Of a stretch of DNA of 47,427 bases, positions 1-47,427 are shown piece after piece (the first letter of the stretch is position 1; each line of letters opens with the position of its first letter). Both the position numbers and the translations under genes were made by a program. Source of the DNA: an uncultured Flavobacteriales bacterium (lineage in GTDB: Bacteria > Bacteroidota > Bacteroidia > Palsa-965); the NCBI GenBank assembly GCA_903873905.1, contig CAIQQJ010000014.1:1-47427 (forward strand), written 5' to 3'. The notes below the pieces were generated by a model. It saw only the letters and a list, made by a program, of their open reading frames with translations, ran no database searches and was not told the origin of the DNA.

Positions 1-176
1 ATATATTTTGCAGCCAAGGCTTCTCCTTTTGATCCCGTGCCGCGCCCATTCAGTTTATCTGAAGCGAGATAGGTAATATCTTTTTTGATGCGATCCTTGC
101 TTATTTCCTGTGCGGAACCAATGCAAGAGATAAGTAATCCTGAAAGGAAAAAAATGTTTCTTGTAATTCTGTTCAT
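1..176 (-). CDS. M28-family metallopeptidase, N-terminal fragment (runs off the window)
   Basis: The reverse strand starts with ATG at 176 and stays open to the window edge, giving 58 codons. The first ~22 residues are a signal peptide with a hydrophobic core and a possible lipobox (L-I-S-C); cleavage before Gln at S-A-Q is the alternative. The following segment, YLASDKLNGRGTGSKGE, is the usual N-terminal signature of secreted bacterial M28 zinc aminopeptidases, located before the catalytic domain. The metal ligands lie outside the window, so activity cannot be judged. A TACATTTG -7 box lies 22 nt upstream of the ATG. The family is fairly secure from the N-terminal motif; the substrate is unknown. 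Confidence 0.7.
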   Translation of the reverse strand, partial: MNRITRNIFFLSGLLISCIGSAQEISKDRIKKDITYLASDKLNGRGTGSKGEALAAKY

Positions 177-197
177 GAGTTAGGTATTAGGATGCGT

Positions 198-205
198 CAA
201 ATGTA
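198..205 (-). promoter_or_regulatory. putative -7 promoter element of the M28 peptidase gene
   Basis: TACATTTG on the minus strand matches the Bacteroidota sigma-ABfr -7 consensus TAnnTTTG and lies 22 nt before the ATG at 176. No well-spaced -33 TTG is evident; the nearest TTTG is about 26 nt upstream. Confidence 0.4.
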
Positions 206-289
206 ATGCGCAGGTCACTAATTTCCACTCACAAAAGGAAACAAATTATTTTTTGACTGTTTTTAACAAGCATCTTCAATCTAGACGGG

Positions 290-1363
290 CTATTTCACCC
301 AATCAGCAATGAAGACATTCGTATCATGTGTTCCGCCATTCAAACGATTTGACGAGAACACCAAATGTTTTCCATCAGGAGAAAACATGGCGAAAGAATT
401 GAAATAGCTTTCGTAAGTGATTTGCTCAATTCCCGTTCCGTCCAAATTCACGGAAAACAATTGGAAGTCAAAACCTTTTTCGCTTTGGTGGTTGGAAGAG
501 AAAATGATTTTGGATTGATCCGGTAAAAAATAGGGAGCCCAATTCGCTTTGCCGAGATGTGTAACTTGTTTCATATCGGTTCCATCAACATTGATGGTGA
601 AAATTTCCATTGCCACTGGAGCAACTAAACCTTTCGCAAGATAATCCTTGTATTCCTTGATTTCTTCAGGTGTTTTCGGACGAGAAGCGCGGAACACAAT
701 TTTTTTTCCATCTGCAGAAAAGAATCCACCACCATCGTAACCCAATTCATTCGTGAGTTGTTTTGGATTGGTGCCATCAATATTCATGGTCCACAAATCA
801 AGATCGCCTCCACGTGTGGAAGTGAAAAGAATTTTATCGCCTTTTGGAGAAACGACAGCTTCAGCATCGTAACCAATTGTGTCGGTCAATTGTTTGGTGA
901 TGTTTCCCTTCAGATCGGCAATGAAAATATCATATGAATCAAAAACATTCCACAGATATTTTCCTCCCTTGTGTAAATCGCCGGTTTCTGGGCATTCTTT
1001 TCCACCTTTAAAAGTGGATGCATACATAATATGTTTTCCATCGGGCATGAAGTAAGAACATGTTGTACGTCCTTCTCCATTGCTGATGTGCTGAGGCAGA
1101 TAAGTTGAATCCTTTGCATCTTTGATTTTCATGACAAAAATCTGATCGCAGGATAAATTCCATTTTTTATAATTGGATTGAAAGGTGAGCGATTTTCCAT
1201 CAGGAGAAAAATAGGCTTCAGCATTATCACCACCGAAGGTCAGCATGCGAAGGTTTTTCAAATGTTTTTCTTTGGGGGAATCGATGCAAGCTTTTGGAGA
1301 TTTTCCGGAACTGAACATCAGCATTGAACACAATAAAATCGGTAAAAAAATTGCTTTGCGCAT
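290..1363 (-). CDS. exported TolB-like (PD40) beta-propeller protein
   Basis: This 357-residue protein starts at ATG 1363; an in-frame TTG 21 nt further out is less likely. It opens with MRKAIFLPILLCSMLMF, a signal peptide. At least six segments of the form (S/M/L)PDGK-x-h-x-F-x-S follow across the chain, such as SPDGKSLTFQS, MPDGKHIMYAS, SPKGDKILFTSTRGG and SPDGKHLVFSS, interleaved with LWTMNIDGT and IFTINVDGT strands. These are WD40-like PD40 blades as in TolB and the propeller domains of S9 peptidases. There is no peptidase domain after the propeller, so it is a propeller-only protein, probably periplasmic and binding a protein partner. No neighbour suggests a Tol-Pal system, so I do not name it tolB. 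Confidence 0.82.
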   Translation of the reverse strand: MRKAIFLPILLCSMLMFSSGKSPKACIDSPKEKHLKNLRMLTFGGDNAEAYFSPDGKSLTFQSNYKKWNLSCDQIFVMKIKDAKDSTYLPQHISNGEGRTTCSYFMPDGKHIMYASTFKGGKECPETGDLHKGGKYLWNVFDSYDIFIADLKGNITKQLTDTIGYDAEAVVSPKGDKILFTSTRGGDLDLWTMNIDGTNPKQLTNELGYDGGGFFSADGKKIVFRASRPKTPEEIKEYKDYLAKGLVAPVAMEIFTINVDGTDMKQVTHLGKANWAPYFLPDQSKIIFSSNHQSEKGFDFQLFSVNLDGTGIEQITYESYFNSFAMFSPDGKHLVFSSNRLNGGTHDTNVFIADWVK

Positions 1364-1381
1364 AATAAAAAATGGTTTGCG

Positions 1382-1389
1382 CAAAAATA
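1382..1389 (-). promoter_or_regulatory. putative -7 promoter element of the PD40 protein gene
   Basis: TATTTTTG (TAnnTTTG type) lies 18 nt upstream of the ATG at 1363. This implies a leader of only about a dozen nucleotides. No -33 element is convincing. Confidence 0.35.
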
Positions 1390-1618
1390 CGAAGAGGAAT
1401 GAAGCGTGATTGTCAGGAAAATGTCAGAAGGGGTGATTTGCCCATTTTCATATAGGAGATTACATGATCTTGGTCAGTTTCATTGATTAATTGAAACTAA
1501 TGAGGTCTGAAACAGCCCTGATTGCAGCGGTTGCCATGCAAAAGCGGAAAGCAGGAGAAGTGTTACGGGAAAACTGAGGTGGTTTGCTCCAAAAAAAACA
1601 AAATCGAAAAATCTAAAA

Positions 1619-2347
1619 TCAGTTCTTTGCAGGAGTAATTTTCTTGAAGCGCATTTGCAAAACGCCCATGAAAGCTTCCTTGATGATTCCTCCGCTCATT
1701 TTTGAAACTCCTTCGAGACGATCCACAAAAGTGATGGGCACTTCTATGATTTTGAATCCGAGTTTCCACGCGCTGTATTTCATTTCAATTTGAAAAGCGT
1801 AACCGACAAACTTGACATTATCGAGATCGATTGTTTCCAAAACTTTTCGTTTGTAGCATTTGAATCCTGCAGTGGTATCCTTTACGCCAAACCACAAGAC
1901 CATACGCACATAAACAGAAGCGAAATAGGACATGAACAGCCGATTCATTGGCCAATTCTCCACTTTCCCTCCAGATACATAACGAGACCCTACAGCAACA
2001 TCAGCACCTTGCTCAGTGCAAGCTGCATAAAGCCGATTGAGATCATCTGGATTATGTGAAAAATCACAATCCATTTCAAAAATATAATCGTAAGCGTTTT
2101 TTATTGCCCAGCGAAAACCGTGAATGTATGCTGTGCCTAAACCAAGTTTGCCTTTGCGTTCTTCCAGAAAAAGTCTTCCAGAAAATTCATTAGCCAATTG
2201 GCGAACAATAGCTGCCGTGCCATCGGGAGAACCATCGTCTACAATCAGCACGTGATAATTGCCTTGCAGCGACATCACTTTGCGGATCATCTTTTCGATG
2301 TTCTCTTTTTCGTTATACGTCGGTATGATTACGACCCGTTCGGGCAT
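1619..2347 (-). CDS. polyprenol monophosphomannose synthase-like GT2 glycosyltransferase
   Basis: The 242-residue GT-A fold protein starts VVIIPTYNEKENIEKMI. It carries the DDGSPDGT nucleotide-binding segment (Asp37-Asp38), the RKGKLGLGTAY motif and MDCDFSHNP, with Asp93/Asp95 as the metal-binding DxD equivalent. This set is characteristic of the DPM1-like branch, which transfers mannose (or another sugar) from the nucleotide sugar to a polyprenyl phosphate at the cytoplasmic membrane face. There is no C-terminal transmembrane pair, unlike the GT2 near 42 kb, so it is the soluble short form. It is transcribed alone. Donor specificity cannot be read from the sequence. Confidence 0.88.
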   Translation of the reverse strand: MPERVVIIPTYNEKENIEKMIRKVMSLQGNYHVLIVDDGSPDGTAAIVRQLANEFSGRLFLEERKGKLGLGTAYIHGFRWAIKNAYDYIFEMDCDFSHNPDDLNRLYAACTEQGADVAVGSRYVSGGKVENWPMNRLFMSYFASVYVRMVLWFGVKDTTAGFKCYKRKVLETIDLDNVKFVGYAFQIEMKYSAWKLGFKIIEVPITFVDRLEGVSKMSGGIIKEAFMGVLQMRFKKITPAKN

Positions 2348-2528
2348 GAGGCAATTTAGTTAATTCAGCGAAGATAGACTTGGAGAACTGATATTGCAAT
2401 TTAGATTAACAAGTTTTGACAGGTTTTCATGAAAGTTGGACTGCGATAATCAGTTTCTTTTCACATTTCGGAATGCTTTGTATGATAATACAGAAACATT
2501 GAAAAGATACATTTCTGATGATAAAACT

Positions 2529-2987
2529 TTAGAGCGCTGTGGGAGAAAAAAATCTTCGCAGATAATTTACCTGACCTAAATGATAATTGAGATGCCCCAA
2601 CAACATAAGGAGAACAAATCCTGTAGTTTTTCCCTCGCCGAAAGAATTGAGCGGATAAATTTTCAAAAGTTCCTCTTCCGTAATTTCGCTCAACACTTTT
2701 TCAATCATGCTTTTTGTTTCATTCAACATGCGCAACAAAACATCTCGATGCACATCACGCGAAACAAATTCATTGTCGCGATCGCGCACATAACCGGTTT
2801 TTCCCAATTGTGTACCAATGAAATGATTCAAGTTTCCAACGAGATGCAAGGAAAGATTTCCCGCGGAATTTGAAATATCACCTGTTACTTTCCAAAGTTC
2901 TTCTTCTTTCTGAAAATGTTTCAACTCTTCAGAAAGTTTTTCAATTCCATGAAGATAGAAGTGCGTGATGTCGGCGAGTTGTTGCAT
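2529..2987 (-). CDS. DinB-family (DUF1572-like) protein
   Basis: This is a 152-residue all-helical protein. Three histidines stand where the DinB/YfiT four-helix bundle places its metal triad: His48 in LSLHLVGNLNHF, and His132 and His136 in GHLNYHLGQ. The segment around NHFIGTQLGKTGYVRDRDNEF is typical of the DUF1572-like subgroup. Members include thiol-dependent S-transferases and damage-inducible proteins of unknown role; the substrate is not predictable here. It is a monocistronic gene with a short leader. Confidence 0.8.
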   Translation of the reverse strand: MQQLADITHFYLHGIEKLSEELKHFQKEEELWKVTGDISNSAGNLSLHLVGNLNHFIGTQLGKTGYVRDRDNEFVSRDVHRDVLLRMLNETKSMIEKVLSEITEEELLKIYPLNSFGEGKTTGFVLLMLLGHLNYHLGQVNYLRRFFSPTAL

Positions 2988-3003
2988 GATCCTAATGTTT
3001 GAT

Positions 3004-3011
3004 CAAAGATA
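3004..3011 (-). promoter_or_regulatory. putative -7 promoter element of the DinB-family gene
   Basis: TATCTTTG fits TAnnTTTG and ends 16 nt before the ATG at 2987. No clear -33 TTG stands at 18-21 nt. Confidence 0.4.
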
Positions 3012-3138
3012 GGGCTTGTTTTTAAAGGGAAGTATGGCTTTTGTCAATTTCAAATATTGCTTTTGTCACCTTGATTTTCTCTACAACAGCTTTATAGAAA
3101 TACCAGAAATTGTATTCCATTATTTCAAATTTATAAAA

Positions 3139-4389
3139 TCAATTCACCTTAATGTAAATTCCCTTGTCAACAATGGCAGAAGTTCCATCCCAGTGATACT
3201 CTTCAACCAATAGTCCAATTCCCTTTACCACTTTTTTCATCACCATTTCTTTCGAATCATAATACCAATCTTCGTAAAACCGCAAACCGTAAATCATGCT
3301 CATGGGTGTTTCAAATGTAATAGGAGCAAGAAAAAATGTCCCTGGATTCATTGGGTCCTCCACTTGAATGGTTGAATCGACTGAATGAAAAAGTTCATAA
3401 ACGGATTGCAAAGATTTGAATGGATGAAGGGAATCAATTTCATTTTCCTTCATGGGAAAAACATTTTGCGGATTTTTCATTGCGAAATAAAGTATTGCAG
3501 CAAAAAATTTTGTCCTGTCTTCTGAAGGAACGTTTCCAAACGGGTCTTCCATAACATATTTGTAATCCTCATAGGAATATTTATTGGCAATCGTATCATT
3601 CATCATTTTTGTTTCCGAATAGTTCATGGCAACATCCGTCACCACATTTTTCCTGAATAATATATCATTGCGTTTTCTGTTAGTAGAACCGGGGTTTTCC
3701 AAACCCAAAACAGGCCCTATTCCTAAGCCCTCACCAATAGGTGAAATTTCTTTCTTCCAAAATCCTATGAAATTGGTTTGCTTGGAAAACTTGCCACTCA
3801 CTGCATCAAAACTCCAAGACTCCACAAATGACAACGCTGATTTTTTAGGATCCATGAAATTCGGCGTCACAACAATCTTATTGTTTTTCCCATCTATTGA
3901 AGGATACATTGCTGTATCAACCCCAATACAATATTGATAGTCAGGAAAAATTGAAACTTCTGAAGAAAAGGCATTCCCATTTTTCATATAGAATTTATTG
4001 GGTTGTGTTCGCCTTCCCAAAAAATCAAAAGATGGCAAAAGATCAATGGTGGAATTTGGTCTTGAAAAATAATTGGAAGATGCGTTTTTCACATGCGTTA
4101 CTGTCAATGAAGAGGAATAAATTCTTCCGATAGGCATCCAATAATTGGCCAAGCTGTCTCCTCTCTTAACATGATTCATTACTCGTTGACCTGAATAATT
4201 CATCATCAGCTTCATGTCATCAGAACTCAATCCTGAATGAACGCGTCCGATAAAAATATTTTTATTATTACTAATCGAATCTCCCGGAGCAAGTATGTAT
4301 TCAACACCGATTGTTACCGTTGAATTGGTTTGTGTTTTACCAACAAATGAGATCGCAAAAATTGCAAAAATGAAAATGAGATTTTTCAT
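3139..4389 (-). CDS. exported protein of unknown function with GldN-like motifs
   Basis: I start this at ATG 4389 because the following residues, MKNLIFIFAIFAISFVGKTQT, form a clean signal peptide; an upstream in-frame start would bury it. The mature protein is about 395 residues with no recognised catalytic motif. Two segments resemble each other and the EDW-(F/Y)-(F/Y)-D strand of gliding-motility/T9SS proteins GldN/PorN: VESWSFDAVSGKFSKQTNFIG in the middle and FYEDWYYDSKEMVMKKVVKGI near the C-terminus. The gene lies 68 nt downstream of acs on the same strand and may be read through from it. No gldKLM genes are nearby, so a role in type IX secretion is only suggested by motif similarity. 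The coding call is firm and the family call is weak. Confidence 0.6.
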   Translation of the reverse strand: MKNLIFIFAIFAISFVGKTQTNSTVTIGVEYILAPGDSISNNKNIFIGRVHSGLSSDDMKLMMNYSGQRVMNHVKRGDSLANYWMPIGRIYSSSLTVTHVKNASSNYFSRPNSTIDLLPSFDFLGRRTQPNKFYMKNGNAFSSEVSIFPDYQYCIGVDTAMYPSIDGKNNKIVVTPNFMDPKKSALSFVESWSFDAVSGKFSKQTNFIGFWKKEISPIGEGLGIGPVLGLENPGSTNRKRNDILFRKNVVTDVAMNYSETKMMNDTIANKYSYEDYKYVMEDPFGNVPSEDRTKFFAAILYFAMKNPQNVFPMKENEIDSLHPFKSLQSVYELFHSVDSTIQVEDPMNPGTFFLAPITFETPMSMIYGLRFYEDWYYDSKEMVMKKVVKGIGLLVEEYHWDGTSAIVDKGIYIKVN

Positions 4390-4457
4390 AGGAAAGTGGT
4401 TTATATTCCTAATGCGTTTAATACCGAAAAGATACAAGCAAATGTTGCCTGACAAAA

Positions 4458-6350
4458 TCAAACTCTTCCTTTCACAATCTCATCCACCACACTTGGATCA
4501 AGCAATGTGGAAGTATCTCCAAGATTTGAAATTTCACCTTCAGCAATTTTTCTCAAAATCCTTCGCATGATTTTTCCTGAGCGTGTTTTTGGCAATCCTC
4601 GCACCACCTGAATTTTGTCGGGCTTCGCAATCGGTCCGATAATTTTTGTCACCTCAGCAAGAATTTCTTTTTTCAACATTTCAATATCATCATGTTCTTT
4701 TGTAGAAATGACATAAGCATAAATTCCTTGCCCTTTAATATCATGCGGATAACCGACAACAGCACTTTCCACAATATCGAAATGCATGTTGATTGCACTT
4801 TCTACTTCTGCCGTTCCAATTCGGTGACCAGAAACATTCATTACATCATCCACTCTTCCTGTGATGCGATAATATCCATCTTCATCACGTCGACATCCAT
4901 CGCCGGTGAAATATAAATTTTCGTAAGTCGTGAAATAAGTTGTGCGACAACGTTCGTGATTCCCATACGTTGTGCGAATGATGGATGGCCAAGGAAATTT
5001 TATACAAAGATTTCCTTCCACATTATTTCCTTCAATCACATTTCCCTTTTCATCCACAAGTACTGGTTGTACTCCTGGCAATGGCAATGTTGCAAAACCC
5101 GGTTTTGTTTTTGTGATTCCTGCTATTGGTGAAATCAAAATTCCTCCTGTTTCTGTTTGCCACCATGTATCCACAATCGGACAATTTCCCTTGCCTATAT
5201 TTTTGTGATACCATTCCCAAGCTTCTTCATTAATAGGTTCACCAACTGTTCCCAAAATTCGAAGAGAATTCAATTTATACAAATTCACAAAATCCAAACC
5301 CGAGGCTTGTAATGCGCGAATAGCAGTTGGAGCTGTGTAAAAAATATTCACTTTGTATTTATCAATAACTTGCCAAAATCTTCCTGCATCTGGAAAAGTT
5401 GGAACACCTTCGAACATCACAGAAGTTGCTCCAGCAAGTAATGGTCCGTAAACGATGTAAGAATGCCCAGTGATCCAACCAATGTCGGCTGTGCACCAGA
5501 AAACTTCTTTGTCGTTATACTGGAAAACATTTTCAAAAGTGTATTTGGTGTAAACCATATAACCACCACAGGTGTGCACAACACCTTTTGGTTGTCCTGT
5601 GGAACCGGAAGTGTACAAAATAAAAAGTGTGTCTTCACTATCCATTATTTCCGCAGGACATTCTGCAGAAACTTTTTTCATTTCATCCTGCCACCAAGTA
5701 TCACGACCATCAATCATTTTTATTTCTTCACCTGTGCGTTTGTACACAATCACATTTTCAACAGAAGGGCAAACATCCAAAGCATCATCAACAACAGCTT
5801 TAATTGGAATTGGTTTTGCACCACGATATGCTCCATCAGTGGTCACTACAGCACAACAATGCATATCCTGAATTCTGCCGCCGAGAGATGTAGCAGAAAA
5901 TCCTGCGAAGACAACTGAATGAATTGCACCGATACGTGCGCAAGCAAGCACCGCAATAGCTAGTTCTGGAATCATGGGCATGTACAAACAAACACGATCA
6001 CCTTTTTTAATTCCCTTGCTTTTCAAAACATTCGCGAAACGACAAACATCTTCATAAAGTTGGCGATAAGTAATAGCACGCGAATTTTCATTTGGATCAT
6101 TCGGTTCGAAATGAAATGCAACTTGGTCAGCACGCTTTTCCAAATGACGATCGAGACAATTTTCGGTGATGTTCAATTTCCCACCAATGAACCAATTGAT
6201 TTCTGGTTTTTCGAAATTCCAATCCAAAACCTTATCCCACTTTTTCTTCCACGAAAATTCATTCGCGATTTCCTCCCAAAATGCTTCAGGATTCTCGACT
6301 GACTTTTTGTATTCTGATTGATACTGTTCGAAGGAAGTTATTCTAGCCAT
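4458..6350 (-). CDS. acs: acetyl-CoA synthetase (acetate--CoA ligase, AMP-forming)
   Basis: At 630 residues this is full length for Acs, which makes acetyl-CoA from acetate, ATP and CoA through acetyl-AMP in the cytosol. The order is the N-terminal ACAS_N segment (SFEQYQSEYKKSV), the P-loop YTSGSTGQPKGVVHT, the acetate-pocket region with DTWWQTETGG, the hinge YFTGDGCRRDEDGYY-RITGRVDD, NVSGHRIGTAEVE, and the C-terminal PKTRSGKIMRRILR. The lysine of SGKIMRR is the catalytic lysine and the usual acetylation site. ATG 6350 (MARITSFEQ) is chosen over one seven codons upstream because it fits family length and leaves room for the promoter motif at 6369-6376. A high-affinity acetate assimilation role is expected. 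Confidence 0.96.
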   Translation of the reverse strand: MARITSFEQYQSEYKKSVENPEAFWEEIANEFSWKKKWDKVLDWNFEKPEINWFIGGKLNITENCLDRHLEKRADQVAFHFEPNDPNENSRAITYRQLYEDVCRFANVLKSKGIKKGDRVCLYMPMIPELAIAVLACARIGAIHSVVFAGFSATSLGGRIQDMHCCAVVTTDGAYRGAKPIPIKAVVDDALDVCPSVENVIVYKRTGEEIKMIDGRDTWWQDEMKKVSAECPAEIMDSEDTLFILYTSGSTGQPKGVVHTCGGYMVYTKYTFENVFQYNDKEVFWCTADIGWITGHSYIVYGPLLAGATSVMFEGVPTFPDAGRFWQVIDKYKVNIFYTAPTAIRALQASGLDFVNLYKLNSLRILGTVGEPINEEAWEWYHKNIGKGNCPIVDTWWQTETGGILISPIAGITKTKPGFATLPLPGVQPVLVDEKGNVIEGNNVEGNLCIKFPWPSIIRTTYGNHERCRTTYFTTYENLYFTGDGCRRDEDGYYRITGRVDDVMNVSGHRIGTAEVESAINMHFDIVESAVVGYPHDIKGQGIYAYVISTKEHDDIEMLKKEILAEVTKIIGPIAKPDKIQVVRGLPKTRSGKIMRRILRKIAEGEISNLGDTSTLLDPSVVDEIVKGRV

Positions 6351-6368
6351 AGGAAATTTATTAGTGTA

Positions 6369-6376
6369 CAAATATA
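6369..6376 (-). promoter_or_regulatory. putative -7 promoter element of acs
   Basis: TATATTTG matches TAnnTTTG 18 nt upstream of the acs ATG. A TTTG lies upstream but with a spacer of only about 15 nt. A start codon seven codons upstream would fall inside the promoter, which supports the start at 6350. Confidence 0.45.
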
Positions 6377-6552
6377 AGCCTTCGTCAGAGTCAAATCCCT
6401 CCTCAAGAACAATTCATCCAATAAATGGAATCCGACAAATTTTCAAGAATTATTACATCTGAATGAAAGAACATCCCTCTGTAGCAACATCCGTTTATCA
6501 AATCCGTAAACCACCATAGAAAGTTCATTTATTAACCCCAAAGCAAATTTTT

Positions 6553-7035
6553 ATGCAAAACATTTCCACACCACTCGGAAAAAAAAACACAAATCATTTT
6601 CTCCAATCCAAAACAAACACCCTTGTCTCGGGAGAAGATACCATTTGGCTCGTCATCAATTCAGATAAGCATGGCCTTGTTCATTTTGAACAATTCATGG
6701 AATTCATTAAGCGAACCTGGTGCATTTCAAATTCCAAATTTGTAAATATTCACATTGCATTATCTGAGGCTGTCATGAATGCAATTGATCATGGCAACAA
6801 ACGCCATCCAGAAAAAACAATTTATATCTGTGCCAAACGCGATGAGGATTATTTCGGTTTCTCTGTGGAGGATCAAGGTGAAGGATTCAATTACCGAAGA
6901 ATAGAAAATCCAACTGATCATGAAAATCGAGAAAAGGCTCATGGAAGGGGAATTTTCATCATGAATTACCTAACAGAAAACCTTCACTATTCGGAAAATG
7001 GGACGTGTGCAAAGTTGCTTTTTAGCAGAACTTGA
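6553..7035 (+). CDS. RsbW-type ATP-binding anti-sigma factor kinase
   Basis: The 160-residue protein carries a single HATPase_c_2 (GHKL) domain. The N box is ALSEAVMNAIDHGN (Glu72, Asn76, Asn82), the G1 box VEDQGEGF (Asp107-Gly111) and the G2 box HGRGIFIM (Gly131-Gly133). This is the layout of serine kinases such as RsbW/SpoIIAB, which phosphorylate a STAS-domain anti-anti-sigma factor. The first ~30 residues are polar and not conserved-looking. No STAS antagonist, phosphatase or sigma factor lies next to it; the STAS/SEC14-like protein at 43.7 kb is distant and of another type. It converges on the response-regulator gene and is separated from it by an inverted-repeat terminator. Confidence 0.87.
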   Translation: MQNISTPLGKKNTNHFLQSKTNTLVSGEDTIWLVINSDKHGLVHFEQFMEFIKRTWCISNSKFVNIHIALSEAVMNAIDHGNKRHPEKTIYICAKRDEDYFGFSVEDQGEGFNYRRIENPTDHENREKAHGRGIFIMNYLTENLHYSENGTCAKLLFSRT

Positions 7036-7067
7036 CAATCAACTCAAAAAACATATGCCAAAAAAAG

Positions 7068-7127
7068 AATCCAGTTTCCTAAACATGATCATTCACTCCC
7101 GAAGCGAAATAAAATGGAAACTGGATT
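7068..7127. terminator. bidirectional terminator between convergent genes
   Basis: AATCCAGTTTCC (7068-7079) and GGAAACTGGATT (7116-7127) form a perfect 12-bp stem around a 36-nt loop. On the plus strand it is followed by TGTTTTTTG and on the minus strand by CTTTTTTT, so it can end transcripts of both the kinase gene and the regulator gene. The large loop is unusual for a textbook terminator. Confidence 0.6.
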
Positions 7128-7236
7128 TGTTTTTTGTCACAATACCATTAAGAGAGATTGATCCTTAGAAAAGGAAGTTTTGATTTTCAGAATCAAACAT
7201 CCAGATGGGATTTAACCCTACAATTGGTAATCTGTA

Positions 7237-8400
7237 TCAACCTTTTGGTCTTGCATAAGCGATCACATCTTTATCAGTAATCGACTTATCGCAAAGAATC
7301 ACCAAACGTTCAATCACATTTCTGAATTCACGGATATTTCCTGTCCATGCTATTTTTTGCAATTCCTTCAGTGCTTCTTTTGAAATTGTTTTCAAAGGCA
7401 TATTGTGTTCTTCACAAATGTTTTTCAGGAAATGATCTGCCAACGATGGAATATCTTCTGTTCGTTCGTTGAGCGATGGAACGTGAATGAGAATAACACC
7501 AAGACGGTGATATAAATCTTCGCGGAAATTTCCCTTGAGAATTTCCTTTTTCAAATCTTTGTTAGTTGCAGCAACAACACGGACATTCACTTTCAATTCC
7601 TTGTCGCCACCAACACGAGTTATTTTATTTTCCTGTAAGGCACGCAATACTTTCGCTTGGGCAGACAAACTCATGTCTCCGATTTCATCCAAAAAAATTG
7701 TTCCGCCTTCTGCCAATTCGAATTTTCCTTTGCGTTGAGCAACGGCAGAAGTAAAAGCTCCTTTTTCATGCCCGAACAATTCCGATTCAATCAATTCAGA
7801 AGGAATGGCGGCACAATTCACTTCGATGAGAGGGCCGTTCGCGCGTTGTGATTTTTCGTGCAACCATCGTGCAACTAATTCTTTTCCTGTTCCATTTTCG
7901 CCTGTGATAAGCACGCGCGCATCCGTAGGTGCAACACGCTCGATCATTTCTTTAATAGAATTAATCGCAGCAGAATCTCCGATCATATCGAAAGTCTTGC
8001 TGATTTTTTTGCGAAGTGTTTTTGTTTCAGTGACGAGATTCGATTTATCGAGTGCATTTCTTACTGTTACAAGCAAGCGATTTAAGTCAAGTGGTTTTTG
8101 AATGAAATCGTATGCGCCTTTTTTTACAGCTTCAACTGCAGTTTCAATATTTCCATGACCGGAAATCATAATTACAGGCGCATCAACATTCACTTCCATG
8201 AATTTTTCGAGCGCTTCCATTCCATCCATCTTCGGCATTTTGATATCGCAAAGAATAATGTCGAATTTTTCTTTTTGCGCAAGCTGTAATCCTTCGAGTC
8301 CGTCGGCAGCTTCTTCTACTTTGAAATTTTCATATTCCAAAATTTCGCGAAGTGTCCGACGGATACTTTTTTCGTCGTCGATGATGAGGATACGGGCCAT
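7237..8400 (-). CDS. sigma-54-type (NtrC family) response regulator lacking a C-terminal HTH
   Basis: This 387-residue protein has a receiver domain (residues 1-~120) with the phospho-acceptor Asp52 in ILCDIKMPKMDG, the acidic pair DDE at 8-10 and Lys102 in IQKPLDL. An AAA+ domain (~140-375) follows, with Walker A GENGTGKE (167-174) and Walker B GTIFLDEIGDMS (~233-244). The sigma-54 contact loop reads GAFTSA (214-219) instead of GAFTGA. The protein ends at ~AYARPKG just after the AAA lid, so the Fis-type HTH present in most NtrC proteins is missing. Such forms may act from solution or through partner proteins. No cognate histidine kinase is adjacent. Confidence 0.92.
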   Translation of the reverse strand: MARILIIDDEKSIRRTLREILEYENFKVEEAADGLEGLQLAQKEKFDIILCDIKMPKMDGMEALEKFMEVNVDAPVIMISGHGNIETAVEAVKKGAYDFIQKPLDLNRLLVTVRNALDKSNLVTETKTLRKKISKTFDMIGDSAAINSIKEMIERVAPTDARVLITGENGTGKELVARWLHEKSQRANGPLIEVNCAAIPSELIESELFGHEKGAFTSAVAQRKGKFELAEGGTIFLDEIGDMSLSAQAKVLRALQENKITRVGGDKELKVNVRVVAATNKDLKKEILKGNFREDLYHRLGVILIHVPSLNERTEDIPSLADHFLKNICEEHNMPLKTISKEALKELQKIAWTGNIREFRNVIERLVILCDKSITDKDVIAYARPKG

Positions 8401-8698
8401 GGTTGTACGAATTACAAATGCGTACGAATATACGAATTACGATTTGGACTTCGATAGCCTTAAAATATACCTGTAAAAGCGAAATGTGTATCTGGAAATG
8501 TAAAAATGATAAGAGATGAAGTGATGTATCATTAAGATTGCATCGCCTAATTACTTAATTACCTCATCCCCTTTTCGATTATATGATTGAACTCCCACTT
8601 TCACGAACACTTCAAAACAACAGCCTGTTACCTCTTCGTGTTCTAAAAGTAAAGCGGTACTTTTGTTTGCTTTTCGCCACTCCCCCTAAAAAACCCTT
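8401..8698. other. intergenic region between divergent genes
   Basis: The 298-nt AT-rich spacer separates the response regulator (minus) from the beta-barrel protein (plus). Near 8405-8445 it holds three spaced copies of a TACGAAT(T/A) word. Near the right end lies a TACTTTTG -7 motif. I see no ORF or RNA gene. Confidence 0.5.
8658..8665 (+). promoter_or_regulatory. putative -7 promoter element of the beta-barrel protein gene
   Basis: TACTTTTG fits TAnnTTTG and ends 33 nt before the ATG at 8699. The -33 region has no clear TTG. Confidence 0.4.
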
Positions 8699-11125
8699 AT
8701 GAAACATCTCGTTTTTCTTTTACCAGCTCTGTTTTATTTCAGTTTTGCCAATGCAACTATCCGAACAGAATTACCACTTTCTGGGCGAGTCCTGGATCAG
8801 AATCAAAAACCTGTTCCATTTGCCATTGTAACATTATTGAAAGCTGTTGATTCAACCTTAGTGAAAGGATCAATTACAGATGATGGTGGAAATTATTCTT
8901 TCGACAATCTGACGGAAGGAAAATATATTGTTGCTGTTACCCTTACAGGTTTTTCAAAAACTTGGCAAGGCCCATTTGATCTTGCAAAGGATCAAAAAAT
9001 AAATTTGCCCGATATCATAATGTCTCCTTCCAAAGAAATGGAGGCTGTTACAATATCAGCCATTCAACCGCTCTTCGTACAGAAACCCGATATGCTCATC
9101 ATGAACGTGGAAAATTCGCCCGTGCGGATTATCGGAAGCGCGTGGGATTTGATCAGTACTGCTCCAGGTGTTGTGGTAGATCAGAATGGCAAAATAACCT
9201 TGCGTGGAAAATCGGGTGTACTCATTTATGTGGATGACAAAAACACTTTTCTTGGTGGCGATCAACTAATGAATTATCTGCAGGGAATTTCCGCATCCGA
9301 CGTTGTGCAAATTGAAATCATTCCAAATCCGCCAGCGAAATATGATGCGCAGGGAAGCGGCGGCATTTTAAACATCATTACCAAAAAAGGTTCACAACAA
9401 GGATTTAATGGCGCTGTACGCGCAGGTTTCGGTCAGGCATTTTATTCCAAATACGAAACCGGTTTGAATTTCAATTATGCGAAAGAGAAATTCAATATTT
9501 ATGGAAGGTACGATGCTGCCAATAGAAATTACCTGGAACGGTTTTATATCGACAGAAACATCACCTTCAATAACAACACTACCAATTTCCATCAATTCAA
9601 TTCAACAATCGGAAATCCTTTTGGACAGAATGCGCGCTTGGGTGTTGATTTTTATGCAAAACACAACATCACTTGGGGCGCTCGATTGGACGGTTCGCTT
9701 GCAACAGATAAAAACAATGCGATCAACAGCACTTTGATGTCTTCTGCTGGAAATGATACCACCACCGAACTCTATCAGAAAAACACCAACACATCAAATT
9801 ACAAAAACGTTGCTGCTAATTTATATTACGATCAGAAGATTGACACGAATGGCCGTGAGCTTTCCGGAAGTTTGGATTTCATCAATTATAAAAATGAGGA
9901 CTTGCAGAATTTCAATTTGAATTATTTCAATCAATTTGGAAATACAGTTATGCCATCTGAAAACCAAAGAAGCAATTCATTCAGTGACATTCGAATTCTG
10001 GTTGGGCAAATTGATTATGCGCACCCATTCGGGAAAAAATATAAAGTTGAAACCGGAATCAAAAGCAGTTATGTTGAAACCACAAACGATTTGAGGTTCG
10101 ACGTGATGAACAACCAGATTTGGGAAAATGACACAACGAAATCGAATAAATTCATTTACAAGGAACAAGTCAATGCAGCATACGCAACAGGCTATGCTGA
10201 TTATGGAAAATTACAATTGGAAGCAGGACTTCGCGCAGAACAAACCATTTCTGACGGAAATTCTCCAACCACTGGACAACATTTGAAAAACAGTTATCTG
10301 CAATTATTCCCAAGCATTTTTATTTTGCAGAAACTGAATGAAAAAAATTCCTTGAATTTTACTTTCGCGCGTCGTGTGAATCGGCCGGGTTATCAGAATT
10401 TAAATCCATTTCTTTTTTATCTCGACAAATTCACTTACAACCAAGGCAATCCTTATTTACAACCGGAAATTTCCAACAACATGGATTTGACATATTCCTA
10501 TATGGATGCGCTTTATGTCACAGCAGGTATAGGAAGAACAAAACATGGAATGACAGACGTAACCAACCAAGTTGATTCAACAGGAATTGGTTACATGACA
10601 ACTGTAAATTTGAATACAGTCGACAATGCTTATTTCGGTGTTTCATCTCCAATTCCTGTACGTGATTGGTTCATGATTGAGTTGGAAATGAACGAAGCTT
10701 ACAACAAAGTTAACACCCCTCTTTTCGGTGAGCAATACAACAATGAGAATTGGATGTTTAATGGCTCTTCCACTTTCACATTCACACTTCCAAAAAGTTT
10801 GAAATTGCAAATGTGGGCTTGGTATCAATCGCCCGGCACGTATGGAATTTTTCACATGCAAGCAAAAGGTGGATCAGGTGCTTCTATTTCAGAATCATTT
10901 TTCAACAAACAACTTTCTGTGAATTTTGTTGTGAATGATATTTTCAACACCACAGGAACACACATCAGCGTTAATTATCAGAATCAGGATCTTCACCTAT
11001 ACACTCGCCCTGAAACACCAAGGTTTTATGTTCGCCTTCGTTATACATTCGGAAACAAAAAAGCCACTCGCGATGAAAAAACAAAATCCGGCGCCGATGA
11101 TTTGAAGAATCGAACGGGGAAATAA
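8699..11125 (+). CDS. outer-membrane beta-barrel protein, TonB-dependent-receptor-like (OMP_b-brl_3 family)
   Basis: The 808-residue protein has a signal peptide (MKHLVFLLPALFYFSFANA), then a carboxypeptidase-regulatory-like beta-sandwich (~residues 28-110, with SGRVLDQNQKPVPFAIVTLL and DDGGNYSFDNLTEGKYIVAV). A plug-like segment follows (~125-230), ending in SDVVQIEIIPNPPAKYDAQG and GGILNIITKKG. A long run of amphipathic beta strands fills residues 235-795, including FARRVNRPGYQNLNPFLFY and the NPYLQPEISNN turn. This matches the outer membrane beta-barrel family of Bacteroidota, related to TonB-dependent receptors but without a clear TonB box. There is no SusD partner next door, so glycan uptake is not indicated; the substrate is unknown. 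Confidence 0.9.
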   Translation: MKHLVFLLPALFYFSFANATIRTELPLSGRVLDQNQKPVPFAIVTLLKAVDSTLVKGSITDDGGNYSFDNLTEGKYIVAVTLTGFSKTWQGPFDLAKDQKINLPDIIMSPSKEMEAVTISAIQPLFVQKPDMLIMNVENSPVRIIGSAWDLISTAPGVVVDQNGKITLRGKSGVLIYVDDKNTFLGGDQLMNYLQGISASDVVQIEIIPNPPAKYDAQGSGGILNIITKKGSQQGFNGAVRAGFGQAFYSKYETGLNFNYAKEKFNIYGRYDAANRNYLERFYIDRNITFNNNTTNFHQFNSTIGNPFGQNARLGVDFYAKHNITWGARLDGSLATDKNNAINSTLMSSAGNDTTTELYQKNTNTSNYKNVAANLYYDQKIDTNGRELSGSLDFINYKNEDLQNFNLNYFNQFGNTVMPSENQRSNSFSDIRILVGQIDYAHPFGKKYKVETGIKSSYVETTNDLRFDVMNNQIWENDTTKSNKFIYKEQVNAAYATGYADYGKLQLEAGLRAEQTISDGNSPTTGQHLKNSYLQLFPSIFILQKLNEKNSLNFTFARRVNRPGYQNLNPFLFYLDKFTYNQGNPYLQPEISNNMDLTYSYMDALYVTAGIGRTKHGMTDVTNQVDSTGIGYMTTVNLNTVDNAYFGVSSPIPVRDWFMIELEMNEAYNKVNTPLFGEQYNNENWMFNGSSTFTFTLPKSLKLQMWAWYQSPGTYGIFHMQAKGGSGASISESFFNKQLSVNFVVNDIFNTTGTHISVNYQNQDLHLYTRPETPRFYVRLRYTFGNKKATRDEKTKSGADDLKNRTGK

Positions 11126-11197
11126 TGTGCTGCCTTCGAAACATTTTTTGTCAGGATTTTTTTCAGTAAGTCAGAACTTTTTCCCTTGACAAAAAAC

Positions 11198-11270
11198 CCT
11201 CAGTCTGACAAATTATCCATTCAATATTTATTGATTGCCAACTCCAGACTGAGGACTGAACCTTTTTTTC
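11198..11270. terminator. inverted-repeat terminator after the beta-barrel protein gene
   Basis: CCTCAGTCTG (11198-11207) pairs perfectly with CAGACTGAGG (11245-11254) across a 37-nt loop. A run of seven T follows on the plus strand and six A precede the left arm, so it could work in both directions. Confidence 0.5.
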
Positions 11271-11286
11271 TTTGGTAATCTGCCCA

Positions 11287-11424
11287 ATAGTGGTCCCTTT
11301 TGGATAATCGAACAATCTGTAATCATTAGGGCGTGTCCCTCCTGCGTCGGGTCGGGCTATTCGTTGCAAGTCCTCTCCCAACAGTACTGTTGGGATCCGG
11401 GCTTTCTCCCGAAGGGACCACTAT
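11287..11424. repeat. 13-bp inverted repeat bounding the core of repeat copy A
   Basis: ATAGTGGTCCCTT (11287-11299) and AAGGGACCACTAT (11412-11424) are perfect inverted copies that enclose the GGGCGTG/GGTCGGGCTAT core. They could be ends of a small mobile element or the basal stem of an RNA. Copy B lacks a recognisable equivalent. Confidence 0.6.
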
Positions 11425-11554
11425 GTGGCACTGCTATCCCTCACGCAAAAAAAAGAATTGCCACAAAGACACAAAATCACCAAGGTCTTTTGTAAAACAA
11501 ATCTCAAATTCCTGAAACCTTCGTGTCCTTTGTGCCTTAGTGGCAAAAAAATAA
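11329..11554. repeat. structured intergenic repeat element, copy A
   Basis: The ~226-nt element shares an ordered set of blocks with copy B at 16946-17181. They are GGGCGTGTCCC (11329), GGTCGGGCTATTCGTTGCAAG (from 11350), a perfect 18-bp palindrome CCCAACAGTACTGTTGGG (11377-11394), CTATCCCTCACGC followed by eight A (from 11434), and an AAACCTTCGTGTCCTTTGTG-type tail ending GTGGC plus A7 (11515-11554). GCCACAAAGACACAAAATC from 11460 is imperfectly complementary to that tail and could close a long stem. No protein is encoded. It sits between two convergent genes. Confidence 0.75.
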
Positions 11555-11587
11555 TTGAATATTATTTTTTCAGAAGTGATTTTGATT

Positions 11588-12241
11588 TTACAAAAGAATT
11601 CCCACGCCAAAAAACACAGAGCAATATTCTTTATTGGCAAGGCGGCGTTGCATAAAATCACCAACGGCATTTGTAGTTTTCTGATAAATCGGATAAGCAA
11701 ATCTAACTCCTGTATTCGCCACCACACGATTCCAAAAAACCATCTGCGTACCAAATGCAACATGCGGAGCCATTTGAATTTCTGTCATTTTTGAAAGATC
11801 ATAATTGGGATCTGAAGAACCAGGATTATCATTTCCAGGAAAAAATTTATTCTGGGAATAATTCAAACCGATGTCATAGAATTTTCCAATGGGCGCAATA
11901 CCTCCACGTTTTTTCCGGAAGGTGCGAATGTTCATTCCAAATTCCATTCCCTTTACACGATCACTCGCAACAAGGTTATGATCGAAAACTTGATTTCCTC
12001 CAAGCGACCACATATTATAATTCACACCCAACTGAGAACGTCGACTGACGATGCAATTAACACTGCCACCATATTGAAAATTATATCGCGTATAAAAATC
12101 CTGTATCGATGTAAAAAATGGAGAATAGGAAACTTCAGCGCCAACAATCAATCGGTGACCAAGATATCCTCCCGTTCCAGGAGTTGCAGTTAGAAAATTC
12201 GCTGAAAAGAACAGCGCCGAAATAAGCAGGAACTTTTTCAT
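11588..12241 (-). CDS. probable outer-membrane beta-barrel protein coupled to the M48 protease
   Basis: The 217-residue protein has a signal peptide (MKKFLLISALFFSANFLTA). Alternating strands rich in Gly and aromatic residues follow (YLGHRLIVGAEVSYSPFF, SQLGVNYNMWSLGGNQVF, IGKFYDIGLNYSQNKFF), and the C-terminal strand is CSVFFGVGILL. This pattern suggests a small beta-barrel. No named family is recognised. Its ATG shares one base with the TAA of the upstream M48 gene (TAATG), so the two are translationally coupled and may act together in the envelope. Confidence 0.72.
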   Translation of the reverse strand: MKKFLLISALFFSANFLTATPGTGGYLGHRLIVGAEVSYSPFFTSIQDFYTRYNFQYGGSVNCIVSRRSQLGVNYNMWSLGGNQVFDHNLVASDRVKGMEFGMNIRTFRKKRGGIAPIGKFYDIGLNYSQNKFFPGNDNPGSSDPNYDLSKMTEIQMAPHVAFGTQMVFWNRVVANTGVRFAYPIYQKTTNAVGDFMQRRLANKEYCSVFFGVGILL

Positions 12242-14568
12242 TACTTGTTCTTTTTAGGAGTAGTGAGTGTGCGCATCAAATCAAAAACGTGTAATCGCAA
12301 TCTTGCATCAGTTGCTTTCTGATTCAACATTTCAGTTCGTTGAACATAAACAGGTTTCCCTGTTACCACATCATAAATAATGGAAATGTAATACACATCT
12401 TCTTGTCGAGTAGCCAAACGATAGGCAATGTGTGGCGCAATTGGCAATGCAGCAAGACTCAAAATTCTGAAAAATGTAAAATGGCGTTTTGATTTATACG
12501 TTAGATAAGCCGACCACATGAAATAATTTGTTCCGTATTTCGCAGCCATCGCTTTCATTTTTTCCTGTGGATAAGGAAGAATCTGATTGTCTTTGTAATT
12601 CTGACGTTGATCAAACCATTCACTTGCAGTTACCAAATCATTAAAACGCTCAACGCTTCCTGTATCCAAATCATCACTGTCCAATAATTGCAAATCCAAA
12701 TTTGCTTTTTTTGCACTCGCTTTCATTTCACCCACAAGCTTGTCGTGGCCTGCAAGTGTTGTGCTGACATCTACATCCTGATTGGCGCCGGTATCGTCGT
12801 AAGCAACATACATCGGATTGACGGCAACAACTTTTGAAATTCCTTGAGGACCAGAGAATTCATTTTTCTTGACCGTCCGTATTTTTCGTTGTTCACGATT
12901 GCTTTTTTCATCCCAGAGTGAATCAGATGCAACAATGCTATCCGCAAATTGTTCAGCGAGTCGAAATTGCTGCACAAAGGAAGAGTCTTTCAATTCATTG
13001 ATAAATGCAAATTGCCAATAATGAAAATGATCAAGCGAATCCTTTTCTAAATGATCAATGCCTGCTTGAAAACGTGCCTCAGGAGAATCACCTTTTATTT
13101 TTTTCGCGATCGCAGTGTCTGCTTTTGCTTTATTCCCAATGGCAATAAAAACACTATCCGTTTTTTCAAAATCCTTCATGCGAAGATCATTTTTCCAAGT
13201 GAGTTCGCGGAACAATCCAGTACACCAAAGTGTAATGTCATTGTCATTCGGATATCTCAAATGTGCTTCCCATGCATAATTAAGTGCAGCAACATTCCAA
13301 CCTGTAGCATCGGTTTTGCCAATAAATGCAGCCAATCTTCCCTGCTCTCCAACCGGTTTTTCATCATCCTCCAATGCACTAGCAAAAAGCGAAGCGAACA
13401 AAGCGGACAAATCATCTAATGAATATAATTTATTCTTCTTGATTACACTTCCATACATCGCGCGAATCATTTCACGATCGAGGTAATGATTATGCGGATA
13501 ATATTTTTGTTCTGCATAATTTGAATAGATCGCTTCGTTGAATTCTGTAACGGCTGTATGTTCTGCACATTCTTCAAAACGCGCCATCTCTCTGACTTTC
13601 CTAAACATCGATTCAGAAACAAGAAAATTATTTCCGGTTGTGTCTGTTCCTGAAAGTTTTCCAAATCTTTTTACAATCACCTTCCTACGTTTGTAAACAC
13701 TCGGATGCGTAGCGAGATCATCATCCTCATCTTCGTTTTGTGGTTTGATCGCTTTGATCGTATCCACATAAAACTTGGAAGGGAAACGGAAATAATTTGA
13801 CTCGAAAAAAGATTTTGTAAAAGTGGTATCACTGAATGGCGCATCTGCCAAGGAAAGAATGTCGAATGCTGTTATGGCGGCATGTGGATCATAATTCGAA
13901 TTCAGTAACAATTCAAATCCTTCAATATCCGCTTCCGATTCCTGACCGCGCGCATAACGGTGACGCTTGAGAAAACGATTTTCAAAAGTTGTTTCATCAT
14001 ACTGGCCAATTCCTTCTTGTGCCTTTACGCCTTCTTCATAGCCAACAAGTACATGATGATTTTTAAAGTGAATCACTTCATGCGCAAGTACGTATGCCAA
14101 TTCCGCTTCAGTATGCAAACGCGTTAGTAATCCAACCGTCACAAAAATAATTCCCTGGTTCGTTGTAAATGCATTTACAGCTGGTGAACGAAGTATGTAA
14201 AAATTAATTTTTTTTCTCAACTCAGGATCCTGTTTCAATAACAGAGAATCTGCAACACGATTGACATATAAACTCAAGGTATCATTCACCAAAACTTCTC
14301 CACTGAAACGCATTTGATCTACAGAATAATTAGTCTGCAAATAAAATTGCTCTTCTGCCTTCTGCATTTTCTTGTCCTGCGCCTGATCGATTTTCTGTTT
14401 GTCTGCCTCATATTTTTCAGCAGTGGAAATCAGAAATTCTTTTGGCAACGGGCCATTCGAGCGCGCCGATTGATAATTATCGAGATTCGGTAATGCCTTT
14501 GGCGTTTGAGCAAAAAACAATGCTGGCAATAACATAAAAAGCACCAAAAATAAACGAGGGTTATTCAT
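12241..14568 (-). CDS. exported M48-family zinc metalloprotease
   Basis: I start this at ATG 14568, where MNNPRLFLVLFMLLPALFFAQ forms a signal peptide, giving 775 residues; the open frame extends 43 codons upstream but would hide the signal. The protease core lies at ~80-225. It contains NAFTTNQGIIFVTVGLL, the zinc motif HEVIH (163-167) and the downstream ligand in ESEAD (Glu210). This arrangement is like the periplasmic BepA/LoiP-type M48 enzymes that survey outer-membrane proteins. The remaining ~500 residues are unassigned and unusually long for the family; they end in DLMRTLTTPKKNK. The TAATG overlap with the downstream OMP gene supports a shared envelope function. Confidence 0.85.
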   Translation of the reverse strand: MNNPRLFLVLFMLLPALFFAQTPKALPNLDNYQSARSNGPLPKEFLISTAEKYEADKQKIDQAQDKKMQKAEEQFYLQTNYSVDQMRFSGEVLVNDTLSLYVNRVADSLLLKQDPELRKKINFYILRSPAVNAFTTNQGIIFVTVGLLTRLHTEAELAYVLAHEVIHFKNHHVLVGYEEGVKAQEGIGQYDETTFENRFLKRHRYARGQESEADIEGFELLLNSNYDPHAAITAFDILSLADAPFSDTTFTKSFFESNYFRFPSKFYVDTIKAIKPQNEDEDDDLATHPSVYKRRKVIVKRFGKLSGTDTTGNNFLVSESMFRKVREMARFEECAEHTAVTEFNEAIYSNYAEQKYYPHNHYLDREMIRAMYGSVIKKNKLYSLDDLSALFASLFASALEDDEKPVGEQGRLAAFIGKTDATGWNVAALNYAWEAHLRYPNDNDITLWCTGLFRELTWKNDLRMKDFEKTDSVFIAIGNKAKADTAIAKKIKGDSPEARFQAGIDHLEKDSLDHFHYWQFAFINELKDSSFVQQFRLAEQFADSIVASDSLWDEKSNREQRKIRTVKKNEFSGPQGISKVVAVNPMYVAYDDTGANQDVDVSTTLAGHDKLVGEMKASAKKANLDLQLLDSDDLDTGSVERFNDLVTASEWFDQRQNYKDNQILPYPQEKMKAMAAKYGTNYFMWSAYLTYKSKRHFTFFRILSLAALPIAPHIAYRLATRQEDVYYISIIYDVVTGKPVYVQRTEMLNQKATDARLRLHVFDLMRTLTTPKKNK

Positions 14569-14573
14569 ATAAT

Positions 14574-14581
14574 CAAAGTTA
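14574..14581 (-). promoter_or_regulatory. putative -7 promoter element of the M48/OMP operon
   Basis: TAACTTTG (TAnnTTTG) lies only 5 nt upstream of the ATG at 14568. If used, the transcript would be leaderless or nearly so. A downstream start codon would need revision if this box is not used. Confidence 0.35.
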
Positions 14582-14679
14582 CCATTTGAACGGACTTTAT
14601 GATAATTACAAAGGGTTAAAAAGTGACAAAATTGGATTGAAAACAGATTATTTTGCGGGCCTTGAGCTGTAAGTCTCAG

Positions 14680-14687
14680 TATATTTG
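14680..14687 (+). promoter_or_regulatory. putative -7 promoter element of the Hint-domain gene
   Basis: TATATTTG matches TAnnTTTG and ends 10 nt before the ATG at 14698. TTG at 14662-14664 (15-nt spacer) or TTTG at 14652-14655 (24 nt) are imperfect -33 candidates. Confidence 0.4.
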
Positions 14688-14697
14688 AAATAGCCAT

Positions 14698-15342
14698 ATG
14701 AAACCAATTAAACTTTTCCTTCCAATTTTATTTTTCTGTCTCATCATGGACATTTCTTGTAAATCAAGAAACAGCTATAGAAAATGGGCGAAAAAAAATG
14801 GTTGCCATGCATGCCTTTCTCACGGAACACTTGTGCGTTTGGCCAATGGAAAAGACATTCTGATTGAGAATTTAAAATCCGGCGACACGGTTCTCGCATA
14901 CAATCGCACGAAAAATATTTTTGTTTCCTCCCGAGTGCTGAAAACATTTCAGACAGAACATGATGGTTTTGTGAAATTGAATTTTGCAGCCTTGTTCAGA
15001 AATGGAGTGTCGGTTTTTCCAAAGTCAGCCATCGTCATTTCTGAAGATCATCCCATTTGGGTGAAAGAAAAAGGCTGGTGTTCGCTCAACCCGGAAATGA
15101 CAAAACGAATTTTGATGATGAAGGAAGTGAAGAAATTGGAAGTGAATGATTTTTGTTACACAAATCGTGATTCGAGCATGGAAGGATTTGCCGGAAACAT
15201 TTTATTAGCATCTATTGAAAAAATAAAAGGATCTGTGAAAGCCTACACGATTGTGCAATTGGAAAACAAACTGGACTGTTTCATCGCGGAAGGTATTGTT
15301 GTGGGAACAGAACCCCTGTCAATGGAAAATGGTGGGGAGTGA
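14698..15342 (+). CDS. exported stand-alone Hint (Hedgehog/intein) domain protein
   Basis: The 214-residue protein has an N-terminal hydrophobic segment ending LIMDISC, a signal with a poor lipobox. A Hint fold follows: Cys39 in CLSHGTLVRLANGKDI, the IENLKSGDTVLAYN strand, the ISEDHPIWV block with the conserved His, and the C-terminal FIAEGIVVG strand. Hint domains cleave or splice proteins by an N-to-S shift at the first Cys. Here Cys39 is preceded by only ~18 residues after the signal, and the usual terminal His-Asn is replaced by Val-Gly-Thr. There is no C-terminal toxin or extein. It may be a remnant or a non-splicing processor. It is divergent from the M48/OMP pair, with a promoter motif facing each way. 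Confidence 0.75.
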   Translation: MKPIKLFLPILFFCLIMDISCKSRNSYRKWAKKNGCHACLSHGTLVRLANGKDILIENLKSGDTVLAYNRTKNIFVSSRVLKTFQTEHDGFVKLNFAALFRNGVSVFPKSAIVISEDHPIWVKEKGWCSLNPEMTKRILMMKEVKKLEVNDFCYTNRDSSMEGFAGNILLASIEKIKGSVKAYTIVQLENKLDCFIAEGIVVGTEPLSMENGGE

Positions 15343-15389
15343 TTTTTGCAATCATCGATTGTAGATTGAATTTATTTTTGAATCCAAAA

Positions 15390-15428
15390 AAAATCCACCT
15401 CATTCCTGAAGTGGATTTTATTTTTTTC
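15390..15428. terminator. bidirectional hairpin terminator between the Hint gene and gltA
   Basis: AAAATCCAC (15390-15398) and GTGGATTTT (15411-15419) form a 9-bp stem with a 12-nt loop. ATTTTTTT follows on the plus strand, and a run of A precedes the left arm, so the minus strand also reads out into T. Confidence 0.75.
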
Positions 15429-15442
15429 GAAAATTTCCTCCT

Positions 15443-15507
15443 CCCTCTCCTTCGGAGAGGGTTCAACAATCTCCCTCGCCAAAAAAATGGTTCTTGGGGT
15501 GAGGTTT
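15443..15507 (-). repeat. GC-rich 3'-UTR hairpin repeat after gltA (interrupted copy)
   Basis: CCCTCTCC-TTC-GGAGAGGG (15443-15461) is a perfect 8-bp hairpin. GGGGTGAGG directly against the gltA stop codon is the other half of the motif seen after eno. The two halves are separated by ~34 nt that are absent from the eno copy. Confidence 0.6.
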
Positions 15508-16836
15508 CTAAGCTTTCTTCAAAGCCCCTATTTTCTTTTTGACTCCTTCTGTTGTGATAGAGCCAGGACGCTCAATAGGTGATCCTAATGCACGATCCCA
15601 TACAAGAGAAGCAAGAACCCCAAGTGAACGGGAAACACCGAAGAGAACGGTATAGAAATCGAACTCCGTAATTCCAAAATGCATCAACAAAGCACCTGAG
15701 TGTGCATCAACATTTGGCCAAGGATTTTTGATTTTTCCTGTTGACTCCAAAATAGGAGGTGCCACTTTATAAATCATCTGAACAATTTCACAAATCGGAT
15801 CAACACCTTTTACGGCTTTGATATAACGATTGTAGAAATCCTGTTGCGCAGCGAAACGTGGATCTGTTTTACGAAGCACAGCATGTCCATATCCTGGGAC
15901 AACACGGCCGTCAGTTAATGTTTTGTGAATGTAATCGGAAATCTGTTGTTCAGTTGGAAGATCAGCACCAATTTCTTTTCTCATTTGAAGAATCCAAGAA
16001 ATCACTTCCTGATTTGCAAGTCCGTGCAAAGGACCAGCAAGACCATTCATTCCTGCAGCAAAAGCAAGATAAGGATCGGCCAATGCAGAACCAACAAGAT
16101 GTGTAGTGTGTGCAGAAACATTTCCACCTTCATGATCGGCGTGAATGGTCATGTACAAACGCATCAAACGTTTCACATCAAATTCATCAAAGCCCATCAT
16201 GTGTGCAATGTTCGCTGCCCAATCCAATTTTGGATCCGGTTCAATGTGCACATCATTCTTATATTTTTTGCGATAGATATACGCAGCAATTCGAGGCAAG
16301 CGCGCAATAAGATTCATGGAATCTTCATACGTGTACATCCAATAATCTTTTTTGTTTACACCATCTTTATATGCTTTTGCAAATAAAGATTCTGTTTGCA
16401 TGGCCATCACACCAATACTGAACATCGTCATCGGATGCGTTGATGCTGGAAGTTTTTCAAGTGTATCAAAAACATGTTTAGGAACAATCGCGCGACGTGC
16501 CCAATCATTTCCCAATGCATAAACTTCTTCTTTTGTTGGAAGATCTCCAGTGAGCATCAACCAAAAAATTCCTTCTGGAAGTGGTTCTGTTCCATTGGGT
16601 GCTTTCGGAAGTTGTTCACGTAATTCAGGAATGGTATATCCACGAAAACGAATTCCTTCTTCCGGATCCAACTTTGATGTTTCTGTTACAAGTCCAGTCA
16701 TGGATTTCATTCCCTGATAAACTTGCGCAACAGTGTACTCACCAAGTTTTACATCTCCGTGTTCTTTAATAATTGCTTTCACCTCAGCCGCCATCGGCTT
16801 GGCTTTTTCAATGAATTTATTTTTAAGCGCGTCCAT
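15508..16836 (-). CDS. gltA: citrate synthase, mitochondrial (eukaryotic) type
   Basis: The 442-residue enzyme condenses oxaloacetate and acetyl-CoA to citrate, the entry step of the TCA cycle. The catalytic triad of the pig enzyme is readable: His in MNGLAGPLHGLANQE, His in VVPGYGHAVLRKTDPR and Asp in WPNVDAHSGALL. The segment LYMTIHADHEGGNVSAHTTH is nearly the mitochondrial sequence. The protein lacks the E. coli-type N-terminal regulatory domain, so NADH regulation is not expected. It follows carA and eno on the same strand but is separated from eno by a 472-nt gap containing repeat copy B, and probably has its own promoter. Its 3' end abuts a GC-rich hairpin repeat and a terminator. Confidence 0.95.
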   Translation of the reverse strand: MDALKNKFIEKAKPMAAEVKAIIKEHGDVKLGEYTVAQVYQGMKSMTGLVTETSKLDPEEGIRFRGYTIPELREQLPKAPNGTEPLPEGIFWLMLTGDLPTKEEVYALGNDWARRAIVPKHVFDTLEKLPASTHPMTMFSIGVMAMQTESLFAKAYKDGVNKKDYWMYTYEDSMNLIARLPRIAAYIYRKKYKNDVHIEPDPKLDWAANIAHMMGFDEFDVKRLMRLYMTIHADHEGGNVSAHTTHLVGSALADPYLAFAAGMNGLAGPLHGLANQEVISWILQMRKEIGADLPTEQQISDYIHKTLTDGRVVPGYGHAVLRKTDPRFAAQQDFYNRYIKAVKGVDPICEIVQMIYKVAPPILESTGKIKNPWPNVDAHSGALLMHFGITEFDFYTVLFGVSRSLGVLASLVWDRALGSPIERPGSITTEGVKKKIGALKKA

Positions 16837-16945
16837 ATTAATTTGTTTTTTCGTCGTTTTTTTTTCTTGGGTTTTTTAAAAAATGTAGAGCCTCTAAATT
16901 AGGAAGTTTTTGAGATGTTTCATGTCAACAAAACATTTTTAATTT

Positions 16946-17181
16946 GGGCGTGCCCTTATTTTTCATGCTTTCCTGACTACAATCATAAAAGCATGAAAAA
17001 TAAGGTCGGGCTATACGCTACAAGTCTCCCAACAGAATTGTTGGTAGACTTTCCACTTCTATCCCTCACGCAAAAAAAAAGAATACAACAAGGCGTAAAG
17101 TCAACAATTTCAATTGAAAAAAAGCGAATTTTATCTTCTGTAAACCTTCGTGACTTTGTGCTTTGGTGGCAAAAAAAATAA
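16946..17181. repeat. structured intergenic repeat element, copy B
   Basis: The ~236-nt element is parallel in orientation to copy A. It starts GGGCGTGCCC (16946), has GGTCGGGCTATACGCTACAAG (from 17004), the hairpin CCAACA-GAAT-TGTTGG (17029-17044), CTATCCCTCACGC plus nine A (from 17059), and ends with an AAACCTTCGTGACTTTGTG-type tail and GTGGC plus A8 (17142-17181). Between the first two blocks it carries a perfect 18-bp stem (16954-16971 with 16988-17005, 16-nt loop) that copy A lacks in sequence. The block order and spacing are kept while the sequence between blocks has diverged. Confidence 0.75.
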
Positions 17182-17226
17182 GTTTTGAAAATCAGATCGC
17201 TTCATTTCATCCATCCGTCGATCCAA

Positions 17227-17264
17227 TAAAAAAAAGTCCGTCATCCAATAAAGGAAACGGACTT
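17227..17264 (-). terminator. rho-independent terminator of eno
   Basis: On the minus strand AAGTCCGT (17264-17257) and ACGGACTT (17241-17234) form an 8-bp stem with a 15-nt loop, followed by a run of about nine T. It stands 45 nt beyond the eno stop codon, after the GC-rich hairpin. Confidence 0.75.
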
Positions 17265-17275
17265 CAAATATTTCT

Positions 17276-17308
17276 CCCCTCTCCACTGGAGAGGGGCCGG
17301 GGGTGAGG
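17276..17308 (-). repeat. GC-rich 3'-UTR hairpin repeat after eno
   Basis: CCCCTCTCC-ACT-GGAGAGGGG (17276-17296) is a perfect 9-bp hairpin with a 3-nt loop. CCGGGGGTGAGG then runs to the eno stop codon. The motif resembles a dispersed repeat I recall from many Bacteroidota genomes. It may stabilise the 3' end ahead of the terminator. Confidence 0.65.
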
Positions 17309-18613
<1,305 letters not shown>

Positions 18614-18625
18614 TTATTAATTGCC

Positions 18626-18650
18626 GATTTCCAATTGGAAACTGGAAATC
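18626..18650. repeat. small hairpin/palindrome between carA and eno
   Basis: GATTTCCA and TGGAAATC form an 8-bp stem, overlapping the 14-bp perfect palindrome TTTCCAATTGGAAA (18628-18641). There is no T-run, so it is not a standard terminator. It could be a processing or protein-binding site. Confidence 0.4.
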
Positions 18651-18664
18651 AGGAAAATTATTTT

Positions 18665-19816
18665 TTATACGGAAGCTTTTTTTCTCACACTTTCCATATT
18701 TTTCACGAACTCATCAAAGAGATAACGTGAATCATGCGGACCTGGAGAAGCTTCTGGGTGATACTGAACACAAAAAACTTTTTTCACTTTATGGCGGAGA
18801 CCCTCAATCGTTTTATCATTGAGGTTAACGTGTGTTATTTCAATGTCTTTGTTTTTTGCAATGTCATCTGCATTTACAGCAAAACCGTGATTTTGAGAAG
18901 TGATTTCACTTTTTCCTGTCATTAGATTTTTTACTGGATGATTTATTCCGCGATGGCCGCTATGCATTTTATAAGTTGCCAATCCGAAAACCTGCGCAAT
19001 GATTTGATGACCCAAACAAATCCCAAAGACAGGAATATTACTATCAATTAATTCCTTCACCGTTTTCACTTCGTCCCTCATCACACCTGGATCACCAGGG
19101 CCATTTGAAATCATGATTCCGTCTGGTGCCCAGGCAATCATTTCTTGTGCAGAAGTTTTCATTGGGAAAACTTTCACATGGCATCCGCGTTCAACAAGAC
19201 ATCGAACAATATTTTTCTTCACACCAAGATCAAGCAATGCTACTTTGAATTTCGAATCAGATTCGCCAGATGTGTATGCTTGTTTAGTAGATACTTTGGA
19301 AGAAAGTTCAAGACCAGCCATTGAAGGAACCTTCTCTAATTGTTTTTTCAGTGACTCAACATCAAGATTTTCACTTGAGATTATGGCATTCATGGCACCT
19401 TTATCACGAATGTGTCGAACAATCGCACGGGTATCAACTTCACAAATTCCAACAATTTTTTCCTCCATAAAATAATCCTTTATGGATTTATGTGCGAGTG
19501 GTCTGGAATAAACTTCGCTGAATTTTTTACATACAAGTCCTGAAATTTTAATGGAATCAGATTCAACATCTTCTTCTTTGATTCCATAATTCCCAACATG
19601 CACATTGGTAGAAATCAGTATTTGCCCGAAATAGGAAGGGTCAGTAAAAATCTCTTGATATCCTGACATGCCAGTATTAAAACAAATTTCACCTGTTGTG
19701 GTTCCAACTGCTCCTGCAGCTTTACCATGATAAACGGTTCCATCTTCCAACAATAAAATTGCAGGGGCTAGCGCGACGTATTTCGGTCGATGTGATTTAG
19801 ATTCTTTTTCGTCCAC
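18665..19816 (-). CDS. carA: carbamoyl-phosphate synthase small (glutaminase) subunit
   Basis: The 383-residue subunit supplies ammonia from glutamine to CarB for arginine and pyrimidine synthesis. The N-terminal CPSase domain contains ILLLEDGTVYHGKA and FNTGMSGYQEIFTDPSY. The class I amidotransferase domain has the nucleophile in FGICLGHQII and the His-Glu pair in QYHPEASPGPHD. The start is GTG at 19816: an in-frame TAA lies three codons upstream, and no ATG occurs before the conserved GTVYHGKA segment. carB is not in the window. The gene starts only 25 nt past the rplQ terminator hairpin, so it depends on read-through or an unseen promoter. Confidence 0.95.
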   Translation of the reverse strand: MDEKESKSHRPKYVALAPAILLLEDGTVYHGKAAGAVGTTTGEICFNTGMSGYQEIFTDPSYFGQILISTNVHVGNYGIKEEDVESDSIKISGLVCKKFSEVYSRPLAHKSIKDYFMEEKIVGICEVDTRAIVRHIRDKGAMNAIISSENLDVESLKKQLEKVPSMAGLELSSKVSTKQAYTSGESDSKFKVALLDLGVKKNIVRCLVERGCHVKVFPMKTSAQEMIAWAPDGIMISNGPGDPGVMRDEVKTVKELIDSNIPVFGICLGHQIIAQVFGLATYKMHSGHRGINHPVKNLMTGKSEITSQNHGFAVNADDIAKNKDIEITHVNLNDKTIEGLRHKVKKVFCVQYHPEASPGPHDSRYLFDEFVKNMESVRKKASV

Positions 19817-19841
19817 TATTTTTTAGGCTTTTATTTAAGAA

Positions 19842-19875
19842 AAAAGGGATACCGTAAAAATACCGTATCCCTTTT
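19842..19875 (-). terminator. terminator of the ribosomal superoperon (after rplQ)
   Basis: AAAAGGGATAC (19842-19852) and GTATCCCTTTT (19865-19875) form a perfect 11-bp stem with a 12-nt loop. On the minus strand T6 follows. It stands 27 nt beyond the rplQ stop and 25 nt ahead of the carA start. Confidence 0.85.
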
Positions 19876-19902
19876 GGGTCTTAAAATGAATTTGCTGACA
19901 AT

Positions 19903-20421
19903 TTATTCACCTTTTTCTTCAGCTTTAGTTTCTGTTGTTCCTTCAGCAGGTTTGGCTTTTGCTCGTCCACGACGTGTGGTTTTTGCTTTTTTGCCTTCGC
20001 CTTTTACATTGAGCATTAATTCGTTGAAATCAACCAATTCAATCATTGCCATGTCTGCATTATCCATTCTGCGTTTTGCAGACGGACTTGGACTTGTTGA
20101 AATGCTGTAACGAATAATACGTGTGTATCCACCTGGACGATCAGCTACTTTCGGTCCAATTTCTTTGAACAATTCAGCAACAGCTACTTTATCAGCTAGA
20201 TAACTGAATACGATACGACGATTGTGCGTGTCTTCAACTTTTGTTGTTACAGGCTTTGATCGTGTGATCAATGGTTCAATGAAAGAGCGAAGCGCTTTAG
20301 CTTTAGCAAGAGTTGTATTGATTCGCTTGTGCATAATCAATGAACTCGCCATGTTAGAAAGCATCGACCCACGATGAGCCTTTGTTCGCTTGAGGTTGTT
20401 GTTTTTATTTCCGTGTCTCAT
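19903..20421 (-). CDS. rplQ: 50S ribosomal protein L17
   Basis: The 172-residue protein has the L17 core [21 protein letters not shown] and [20 protein letters not shown], ending near [28 protein letters not shown]17 sits near the peptide exit tunnel of the large subunit. A ~40-residue tail rich in Lys, Ala and Glu ([21 protein letters not shown]) extends past the E. coli length and looks disordered. It is the last gene before the strong terminator, 41 nt after rpoA. Confidence 0.97.
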
Positions 20422-20462
20422 TTTCTTTAATCGTTGAAGCGCAATTCACGCCTTAATTTATT

Positions 20463-21455
20463 TTAGTCGCGATCCAATTTGTATTTCGCAACATTCATTC
20501 CGAACTGTAATCCTTTTGCAGCTACAAGTTCTTCCAATTCTGTGAGTGATTTTTTTCCGAAGTTGCGGAATTTCAAAAGATCGTTTTTGTTGAATGAAAC
20601 GAGATCTCCGAGTGTTTCAACATCAGCAGCCTTTAGGCAATTGAGTGCACGAACGGAAAGATCCATGTCAACTAATTTGGTCTTAAGAAGCTGACGCATG
20701 TGCAATGAATCTTCATCAAACTCTTCTGTAGATGCTTTCTCAACTGTGTCAAGAGTAATCTTGTCATCGGAGAACAACATGAAGTGATGAATCAGAATTT
20801 TTGCTGCTTCTTTCAAAGCTTCCTTCGGATGAATAGAACCATCTGTTACGATCTCAAGAACAAGTTTTTCATAATCGGTTTTCTGTTCAACACGATAGTT
20901 CTCTACTGCATATTTTACATTGCGAATAGGAGTATAAATTGCATCGATTGGAATCAATCCGATTGGTGCATTCAAAGGTTTGTTTTCGTCAGCAGGAACG
21001 TAACCACGACCTTTCTCGATAGTCAATTCGAGTTTAAGTTTCACGGAAGCTTCCATATTGCAAATCACGAAATCAGGATTTAAAACTTGAAAACCTGAAG
21101 TGAATTTTCCAATATCACCAGCTGTAAGTTGTGTTTTGCCAGTAATGTTGACAACCACTTTCTCACTATCTGTAGATTCAATCTGGCGTTTGAAACGCAC
21201 CTGTTTGAGGTTAAGGACGATTTCCGTTACGTCTTCCATTACACCTTTTACAGTCGAAAACTCATGCTCAACACCATCAACTCTAAGCGTTGTGATTGCA
21301 TAACCTTCGAGAGAAGAAAGAAGAATACGGCGGAGTGCATTTCCGATGGTGATACCATAACCAGGTTCCAACGGACGGAATTCGAAAAGTCCATCAGTTT
21401 CACTTGATTGAATCATTATCACTTTATCGGGTTTCTGGAATGCTAGGATGCCCAT
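20463..21455 (-). CDS. rpoA: RNA polymerase alpha subunit
   Basis: The 330-residue protein has an N-terminal assembly domain with [22 protein letters not shown] and [12 protein letters not shown], and a C-terminal domain (~250-320) with [21 protein letters not shown] and [14 protein letters not shown]. The CTD contacts UP elements and activators. Full length and complete. It follows rpsD after a 76-nt spacer that is locally GC-rich and contains a small GCAGG/CCTGC hairpin. Confidence 0.98.
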
Positions 21456-21531
21456 TGTAGTTTATGCTTGTTCGTTTGAAACTTTATTTACATCAGCAGG
21501 CGTTACGGCCCCTGCCCGGCACTTTCAATTA

Positions 21532-22134
21532 TTATTTCGAATACAATTCGACGATGAGCTGTTCCTTAAAGTTTTCAGGAATTTGTGTGCGCTCAGGGAA
21601 ATTCACAAATTTTCCTTCAAGTGCAGTCGGATTAAATTCAATCCAAGGATAATTACTTCCTGTACCAATTGAATTTGTAATTGTTTCGAGTGATTTTGAT
21701 TTTTCGCGAACTCCAATAACATCACCTGGTTCAAGTGAGTAAGAAGGAATATTCACCACATTTCCATTTACAGTAATGTGACGGTGAGAAACCAATTGAC
21801 GAGCGCCAGAACGTGAAGGAGAAATCCCCATACGATAAACCACATTATCCAAGCGAGCTTCAATTAATTGAAGAAGCACTTCACCAGTAATACCTTTCGC
21901 ACGTGATGCGCGACCGAAAATAAGAGCGAACTGTTTTTCCAGAATTCCATAAGTATATTTCACCTTTTGTTTTTCTGTCAACTGAACAGCATATTCCGAT
22001 TTTTTAGCACGTTTCGCATTAGGGCCATGTTGTCCTGGAGGGTAAGCCTTTTTTTCGAGCGCTTTATCTGGGCCGAATATTGGCTCTTTGAATTTGCGAG
22101 CAATTTTTGATTTTGGACCGATGTATCTTGCCAT
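21532..22134 (-). CDS. rpsD: 30S ribosomal protein S4
   Basis: The 200-residue S4 nucleates 16S rRNA 5' domain assembly. It begins [21 protein letters not shown] and has the S4 RNA-binding domain at ~95-160 ([33 protein letters not shown]). The N-terminal zinc cysteines of C+ S4 proteins are absent, so this is the C- form. It lies 37 nt after rpsK. S4 represses the alpha operon in E. coli; whether this holds here is not visible. Confidence 0.97.
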
Positions 22135-22171
22135 CTGTTATATCTTGATTGTTGTTAGACTTAAATAAAAA

Positions 22172-22603
22172 TTATACGCGACGACGTTTTGGAGGACGAC
22201 ATCCGTTGTGTGGAATTGGAGTAAGGTCAATGATTTCTGTTACCTCAATGCCTGCTTGGTTAAGTGTACGAATTGCAGACTCGCGTCCAGCGCCAGGTCC
22301 TTTTACATAAACCTTCACTTTGCGAAGACCATTTTCAAATGCCACTTTAGCAGCATCAGAAGATGCCGTTTGCGCTGCATAAGGCGTGTTTTTCTTAGAA
22401 CCACGGAAACCCATTTTACCGGCACTAGACCATGAAATAGTCTGACCAGTCATGTTGGTTAATGTGATAATAATATTGTTGAAAGTTGCATTGATGTGTG
22501 CTTCACCAATCGCCTCAACTTTGACGACACGTTTTTTAGCGGGAGCTTTTCCTGCTTGGGTTGCACCTTTTCCTGATTGCGATGTAGCTGCTTGTTTAGC
22601 CAT
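22172..22603 (-). CDS. rpsK: 30S ribosomal protein S11
   Basis: The 143-residue protein has the core [34 protein letters not shown] and [19 protein letters not shown], ending in [12 protein letters not shown] at the platform near the mRNA exit. It carries an N-terminal Ala/Lys/Gln-rich extension of ~25 residues ([21 protein letters not shown]) beyond the E. coli protein. It is in the S13-S11-S4-alpha order of the alpha operon. Confidence 0.97.
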
Positions 22604-22667
22604 GACTTTATTTCAATTTTAGCGCTCTTGAATTTTTCAATTTTAAGATTCGCTGTTAATTGTTTTC

Positions 22668-23045
22668 CTATTTAGTTACCTTCTTTTTGTTGGCAACTGT
22701 TTTGCGTTTTCCTTTACGGGTACGCGAGTTGTTTTTTGTTGTTTGTCCGCGAACTGGTAATCCAAGTCGATGACGAATTCCGCGATAACTTCCAATGTCC
22801 ATCAGACGTTTGATGTGCAATTGAACTTCAGAACGCAGAGCACCTTCGACCTTAACTTTGTCTCCAATGAGCGTACGGATTTTTCCTAATTGATCATCAT
22901 TCCATTCAGAAACTTTTGTATCATAAGAGATACCTGCTTCAGTTAGAATTTTTCGGGCAGTACTACGGCCTACGCCGAAGATGTAAGTCAATCCGACTTC
23001 GCCTCTTTTGTTTTTTGGTAAATCGATACCAGCAATCCTTGCCAT
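22668..23045 (-). CDS. rpsM: 30S ribosomal protein S13
   Basis: The 125-residue protein starts [21 protein letters not shown] and carries the helix-two-turn-helix [17 protein letters not shown]. The basic tail [21 protein letters not shown] reaches the P-site tRNA. S13 forms intersubunit bridges at the 30S head. Length is typical. It is 44 nt after rpmJ. Confidence 0.97.
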
Positions 23046-23089
23046 TTATCGTGTTGTATTTGTGTTCATTATTCCGTGACCGAGCTAAA

Positions 23090-23209
23090 TCAGTTTTTCT
23101 GACGCTGTTTGTATTTCGGATTCTTTTTGTTGATCACATAAAGACGACCCTTTCTACGTACAATAATGCACTCAGGGCTTCTTTTCTTTATTGATGTTCT
23201 GACTTTCAT
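23090..23209 (-). CDS. rpmJ: 50S ribosomal protein L36 (cysteine-poor form)
   Basis: This short gene of 39 codons encodes [19 protein letters not shown] followed by [20 protein letters not shown]. It has the L36 frame ([16 protein letters not shown]), but of the four zinc ligands of C+ L36 only one cysteine remains and the His is Tyr, so it should not bind zinc. It lies between infA and rpsM as in most bacteria. Confidence 0.96.
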
Positions 23210-23266
23210 TTTGCGTTGTATTAAACTTTTATTTTACTCATGTTGCCTTCTCGGACAACATCTTTA

Positions 23267-23485
23267 TTATTTGTAACGGTATGAAATCCGTCCTTTAGTC
23301 AAATCATAAGGCGAAATCTCCACCTTCACTTTATCACCAGGCAAAATTTTGATATAATGCATTCTCATTTTGCCTGAGATGTGAGCAGTAATCACATGAC
23401 CATTTTCCAATTCAACGCGAAACATTGCGTTGGAAAGTGATTCGAGGATTGTTCCATCCTGCTCGATACTTGGTGTTTTCGCCAT
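23267..23485 (-). CDS. infA: translation initiation factor IF-1
   Basis: The 72-residue S1/OB-fold protein contains [44 protein letters not shown] and [21 protein letters not shown]. It occupies the 30S A site and assists IF-2 and IF-3 during initiation. It is full length and lies 25 nt after map. Confidence 0.98.
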
Positions 23486-23510
23486 TTATATTTTACAATA
23501 TCCCAACAAC

Positions 23511-24293
23511 TTATCGGGATTGTTCTTCTAATATTTGTTCGATTTCCACGAACGAGGACAGAATGTCTGCACTTTCTTTTCCGACTGCAATGGTATGCTC
23601 AAAATGAGCAGACGGTAGTCCATCGGCTGTAGTGATTGTCCATCCGTCTCTTTCTTGACGAACATTTCGCTTGCCCATATTTACCATAGGCTCAATTGCG
23701 ATCACTAATCCCTCTGCGAGTTTCGGTCCACTACCCTTTCGTCCATAATTCGGAACTTCCGGATCTTCGTGTAAGCTTTTTCCTACACCATGACCCACTA
23801 ATTCGCGGACAATTGAGAAGCCGTTGCTCTCGGCATGAAACTGAACTGCTTCACTAATATCTCCAAGCCTTCCACCAGCGATTGCTTTTTCAATCCCTTT
23901 GTAAAGACTTTCTTTAGTCACGCGCAGTAGTTTCAATATTTCAGGTTTCACATTTCCAACTGGGAAAGTAAAAGCTGAATCGCCATAAAAACCATTCATC
24001 AATACACCACAATCGACTGAAATAATGTCTCCATCTTGAAGAACATATTTTCCAGGAATGCCGTGTACAATCTGAGAATTTGGTGAAACACATAATGTTC
24101 CAGGAAATCCACGATAACCTTTGAACGCTGGCTTACCGCCATTGTCCATGATGAACGTCTCTGCTACTTTATCAATAGCTGCAGTTGTAATTCCGGGTTT
24201 AATTTCCCGTGCTACAATTGCGAGGGTTCTGCCAACAAGTAAAGAACTCAGTCGTAATAATTCAATCTCTTCTTTTGTCTTATAATGGATCAT
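23511..24293 (-). CDS. map: type I methionine aminopeptidase
   Basis: I take ATG 24293 (MIHYKTKEEIELLRLSS), giving 260 residues; a longer frame to 24335 would overlap secY. The enzyme removes initiator Met from nascent proteins. The five metal ligands are visible: Asp in ISVDCGVLMNGFYGDSAFTF (two), His in ELVGHGVGKSLHEDPEVPNY, Glu in VIAIEPMVNMG and Glu in HFEHTIAV. It is 7 nt downstream of secY without the adk gene often found between them. Confidence 0.97.
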   Translation of the reverse strand: MIHYKTKEEIELLRLSSLLVGRTLAIVAREIKPGITTAAIDKVAETFIMDNGGKPAFKGYRGFPGTLCVSPNSQIVHGIPGKYVLQDGDIISVDCGVLMNGFYGDSAFTFPVGNVKPEILKLLRVTKESLYKGIEKAIAGGRLGDISEAVQFHAESNGFSIVRELVGHGVGKSLHEDPEVPNYGRKGSGPKLAEGLVIAIEPMVNMGKRNVRQERDGWTITTADGLPSAHFEHTIAVGKESADILSSFVEIEQILEEQSR

Positions 24294-24300
24294 AGCTAGT

Positions 24301-25662
24301 TTAGTACTGAGCAGTTGCCTGCTGCATACCACCAACAGTTGACCGACCTTTAATACGACCAGACTTCATCAGTCCATCGTAATGACGCATTAAGAGATAA
24401 CTTTCAATTTGTTGAAGGGTGTCAAGAACAACTCCTACAAGAATTAGGATACTTGTTCCACCATAAAACTGTGCAAATTCGTTTGATACTCCAAAGTGAA
24501 TTACGATAGCAGGAAGAATTGCAACTATTGCCAACATCATCGCACCAGGTAAAGTAATTCTCGACATTACTTGGTCAATATACTCTGCAGTTTTCTTTCC
24601 TGGCTTTACACCTGGAATATAACCTTCATTACGTTTCATTTCTTCAGCCATCATGTTTGGATTAACAGTGATTGCAGTATAGAAATAGGTAAAGACAATG
24701 ATAAGCAACGAGGAAGATAAATTATACCAGAATCCATAATGGTTTCCAAATTCACGAACAAACCAACTAACCTCTCCATCACCCCCTTTGCTTGCAAATC
24801 CTGCCAATTGAATTGGAATCATTACAATAGCTTGTGCAAAAATAATAGGCATTACACCTGATGCATTAACTTTAAGCGGAATGTAATTTCGCTGACCACC
24901 ATATTGACGATTGCCAACTACTCGTTTTGCAAAATGAATTGGAATTCGTCGAGTACCTTGTACTAATAGGATACATCCTACAATTACAACAAGTAAAACT
25001 GCAAGCTCGACAAGGAACATAATCAATCCACCACCCTCTGCTTCAAGTCGTGACCCAAATTCAGAACTAATTGCAAAAGGTAATCGAGCAACAATACCAA
25101 TCATGATAATCAAAGAGATACCATTACCAATTCCTTTATCAGTGATCTTTTCTCCAAGCCACATAACGAATACTGTACCAGTTACGAGTACCATAACAGA
25201 TTGGAACCACCAGAATGGACCTGCGTCCGGAACTGCACCTTGTTTGCTTTCCACTTGAGAAGCCAGATAACCAACTGCTTGCATTGCAGTAATAACAACA
25301 GTTAGGTAACGGGTATACTGATTGATTTTTTTACGACCACTTTCACCTTCACGTTGTAAACGCTGAAAATGTGGCAGCGCCATAGTGAGGAGTTGGAGAA
25401 TAATAGATGCAGAAATATAAGGCATAATACCAAGCGCGAAAATTGACGCGCGAGAGAATGCACCTCCTGCGAAAATATTGATGAGTTGAAGAATACCTTC
25501 GTCACTTGTGTGTGATTTTGCCAATGCAGCTGGGTCAACACCAGGGAGAACTACGTAACTACCGAGACGGTAGATCAATAAAAATCCCAGCGTATATAAA
25601 ATACGTTGACGCAATTCTTCAATTGCAAAAATATTCTTTATGGTTCCAATGAACTTCTTCAT
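24301..25662 (-). CDS. secY: protein translocase subunit SecY
   Basis: This 453-residue polytopic membrane protein forms the Sec channel with SecE. Ten hydrophobic segments can be traced. Typical blocks include LYTLGFLLIYRLGSYVVLPG (TM1), FALGIMPYISASIILQLL (plug/TM2), GEKITDKGIGNGISLIIMIG, RRIPIHFAKRVVGNRQYGGQ and GEVSWFVREFG in the loop before TM7. It ends GLMKSGRIKGR-STVGGMQQAT. Its ATG is one base after the rplO stop codon, so it is tightly coupled. Confidence 0.98.
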   Translation of the reverse strand: MKKFIGTIKNIFAIEELRQRILYTLGFLLIYRLGSYVVLPGVDPAALAKSHTSDEGILQLINIFAGGAFSRASIFALGIMPYISASIILQLLTMALPHFQRLQREGESGRKKINQYTRYLTVVITAMQAVGYLASQVESKQGAVPDAGPFWWFQSVMVLVTGTVFVMWLGEKITDKGIGNGISLIIMIGIVARLPFAISSEFGSRLEAEGGGLIMFLVELAVLLVVIVGCILLVQGTRRIPIHFAKRVVGNRQYGGQRNYIPLKVNASGVMPIIFAQAIVMIPIQLAGFASKGGDGEVSWFVREFGNHYGFWYNLSSSLLIIVFTYFYTAITVNPNMMAEEMKRNEGYIPGVKPGKKTAEYIDQVMSRITLPGAMMLAIVAILPAIVIHFGVSNEFAQFYGGTSILILVGVVLDTLQQIESYLLMRHYDGLMKSGRIKGRSTVGGMQQATAQY

Positions 25663-25663
25663 A

Positions 25664-26113
25664 TTAGAGCGTTGTAGCCGAACCGCCTTTTGCTTCTATG
25701 GCAGCTTTTGCTGTGGCTGAAAATGCGTGAACTTTTACGTCAACTTTACCTTTCAATTCTCCGCGACCCAGGATTTTTACTTTATCTGTTTTAGAGATAA
25801 GACCATTTGCGAGAAGGGCTGCAGTATCAATTACAGTAAGATTTTTCTTTTCAATCAACATCTGAAGAGCATCAAGATTGATTCCTTTGAACTCTTTACG
25901 GTTGATATTTGTAAATCCGAATTTTGGCAAACGACGTTGAAGCGGCATTTGGCCTCCTTCAAATCCACGTTTTGATGAATAGCCAGAACGTGATTGCGCT
26001 CCCTTATGACCTTTCGAAGCTGTTCCGCCTTTTCCAGATCCTTGGCCACGACCTAAACGCTTACCATCTTTTTTGGTAGACCCTTTTGCTGGTTGCAGGT
26101 TAGATAAATTCAT
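25664..26113 (-). CDS. rplO: 50S ribosomal protein L15
   Basis: The 149-residue protein begins MNLSNLQPAKGSTKKDGKRLG, then has RGQGSGKGGTASKGHKGAQSR and GFEGGQMPLQRRLPKFGF, the extended Gly/Arg tail that runs into 23S rRNA, followed by a globular C-terminal domain. L15 is a late-assembly protein. It lies between rpmD and secY, 20 nt after rpmD. Confidence 0.97.
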   Translation of the reverse strand: MNLSNLQPAKGSTKKDGKRLGRGQGSGKGGTASKGHKGAQSRSGYSSKRGFEGGQMPLQRRLPKFGFTNINRKEFKGINLDALQMLIEKKNLTVIDTAALLANGLISKTDKVKILGRGELKGKVDVKVHAFSATAKAAIEAKGGSATTL

Positions 26114-26133
26114 TTCTCTACTTCTTAGTATTA

Positions 26134-26313
26134 TTAAATATTTTCCACTTTAACCAAATGGTGCACGGCTGCGCACATTCCGATGATTTGTGGTGTTGCT
26201 TCTTTTTCAACCGATCCGTGCATTTTCTTTATACCAAGAGCCAACAAAGTTTGCTTTTGATATTCAGGATAATCGATTTTGCTTCTGATCTGCGTAATTC
26301 TGACCTTAGCCAT
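26134..26313 (-). CDS. rpmD: 50S ribosomal protein L30
   Basis: This small gene of 59 codons encodes MAKVRITQIRSKIDYPEYQK, then QTLLALGIKKMHGSVEKEAT and a C-terminal GMCAAVHHLVKVENI. The LALGIKKMH-S-V segment and the terminal V-HLVKVE strand are the L30 signature. It stands 12 nt after rpsE and ends with tandem stop codons (TAATAA). Confidence 0.95.
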   Translation of the reverse strand: MAKVRITQIRSKIDYPEYQKQTLLALGIKKMHGSVEKEATPQIIGMCAAVHHLVKVENI

Positions 26314-26325
26314 GATTTTTTTATT

Positions 26326-26844
26326 TTAACCGTTGAATACTTTATCCATTGTGATTCCGCGCTGTTGAGCTACAGAGAAAGCGTCACGCATATGCATGAG
26401 AGCATCCATAGTAGCCTTCACCACGTTGTGTGGATTTGAAGAACCCTTGCTTTTCGCAAGGACATCTGTAATTCCAACACTCTCAAGAACTGCACGCATA
26501 GCACCACCAGCAATTACACCAGTTCCATGTGAAGCAGGTTTCAAGAAAACTAGTGACCCACCAAATTTTCCTTCTTGTGCATGAGGCACCGTTCCATTAA
26601 CGATACATACTTTCACAAGATTTTTCTTAGCATCATCTACAGCTTTGGTAATTGCATCAGAAACCTCTTTTGCCTTTCCAAGTCCATATCCGACAACTCC
26701 CTTTTCATTTCCAACTACAACAATTGCAGTGAAAGTGAAGGCACGACCACCTTTAGTTACTTTGGTTACACGATTGATCGCGACCAATTTATCCTTAAGT
26801 TCGATATCGCTTGATTTTACTCTTTTTACGTTTACTTCTGCCAT
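26326..26844 (-). CDS. rpsE: 30S ribosomal protein S5
   Basis: The 172-residue protein has the N-terminal double-stranded-RNA-binding-like domain ([21 protein letters not shown] and [17 protein letters not shown]) and the C-terminal [22 protein letters not shown] domain. S5 helps form the mRNA entry tunnel and contributes to helicase activity and accuracy. Length is normal. It follows rplR by 33 nt. Confidence 0.97.
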
Positions 26845-26877
26845 TTTACTTATGGTTTTCTCTGCGTGAGAATATTA

Positions 26878-27234
26878 TTAGAATTTAAGACCTGATTCAC
26901 GAGCTGCATCTGCAAGAGCTTTCACGCGACCATGATAGAGGTAACCTCCACGATCAAAAACTACTGCAGCAACACCTGCTTCAGTTGCTTTCTTTGCGAT
27001 TAAAGCACCAACAAGTTTAGCTTGTTCGGTTTTGTTTCCTTTTGTTCCAGCAATTCCTTTTTCACGGGAGGATGCTGCTGCTATCGTACTGCCTTTCACA
27101 TCGTCGATGATCTGTGCGTAGATTTCTTTGTTGCTGCGGAATACGCTCAGGCGCGGTGTTCCAGTAACACCTGTAAGGCGCTTACGGATACGCATCTTGA
27201 TGCGGCTTCTTCGTTCGATTTTAGTGATTCCCAT
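26878..27234 (-). CDS. rplR: 50S ribosomal protein L18
   Basis: The 118-residue protein has [38 protein letters not shown] and [27 protein letters not shown]18 binds 5S rRNA with L5 and forms the central protuberance. It has typical length and follows rplF by 65 nt. Confidence 0.97.
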
Positions 27235-27299
27235 TTTCTTTTCGACTTTATACCCGGTTTTTGCCGGATTTTCCTTGTTGGATTGTCAGACCTTAATTA

Positions 27300-27854
27300 T
27301 TATTTACCAGCTGATTTACCTGCTTTTCTGCGTAGTATCTCTCCAGTGTATTTGATACCTTTTCCTTTGTAAGGTTCAGGCTTTCTCAATGACCGAATTT
27401 TAGCAGAAACCAATCCAAGAAGTTCGTTATCCGAACACTCCATGATAATTTTTGGATTTTGTCCTTTTTCCGCGGTTGTTGTCAATTTTATTTCTGTCGG
27501 TAATTCAAAAACGATATTGTGTGAATAACCAAGTGTAAGTTCAAGTTGTTGTCCTTTCGCAAGAGCACGATAACCAACACCAACAAGTTCTTGCTCACTT
27601 TTATACCCAGCAGACACTCCAGTAATCATATTATTGATTAGCGAACGATACAAACCATGAAGTGCTTTATGGCGCTTCTGCTCTGTAGGACGTGAAAGCG
27701 TAACAATTCCCGCATCCACTTTCACAGTGATGGCAGGATCAATTGTGCGCTTAAGTTCACCTTTAGGGCCTTTCACTGTAACAATATTATTATTGCTGAC
27801 AGCTACTTCAACTCCATTAGGCAATGCGATCGGTAATTTTCCTATTCGTGACAT
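27300..27854 (-). CDS. rplF: 50S ribosomal protein L6
   Basis: The 184-residue protein consists of two related L6 folds. It begins MSRIGKLPIALPNGVEVAV, has VTVKGPKGELKRTIDPAI and, in the second half, ELTLGYSHNIVFELPTEIKL. It ends RKPEPYKGKGIKYTGEILRRK-AGKSAGK. L6 binds the sarcin-ricin region near the factor-binding site. It follows rpsH by 22 nt. Confidence 0.97.
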   Translation of the reverse strand: MSRIGKLPIALPNGVEVAVSNNNIVTVKGPKGELKRTIDPAITVKVDAGIVTLSRPTEQKRHKALHGLYRSLINNMITGVSAGYKSEQELVGVGYRALAKGQQLELTLGYSHNIVFELPTEIKLTTTAEKGQNPKIIMECSDNELLGLVSAKIRSLRKPEPYKGKGIKYTGEILRRKAGKSAGK

Positions 27855-27876
27855 GATATTTGTTCTTCAGATGCGA

Positions 27877-28275
27877 TTAATAAACAAAACAAAGTACTTC
27901 TCCGCCTACATTCTCTTTGCGTGCTTCCTTGTCAGTCATTACTCCTTTTGACGTGGAAACAATTGCAACACCAAGTCCATTAAGGACACGAGGAATTCGA
28001 TCAACGCCAGCATATTTGCGAAGACCTGGTTTAGAAATACGCAACAAACCGCGAATGGCAGATTGTTTTGTAACTGGATGATATTTGAGAGCTATTTTGA
28101 TAACGCCTTGAGAATTGACAGCATCATCAAATTTGTAATTCAGGAGATATCCTTTTTCAAAGAGAATCTTTGTGATTTCTTTCTTCATGCGTGAGGAAGG
28201 AACTTCCACTACACGGTGATTTGCTTTGATAGCATTTCTGACGCGAGTCAGGTAATCGGAGATTGTATCAGTCAT
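27877..28275 (-). CDS. rpsH: 30S ribosomal protein S8
   Basis: The 132-residue protein begins [20 protein letters not shown], continues [21 protein letters not shown], and ends with [26 protein letters not shown]. The STSKG-T/M-D and GGE-LC-V-Y motifs contact 16S helix 21. In E. coli it represses the spc operon. It is preceded by an 82-nt spacer after rpsN, the longest gap inside the spc part. Confidence 0.97.
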
Positions 28276-28357
28276 TTTTAACTGTTTTATATTTTATCCC
28301 GCACGCAGGATAATTATACAAAACGCAATTCCTTGCGTATGTGTGCTGGGCGTGCTT

Positions 28358-28627
28358 TTACCAGCTTGATTTTGTTACTCCCGGGATTTTGCCATTAAGA
28401 GCCATTTCTCGGAACATGTTGCGACAAAGTCCGAACTGGCGATTATAACCGCGAGGACGACCTGTTAGTTTGCAACGATTGCGAAGGCGGACTTTTGACG
28501 AGTTGCGTGGCAACTCAGACAATTCCATCCATTTTCCTTCTTTCTTAAGCGTAGCGCGTTTTTCAGCATAGCGGTCAACTAATTTTTGACGCTTCACTTC
28601 ACGGGCTTTCATTGATTCTTTTGCCAT
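28358..28627 (-). CDS. rpsN: 30S ribosomal protein S14 (long, zinc-independent form)
   Basis: The 89-residue protein begins [20 protein letters not shown] and ends in [21 protein letters not shown] plus [20 protein letters not shown]. The length and the loss of the paired CxxC motifs mark the C- form. It binds the 3' major domain in the 30S head. The 57-nt gap upstream contains a TATCTTTG -7-like motif that could give an internal promoter. Confidence 0.96.
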
Positions 28628-28649
28628 GTTTTTTTCCCTAAACGGGGTG

Positions 28650-28657
28650 CAAAGATA
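28650..28657 (-). promoter_or_regulatory. possible internal -7 promoter element before rpsN
   Basis: TATCTTTG (TAnnTTTG) lies in the rplE-rpsN gap, 22 nt ahead of the rpsN ATG. No -33 TTG is visible, so this is tentative. Confidence 0.25.
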
Positions 28658-28684
28658 GTTATTTTTTACTAATCCTGATAATTA

Positions 28685-29242
28685 CTATTTTTTGAATGGT
28701 AATCCAAATTCAGATAGAAGTGCTTGCGCCTCTTCATCAGAACCTGTCGTGGTAACAAATGTGATATCCATTCCCATAATCTTATTAACCTTATCAATAT
28801 CGATTTCAGGGAAAATAATTTGTTCGGTGATTCCAAGTGTGTAATTTCCTCGACCATCAAATCCTTTTACATTGATTCCGCGGAAATCACGAATACGTGG
28901 CAAAGATGCCGCAATCAAACGATCAAGGAATTCGTACATTCTGTCACCGCGTAATGTTATTTTCACTCCAATTGCAACTCCTTTGCGAAGTTTGAAATTG
29001 GAAATATCCTTACGGGAGATAGTAGCAACAGGCTTTTGCCCTGTGATTGTTGCCATTTCTTTCAATGCGCCTTCAATCAGTTTTTTATCAGCAACAGCAT
29101 CGCCAACACCCTGATTGATACAGATTTTTTCCAATCTTGGAACCTGCATTGGGCTACTATAATTAAATTTCTTCTGCAATGCCGGAACAACTAGTTCGCG
29201 GTAATGCTTTTTCATTCGAGGTGCGTAAGTTGCAGTTGTCAT
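28685..29242 (-). CDS. rplE: 50S ribosomal protein L5
   Basis: The 185-residue protein has [62 protein letters not shown] and [22 protein letters not shown]5 binds 5S rRNA and touches P-site tRNA. It ends [12 protein letters not shown], as usual. It is 2 nt after rplX. Confidence 0.97.
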
Positions 29243-29244
29243 GA

Positions 29245-29568
29245 TTATTTAATTGCCTCCTGAGATTTTTTGGAATAACGTTCAATTTTGCCTGTTTTTT
29301 CATTTAGGCGACGACCAACACGAGTTGGTTTTCCATCTGGCCCAACGAGCATAAGATTTGAAATATGAATTGTTGCTGGCATATCAACAATACCACCTTG
29401 GGGGTGTTTTGCACTTGGTTTGGTATGCTTTTTCACAGAAATTCCTTCCAATGTTGCACGACTCGAAGTCGTGTCAATTGATACCACTTTGCGACGTGTT
29501 TCCGAATCTTTGTGCGCTCCAGAAATTACCACAACGGTGTCGCCTTTTTTTATTTTGAACTTGCTCAT
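29245..29568 (-). CDS. rplX: 50S ribosomal protein L24
   Basis: The 107-residue protein has a KOW motif at the N-terminus ([21 protein letters not shown]) and [21 protein letters not shown], followed by [22 protein letters not shown]24 starts 50S assembly and lines the tunnel exit. It is 14 nt after rplN. Confidence 0.97.
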
Positions 29569-29582
29569 TTTGCAATGATATT

Positions 29583-29951
29583 TTAAAGCACTTCAGGTGC
29601 TAGTGAAATAATCTTTGTATAGTTTGTGTCGCGCAATTCACGAGCAACCGGTCCGAAAATTCGTGTGCCACGCAATTCGTCTTGTGCATTCAAAAGCACG
29701 CAAGCGTTATCGTCGAAACGAATATAGGATCCATCTGAACGACGAATTTCTTTTCGAGTACGAACAATTACAGCTTTTGAAACAGTTCCTTTTTTGGTAT
29801 TACCAGAAGGAAGTGCATTTTTTACTGTGACAACAATTTTGTCGCCGATAGAAGCGTAATGTTTTCTAGTACCACCAAGTACACGAATGACAAGTACTTC
29901 TTTTGCTCCACTATTGTCGGCTACTGATAGCCTGGATTCCTGTTGGATCAT
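29583..29951 (-). CDS. rplN: 50S ribosomal protein L14
   Basis: The 122-residue protein begins [20 protein letters not shown], then [20 protein letters not shown] and [21 protein letters not shown]. It ends [21 protein letters not shown]14 forms bridges with 16S rRNA and is the docking site of RsfS. It has exactly the common length. Confidence 0.98.
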
Positions 29952-29983
29952 TGATCTATTTGTTAACTATTCTTCCTAAAAAA

Positions 29984-30250
29984 TTATTTTGCGCGTTCGA
30001 TAATTTCAACAAGACGCCAGCATTTGCTTTTGCTTAATGGACGTGTTTCCATGATACGCACAGTATCTCCTATGTTGCACTCATTTTTTTCGTCATGCGC
30101 CATGAAAGTTGAAGTCTTTTTCACGAATTTTCCATACTTCTCGTGCTTCACTTTACGCTCTACTGAAACCACGATGGATTTTGTCATCTTATTACTGATG
30201 ACAGTTCCTGTTTTTTCTTTGCGATCACTACGATCAATTTTCTGTTCCAT
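29984..30250 (-). CDS. rpsQ: 30S ribosomal protein S17
   Basis: The 88-residue OB-fold protein has [41 protein letters not shown] and [31 protein letters not shown]. It binds the 16S 5' domain. It is 26 nt downstream of rpmC. Confidence 0.97.
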
Positions 30251-30276
30251 GTTTATTGTTGTTGTATTCCGACCAA

Positions 30277-30480
30277 TCAGTTTTTAGTACCAGCAATTTC
30301 GCGTTTACGTATTTCCGTATTCAAACGTGCAATAGTGCGACGTGAACCACGAATCTTAAGCGGATTTTCGATTGGAGATACTGTGTGGTTAAGTTCCAGT
30401 TTCACCAAAGTAGCTTTTTCTTCAGATAGTTTTTCCTGAATTTCGCTCAATGACATTTGGGTAATTTCTTTCTGTTTCAT
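30277..30480 (-). CDS. rpmC: 50S ribosomal protein L29
   Basis: The 67-residue helical hairpin begins [20 protein letters not shown] and continues [41 protein letters not shown] use ATG 30480; a GTG directly in front of it would add one residue. L29 lies at the tunnel exit next to L23. The gene is 20 nt after rplP. Confidence 0.96.
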
Positions 30481-30500
30481 CACTGTTGTGAATTAATTTA

Positions 30501-30929
30501 TTATGCGTTTTCAGCTGAATAATCGTTACGTACAATAAACTTTGTAGCAATCGGAAGTTTTTGTGCAGCAAGACGTAGTGCTTCTTTTGCAGTAGCCATT
30601 GGTACACCTTCGGCTTCGAACAACACGGTTCCTGATTTTACGACAGCAACCCAATACTCAGGAGCTCCTTTTCCTTTTCCCATACGAACCTCTGCAGGTT
30701 TGTTGGTAATTGGCTTGTCAGGGAATACGCGAATCCAAACCTGGCCTTCACGCTTCAAGAAACGTGTCATTGCAACACGGGCTGCTTCAATTTGTTTGCC
30801 GGTCATCCAGCATTCTTCAATTGCTTTGATACCAAAAGATCCAAATGAAAGCTGAGTGCCGCGCGTAGCTTTACCCCGGATTTTCATCTTGTGCATCTTT
30901 CTGTACTTCGTTCTTTTCGGCTGTAACAT
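30501..30929 (-). CDS. rplP: 50S ribosomal protein L16
   Basis: The 142-residue protein begins [20 protein letters not shown], has [21 protein letters not shown], then [27 protein letters not shown] and [22 protein letters not shown]16 organises the A-site side of the peptidyl transferase centre. It has typical length and lies 43 nt after rpsC. Confidence 0.97.
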
Positions 30930-30972
30930 GATTCTTTGTCGTTATAGCGGGATGATATTAATCGCCCTGTAA

Positions 30973-31737
30973 TTATTTACTCTCGTTAGATCCACCTTCT
31001 CGGCGGCTATTGTTATTATTTCGGCGTTGACGATTTCCACGTCCTCCACCTGCATTATTTGGTGTCTTTTTCTCGCGAACTGATGTTTGCGCATTTGGAG
31101 AAAGATCACGTTTGCCATACAATTCGCCTTTCATGATCCAAACTTTTATACCGATACGGCCATAAGAAGTGTGGGCTTCAGCAAGAGCATAATCGATATC
31201 AGCACGGAGCGTGTGTAACGGAACACGTCCTTCATGATAACCTTCAACTCGGGCAATCTCCGCTCCGGCAAGACGACCGGAACATTTTACTTTGATTCCT
31301 TCAGCTCCCATTCTCATGGTTGAAGCAATCGACATTTTCACTGCACGACGGAAAGAAATACGACCTTCGATTTGGCGAGCGATACTATCAGCAACAAGAC
31401 GTGCATCAAGTTCAGGACGCTTAATTTCGAAAATATTGATTTGAACTTCTTTCTTCGTAAGTTTTTTGATCTCTTCTTTCAACTTATCAACTTCCTTACC
31501 ACCTTTTCCGATAATAATACCCGGACGTGCAGTATGAATAGTAACAGTGATGAGTTTCATTGTACGCTCAATCACAATCTTTGAAATACTGCCTTTCGCA
31601 AGACGTGCTTTCAAGTAATTGCGGATCTTTTCATCTTCCACCAATTTGTCAGCATAATGTTTGCCGCCATACCAGTTGGATTCCCAACCTCGTATGATTC
31701 CCAGCCTGTTGCCGATCGGATTTGCTTTTTGTCCCAT
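30973..31737 (-). CDS. rpsC: 30S ribosomal protein S3
   Basis: The 254-residue protein has an N-terminal [20 protein letters not shown], a KH domain ([20 protein letters not shown], with the GxxG loop IGKGG) and the C-terminal [21 protein letters not shown] domain. S3 lines the mRNA entry channel. Its last ~35 residues are an Asn/Arg/Gly-rich low-complexity tail ([20 protein letters not shown]) longer than in E. coli. Confidence 0.97.
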
Positions 31738-31763
31738 TCTTGGTACTTATTTCGTTGTGATAA

Positions 31764-32162
31764 TTATGCGTTGGTAACTTGATCTATGATAAGCGTTACG
31801 TGATTTGAACGCTTGTGTATTCGGTGAGCGCGACCTTGCGGTGCAGGCGAAATTCTTTTCAACATAGCGCCACTGTCAACCATGATTGTTTTGATAAACA
31901 ATTCATCAGCCTGTGCGGTGCCACCTGATTTTTTTTCATAATTAGCAATTGCAGAACGAAGTAATTTCTCCAAGCGACCTGCTGCATCCTTTTCAGTAAA
32001 GCGAAGGATATTCAAGGCTTTGAAAACTTCTTTTCCACGAATGATATCTGCAACAAGGCGCATTTTGCGTGGCGATGTTGGGCAATTGCGAAGGCGTGCG
32101 ATGTAGGTGGTCTTCATCGCTTCTTTACGTTCGTTCGCTACAAGTTCTTTTCTGCGTGACAT
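31764..32162 (-). CDS. rplV: 50S ribosomal protein L22
   Basis: The 132-residue protein carries an N-terminal extension [20 protein letters not shown] before [21 protein letters not shown], as I recall for Bacteroidota L22, so the first ATG is kept. It ends in the tunnel-loop region [22 protein letters not shown]22 reaches the exit-tunnel constriction, where macrolides bind. It is 21 nt after rpsS. Confidence 0.96.
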
Positions 32163-32183
32163 ATTTTCTTGTCGTTTGAATCT

Positions 32184-32471
32184 TTATTTTTTGGCTCCTG
32201 TAGCCTTGTCTTTATTTCCTGAGTGACCACGGAAAGTACGTGTTGGAGCAAATTCTCCTAAACGATGTCCAACCATGTTCTCTGTAACATAAACCGGAAT
32301 AAATTTATTTCCGTTGTGTACTGCGAAGGTGTGACCTACAAAATCAGGAGTGATCATTGATCGTCGTGACCATGTTTTGATAGCTGCTTTTTTGCCGCCA
32401 GCATTCATGTTAACGATTTTCTTCTCCAATGATGGTTCCACGAAGGGACCTTTTTTCAGCGAACGTGCCAT
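32184..32471 (-). CDS. rpsS: 30S ribosomal protein S19
   Basis: The 95-residue protein begins [19 protein letters not shown] and has [42 protein letters not shown] and [17 protein letters not shown]19 pairs with S13 in the head near the A site. It is 13 nt after rplB. Confidence 0.97.
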
Positions 32472-32484
32472 TTTCTTTTTTTAA

Positions 32485-33309
32485 TTATTTTTTGCGACGC
32501 TCAATGATATACTTGCTCGAAGCTTTTTTCAGTGAACGGGTTTTTAGTCCTTTAGATTTCTTACCAGAACGAGAACGTGGATGTCCACCAGATGCACGAC
32601 CTTCTCCTCCACCCATAGGGTGATCGACAGGATTCATAGCAACAGGACGAGTACGAGGACGACGACCTAGCCAACGGTTACGGCCTGCCTTTCCATCACT
32701 CTGCAAATTATGATCAGAGTTAGAAACTGTTCCGATTGTAGCAAGACATGTAACGAGTACCATACGTGTTTCACCAGAAGGAAGGCGAAGTGTTGCAAAA
32801 CGACCTTCACGTGCACTTAGCTGTGCAAATGACCCTGCACTTCGTGAAATTTTTGCTCCTTGTCCTGGACGTAATTCAATGTTATGAATAATTGTTCCTA
32901 AAGGAATATCAGCGAGGAAAAGTGCATTACCAACTTCAGGTATTGCTTTTTTACCAGACATAATTTTCATGCCTACTTTAAGTCCATTTGGAGCAATGAT
33001 GTATCTTTTTTCTCCATCGGTATAAACCAAAAGAGCAATACGTGCTGTACGATTAGGATCGTATTCAATTGTTTTTACAATTGCAGGAACATCATGTTTG
33101 TCGCGCTTAAAATCAACAATACGATACATACGTTTATGACCACCGCCAATGTAACGCATCGTCATCTTTCCTGAATTGTTACGACCACCCGATTTTGAAA
33201 TCGGAGCCAATAAACTCTTCTCAGGAGTTGAAGTGGTAATGTCACCATTGGTAACATTGGTCCTGTGTCTTTGTCCGGGCGTTAGCGGACGGAATTTCTT
33301 AAGTGCCAT
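32485..33309 (-). CDS. rplB: 50S ribosomal protein L2
   Basis: The 274-residue protein has an OB fold and an SH3-like domain. It begins [19 protein letters not shown], contains [21 protein letters not shown] and [21 protein letters not shown], and near the C-terminus [21 protein letters not shown]. That loop contacts the peptidyl transferase centre. The histidine of NPVDH is present; the following His of E. coli is Met. It is 24 nt after rplW. Confidence 0.98.
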
Positions 33310-33333
33310 TTCTCTCTATAGGTTTATTAATTA

Positions 33334-33624
33334 TCAGAGATTGCTGTAAAAATCAATCAGGTCGCCCTGTTTGAGTGTCACGACAGCTTTTTTGTGACGA
33401 TTCGCGATTCCCACTTGCATTCCTGCACGTGTGTAACGCATTCGAACTTTACCGATGTAGTTCATCGTGTTTACTGAAGCGACTGTAACGCCATACATTT
33501 TTTCAACTGCAGTTTTGATCTGAAGTTTGTTGGCACTAGAATCGACGACAAAACCATAGCGAGGAGTTTTCTCAACGCCAGATGTCATTTTTTCGGTAAT
33601 TATCGGTTTAATTAAAACGTTCAT
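33334..33624 (-). CDS. rplW: 50S ribosomal protein L23
   Basis: The 96-residue protein has VLIKPIITEKMTSGVEKTPRY, GFVVDSSANKLQIKTAVEKMY and the extended loop VNTMNYIGKVRMRYTRAGMQV. L23 is the docking site for trigger factor and SRP at the tunnel exit. The start codon follows the rplD stop by only 3 nt. Confidence 0.96.
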   Translation of the reverse strand: MNVLIKPIITEKMTSGVEKTPRYGFVVDSSANKLQIKTAVEKMYGVTVASVNTMNYIGKVRMRYTRAGMQVGIANRHKKAVVTLKQGDLIDFYSNL

Positions 33625-33627
33625 GGC

Positions 33628-34257
33628 CTAATTCTTAAGCAGGTTTTCAATAGTTGCAACTGAACTTTCAGCAAGAAGGATATTACCTGCATGAAGTATG
33701 TCGTAGGTTGTCAATTCGGATACTGTAACAACTTTCGCACGAGTTAAATTACGGGAAGACAAATAAACGTTCTTGTTGATATCACCAAGAATCAAAAGTG
33801 TTTTTTTGTCCGCAACTTTAAGATTGTTGAGAATAGTTGTGTACTGACTTGTTTTAGGAGTTTCAAAATTGAAATCTTCCAAAACGATGATATTATTTTC
33901 TTTTGCTTTATAAGAAAGTGCAGACTTGCGAGCAAGTGCTTTCACTTTTTTATTCAGTTTCATATCATAGTCACGTGGTTTTGGACCAAATACTGTTCCA
34001 CCACCGCGGAATAAAGGAGATTTCATGCTACCTGCACGTGCTCCGCCTGTACCTTTTTGGCGTTTCAACTTTTTGGTAGTACGGTGAATCTCCGCACGTT
34101 CTTTTGACTTGCTTGTACCCTGGCGCTGAGCGGCAAGATATTGCTTAACATCAAGATAAATTGCATGATCATTCGGCTCGATACCGAAAACTGAATCATT
34201 TAGCATTACCTTTTTTGATGTTGCTTTTCCGTCTGTATTATATACTGCGAGTTCCAT
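33628..34257 (-). CDS. rplD: 50S ribosomal protein L4
   Basis: The 209-residue protein has the long basic loop [21 protein letters not shown] and [20 protein letters not shown], which reaches into the exit tunnel. The globular domain ends IENLLKN. In E. coli L4 autoregulates the S10 operon; no such leader structure is evident here. It is 1 nt after rplC. Confidence 0.97.
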
Positions 34258-34258
34258 T

Positions 34259-34876
34259 TTATTTGCGGATCAGGACGTAAGAACCTTTTGCACCTGCGAT
34301 AGAACCTTTGATAATCAAAAGGTTTTTTTCCGGCATCACTTTAAGGATCGTTAAATTTTGAGATTTTACATTGTTGCCACCTGTACGTCCAGCCATTCTC
34401 ATACCTGGTACAACACGTGAAGCATAAGATGAGTTTCCTAATGAACCAGGAGCGCGATCACGATCATGCTGACCGTGTGTTTGTCCACCGACACCACTGA
34501 ATCCATGACGTTTTACAACGCCCTGAAAACCTTTTCCTTTAGAGACTCCGCTTACATCAACCAAGTCTCCTTCAGAGAAAAGCTCAACTGTAATAACGTC
34601 ACCTGCATTTTTTTCTCCATCAAAACCATCGAATTCCACAAGCTTTCTTTTCGGCGTAGTATTCGCCTTTTTGAAATGTCCTTGCATTGATTTTGTTGTG
34701 TGTTTTTCCTTTTTCTCGTCAAAGGCGAGTTGGAGGGATTCGTATCCATCCTTCTCTTTGGTTTTTACTTGTGTGACAACACAAGGACCAGCTTCCACAA
34801 CTGTGCATGGTACATACTTACCATTGGCACCAAAGATGCTAGTCATTCCTATTTTTTTACCAATTAAACCTGACAT
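34259..34876 (-). CDS. rplC: 50S ribosomal protein L3
   Basis: The 205-residue protein begins [20 protein letters not shown] and has [42 protein letters not shown] and [21 protein letters not shown]. The tip of its extension approaches the peptidyl transferase centre. It is 46 nt after rpsJ. Confidence 0.98.
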
Positions 34877-34922
34877 TGTATTTATTATGAATTGTTGTTT
34901 ACGCTTTTAGTATTAATTCCGA

Positions 34923-35231
34923 CTATGGAACTTTGATTTCTACTTCCACTCCACTTGGCAATTCGAGTTTCATCAAGGCATCAACAGTTTTAGATGTTGA
35001 ACTGTAGATATCAAGCAAACGCTTGTAGCTGCAAAGTTGGAATTGCTCACGAGCTTTTTTGTTAACGTGAGGGGAACGCAGAACTGTGAAAATCCTTTTG
35101 TGCGTTGGCAATGGAATTGGTCCACTCACAACAGCACCAGTACTCTTTACTGTTTTTACAATTTTTTCAGCCGACTTGTCAACTAAGTTGTAGTCGTATG
35201 ATTTCAATTTGATGCGAATTTTCTGGCTCAT
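34923..35231 (-). CDS. rpsJ: 30S ribosomal protein S10
   Basis: The 102-residue protein has [42 protein letters not shown] and [22 protein letters not shown]10 also serves in transcription antitermination with NusB. It follows fusA directly (21 nt), with no tuf gene between them. Confidence 0.98.
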
Positions 35232-35252
35232 TATTTTTTATTTAAAAGAACG

Positions 35253-37376
35253 TTATGCTTTTTGTGTTTTCTTACCATTTGCTTTTGCTATTACTTCTTC
35301 AGAAGTGCTTTTTGGAGCTTCAGCATAATGTGAAAATTCCATTGTAGAAGAAGCGCGACCAGAAGTAATCGTACGCAATTGCGTTACGTAACCAAACATT
35401 TCAGAAAGAGGGACTTTTGCTTTTACCACTTGTATACCTGCTCTTGAATCCATTCCTTCAATTTGTCCGCGACGTTTATTCAAGTCACCAACAACATCTC
35501 CCATATTTTGTTCCGGTGTAAGTACTTCTACTTTCATGATCGGTTCAAGAAGAACAGGTTTTGCTTTTGGCAAAGCTTCGCGATAAGCTGATTTTGCACA
35601 AATTTCAAAAGACAATGCATCAGAGTCAACATCGTGGTAAGATCCATCAGAAAGAAGAATCTTCATGGTTTGAACAGGATAACCTGCAAGCACACCATTT
35701 ACCATTGATGCACGGAATCCTTTTTCAATTGCAGGAATGAATTCGCGAGGAATATTTCCACCGCTGATTTCATTGATGAATTGAAGTCCTCCATTTTTTG
35801 CATCAGGAACGAAGTCAGCATCAACAGGCGATACTGTGAATTTAATATCAGCGAACTTACCACGACCACCGGTTTGTTTTTTGTAAACTTCACGGTGAGT
35901 AACAGTTCCAGTGAAAGCTTCCTTGAAGTTAACCTGAGGCGCACCTTGATTTACTTCAACTTTGAATTCACGACGAAGACGATCAACGATGATTTCCAAG
36001 TGAAGCTCACCCATTCCACTGATAATGGTCTGTGCGTTTTCTTCATCAGTACGAACTCGGAATGTAGGATCTTCCTCAGCAAGCTTTGAAAGAGCAATAC
36101 CCAATTTATCTAAGTCAACTTGTGTTTTTGGTTCAACCGCAATTCCGATAACAGGCTCTGGGAAGTTCATCGCCTCAAGAACGATTGGATGATCTTCAGC
36201 GCAAAGTGTATCGCCGGTCTTTATGTCTTTGAATCCAACTGCTGCTCCAATATCTCCAGCTTCAATAAATGGAATCTGGTTTTGTTTATTAGCGTGCATT
36301 TGGAAAATACGAGAAATACGTTCTTTGTTTCCAGAACGAGTGTTCAGGACATAAGAACCTGAATCAAGTCGGCCTGCGTAAACTCGGAAATATGCAAGAC
36401 GTCCAACGAAAGGATCAGTTGCAATTTTGAAAGCTAAAGCGGTAAATGGCTCATTAACATCCGGCTTACGGGAAATTTCTTCTCCTGTATCAGGATCAGT
36501 ACCCATTGTAGCCTTTTTGTCCATTGGTGAAGGCATCAGCTCCATTACGTAATCGAGCATTGTCTGTACACCTTTATTTTTGAAAGCTGAACCGCAAACC
36601 ATTGGAACAATTTTGTTCGCAATACATGCTTTACGAAGAGCTGTAAGAATTTCCTGTTCAGAAATAGAATTTGGATCGTCGAAGAATTTCTCCATCAACT
36701 TATCGTCAAATTCAGAAACTGATTCTAATAATTTTTCACGCCATTCAGCAACATCCGCAAGCATGTCTTCAGGAATAGGAACTTCTGTGAAAGTCATTCC
36801 TTGATCCGCTTCATTCCAAACAATTCCACGGTTGTTAATTAAATCAACAACACCTTTGAAATTTTCTTCCCCACCAATTGGCAACTGAAGTGGAACAGGA
36901 TTACCACCGAGAACTTCTTTTACTTGTTTTACAACATTAAGGAAGTCGGCACCTGCACGGTCCATCTTATTGACGAAACCAATACGGGTTACATTATAAT
37001 TATCGGCAAGACGCCAGTTAGTTTCAGATTGAGGCTCAACACCATCAACTGAAGAGAAAAGAAAAACCAATCCGTCCAATACACGAAGAGAACGATTTAC
37101 TTCAACAGTAAAATCTACGTGACCAGGAGTGTCAATGATATTGACTTTGTAATTATTGTTACGGTATTTCCAAAAGCAAGTTGTAGCAGCAGAAGTGATG
37201 GTTATTCCACGCTCTTGCTCCTGCACCATCCAATCCATTGTAGCAGCACCATCGTGAACTTCACCAATTTTGTGATTCACTCCGGCATAATAAAGTACAC
37301 GCTCGGTGCAGGTTGTTTTTCCCGCATCGATGTGGGCAGCTATCCCAATGTTCCTCGTATATGCTAAATCGCTCAT
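35253..37376 (-). CDS. fusA: elongation factor G
   Basis: The 707-residue GTPase drives ribosomal translocation. The G domain shows AHIDAGKTT (G1, 14-22), [11 protein letters not shown] (switch I), DTPGHVDF (82-89) and [10 protein letters not shown] (136-145). Domains II-V follow, including [21 protein letters not shown] and the domain IV tip region [21 protein letters not shown]. The chain ends [27 protein letters not shown]. Length and motifs are those of canonical EF-G. Confidence 0.98.
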
Positions 37377-37402
37377 ATTCTTTTTTCCCTACAATGGATT
37401 AA

Positions 37403-37870
37403 TTACAGACGGAAATGCGCATAAGCTTTGTTCGCTTCTGCCATTCTGTGAGTATCTTCTTTCTTTTTAAATGCAGCACCTTCTTCTTTTGCAGCAGCCA
37501 CGATCTCAGCAGCCAAACGAGCGGCCATTGATTTCTCATTGCGTACACGAGAATAGCTGATTAGCCATTTCATGCCAAGTGCTGTACGACGCTCAGGACG
37601 AATTTCCTGTGGAATCTGGAATGTAGCTCCACCTACTCGGCGGCTACGGACTTCAACGTTTGGTGTTACGTTAATAAGTGCCTTTTTCCAAGTTTCCAAT
37701 CCGTCAGCATCTGCTTTCTTTTGTACGATTTCAATAGCATCGTAGAAAAGAATATACGCTGTAGATTTTTTGCCTTGGTACATCAGGCTGTTTACGAAAC
37801 GTGTGACCAAGATGTCCGAAAATTTCGGATCTGGAAGAAGTGGTCGTTTTTTTGCTCTAGCTTTTCTCAT
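37403..37870 (-). CDS. rpsG: 30S ribosomal protein S7
   Basis: The 155-residue protein begins [20 protein letters not shown] and has [42 protein letters not shown] and [21 protein letters not shown]7 nucleates the 30S head and is the str-operon repressor in E. coli. It lies 26 nt ahead of fusA. Confidence 0.98.
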
Positions 37871-37902
37871 TTGATTGAGAGGTAATCAGTTTATAAATGA
37901 AA

Positions 37903-38307
37903 TTATTTTTTCGGAGCGGCTTTTCCAGCAGCACCAGCTTTTGCTCTTTTGGTTCCGTATTTTGAACGGCGTTGGTTGCGACCTTCTACACCTGCGGTAT
38001 CGAGTGCGCCACGAACAATATGATAACGTACTCCAGGAAGATCCTTTACACGTCCACCACGAACAAGAACAATTGAGTGCTCTTGCAAGTTGTGTCCTTC
38101 ACCTGGGATGTAGGCAATTACTTCAAGTTTGTTTGTCAAACGTACTTTAGCCACTTTGCGAAGTGCAGAATTCGGCTTCTTCGGTGTCGTTGTGTACACA
38201 CGGGTGCAGATACCACGCTTTTGCGGGCAGCTGTCCAAACCTGCAGACTTACTCTTGTTGAGCGTCTTGGTCCGGCCTTTACGTACGAGTTGATTAATCG
38301 TTGGCAT
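37903..38307 (-). CDS. rpsL: 30S ribosomal protein S12
   Basis: The 134-residue decoding-centre protein has [21 protein letters not shown] and [21 protein letters not shown]. Lys43 and Lys88, the classic streptomycin-resistance positions, are both wild type, and Asp89 (the methylthiolation site) is present. The tail [15 protein letters not shown] is slightly extended. It is the first gene of the superoperon, with a promoter about 75 nt upstream. Confidence 0.98.
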
Positions 38308-38381
38308 GAGAACTTTACAGTTTGTTGATAATCAGTAGTTTTTGCTAAAAGTATATACCCCTATCCTGTTTTTGGGGAGGG

Positions 38382-38410
38382 CAAAGGTAAGAATTCTTCT
38401 TTATAAACAA
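38382..38410 (-). promoter_or_regulatory. promoter of the ribosomal superoperon
   Basis: On the minus strand TTG (38410-38408) and TACCTTTG (38389-38382) are separated by 18 nt, fitting the Bacteroidota -33/-7 pattern. It predicts a leader of about 70 nt before rpsL. Confidence 0.6.
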
Positions 38411-38887
38411 CATCCTGCAAAATTTATTTTTAGACAGATTTCAGAACCAATAAATGGATGGTCGGAAACTATTAGATTTTTCCCCTCAAAAATGGGTAAA
38501 ACTCGGGCTATGAGAGGAGAAATGGGATAGAGATACTTTGACCAAAGGCCTAAATCTGAGCTCCGAATTAACAGAATATTGTGAATTTGGTTGAAATTGA
38601 AAGGCCAATTTTCGATTTTTTCTTTCAACTATTTTCTGGCAGCCAATTTACTTGTCGGAAATTTTGATCAGAAATTCACGAAAATCCTTGATGATTCTTT
38701 TGCTTCCATTTTTTTGATTTGATCTGCGTAATTTTTGATTGCCAGTTACCACTTCCTGCTTTCAAGGAAAAATTAGAAAGCAAAAAAGGATAAAACCAAA
38801 ATCTCCCGAAAGCAAATCCTTAAGACTCAAAATCCTCAACCCGATTTTCCTCGGTATTGCTTGCCAAAAAAATGTCTAGCCTTTTCC

Positions 38888-38895
38888 TACATTTG
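38888..38895 (+). promoter_or_regulatory. putative -7 promoter element of the KAS III cassette
   Basis: TACATTTG (TAnnTTTG) ends 5 nt before the ATG at 38901. A TTG lies 24 nt upstream, slightly too far. The transcript would be leaderless or have only a few leader bases. Confidence 0.4.
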
Positions 38896-38900
38896 ACATA

Positions 38901-39905
38901 ATGGCGTCAACAATAAAAGCAATCAGTTATTATTTACCGGAAAAAATCTATTCCAACGAAGATTTTTTTCAGGATTTCCCCAATACCAAAAGTTCTAGTC
39001 TTTTAAAAGTGGGAGTTGAAAAACGTCACCTTGCAAAAAAAAATGAGCTTGCTTCCGATATGGCTTTTGCTGCTGCGGAAAAACTTTTTTCTGAACACCA
39101 AATTGATAGAAACACAATTGATTTTTTGATTGTCTCCATACTTGAGCATGATTTTTATGGCCCACCTTCTGGCTGTTTCCTTCATGGAAAATTGGGGCTG
39201 AAAAAGAATTGTGGGGCTATTGATTTTGACCTTGGGTGCAGTGCTTACGTATATGGACTCGGGTTAGCGGATGGTGTTATGAAATCTATGGGAGCGAAAA
39301 CCGTACTACTCCTTACCGTTTCCGCGCTCTCAAAAAAAATCCATGAAAATGACCGTAGTTCCCGATTTGTATTTGGAGATGCTGCCTCTGCCACTCTATT
39401 AAGGTATTCAGAAAAGGAGCATATCGGTCCTTTTGTTTTCGGAACTGATGGGGAAGGTTATGAAAAAATAATTGTGCGAGATGGCGCTGCACGTTTTCCA
39501 TTGACAGATAATTCGTCGGAAGAAATCAAGGATGAATTTGGGAATATTTCTGCCAATGAAAATCTCATTATGGATGGGATGGGTATTTTCCTTTTTTCTA
39601 TTCGTACTGTGCCTCCCATGGTTGAAGAACTCTTGACAAAAGCGAGTTTGACTCAAAACGATATTGATCTTTTTATTTTTCATCAGCCCAATTCATTTCT
39701 GAATGAAACTTTGAGAAAAAAAATGGGTATCCCAGAAACAAAATTTGTTCATTGCATGAAGGATTTTGGGAATACGGTGCAAAACACCATACCGATTGCC
39801 ATTTATGAATCTCAAAAAAATGGCAGGCTGCAGCCAGGAATGAAAGTGGTGTTGGCAGGATTTGGTTCTGGATTATCTTGGGCGGCAACGATTGTTCAAT
39901 TCTAG
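38901..39905 (+). CDS. 3-oxoacyl-ACP synthase III family protein (first KAS III)
   Basis: The 334-residue thiolase-fold enzyme has the complete FabH triad: Cys113 in FDLGCSAYVYGL, His261 in FIFHQPNSFLNETL and Asn291 in DFGNTVQNTIPIAI. The terminal GFGSGLSWAATIV strand is typical. FabH-type enzymes condense an acyl-CoA with malonyl-ACP or transfer acyl groups. HQPN replaces the more common HQAN. It is the first of six plus-strand genes and is followed after 48 nt by an ACP. Because a second KAS III follows the ACP, this is unlikely to be housekeeping FabH; a role in making a short acyl chain for surface glycan decoration is inferred. Confidence 0.9.
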   Translation: MASTIKAISYYLPEKIYSNEDFFQDFPNTKSSSLLKVGVEKRHLAKKNELASDMAFAAAEKLFSEHQIDRNTIDFLIVSILEHDFYGPPSGCFLHGKLGLKKNCGAIDFDLGCSAYVYGLGLADGVMKSMGAKTVLLLTVSALSKKIHENDRSSRFVFGDAASATLLRYSEKEHIGPFVFGTDGEGYEKIIVRDGAARFPLTDNSSEEIKDEFGNISANENLIMDGMGIFLFSIRTVPPMVEELLTKASLTQNDIDLFIFHQPNSFLNETLRKKMGIPETKFVHCMKDFGNTVQNTIPIAIYESQKNGRLQPGMKVVLAGFGSGLSWAATIVQF

Positions 39906-39926
39906 AATTGGCCGCACAGAAATTGT

Positions 39927-39934
39927 TACTTTTG
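39927..39934 (+). promoter_or_regulatory. possible internal -7 promoter element before the ACP gene
   Basis: TACTTTTG lies 19 nt ahead of the ACP ATG, with TTG at 39908-39910 (16-nt spacer). It could give separate expression of the ACP and the genes after it. Confidence 0.35.
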
Positions 39935-39953
39935 AATTTATACCTTGAATATT

Positions 39954-40187
39954 ATGGATGACATTTCTGTTTTCATTCGGAAAATTGAAAGTGAAATTGA
40001 GGAGCTTACACCTGGAACCTTAAAACCAGAAACGCATTATCGTGAATTACCTGAATGGAGTTCGATGCATGCCTTAATTCTGATTGCCCTTTCTGAAACG
40101 GAATACGATGTTAGTTTGAGCGGTGAAGATTTGCGCAAATGCGAAACTTTGAGAGACGTACACACACTTATTTCAACGCGTACCTGA
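39954..40187 (+). CDS. dedicated acyl carrier protein
   Basis: The 77-residue acidic, helical protein has the phosphopantetheine site in PEWSSMHALILIALSETEY. Ser37, directly before Met, is the likely attachment residue (the D-S-L of standard ACP reads S-S-M). Helix III is SGEDLRKCETLRDVHTLI. I use ATG 39954; an in-frame TTG three codons upstream is less likely. Its stop is one base before the second KAS III start, indicating coupling. It probably carries the acyl intermediates of this cassette rather than those of general fatty-acid synthesis. Confidence 0.85.
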   Translation: MDDISVFIRKIESEIEELTPGTLKPETHYRELPEWSSMHALILIALSETEYDVSLSGEDLRKCETLRDVHTLISTRT

Positions 40188-40188
40188 G

Positions 40189-41238
40189 ATGGCACTTTTT
40201 TCTGTCAACGGAATGAGAATAAAAGGAATTGCAGCAGCTGTTCCAAAAGCGATGGAATCCAATCGAGATTATGAACGAATTTCTGAAGCGGAAAGAAATT
40301 TATTAATCCGCACAACAGGAATTACAACACGGCATATTGCAAGTCCAGGAATGACTACGGCGGATTTTTGCCAACACGCTGCAGAAAAATTAATCGAAGA
40401 ATTGAAATGGCAAAAGTCAGAAATTGATCTTGTTATTTTTGTTTCACAATCACCTGATCATTTTTTACCTGCGTCTTCCATATTACTTCAACATAAACTT
40501 GGCCTTCCAAAAACAACAGCAGCTTTCGATATCAGTCTTGGTTGCAGTGGATATGTATATGGACTATCAGTTGTTTCTTCGCTGATTTCCACTGGAGGAT
40601 TTAGAAAAGCATTGTTAATGACAGGTGATATTTCATCGCATTCCATAACACCGGAAGATAAAAGTACTTGGCCCTTATTCGGCGATGCGGGAACAGCAAC
40701 TGCAATTGAATTTGATTCTGGTTCAAAATCATTTTTCAATTTACAGAGTGATGGAAGTGGTGCAAATGCAATTATCATTCCCGATGGAGGACTTCGAAAT
40801 CCGATTAATGAAAAAACATTTATAAAGGAAGAAGTTGAAAAAGGAATTGTTCGCCACCGTAGAAATCTTTGGTTGAATGGCCTCGATGTTTTTAATTTTT
40901 CTGTTCGGGAAGCGCCTTCAAATATTAAAACATTGATGGAATTCTCCAATGTAAATCAGGAATCAATTGATTTTTTCGTTTTCCATCAGGCCAATTTATT
41001 AATGAATGAAACGATCCGAAAAAAGTTGAAAGTGCCTTCCGAAAAAGTGCCTTATTCTTTGGCTGAATTCGGGAATACAAGTTCGGCATCAATTCCCCTT
41101 ACGATTGTTTCCCAATTGAAAAGTCAAACTTCAACGCCAAAAAAATGGCTATTCTCTGGATTCGGTGTAGGACTTTCTTGGGCTTCCGCCTATCTTGAAA
41201 CAGAAAACATTCTTTGCCCAGATGTGTTGTACATTTAA
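40189..41238 (+). CDS. 3-oxoacyl-ACP synthase III family protein (second KAS III)
   Basis: The 349-residue paralogue of the first KAS III has Cys119 in DISLGCSGYVYGL, His266 in FVFHQANLLMNETI and Asn296 in EFGNTSSASIPLTI, all intact, plus the GVGLSWASAYLE end strand. Both copies share the unusual YVYGL context after the active Cys, which suggests an old duplication. They may form two successive steps or a heterodimer. It starts 1 nt after the ACP stop and ends 15 nt before the SDR gene. Confidence 0.9.
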   Translation: MALFSVNGMRIKGIAAAVPKAMESNRDYERISEAERNLLIRTTGITTRHIASPGMTTADFCQHAAEKLIEELKWQKSEIDLVIFVSQSPDHFLPASSILLQHKLGLPKTTAAFDISLGCSGYVYGLSVVSSLISTGGFRKALLMTGDISSHSITPEDKSTWPLFGDAGTATAIEFDSGSKSFFNLQSDGSGANAIIIPDGGLRNPINEKTFIKEEVEKGIVRHRRNLWLNGLDVFNFSVREAPSNIKTLMEFSNVNQESIDFFVFHQANLLMNETIRKKLKVPSEKVPYSLAEFGNTSSASIPLTIVSQLKSQTSTPKKWLFSGFGVGLSWASAYLETENILCPDVLYI

Positions 41239-41253
41239 CACAGAAATTTGATC

Positions 41254-42006
41254 ATGACGGAAACACCTTTTCATCTTCATAACAAAACCATTCTGGTAAC
41301 AGGAGCTTCTTCCGGTATTGGCCGACAAGTTGCTATCAGTGCCAGCAATATGGGTGCTACTCTCCTTCTTTCTGGAAGAAATTCCGCTGAGTTGGAAAAA
41401 ACAATTTCTCTTTTATCCGGCGCAAATCATAAAATCATTTCTGCAGATCTTCTTTTGCAGCATGAAAGGGAAAATCTTGCAAATGAAATCCCCATGTTGG
41501 ACGGAATTGTTCATTGTGCAGGAACTGTAAAACCATTTCCGATAAAATTTCTCGATCAGAAAAAACTGGACGAAACGCTCAAGATAAATTACGAAGCGCC
41601 GGTATTGATGATGGCGGCAATTTTGAAAAATAAAAAACTGAATAAAAACGCATCGCTTGTTTTTCTTTCATCCATTTCCGGACAACATCCGCATAAAGGT
41701 GGAACACTGTATGCAGGATCAAAAGCGGCAATTGAATCATTTGCAAAAGTGCTCAGTCTGGAACTTTATCCACAGGGAATTCGTGCAAATTGCATTTCTC
41801 CAGCCATGGTAAAAACACCAATGTTTGACCAAGCTGCAGATGAAATGTCGAAGGAAGAAATGGAAAAACATATTGGCAAATATCCACTCGGAGTGGGATT
41901 GCCAGAAGACGTTGCAAATGCTGCGATTTTTTTGCTCTCCCCTGCCGCGCGTTGGATCACAGGAATAAATATTACTTTGGACGGAGGCTTTCTCCTCATT
42001 GGATAA
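41254..42006 (+). CDS. SDR-family oxidoreductase, FabG-like 3-oxoacyl-ACP reductase
   Basis: The 250-residue classical short-chain dehydrogenase has the cofactor motif TGASSGIG (17-24), an NNAG-equivalent reading HCAG, catalytic Ser140 in FLSSISG, and Tyr153/Lys157 in YAGSKAA. It ends in SPAARWITGINITLDGGFLL, as in FabG. In this context it likely reduces a 3-oxoacyl-ACP made by the KAS III proteins to a 3-hydroxyacyl-ACP, using NADPH. ATG 41254 is preferred over an in-frame TTG two codons earlier. It is 3 nt ahead of the GT2 gene. Confidence 0.9.
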   Translation: MTETPFHLHNKTILVTGASSGIGRQVAISASNMGATLLLSGRNSAELEKTISLLSGANHKIISADLLLQHERENLANEIPMLDGIVHCAGTVKPFPIKFLDQKKLDETLKINYEAPVLMMAAILKNKKLNKNASLVFLSSISGQHPHKGGTLYAGSKAAIESFAKVLSLELYPQGIRANCISPAMVKTPMFDQAADEMSKEEMEKHIGKYPLGVGLPEDVANAAIFLLSPAARWITGINITLDGGFLLIG

Positions 42007-42009
42007 ATT

Positions 42010-42936
42010 ATGAATACTGAATTACTTTCTATTGTCATTCCTGTATACAACAGCGCTGAAACGTTGGATGAATTGTTTTCCCAAATCCAAAAAAGTTTGA
42101 ATGGAAAACAAAAATTCGAAGTCATTTTGGTTGATGATGGTAGTAAGGATGAGAGTTGGAAAAAAATCGTTTCATTAAAAGTTGCGCACCCTGAAGAAAT
42201 AAGAGGCGTTCAACTTTCCAGAAATTTCGGACAACACAATGCACTTGTTTGCGGATTCAGTTTTGCGAAGGGCGATTTGGTATTGACGATGGATGATGAC
42301 TTACAACATCCTCCTTCTGAGATACCTAAAATGTTGGAGGCTTTCCATTCTAAAAATGTCGATGTCGTGTATGGCATTTACAATACCAATAAGAAACACA
42401 GTTCAACGCGGAATGCGGGTAGTCTTTTTATACAACGTAGTTCGAAAATGGTTGGCGGAAATCTTGGAATGGGAAGTTCCTTTCGACTGATGAAAAAAGC
42501 GCTAGTTGAAAAAGTTGTTTACCATAAATACCAATCGAATGTATTTATTGATGAAATTCTTCATTGGTACACAACTCATTTTGCAACAGTCGAAGTCGAA
42601 CATCACGAACGCAAAGCTGGAAAATCGGGATATACCATGTACCGATTGATCATGATGTATTTTGACATTCTAGTCAACTACACTGCAATTCCACTGAAGA
42701 TGATGACATGGATCGGATTGATTTCTTCACTCACCACTTTTGCAATTGGTGTTCGGTTTATCATTCACAAATTCAGGACGCCACACATTCAATTAGGATT
42801 CACAGCACAAATTGTTGCCATACTTTTCTCGACCAGTCTGTTGATGTTTTGTATGGGAATTATCGGACAATACATGTATAAAATTTATCACCTCCAGAGT
42901 CGTCGACCTTCTTGGTTCATTTCGGAAATCCTATAA
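42010..42936 (+). CDS. membrane GT2 glycosyltransferase (polyprenyl-phosphate sugar transferase type)
   Basis: The 308-residue protein begins LSIVIPVYNSAETLDELF, with DDGSKDESW (42-50), LSRNFGQHNALVCGFSFAKGD and TMDDDLQHPP (Asp95-97). Two hydrophobic segments near the C-terminus (~225-258 and ~265-295) anchor it in the membrane. This is the GtrB/ArnC/DPM1-like architecture, which makes polyprenyl-phosphate-linked sugars at the inner leaflet. Coupled to the SDR gene, it ties the cassette to envelope glycan synthesis. Donor and acceptor are unknown. Confidence 0.9.
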   Translation: MNTELLSIVIPVYNSAETLDELFSQIQKSLNGKQKFEVILVDDGSKDESWKKIVSLKVAHPEEIRGVQLSRNFGQHNALVCGFSFAKGDLVLTMDDDLQHPPSEIPKMLEAFHSKNVDVVYGIYNTNKKHSSTRNAGSLFIQRSSKMVGGNLGMGSSFRLMKKALVEKVVYHKYQSNVFIDEILHWYTTHFATVEVEHHERKAGKSGYTMYRLIMMYFDILVNYTAIPLKMMTWIGLISSLTTFAIGVRFIIHKFRTPHIQLGFTAQIVAILFSTSLLMFCMGIIGQYMYKIYHLQSRRPSWFISEIL

Positions 42937-42945
42937 TTGAATCCC

Positions 42946-42953
42946 TATATTTG
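42946..42953 (+). promoter_or_regulatory. possible -7 promoter element before the GNAT gene
   Basis: TATATTTG (TAnnTTTG) ends 4 nt before the ATG at 42958. The 21-nt GT2-GNAT gap therefore may contain a secondary promoter giving a leaderless message. No -33 TTG stands at the right distance. Confidence 0.3.
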
Positions 42954-42957
42954 AAGT

Positions 42958-43608
42958 ATGATAATCCACGGATTTGGCGTTACACTTATCCGACTCCAAC
43001 ATTCAGATATTGAATTGGTGAGAATGCACAGAAATTCTTCTGTGATCAACCAGTACATGGAATTCCGTGAACAGATTTCCAAGGAACAACAGGAAAAATG
43101 GTTTCTTTCCATCAACAATTTACACAACAACTATTTTATCATTGAGTACCAAGGCAACAAAATTGGCTTGATATATGGTGCGGGAATTGACTGGCAAAAA
43201 AAAGAAACCCAAAACGGCGGCATTTTTATTTGGGAAGAAAAATGGTTGGAAACTCAAGCACCGCTAGCCGCTTCCTTGATGTTAACTGAAATTTCATTTT
43301 TACTAGGACTTGACCGAACCTACATCAAAGTGCTAAAAGAAAACACACGAGCTGTTGCCTTTAATTACAACCTTGGCTATGAACTTTTGCCTGATCAGGA
43401 CAAGGTGCAGAATCAAAAATATGTTTTGACAAAGGAAAGTTATTATAAAAAGGCGGGACAATTTCGTGCACCATACTTAAAATTACACGGTGATGTATTT
43501 AACATATCACTGGATCATCCAGAAGAAGAATTGGAAATTAATTTTAAGGCTATTTATGATTCACAGCCAGCTGAAATCAAAAAACGATTACAGCTATCGA
43601 CATGCTGA
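42958..43608 (+). CDS. GNAT-family N-acyltransferase
   Basis: This 216-residue protein has a GNAT domain in its first ~150 residues. YFIIEYQGNKIGLIYGAGID forms the central strands, and KENTRAVAFNYNLGYELL is the C-terminal motif of sugar and amino-acid acetyltransferases (compare PseH and RimJ types). The usual Q/R-x-x-G-x-G/A pyrophosphate loop is not clear, which would fit a non-standard donor such as acyl-ACP. About 60 residues of unassigned C-terminus follow. As the last gene of the cassette it is the candidate that transfers the acyl group to an amino sugar. Confidence 0.75.
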   Translation: MIIHGFGVTLIRLQHSDIELVRMHRNSSVINQYMEFREQISKEQQEKWFLSINNLHNNYFIIEYQGNKIGLIYGAGIDWQKKETQNGGIFIWEEKWLETQAPLAASLMLTEISFLLGLDRTYIKVLKENTRAVAFNYNLGYELLPDQDKVQNQKYVLTKESYYKKAGQFRAPYLKLHGDVFNISLDHPEEELEINFKAIYDSQPAEIKKRLQLSTC

Positions 43609-43720
43609 TTGGAATACAATTTCAAGCTTTCGAAAAATTAATATGAAAAATCAAATGATTTACCATAGATTAGCTATACGAAATCACTTTTGATAAGCCT
43701 TCTATTGAATCACCCCCTAC

Positions 43721-44131
43721 ATGATTCGTAAAGAAAAAATCAATTCTTCCACTTTACCAGATATCAATCTTGGTCACTCCGTTATTATTCAGAGGGCTGA
43801 TGGTATTATTGAAATCGATTGCTGTGACAATTTTGAATATGAAGTTGAGCATATTCAAGAAAATTACAATCAAATAAAAAAACTCGTCGGCACAAAAAAA
43901 GTTCTGATTTTAAGTGTTACAAAACCTTTCACGACAACAACGAAAGACGTTAGAGATTTTATTGCATCAGCTCCTCATAGAGCTTTTGTAAAAGCAGAAG
44001 CTTTCCTCATTCATACACTCGGACAAACTATTATGGGGAACTTTTTTCTAAAAGTCAACAAGCCAATTGTGCCTGCAAAATTTTTCAAGAGCAAAACGGA
44101 GGCGGAAAAATGGTTAAAAAGTTTCGAGTAA
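43721..44131 (+). CDS. small STAS/SEC14-like domain protein
   Basis: The 136-residue alpha/beta protein has no signal peptide. Its second half contains VLILSVTKPFTTTTKDVRDF, then KAEAFLIHTLGQTIMGNFFLK and FFKSKTEAEKWLKSF. I recognise this as the STAS/SEC14-like DUF found in Bacteroidota (I believe DUF7793). The biochemical role is unknown. It converges on the next gene with a single base between the stop codons. Confidence 0.7.
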   Translation: MIRKEKINSSTLPDINLGHSVIIQRADGIIEIDCCDNFEYEVEHIQENYNQIKKLVGTKKVLILSVTKPFTTTTKDVRDFIASAPHRAFVKAEAFLIHTLGQTIMGNFFLKVNKPIVPAKFFKSKTEAEKWLKSFE

Positions 44132-44132
44132 A

Positions 44133-45200
44133 TTAATCTTTGCGAGTTCCAAAATAAACTTCCAAGTGCAAGAATGCCTCGCCTTTCCCACCATTTTCAT
44201 GTAAACGGATAAATAAGTTTTTCCCCTTATCCATTTTCCATTCTGCATTGTAATAAACATAGTCGTAAAAAAACTCATTTGGAACTTTTTTGATCGGAGT
44301 ATACGCATCCGAAGCTGGTACTTGCAGCGTAATAGGTTGGCCATATGCCAATTCCCCCTCTGCCAAAAATTGTTTTGCCTTATTAATAAGAATTGGATAA
44401 CAGGCTTTATTTGTTCCCGAATAGGCATCTCCACAATAATTGTCATATGAAAAGCCTGCAAGTGCATTTTCCAGAAACCACATATGCCATTCTGATTCAC
44501 CTGCTAAAACTGATTCCTTCACAGTCCAACAATCAGGAAAATTTTTCATTTGCTCCGCGTAAATAGGCATGAGCACACGAAATTGATCCTTGGTAATTCC
44601 AATTTCAAAATCAATACGAAGCTTTGACCATTTCCCACTTGCCTGAACCTCCAGCACATATTTTGCACACTTCATTTTCTTTTCGTGTACTTTTTTACCT
44701 TCCGCATTAATATTGTTTGCAATTTCCGTATCCTGATGTACAAGAATTTTTATTGTACCGTCTGGCTTATTCCAAATAGCAGAATAAACATTCGGGTCGG
44801 TCAAATCTTTTATTGAAATTCTTGGAGAAATACTTTTTTCCATTGTTGGCGAACCAAAAATATCCAAGTAATGGCCTGTAAGTTCGTGAGCTGATCTAAT
44901 CAAATGAAGGAGTTCCGCACTGTCCGCCTTTGGGAAATCAGAACTAGGTCCTGAAAATAAAATAGATCGAAAGGCATATTGATTTACAGAATCCTTGACT
45001 GCTGTGTATTGCGACTCACCCGGTATTCCAAGCAGCGTATCATTCTTATACATGTTGCAGGTCATGGCAGGTAAATCCGGAATTGCAGAGGGAAAAATCC
45101 TCCGGAAATCCTGCAGGCTCAATCCAGGGGTTAGCTTGTCCAACTGTGCCAACAATGAAAGCGGAAGCACAAAAATTAGAACAAAAAATATTTTTTTCAT
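44133..45200 (-). CDS. exported protein of unknown function
   Basis: The 355-residue protein starts at ATG 45200 with the signal peptide MKKIFFVLIFVLPLSLLAQ; a TTG four codons upstream is unlikely. The mature part is soluble-looking, without repeats or transmembrane segments. Four cysteines occur in pairs in its middle and later parts (MKCAKYVLE, FPDCWTV, NYCGDAYSG, KACYPIL) and could form disulfides in the periplasm. I recognise no family. It is divergent from the WG-repeat gene. Confidence 0.65.
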   Translation of the reverse strand: MKKIFFVLIFVLPLSLLAQLDKLTPGLSLQDFRRIFPSAIPDLPAMTCNMYKNDTLLGIPGESQYTAVKDSVNQYAFRSILFSGPSSDFPKADSAELLHLIRSAHELTGHYLDIFGSPTMEKSISPRISIKDLTDPNVYSAIWNKPDGTIKILVHQDTEIANNINAEGKKVHEKKMKCAKYVLEVQASGKWSKLRIDFEIGITKDQFRVLMPIYAEQMKNFPDCWTVKESVLAGESEWHMWFLENALAGFSYDNYCGDAYSGTNKACYPILINKAKQFLAEGELAYGQPITLQVPASDAYTPIKKVPNEFFYDYVYYNAEWKMDKGKNLFIRLHENGGKGEAFLHLEVYFGTRKD

Positions 45201-45398
45201 TTCAATCTTCAAATCAGTTTATGAATTTACGAAAATATTTCGATGGGTATTATCGACCCGATGCAAGAGTGATATTAATCACTAAAAATGAATTAATATT
45301 AAGATACCAAAGCGAAAATCAAGTCCCTTTCAACTTGCCTGACAGAAAATTTTTTTATCTCGCTGCGCTTGTCTCAGAACTCAAGTCTATCTTTACCT

Positions 45399-47159
45399 AT
45401 GCGATTTATAAAACTTCTTCTCTCCATTTTTATGCTCGTGCTGATTAGCTCATGCGGCAGTAATGGCAAATTCCGTGCTCCCGTTAAGGAGAATGATAAA
45501 TACGGTTATATCAATGAAAACGGAAAGTACATTGTAAAACCCAAATTTGAAGTTGCATGGTCCTTCATCCGCGGCAGCGCGGTCGTGAAGGAAAATGGAA
45601 AATATGGTATCATTGACAAGGATGGAAAATATATTGTTGAACCCCAATTCGATTCCGTTATTCCATTCAGTTCCGCCTGCTGCATTATTGAAAAAGATTC
45701 TGCTTTCGGGTTTATGGAAAATGGAAGTGGAAAAGTCATTCTCAAACCCCAATTCAAAAAAGTATTTTATTACACCAACAAACTCTGCGTTGTGCAAAAA
45801 GGCAAAGCACTGGGATTAGTCAACCAAGATGGAAAAATTGTTTGTCCTGTCGTCATGCAGGATTTTAAGGATATGATTGGTCGCGGTGCAATCGTAATTC
45901 AGAACGACACCAGCGATGAAGTAAACATGCTGCTTTCCCTAATACAAGGTGGAGGAAATTCAAAAAAAGGTCTCATCAATGATAAAGGCGAAGTTATTTT
46001 ATCTCCAAAGTATGACGACATTTTTGATGATTTTACCAATGGATACTATTATCCCTTCCTACGTTCGCCCGGCGCTCCTTGCGATACAACACCTGATGTG
46101 GATGGCGAAGCTCCAATTGCCGTTGGAACATATGGCATTATCGACACAACAGGGAAAATTATTATTGAACCGATTTTTGACGAATTACCAGTATTTGGTG
46201 ATGGCATGTTTCGCATAAAAAAGGGGAATAAATATGGCTATGCTGACAAGAATGGTAATATTATAATACAACCTACTTTCACTTACGGAGTCGCTTTCAG
46301 TGAGGGAAAAGCCATTGTTTCGCCACGTGAAGGAAAGGCTTCCATCATCGACAAAACCGGAAAAATCCTTGTGGATGATCTTGGCGCAGGTTCGGGAATG
46401 TACCGCTTCTTCAATGGACTCGCACGCTGTCGTTCCATCGATGGGGAATATGGTTATCTCGATGAAACAGGCAAACGTGTCATCGCTCCAATTCTCGATG
46501 TGGCCGACGATTTTGAAAACAATCGTGCCATCGTAAGCCTCAATCACAAATATGGATTGATCGACAAAACCGGAAAATTTATTGTTCCAAATGATTATTA
46601 TTTTTTCTTCAACCTCGGCGGTGGCTATTACCAAACACAAGATCAAGATGGAAAAACCGGAGTGGTTGATTCATTGGGAAATGAAATCCTTAAACCGATT
46701 TATTCCGAGGTTTTCCATTTGCAAAACCATTTTTTTACCGTTGAAAAAGATGGACTGAATGGTTGCTATACGCTTCTAGGAAAAGAAATTTTTCCACCCG
46801 TTTCAAGTTCTGCCATTTATTTTTTCAATGGAAGAAGCAAGGTTATTAAAGATGGGAAAAGTGGGGTTATCGATAGCACTGGAAAATTTATTGTTCCAAT
46901 GGTTTACGACAGTATTGGTTATTTCTACAAAGGGTATGCGAATGTCCTGCTTGGAAATAAATTGGGAACAGTCGACTCAACAGGAAAAGTTGTGATTCAA
47001 CCGAAGTACGAAGAACTGAAACCATTCCTAAATGGATACGGGGTTTTCAAGGAAGAAGGAAAATATGGTTTCATCGATCTCAATGGAAAGGTTGTCATCG
47101 ATGCAAAATTTGATGCAGCTTCCGTATTGGTGGATCCCGATCGGAAAGAGTTTGAGTAA
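45399..47159 (+). CDS. WG-repeat lipoprotein
   Basis: The 586-residue protein starts at ATG 45399 (MRFIKLLLSIFMLVLISSCG). ISSC is a lipobox with Cys20, so it is a lipoprotein; no Lys-Asp/Glu-type surface export signal follows the Cys. About 15 repeats of ~34 residues fill the rest. Each has the form K-(Y/x)-G-x-(I/V)-(D/N)-x-x-G-K-x-(I/V)-(I/V)-x-P-x-(F/Y)-(D/E), for example KYGYINENGKYIVKPKFEVA and KLGTVDSTGKVVIQPKYEEL. WG repeats form beta-rich solenoids or propellers of unknown binding partner. An in-frame TTG ten codons upstream is rejected because it would mask the signal peptide. Confidence 0.88.
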   Translation: MRFIKLLLSIFMLVLISSCGSNGKFRAPVKENDKYGYINENGKYIVKPKFEVAWSFIRGSAVVKENGKYGIIDKDGKYIVEPQFDSVIPFSSACCIIEKDSAFGFMENGSGKVILKPQFKKVFYYTNKLCVVQKGKALGLVNQDGKIVCPVVMQDFKDMIGRGAIVIQNDTSDEVNMLLSLIQGGGNSKKGLINDKGEVILSPKYDDIFDDFTNGYYYPFLRSPGAPCDTTPDVDGEAPIAVGTYGIIDTTGKIIIEPIFDELPVFGDGMFRIKKGNKYGYADKNGNIIIQPTFTYGVAFSEGKAIVSPREGKASIIDKTGKILVDDLGAGSGMYRFFNGLARCRSIDGEYGYLDETGKRVIAPILDVADDFENNRAIVSLNHKYGLIDKTGKFIVPNDYYFFFNLGGGYYQTQDQDGKTGVVDSLGNEILKPIYSEVFHLQNHFFTVEKDGLNGCYTLLGKEIFPPVSSSAIYFFNGRSKVIKDGKSGVIDSTGKFIVPMVYDSIGYFYKGYANVLLGNKLGTVDSTGKVVIQPKYEELKPFLNGYGVFKEEGKYGFIDLNGKVVIDAKFDAASVLVDPDRKEFE

Positions 47160-47222
47160 GTTTTAATTCGTAATTTCTGCAAATACAATTCTACTATTCC
47201 TAAGCAATTTTTTATAAGGAGC

Positions 47223-47300
47223 GGAGAGTCTATTTTTCTCTAGGGAAACCTCTCCCGCTATCCGGTCGGCGGAGCTCCCTGCTATCCGGGGCTATTTCAC
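47223..47300. repeat. REP-like intergenic repeat near the right end
   Basis: GGAGAG (47223-47228) and CTCTCC (47250-47255) form an inverted pair. GCTATCCGG occurs twice (47257-47265 and 47281-47289) around a GGAGCTCC-type palindromic core. The TAGCCCCGGATAG sequence on the minus strand resembles a dispersed hairpin repeat that I recall from Flavobacteriia. It lies between convergent genes. Confidence 0.45.
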
Positions 47301-47322
47301 ACCATCGCAGTTTCAAAAAAAA

Positions 47323-47427
47323 TCAATTCACGCGCAAAAATCCCAAACGCAAATCAAACATTCCTCCTGCAATAACTTTTTTAGTATTCAGACAAGCAAA
47401 TCCACGTATACCCAAACTAGCAAAACG
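47323..47427 (-). CDS. probable outer-membrane protein, C-terminal fragment (runs off the window)
   Basis: The minus-strand frame is open from the window edge to a TGA at 47325-47323, giving 34 codons. The translation has FASLGIRGFACLNTKKVIAGG and ends MFDLRLGFLRVN. The alternating hydrophobic/aromatic strands and terminal LRLGFLRVN look like the last strands of a beta-barrel. It is too short to name a family, and convergence with the WG gene is consistent with a real gene. Confidence 0.45.
   Translation of the reverse strand, partial: RFASLGIRGFACLNTKKVIAGGMFDLRLGFLRVN

Follow-up and report, generated by a model that had tools for sequence, protein, structure and literature searches.

What could a bacterium make with two KAS III enzymes, an acyl carrier protein (ACP) and a ketoreductase whose genes are followed by those of a glycosyltransferase and an acyltransferase? 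This question is raised by six plus-strand genes in the window, i.e., the whole stretch of DNA that we analyzed, which is an entire contig (C14; 47,427 bases) of a 3.93-Mb Bacteroidia genome (the host genome). The gene coordinates (Table 1) and the intergenic gaps of 48, 1, 15, 3 and 21 nt agree exactly with those of the initial annotation, and Pfam and NCBIfam assigned the products to KAS III (twice), SDR, GT2 and GNAT families. The rpsL, rpsG and fusA genes adjoin the cassette here and in several relatives. Because the surroundings of the cassette are unrelated in other families, this ribosomal neighborhood is incidental, and an association with the ribosomal operon was rejected. Note that the Bacteroidota promoter motif TANNTTTG is found directly before KAS1 (38888) and GNAT (42946), and that its frequency in the window is not above chance.

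Table 1. Genes of the cassette and their assigned or presumed functions.
Gene	Coordinates	Strand	Length	Assignment
KAS1	38901..39905	+	334 aa	KAS III-type beta-ketoacyl-ACP synthase, specialised; Pfam ACP_syn_III/_C
ACP	39954..40187	+	77 aa from ATG	Dedicated acyl carrier protein; predicted attachment Ser37, motif W-S-S-M
KAS2	40189..41238	+	349 aa	Second KAS III; the cassette's most constant synthase
SDR	41254..42006	+	250 aa from ATG	FabG-like, presumed 3-ketoacyl-ACP reductase
GT2	42010..42936	+	308 aa	ArnC/GtrB-type, presumed polyprenyl-phosphate aminosugar transferase
GNAT	42958..43608	+	216 aa	Presumed to N-acylate a nucleotide-linked 4-amino sugar

The candidate acyl-forming enzymes

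Both KAS III enzymes had been described as triad-complete, and the Cys-His-Asn triads are indeed present and invariant, as C113/H261/N291 in 46 orthologues of KAS1 and as C119/H266/N296 in 94 orthologues of KAS2. The two proteins are not duplicates of the housekeeping FabH, since their scores on the fabH model TIGR00747 (226 bits for KAS1 and 217 bits for KAS2) are both below the cut-off of 292.1, and two other genes in the host genome are above it. The SDR matched Pfam adh_short_C2 at 8e-45 and has all of the TGxxxGxG, Ser and YxxxK motifs, in line with its earlier description as a FabG-like reductase. The presence of two KAS III enzymes suggests that the chain is elongated once or twice, to C4 or C6, the latter by analogy with the 3,5-dihydroxyhexanoyl group of Flavobacterium psychrophilum discussed below.

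The ACP of the window is so divergent that a Pfam search with this protein alone gave no significant match. A PP-binding match was obtained for 25 of 31 ACP orthologues, and the profile of the orthologues matches solved ACPs. The AlphaFold2 model (pLDDT 91.5) has the four-helix ACP fold, in which helix II (37-51) begins at Ser37, a residue that is invariant in 71 orthologues. Judging from the sequences and the model, 4'-phosphopantetheine attachment is expected at Ser37 and the tiny protein is a real carrier, so that the claim of an ACP belonging to the cassette stands. A dedicated ACP with its attachment serine thus lies beside KAS III and ketoreductase genes, as in the wfp and vio systems described below.

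The glycosyltransferase and the acyltransferase

The best solved relative of GT2 is ArnC (9hwj, E = 5.7e-47, residues 6-307), an enzyme that transfers an amino sugar to undecaprenyl phosphate, followed by GtrB (sll0501). Its DDD motif (residues 95-97) is invariant in the orthologues, and two C-terminal transmembrane (TM) helices are predicted as candidates at 234-252 and 268-286. The protein therefore combines full-length homology, C-terminal membrane helices and an Asp-rich motif as ArnC/GtrB-type enzymes do, and its designation as a membrane GT2 is upheld. It is related to ArnC only; identity with ArnC itself was rejected, given a score of 176.9 bits on the model of ArnC proper (NF007986) versus an equivalog cut-off of 529.

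When the GNAT profile was compared with solved structures, the best match was FdhC (5kta, 2e-11), with SpeG a close second and PseH somewhat weaker. FdhC is a sugar 3-hydroxybutyryltransferase, and its structure contains CoA and 3-[(R)-3-hydroxybutanoylamino]-3,6-dideoxygalactose. The GNAT model (pLDDT 96.9) matches PseH, SpeG and FdhC in fold, and fold comparison alone does not separate FdhC, PseH and the polyamine acetyltransferase SpeG, the last of which ties in Z. We rejected an assignment as PseH proper, as the protein scored 46.7 bits on the equivalog model TIGR03585, whose cut-off is 93.1 bits. The orthologue alignment has 13 invariant columns, and the solved matches hardly reach into a C-terminal extension (about residues 180-216).

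Conservation and distribution of the cassette

A single-protein query of genome contigs gave no match, and an alignment-based search gave 80 loci, which include those of Haloflavibacter, Aequorivita, Mesonia and Flavobacterium. Carriers that can be cultivated include Aequorivita viscosa, Mesonia aquimarina and Haloflavibacter putidus. Among 99 related genomes, 25 have KAS2 orthologues (42-78% identity), mostly with the entire cassette in order. In the 75 distinct, untruncated loci that were selected for KAS2, the full KAS1-ACP-KAS2-SDR-GT2-GNAT order is found 29 times, both GT2 and GNAT are present in 64, and 11 have an ACP-KAS2-GT2-GNAT form without KAS1 and SDR; the variants are nearly always losses from one order. 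Dozens of genomes share this order, with gaps whose median lengths are close to zero, so that the cassette is far beyond chance and the expectation that the gene order would be conserved across genomes is very strongly confirmed. In one genome, the cassette is split, with SDR-GT2-GNAT beside ribosomal genes and ACP-KAS2-KAS1 ~20 kb away, and both halves are kept. Several loci are missing KAS1 or SDR, and a hydroxyacyl product is therefore not assured at these loci; the FabG of the cell may step in, or the acyl group may be a different one.

We also surveyed the class with the GNAT as a marker, in a sample of 247 Bacteroidia genomes that was not selected for KAS2. The marker was found in 47 genomes (about a fifth) from 17 families, and GT2 adjoins it in all 20 regions examined from GNAT-positive genomes. 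Across 91 distinct GNAT loci, GT2 was present in 91, KAS2 in 87, SDR in 65 and KAS1 in 47, whereas the ACP counts are underestimates because of simple ORF calling.

A candidate source of the amino sugar

It had been noted initially that the cassette lacks an aminotransferase and that the sugar must come from elsewhere. This proved correct: the host genome has five clear DegT-family genes, none of them in the cassette, and a WecE-type one on another contig (C45:57485) scored 492 bits on NF008687 (dTDP-4-amino-4,6-dideoxygalactose transaminase; cut-off 375) and just below the cut-off of the related TIGR02379. An RmlB gene is also present in the host genome. The transaminase is thus not in the same locus here, whereas nine other loci have a WecE-type gene that adjoins the cassette or is in its vicinity, about 6 kb away in one of them.

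WecE was found in 41 of the 47 cassette-positive genomes and in 53 of the 200 cassette-negative ones (p = 1.3e-14). With kinship handled by collapsing to genera only, the corresponding values were 21 of 25 and 41 of 116 (p = 1e-5). On the other hand, the control transaminase PseC showed no association at the genome level (15 of 47 versus 65 of 200, p = 1.0). Note that WecE occurs in 26% of cassette-negative genomes, where it may serve other glycans, and that five cassette-positive genomes are without a clear WecE. These distributions suggest that WecE is probably the source of the cassette's sugar.

The same acyl-ACP logic might instead be applied to another nucleotide amino sugar, such as Fuc3N, Qui4N, a bacillosamine-type sugar or Ara4N, the link to WecE being then a property of genomes with many surface polysaccharide genes. 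FdhC works on a 3-amino sugar, the substrate of ArnC is, per its name, formyl-Ara4N, and related KAS2-type modules occur in sugar loci of other Bacteroidota, where, as judged from protein starts only, one lies with NeuB/PseG-like genes and another with a PglD-like gene. However, PseC is another aminosugar transaminase and does not follow the cassette, and several families have WecE-type genes linked to the cassette. We therefore regard a different sugar as unlikely, although deserving some weight.

Neighboring genes and a GT-C clade

The commonest additional genes within 3.5 kb of the cassette encode TMTC-like GT-C proteins with TPR repeats (34 loci), PAPS-type sulfotransferases (33) and Asp/Asn-hydroxylase-family proteins (22), and AMP-ligase and MBOAT genes are found near some cassettes. 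A GT-C gene is near the cassette in 40 of the 91 GNAT loci. In the first sample, GT-C relatives were present in all 26 cassette-positive genomes and in 38 of 73 others. In the GT-C tree, one group of 49 sequences (support 0.95) comprises nearly all of the GT-Cs that adjoin cassettes or come from cassette-positive genomes, including two from the host genome, whereas GT-Cs of cassette-negative genomes mostly fall into another group. Because the sequences were collected by a profile of the cassette-adjacent members, which biases the comparison, we take the tree as supporting, not decisive. From this pattern of sequences, the TMTC-like GT-C clade, which adjoins about 40% of cassettes, likely provides the next enzyme.

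Proposed pathway

The sequences show which genes make up the cassette, that their active sites are intact and their linkage is conserved, and that they co-occur with WecE and the GT-C clade. We propose, with a probability of roughly 60%, that its product is a lipid-linked N-acylated amino sugar, for which a nucleotide-linked 4-amino-4,6-dideoxyhexose would be acylated, loaded onto the lipid and finally transferred by a GT-C. Specifically, the private ACP, in its holo form at Ser37, would carry malonyl and acetoacetyl units; after a single condensation or two by KAS2 and KAS1, the SDR would reduce the ketone, and the resulting 3-hydroxyacyl-ACP would be short (C4, or C6 if both KAS III enzymes act). 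With this acyl group, the GNAT would then acylate the amino group of the nucleotide-linked 4-amino-4,6-dideoxyhexose, most likely dTDP-Fuc4N, which the WecE-type transaminase from another part of the genome would supply, and the ArnC-like GT2 would transfer the N-acyl-amino sugar to undecaprenyl phosphate. After flipping, the TMTC-like GT-C, encoded beside many cassettes and elsewhere in the host genome, would pass the sugar to an acceptor outside the cytoplasmic membrane. We infer every chemical step in this scheme, as well as the identities of the acyl group, the sugar and the acceptor. The lipid-linked product is probably used for decorating surface glycans or exported proteins.

The initial annotation had read the cassette as a private acyl-glycan pathway in which the GNAT attaches the acyl group to a sugar already made lipid-linked by GT2. 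The pathway reading is well supported by the linkage and the active sites, but the two last steps probably come in the other order, the nucleotide sugar being acylated first and loaded onto the lipid afterwards, by analogy with solved relatives. Were GT2 to make an undecaprenyl phosphate-linked amino sugar first, with the GNAT acylating it afterwards, the inseparability of the two genes (91 of 91 loci) would be accounted for; however, FdhC and PseH use nucleotide-linked sugars, according to their structure titles, and we consider this order improbable. Very unlikely is a secreted small molecule or signaling lipid, in which the KAS III/ACP/SDR chain would be joined to an amine by the GNAT, as in acyl-amino-acid and homoserine-lactone synthases, and glycosylated by GT2: some GNAT-fold enzymes use acyl-ACP, and the AMP-ligase and MBOAT genes near some cassettes would fit, but GT2 matches the ArnC-type polyprenyl-phosphate enzymes over its full length, and the associations with GT-C and WecE indicate glycan assembly.

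Relation to known systems

Acylation of a nucleotide-linked sugar by the cassette GNAT would resemble the reaction of FdhC (PDB 5kta, 5ktc), its best profile match, which was solved as a product complex with a 3-hydroxybutanoylamino dideoxyhexose and CoA. However, the two proteins share only about 20% identity, and the product in the FdhC structure, which also contains CoA, is a 3-amino sugar; the GNAT of the cassette has a C-terminal extension and is encoded near an ACP of its own. Likewise, GT2 resembles ArnC and GtrB (sll0501) in the full-length match, the DDD motif and the two C-terminal TM helices, but no Arn-pathway or GtrA genes adjoin it, and a search of the host genome for a GtrA-type flippase found none. 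The co-occurring WecE-type transaminase recalls the WecE/WecD pair of enterobacterial common antigen (ECA) synthesis, in which the GNAT-type WecD N-acetylates dTDP-Fuc4N; the ECA pathway lacks an ACP/KAS III module, draws on acetyl-CoA and handles its repeat units by the Wzx/Wzy route.

The acyl module has counterparts in two described loci. In F. psychrophilum, wfpC-wfpD-wfpE-wfpF are predicted to provide 3,5-dihydroxyhexanoyl for N-acylating Qui2NAc4N (PMC6519341). As compared by gene descriptions, wfpC-F and the cassette share two ketoacyl-ACP synthases, an ACP of their own, a ketoacyl reductase and a Bacteroidota host (PMC6519341). The wfp system, however, has a PglD-homologue acyltransferase (wfpG), a PglC-type phosphosugar transferase for loading the acyl-sugar and an O-antigen locus with its own aminotransferase (PMC6519341), whereas the cassette has a GNAT, of another type than the PglD-like wfpG, and an ArnC-type GT2, and is a stand-alone unit beside ribosomal genes. 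In the viosamine island of Pseudomonas syringae (vioA, vioM, vioT, vioS, vioB, vioR and acp), vioS, vioR, acp and vioB supply 3-hydroxybutyryl to dTDP-viosamine, and the modified sugar is gone upon vioR deletion (PMC3927599). This island shares KAS III, ACP and reductase with the cassette, and its 3-hydroxybutyryl is placed on a dTDP-4-amino-4,6-dideoxyhexose (PMC3927599). Unlike the cassette, it has one KAS III and an aminotransferase within the island, and there is no ArnC-type GT2 among its seven genes; its VioT, a protein of 1,173 aa, adds the sugar to the flagellin glycan (PMC3927599).

By these comparisons, the acyl module appears to be known in kind, and what appears new is a stand-alone unit that pairs it with a GNAT and an ArnC-type GT2. 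We found no prior description of the combined six-gene set in the open-access literature, although the GNAT that marks it occurs in about one in five of the Bacteroidia genomes in our sample. If the proposed pathway holds, it would be a case of surface modification by a private acyl-carrier system, for which a sugar precursor and a likely final transferase can be named and three enzymes can be tested. It is also conceivable, as a tentative extension, that undecaprenyl phosphate-linked N-(hydroxyacyl)-Fuc4N made by the cassette is the donor for the dedicated TMTC-like GT-C clade, often with sulfotransferases and Asp/Asn-type hydroxylases for tailoring, in a widespread and undescribed surface or protein glycosylation of Bacteroidota. 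According to a recent review, three components of protein O-glycosylation in Bacteroidota, namely the OTase, the ligase and the core-glycan flippase, have yet to be discovered (PMC12871550); for a step related to this process, the GT-C clade linked to the cassette offers a concrete group of candidates.

Genes adjoining the cassette

In relatives from the same family, rpsL, rpsG and fusA adjoin either the whole cassette or part of it, and the place beside these genes is apparently the ancestral cassette position within the window's family. Another recurrent neighbour, present beside the cassette at 19 of the 91 distinct loci carrying the cassette GNAT, is a family of proteins of roughly 290-340 aa that start like 'HIINP...'; its gene is often convergent with that of the GNAT. 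Searches of Pfam and NCBIfam gave no significant match for this family; the copy in L052, one of three examples listed in the table among others that exist, showed a weak GT2-like match (E 0.04).

Features neighbouring the cassette (L numbers, related loci in other genomes, with their own coordinates)
Feature	Location	Remark
rpsL/rpsG/fusA neighbourhood	window 37000-38901; L033, L034, L035, L036, L038, L202	
'HIINP...' family	L053:12388-13359	adjoins cassette
'HIINP...' family	L192:3014-3874	adjoins cassette
'HIINP...' family	L052:12110-13045	adjoins cassette
B12-binding radical SAM	L067, L069, L079, L080, L081, L088	Bacteroidales-type
Tpt1/KptA	L037:11108-11668	
Tpt1/KptA	L036:12122-12685	likeness of protein start only
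DUF7793	window 43721-44131	+ strand
596-aa protein	window 45369-47159	close to contig end

Genes for B12-binding radical SAM proteins (about 460 aa), one to three per locus, adjoin the cassette in the Bacteroidales-type loci of the table, and two cassettes have a Tpt1/KptA RNA 2'-phosphotransferase gene inside or alongside. In the window, the DUF7793 gene lies 3' of the conserved cassette and does not belong to it, and the 596-aa protein is built of repeated 'KYGYIDENGKYIVKPKF'-like units of the WG-repeat type.
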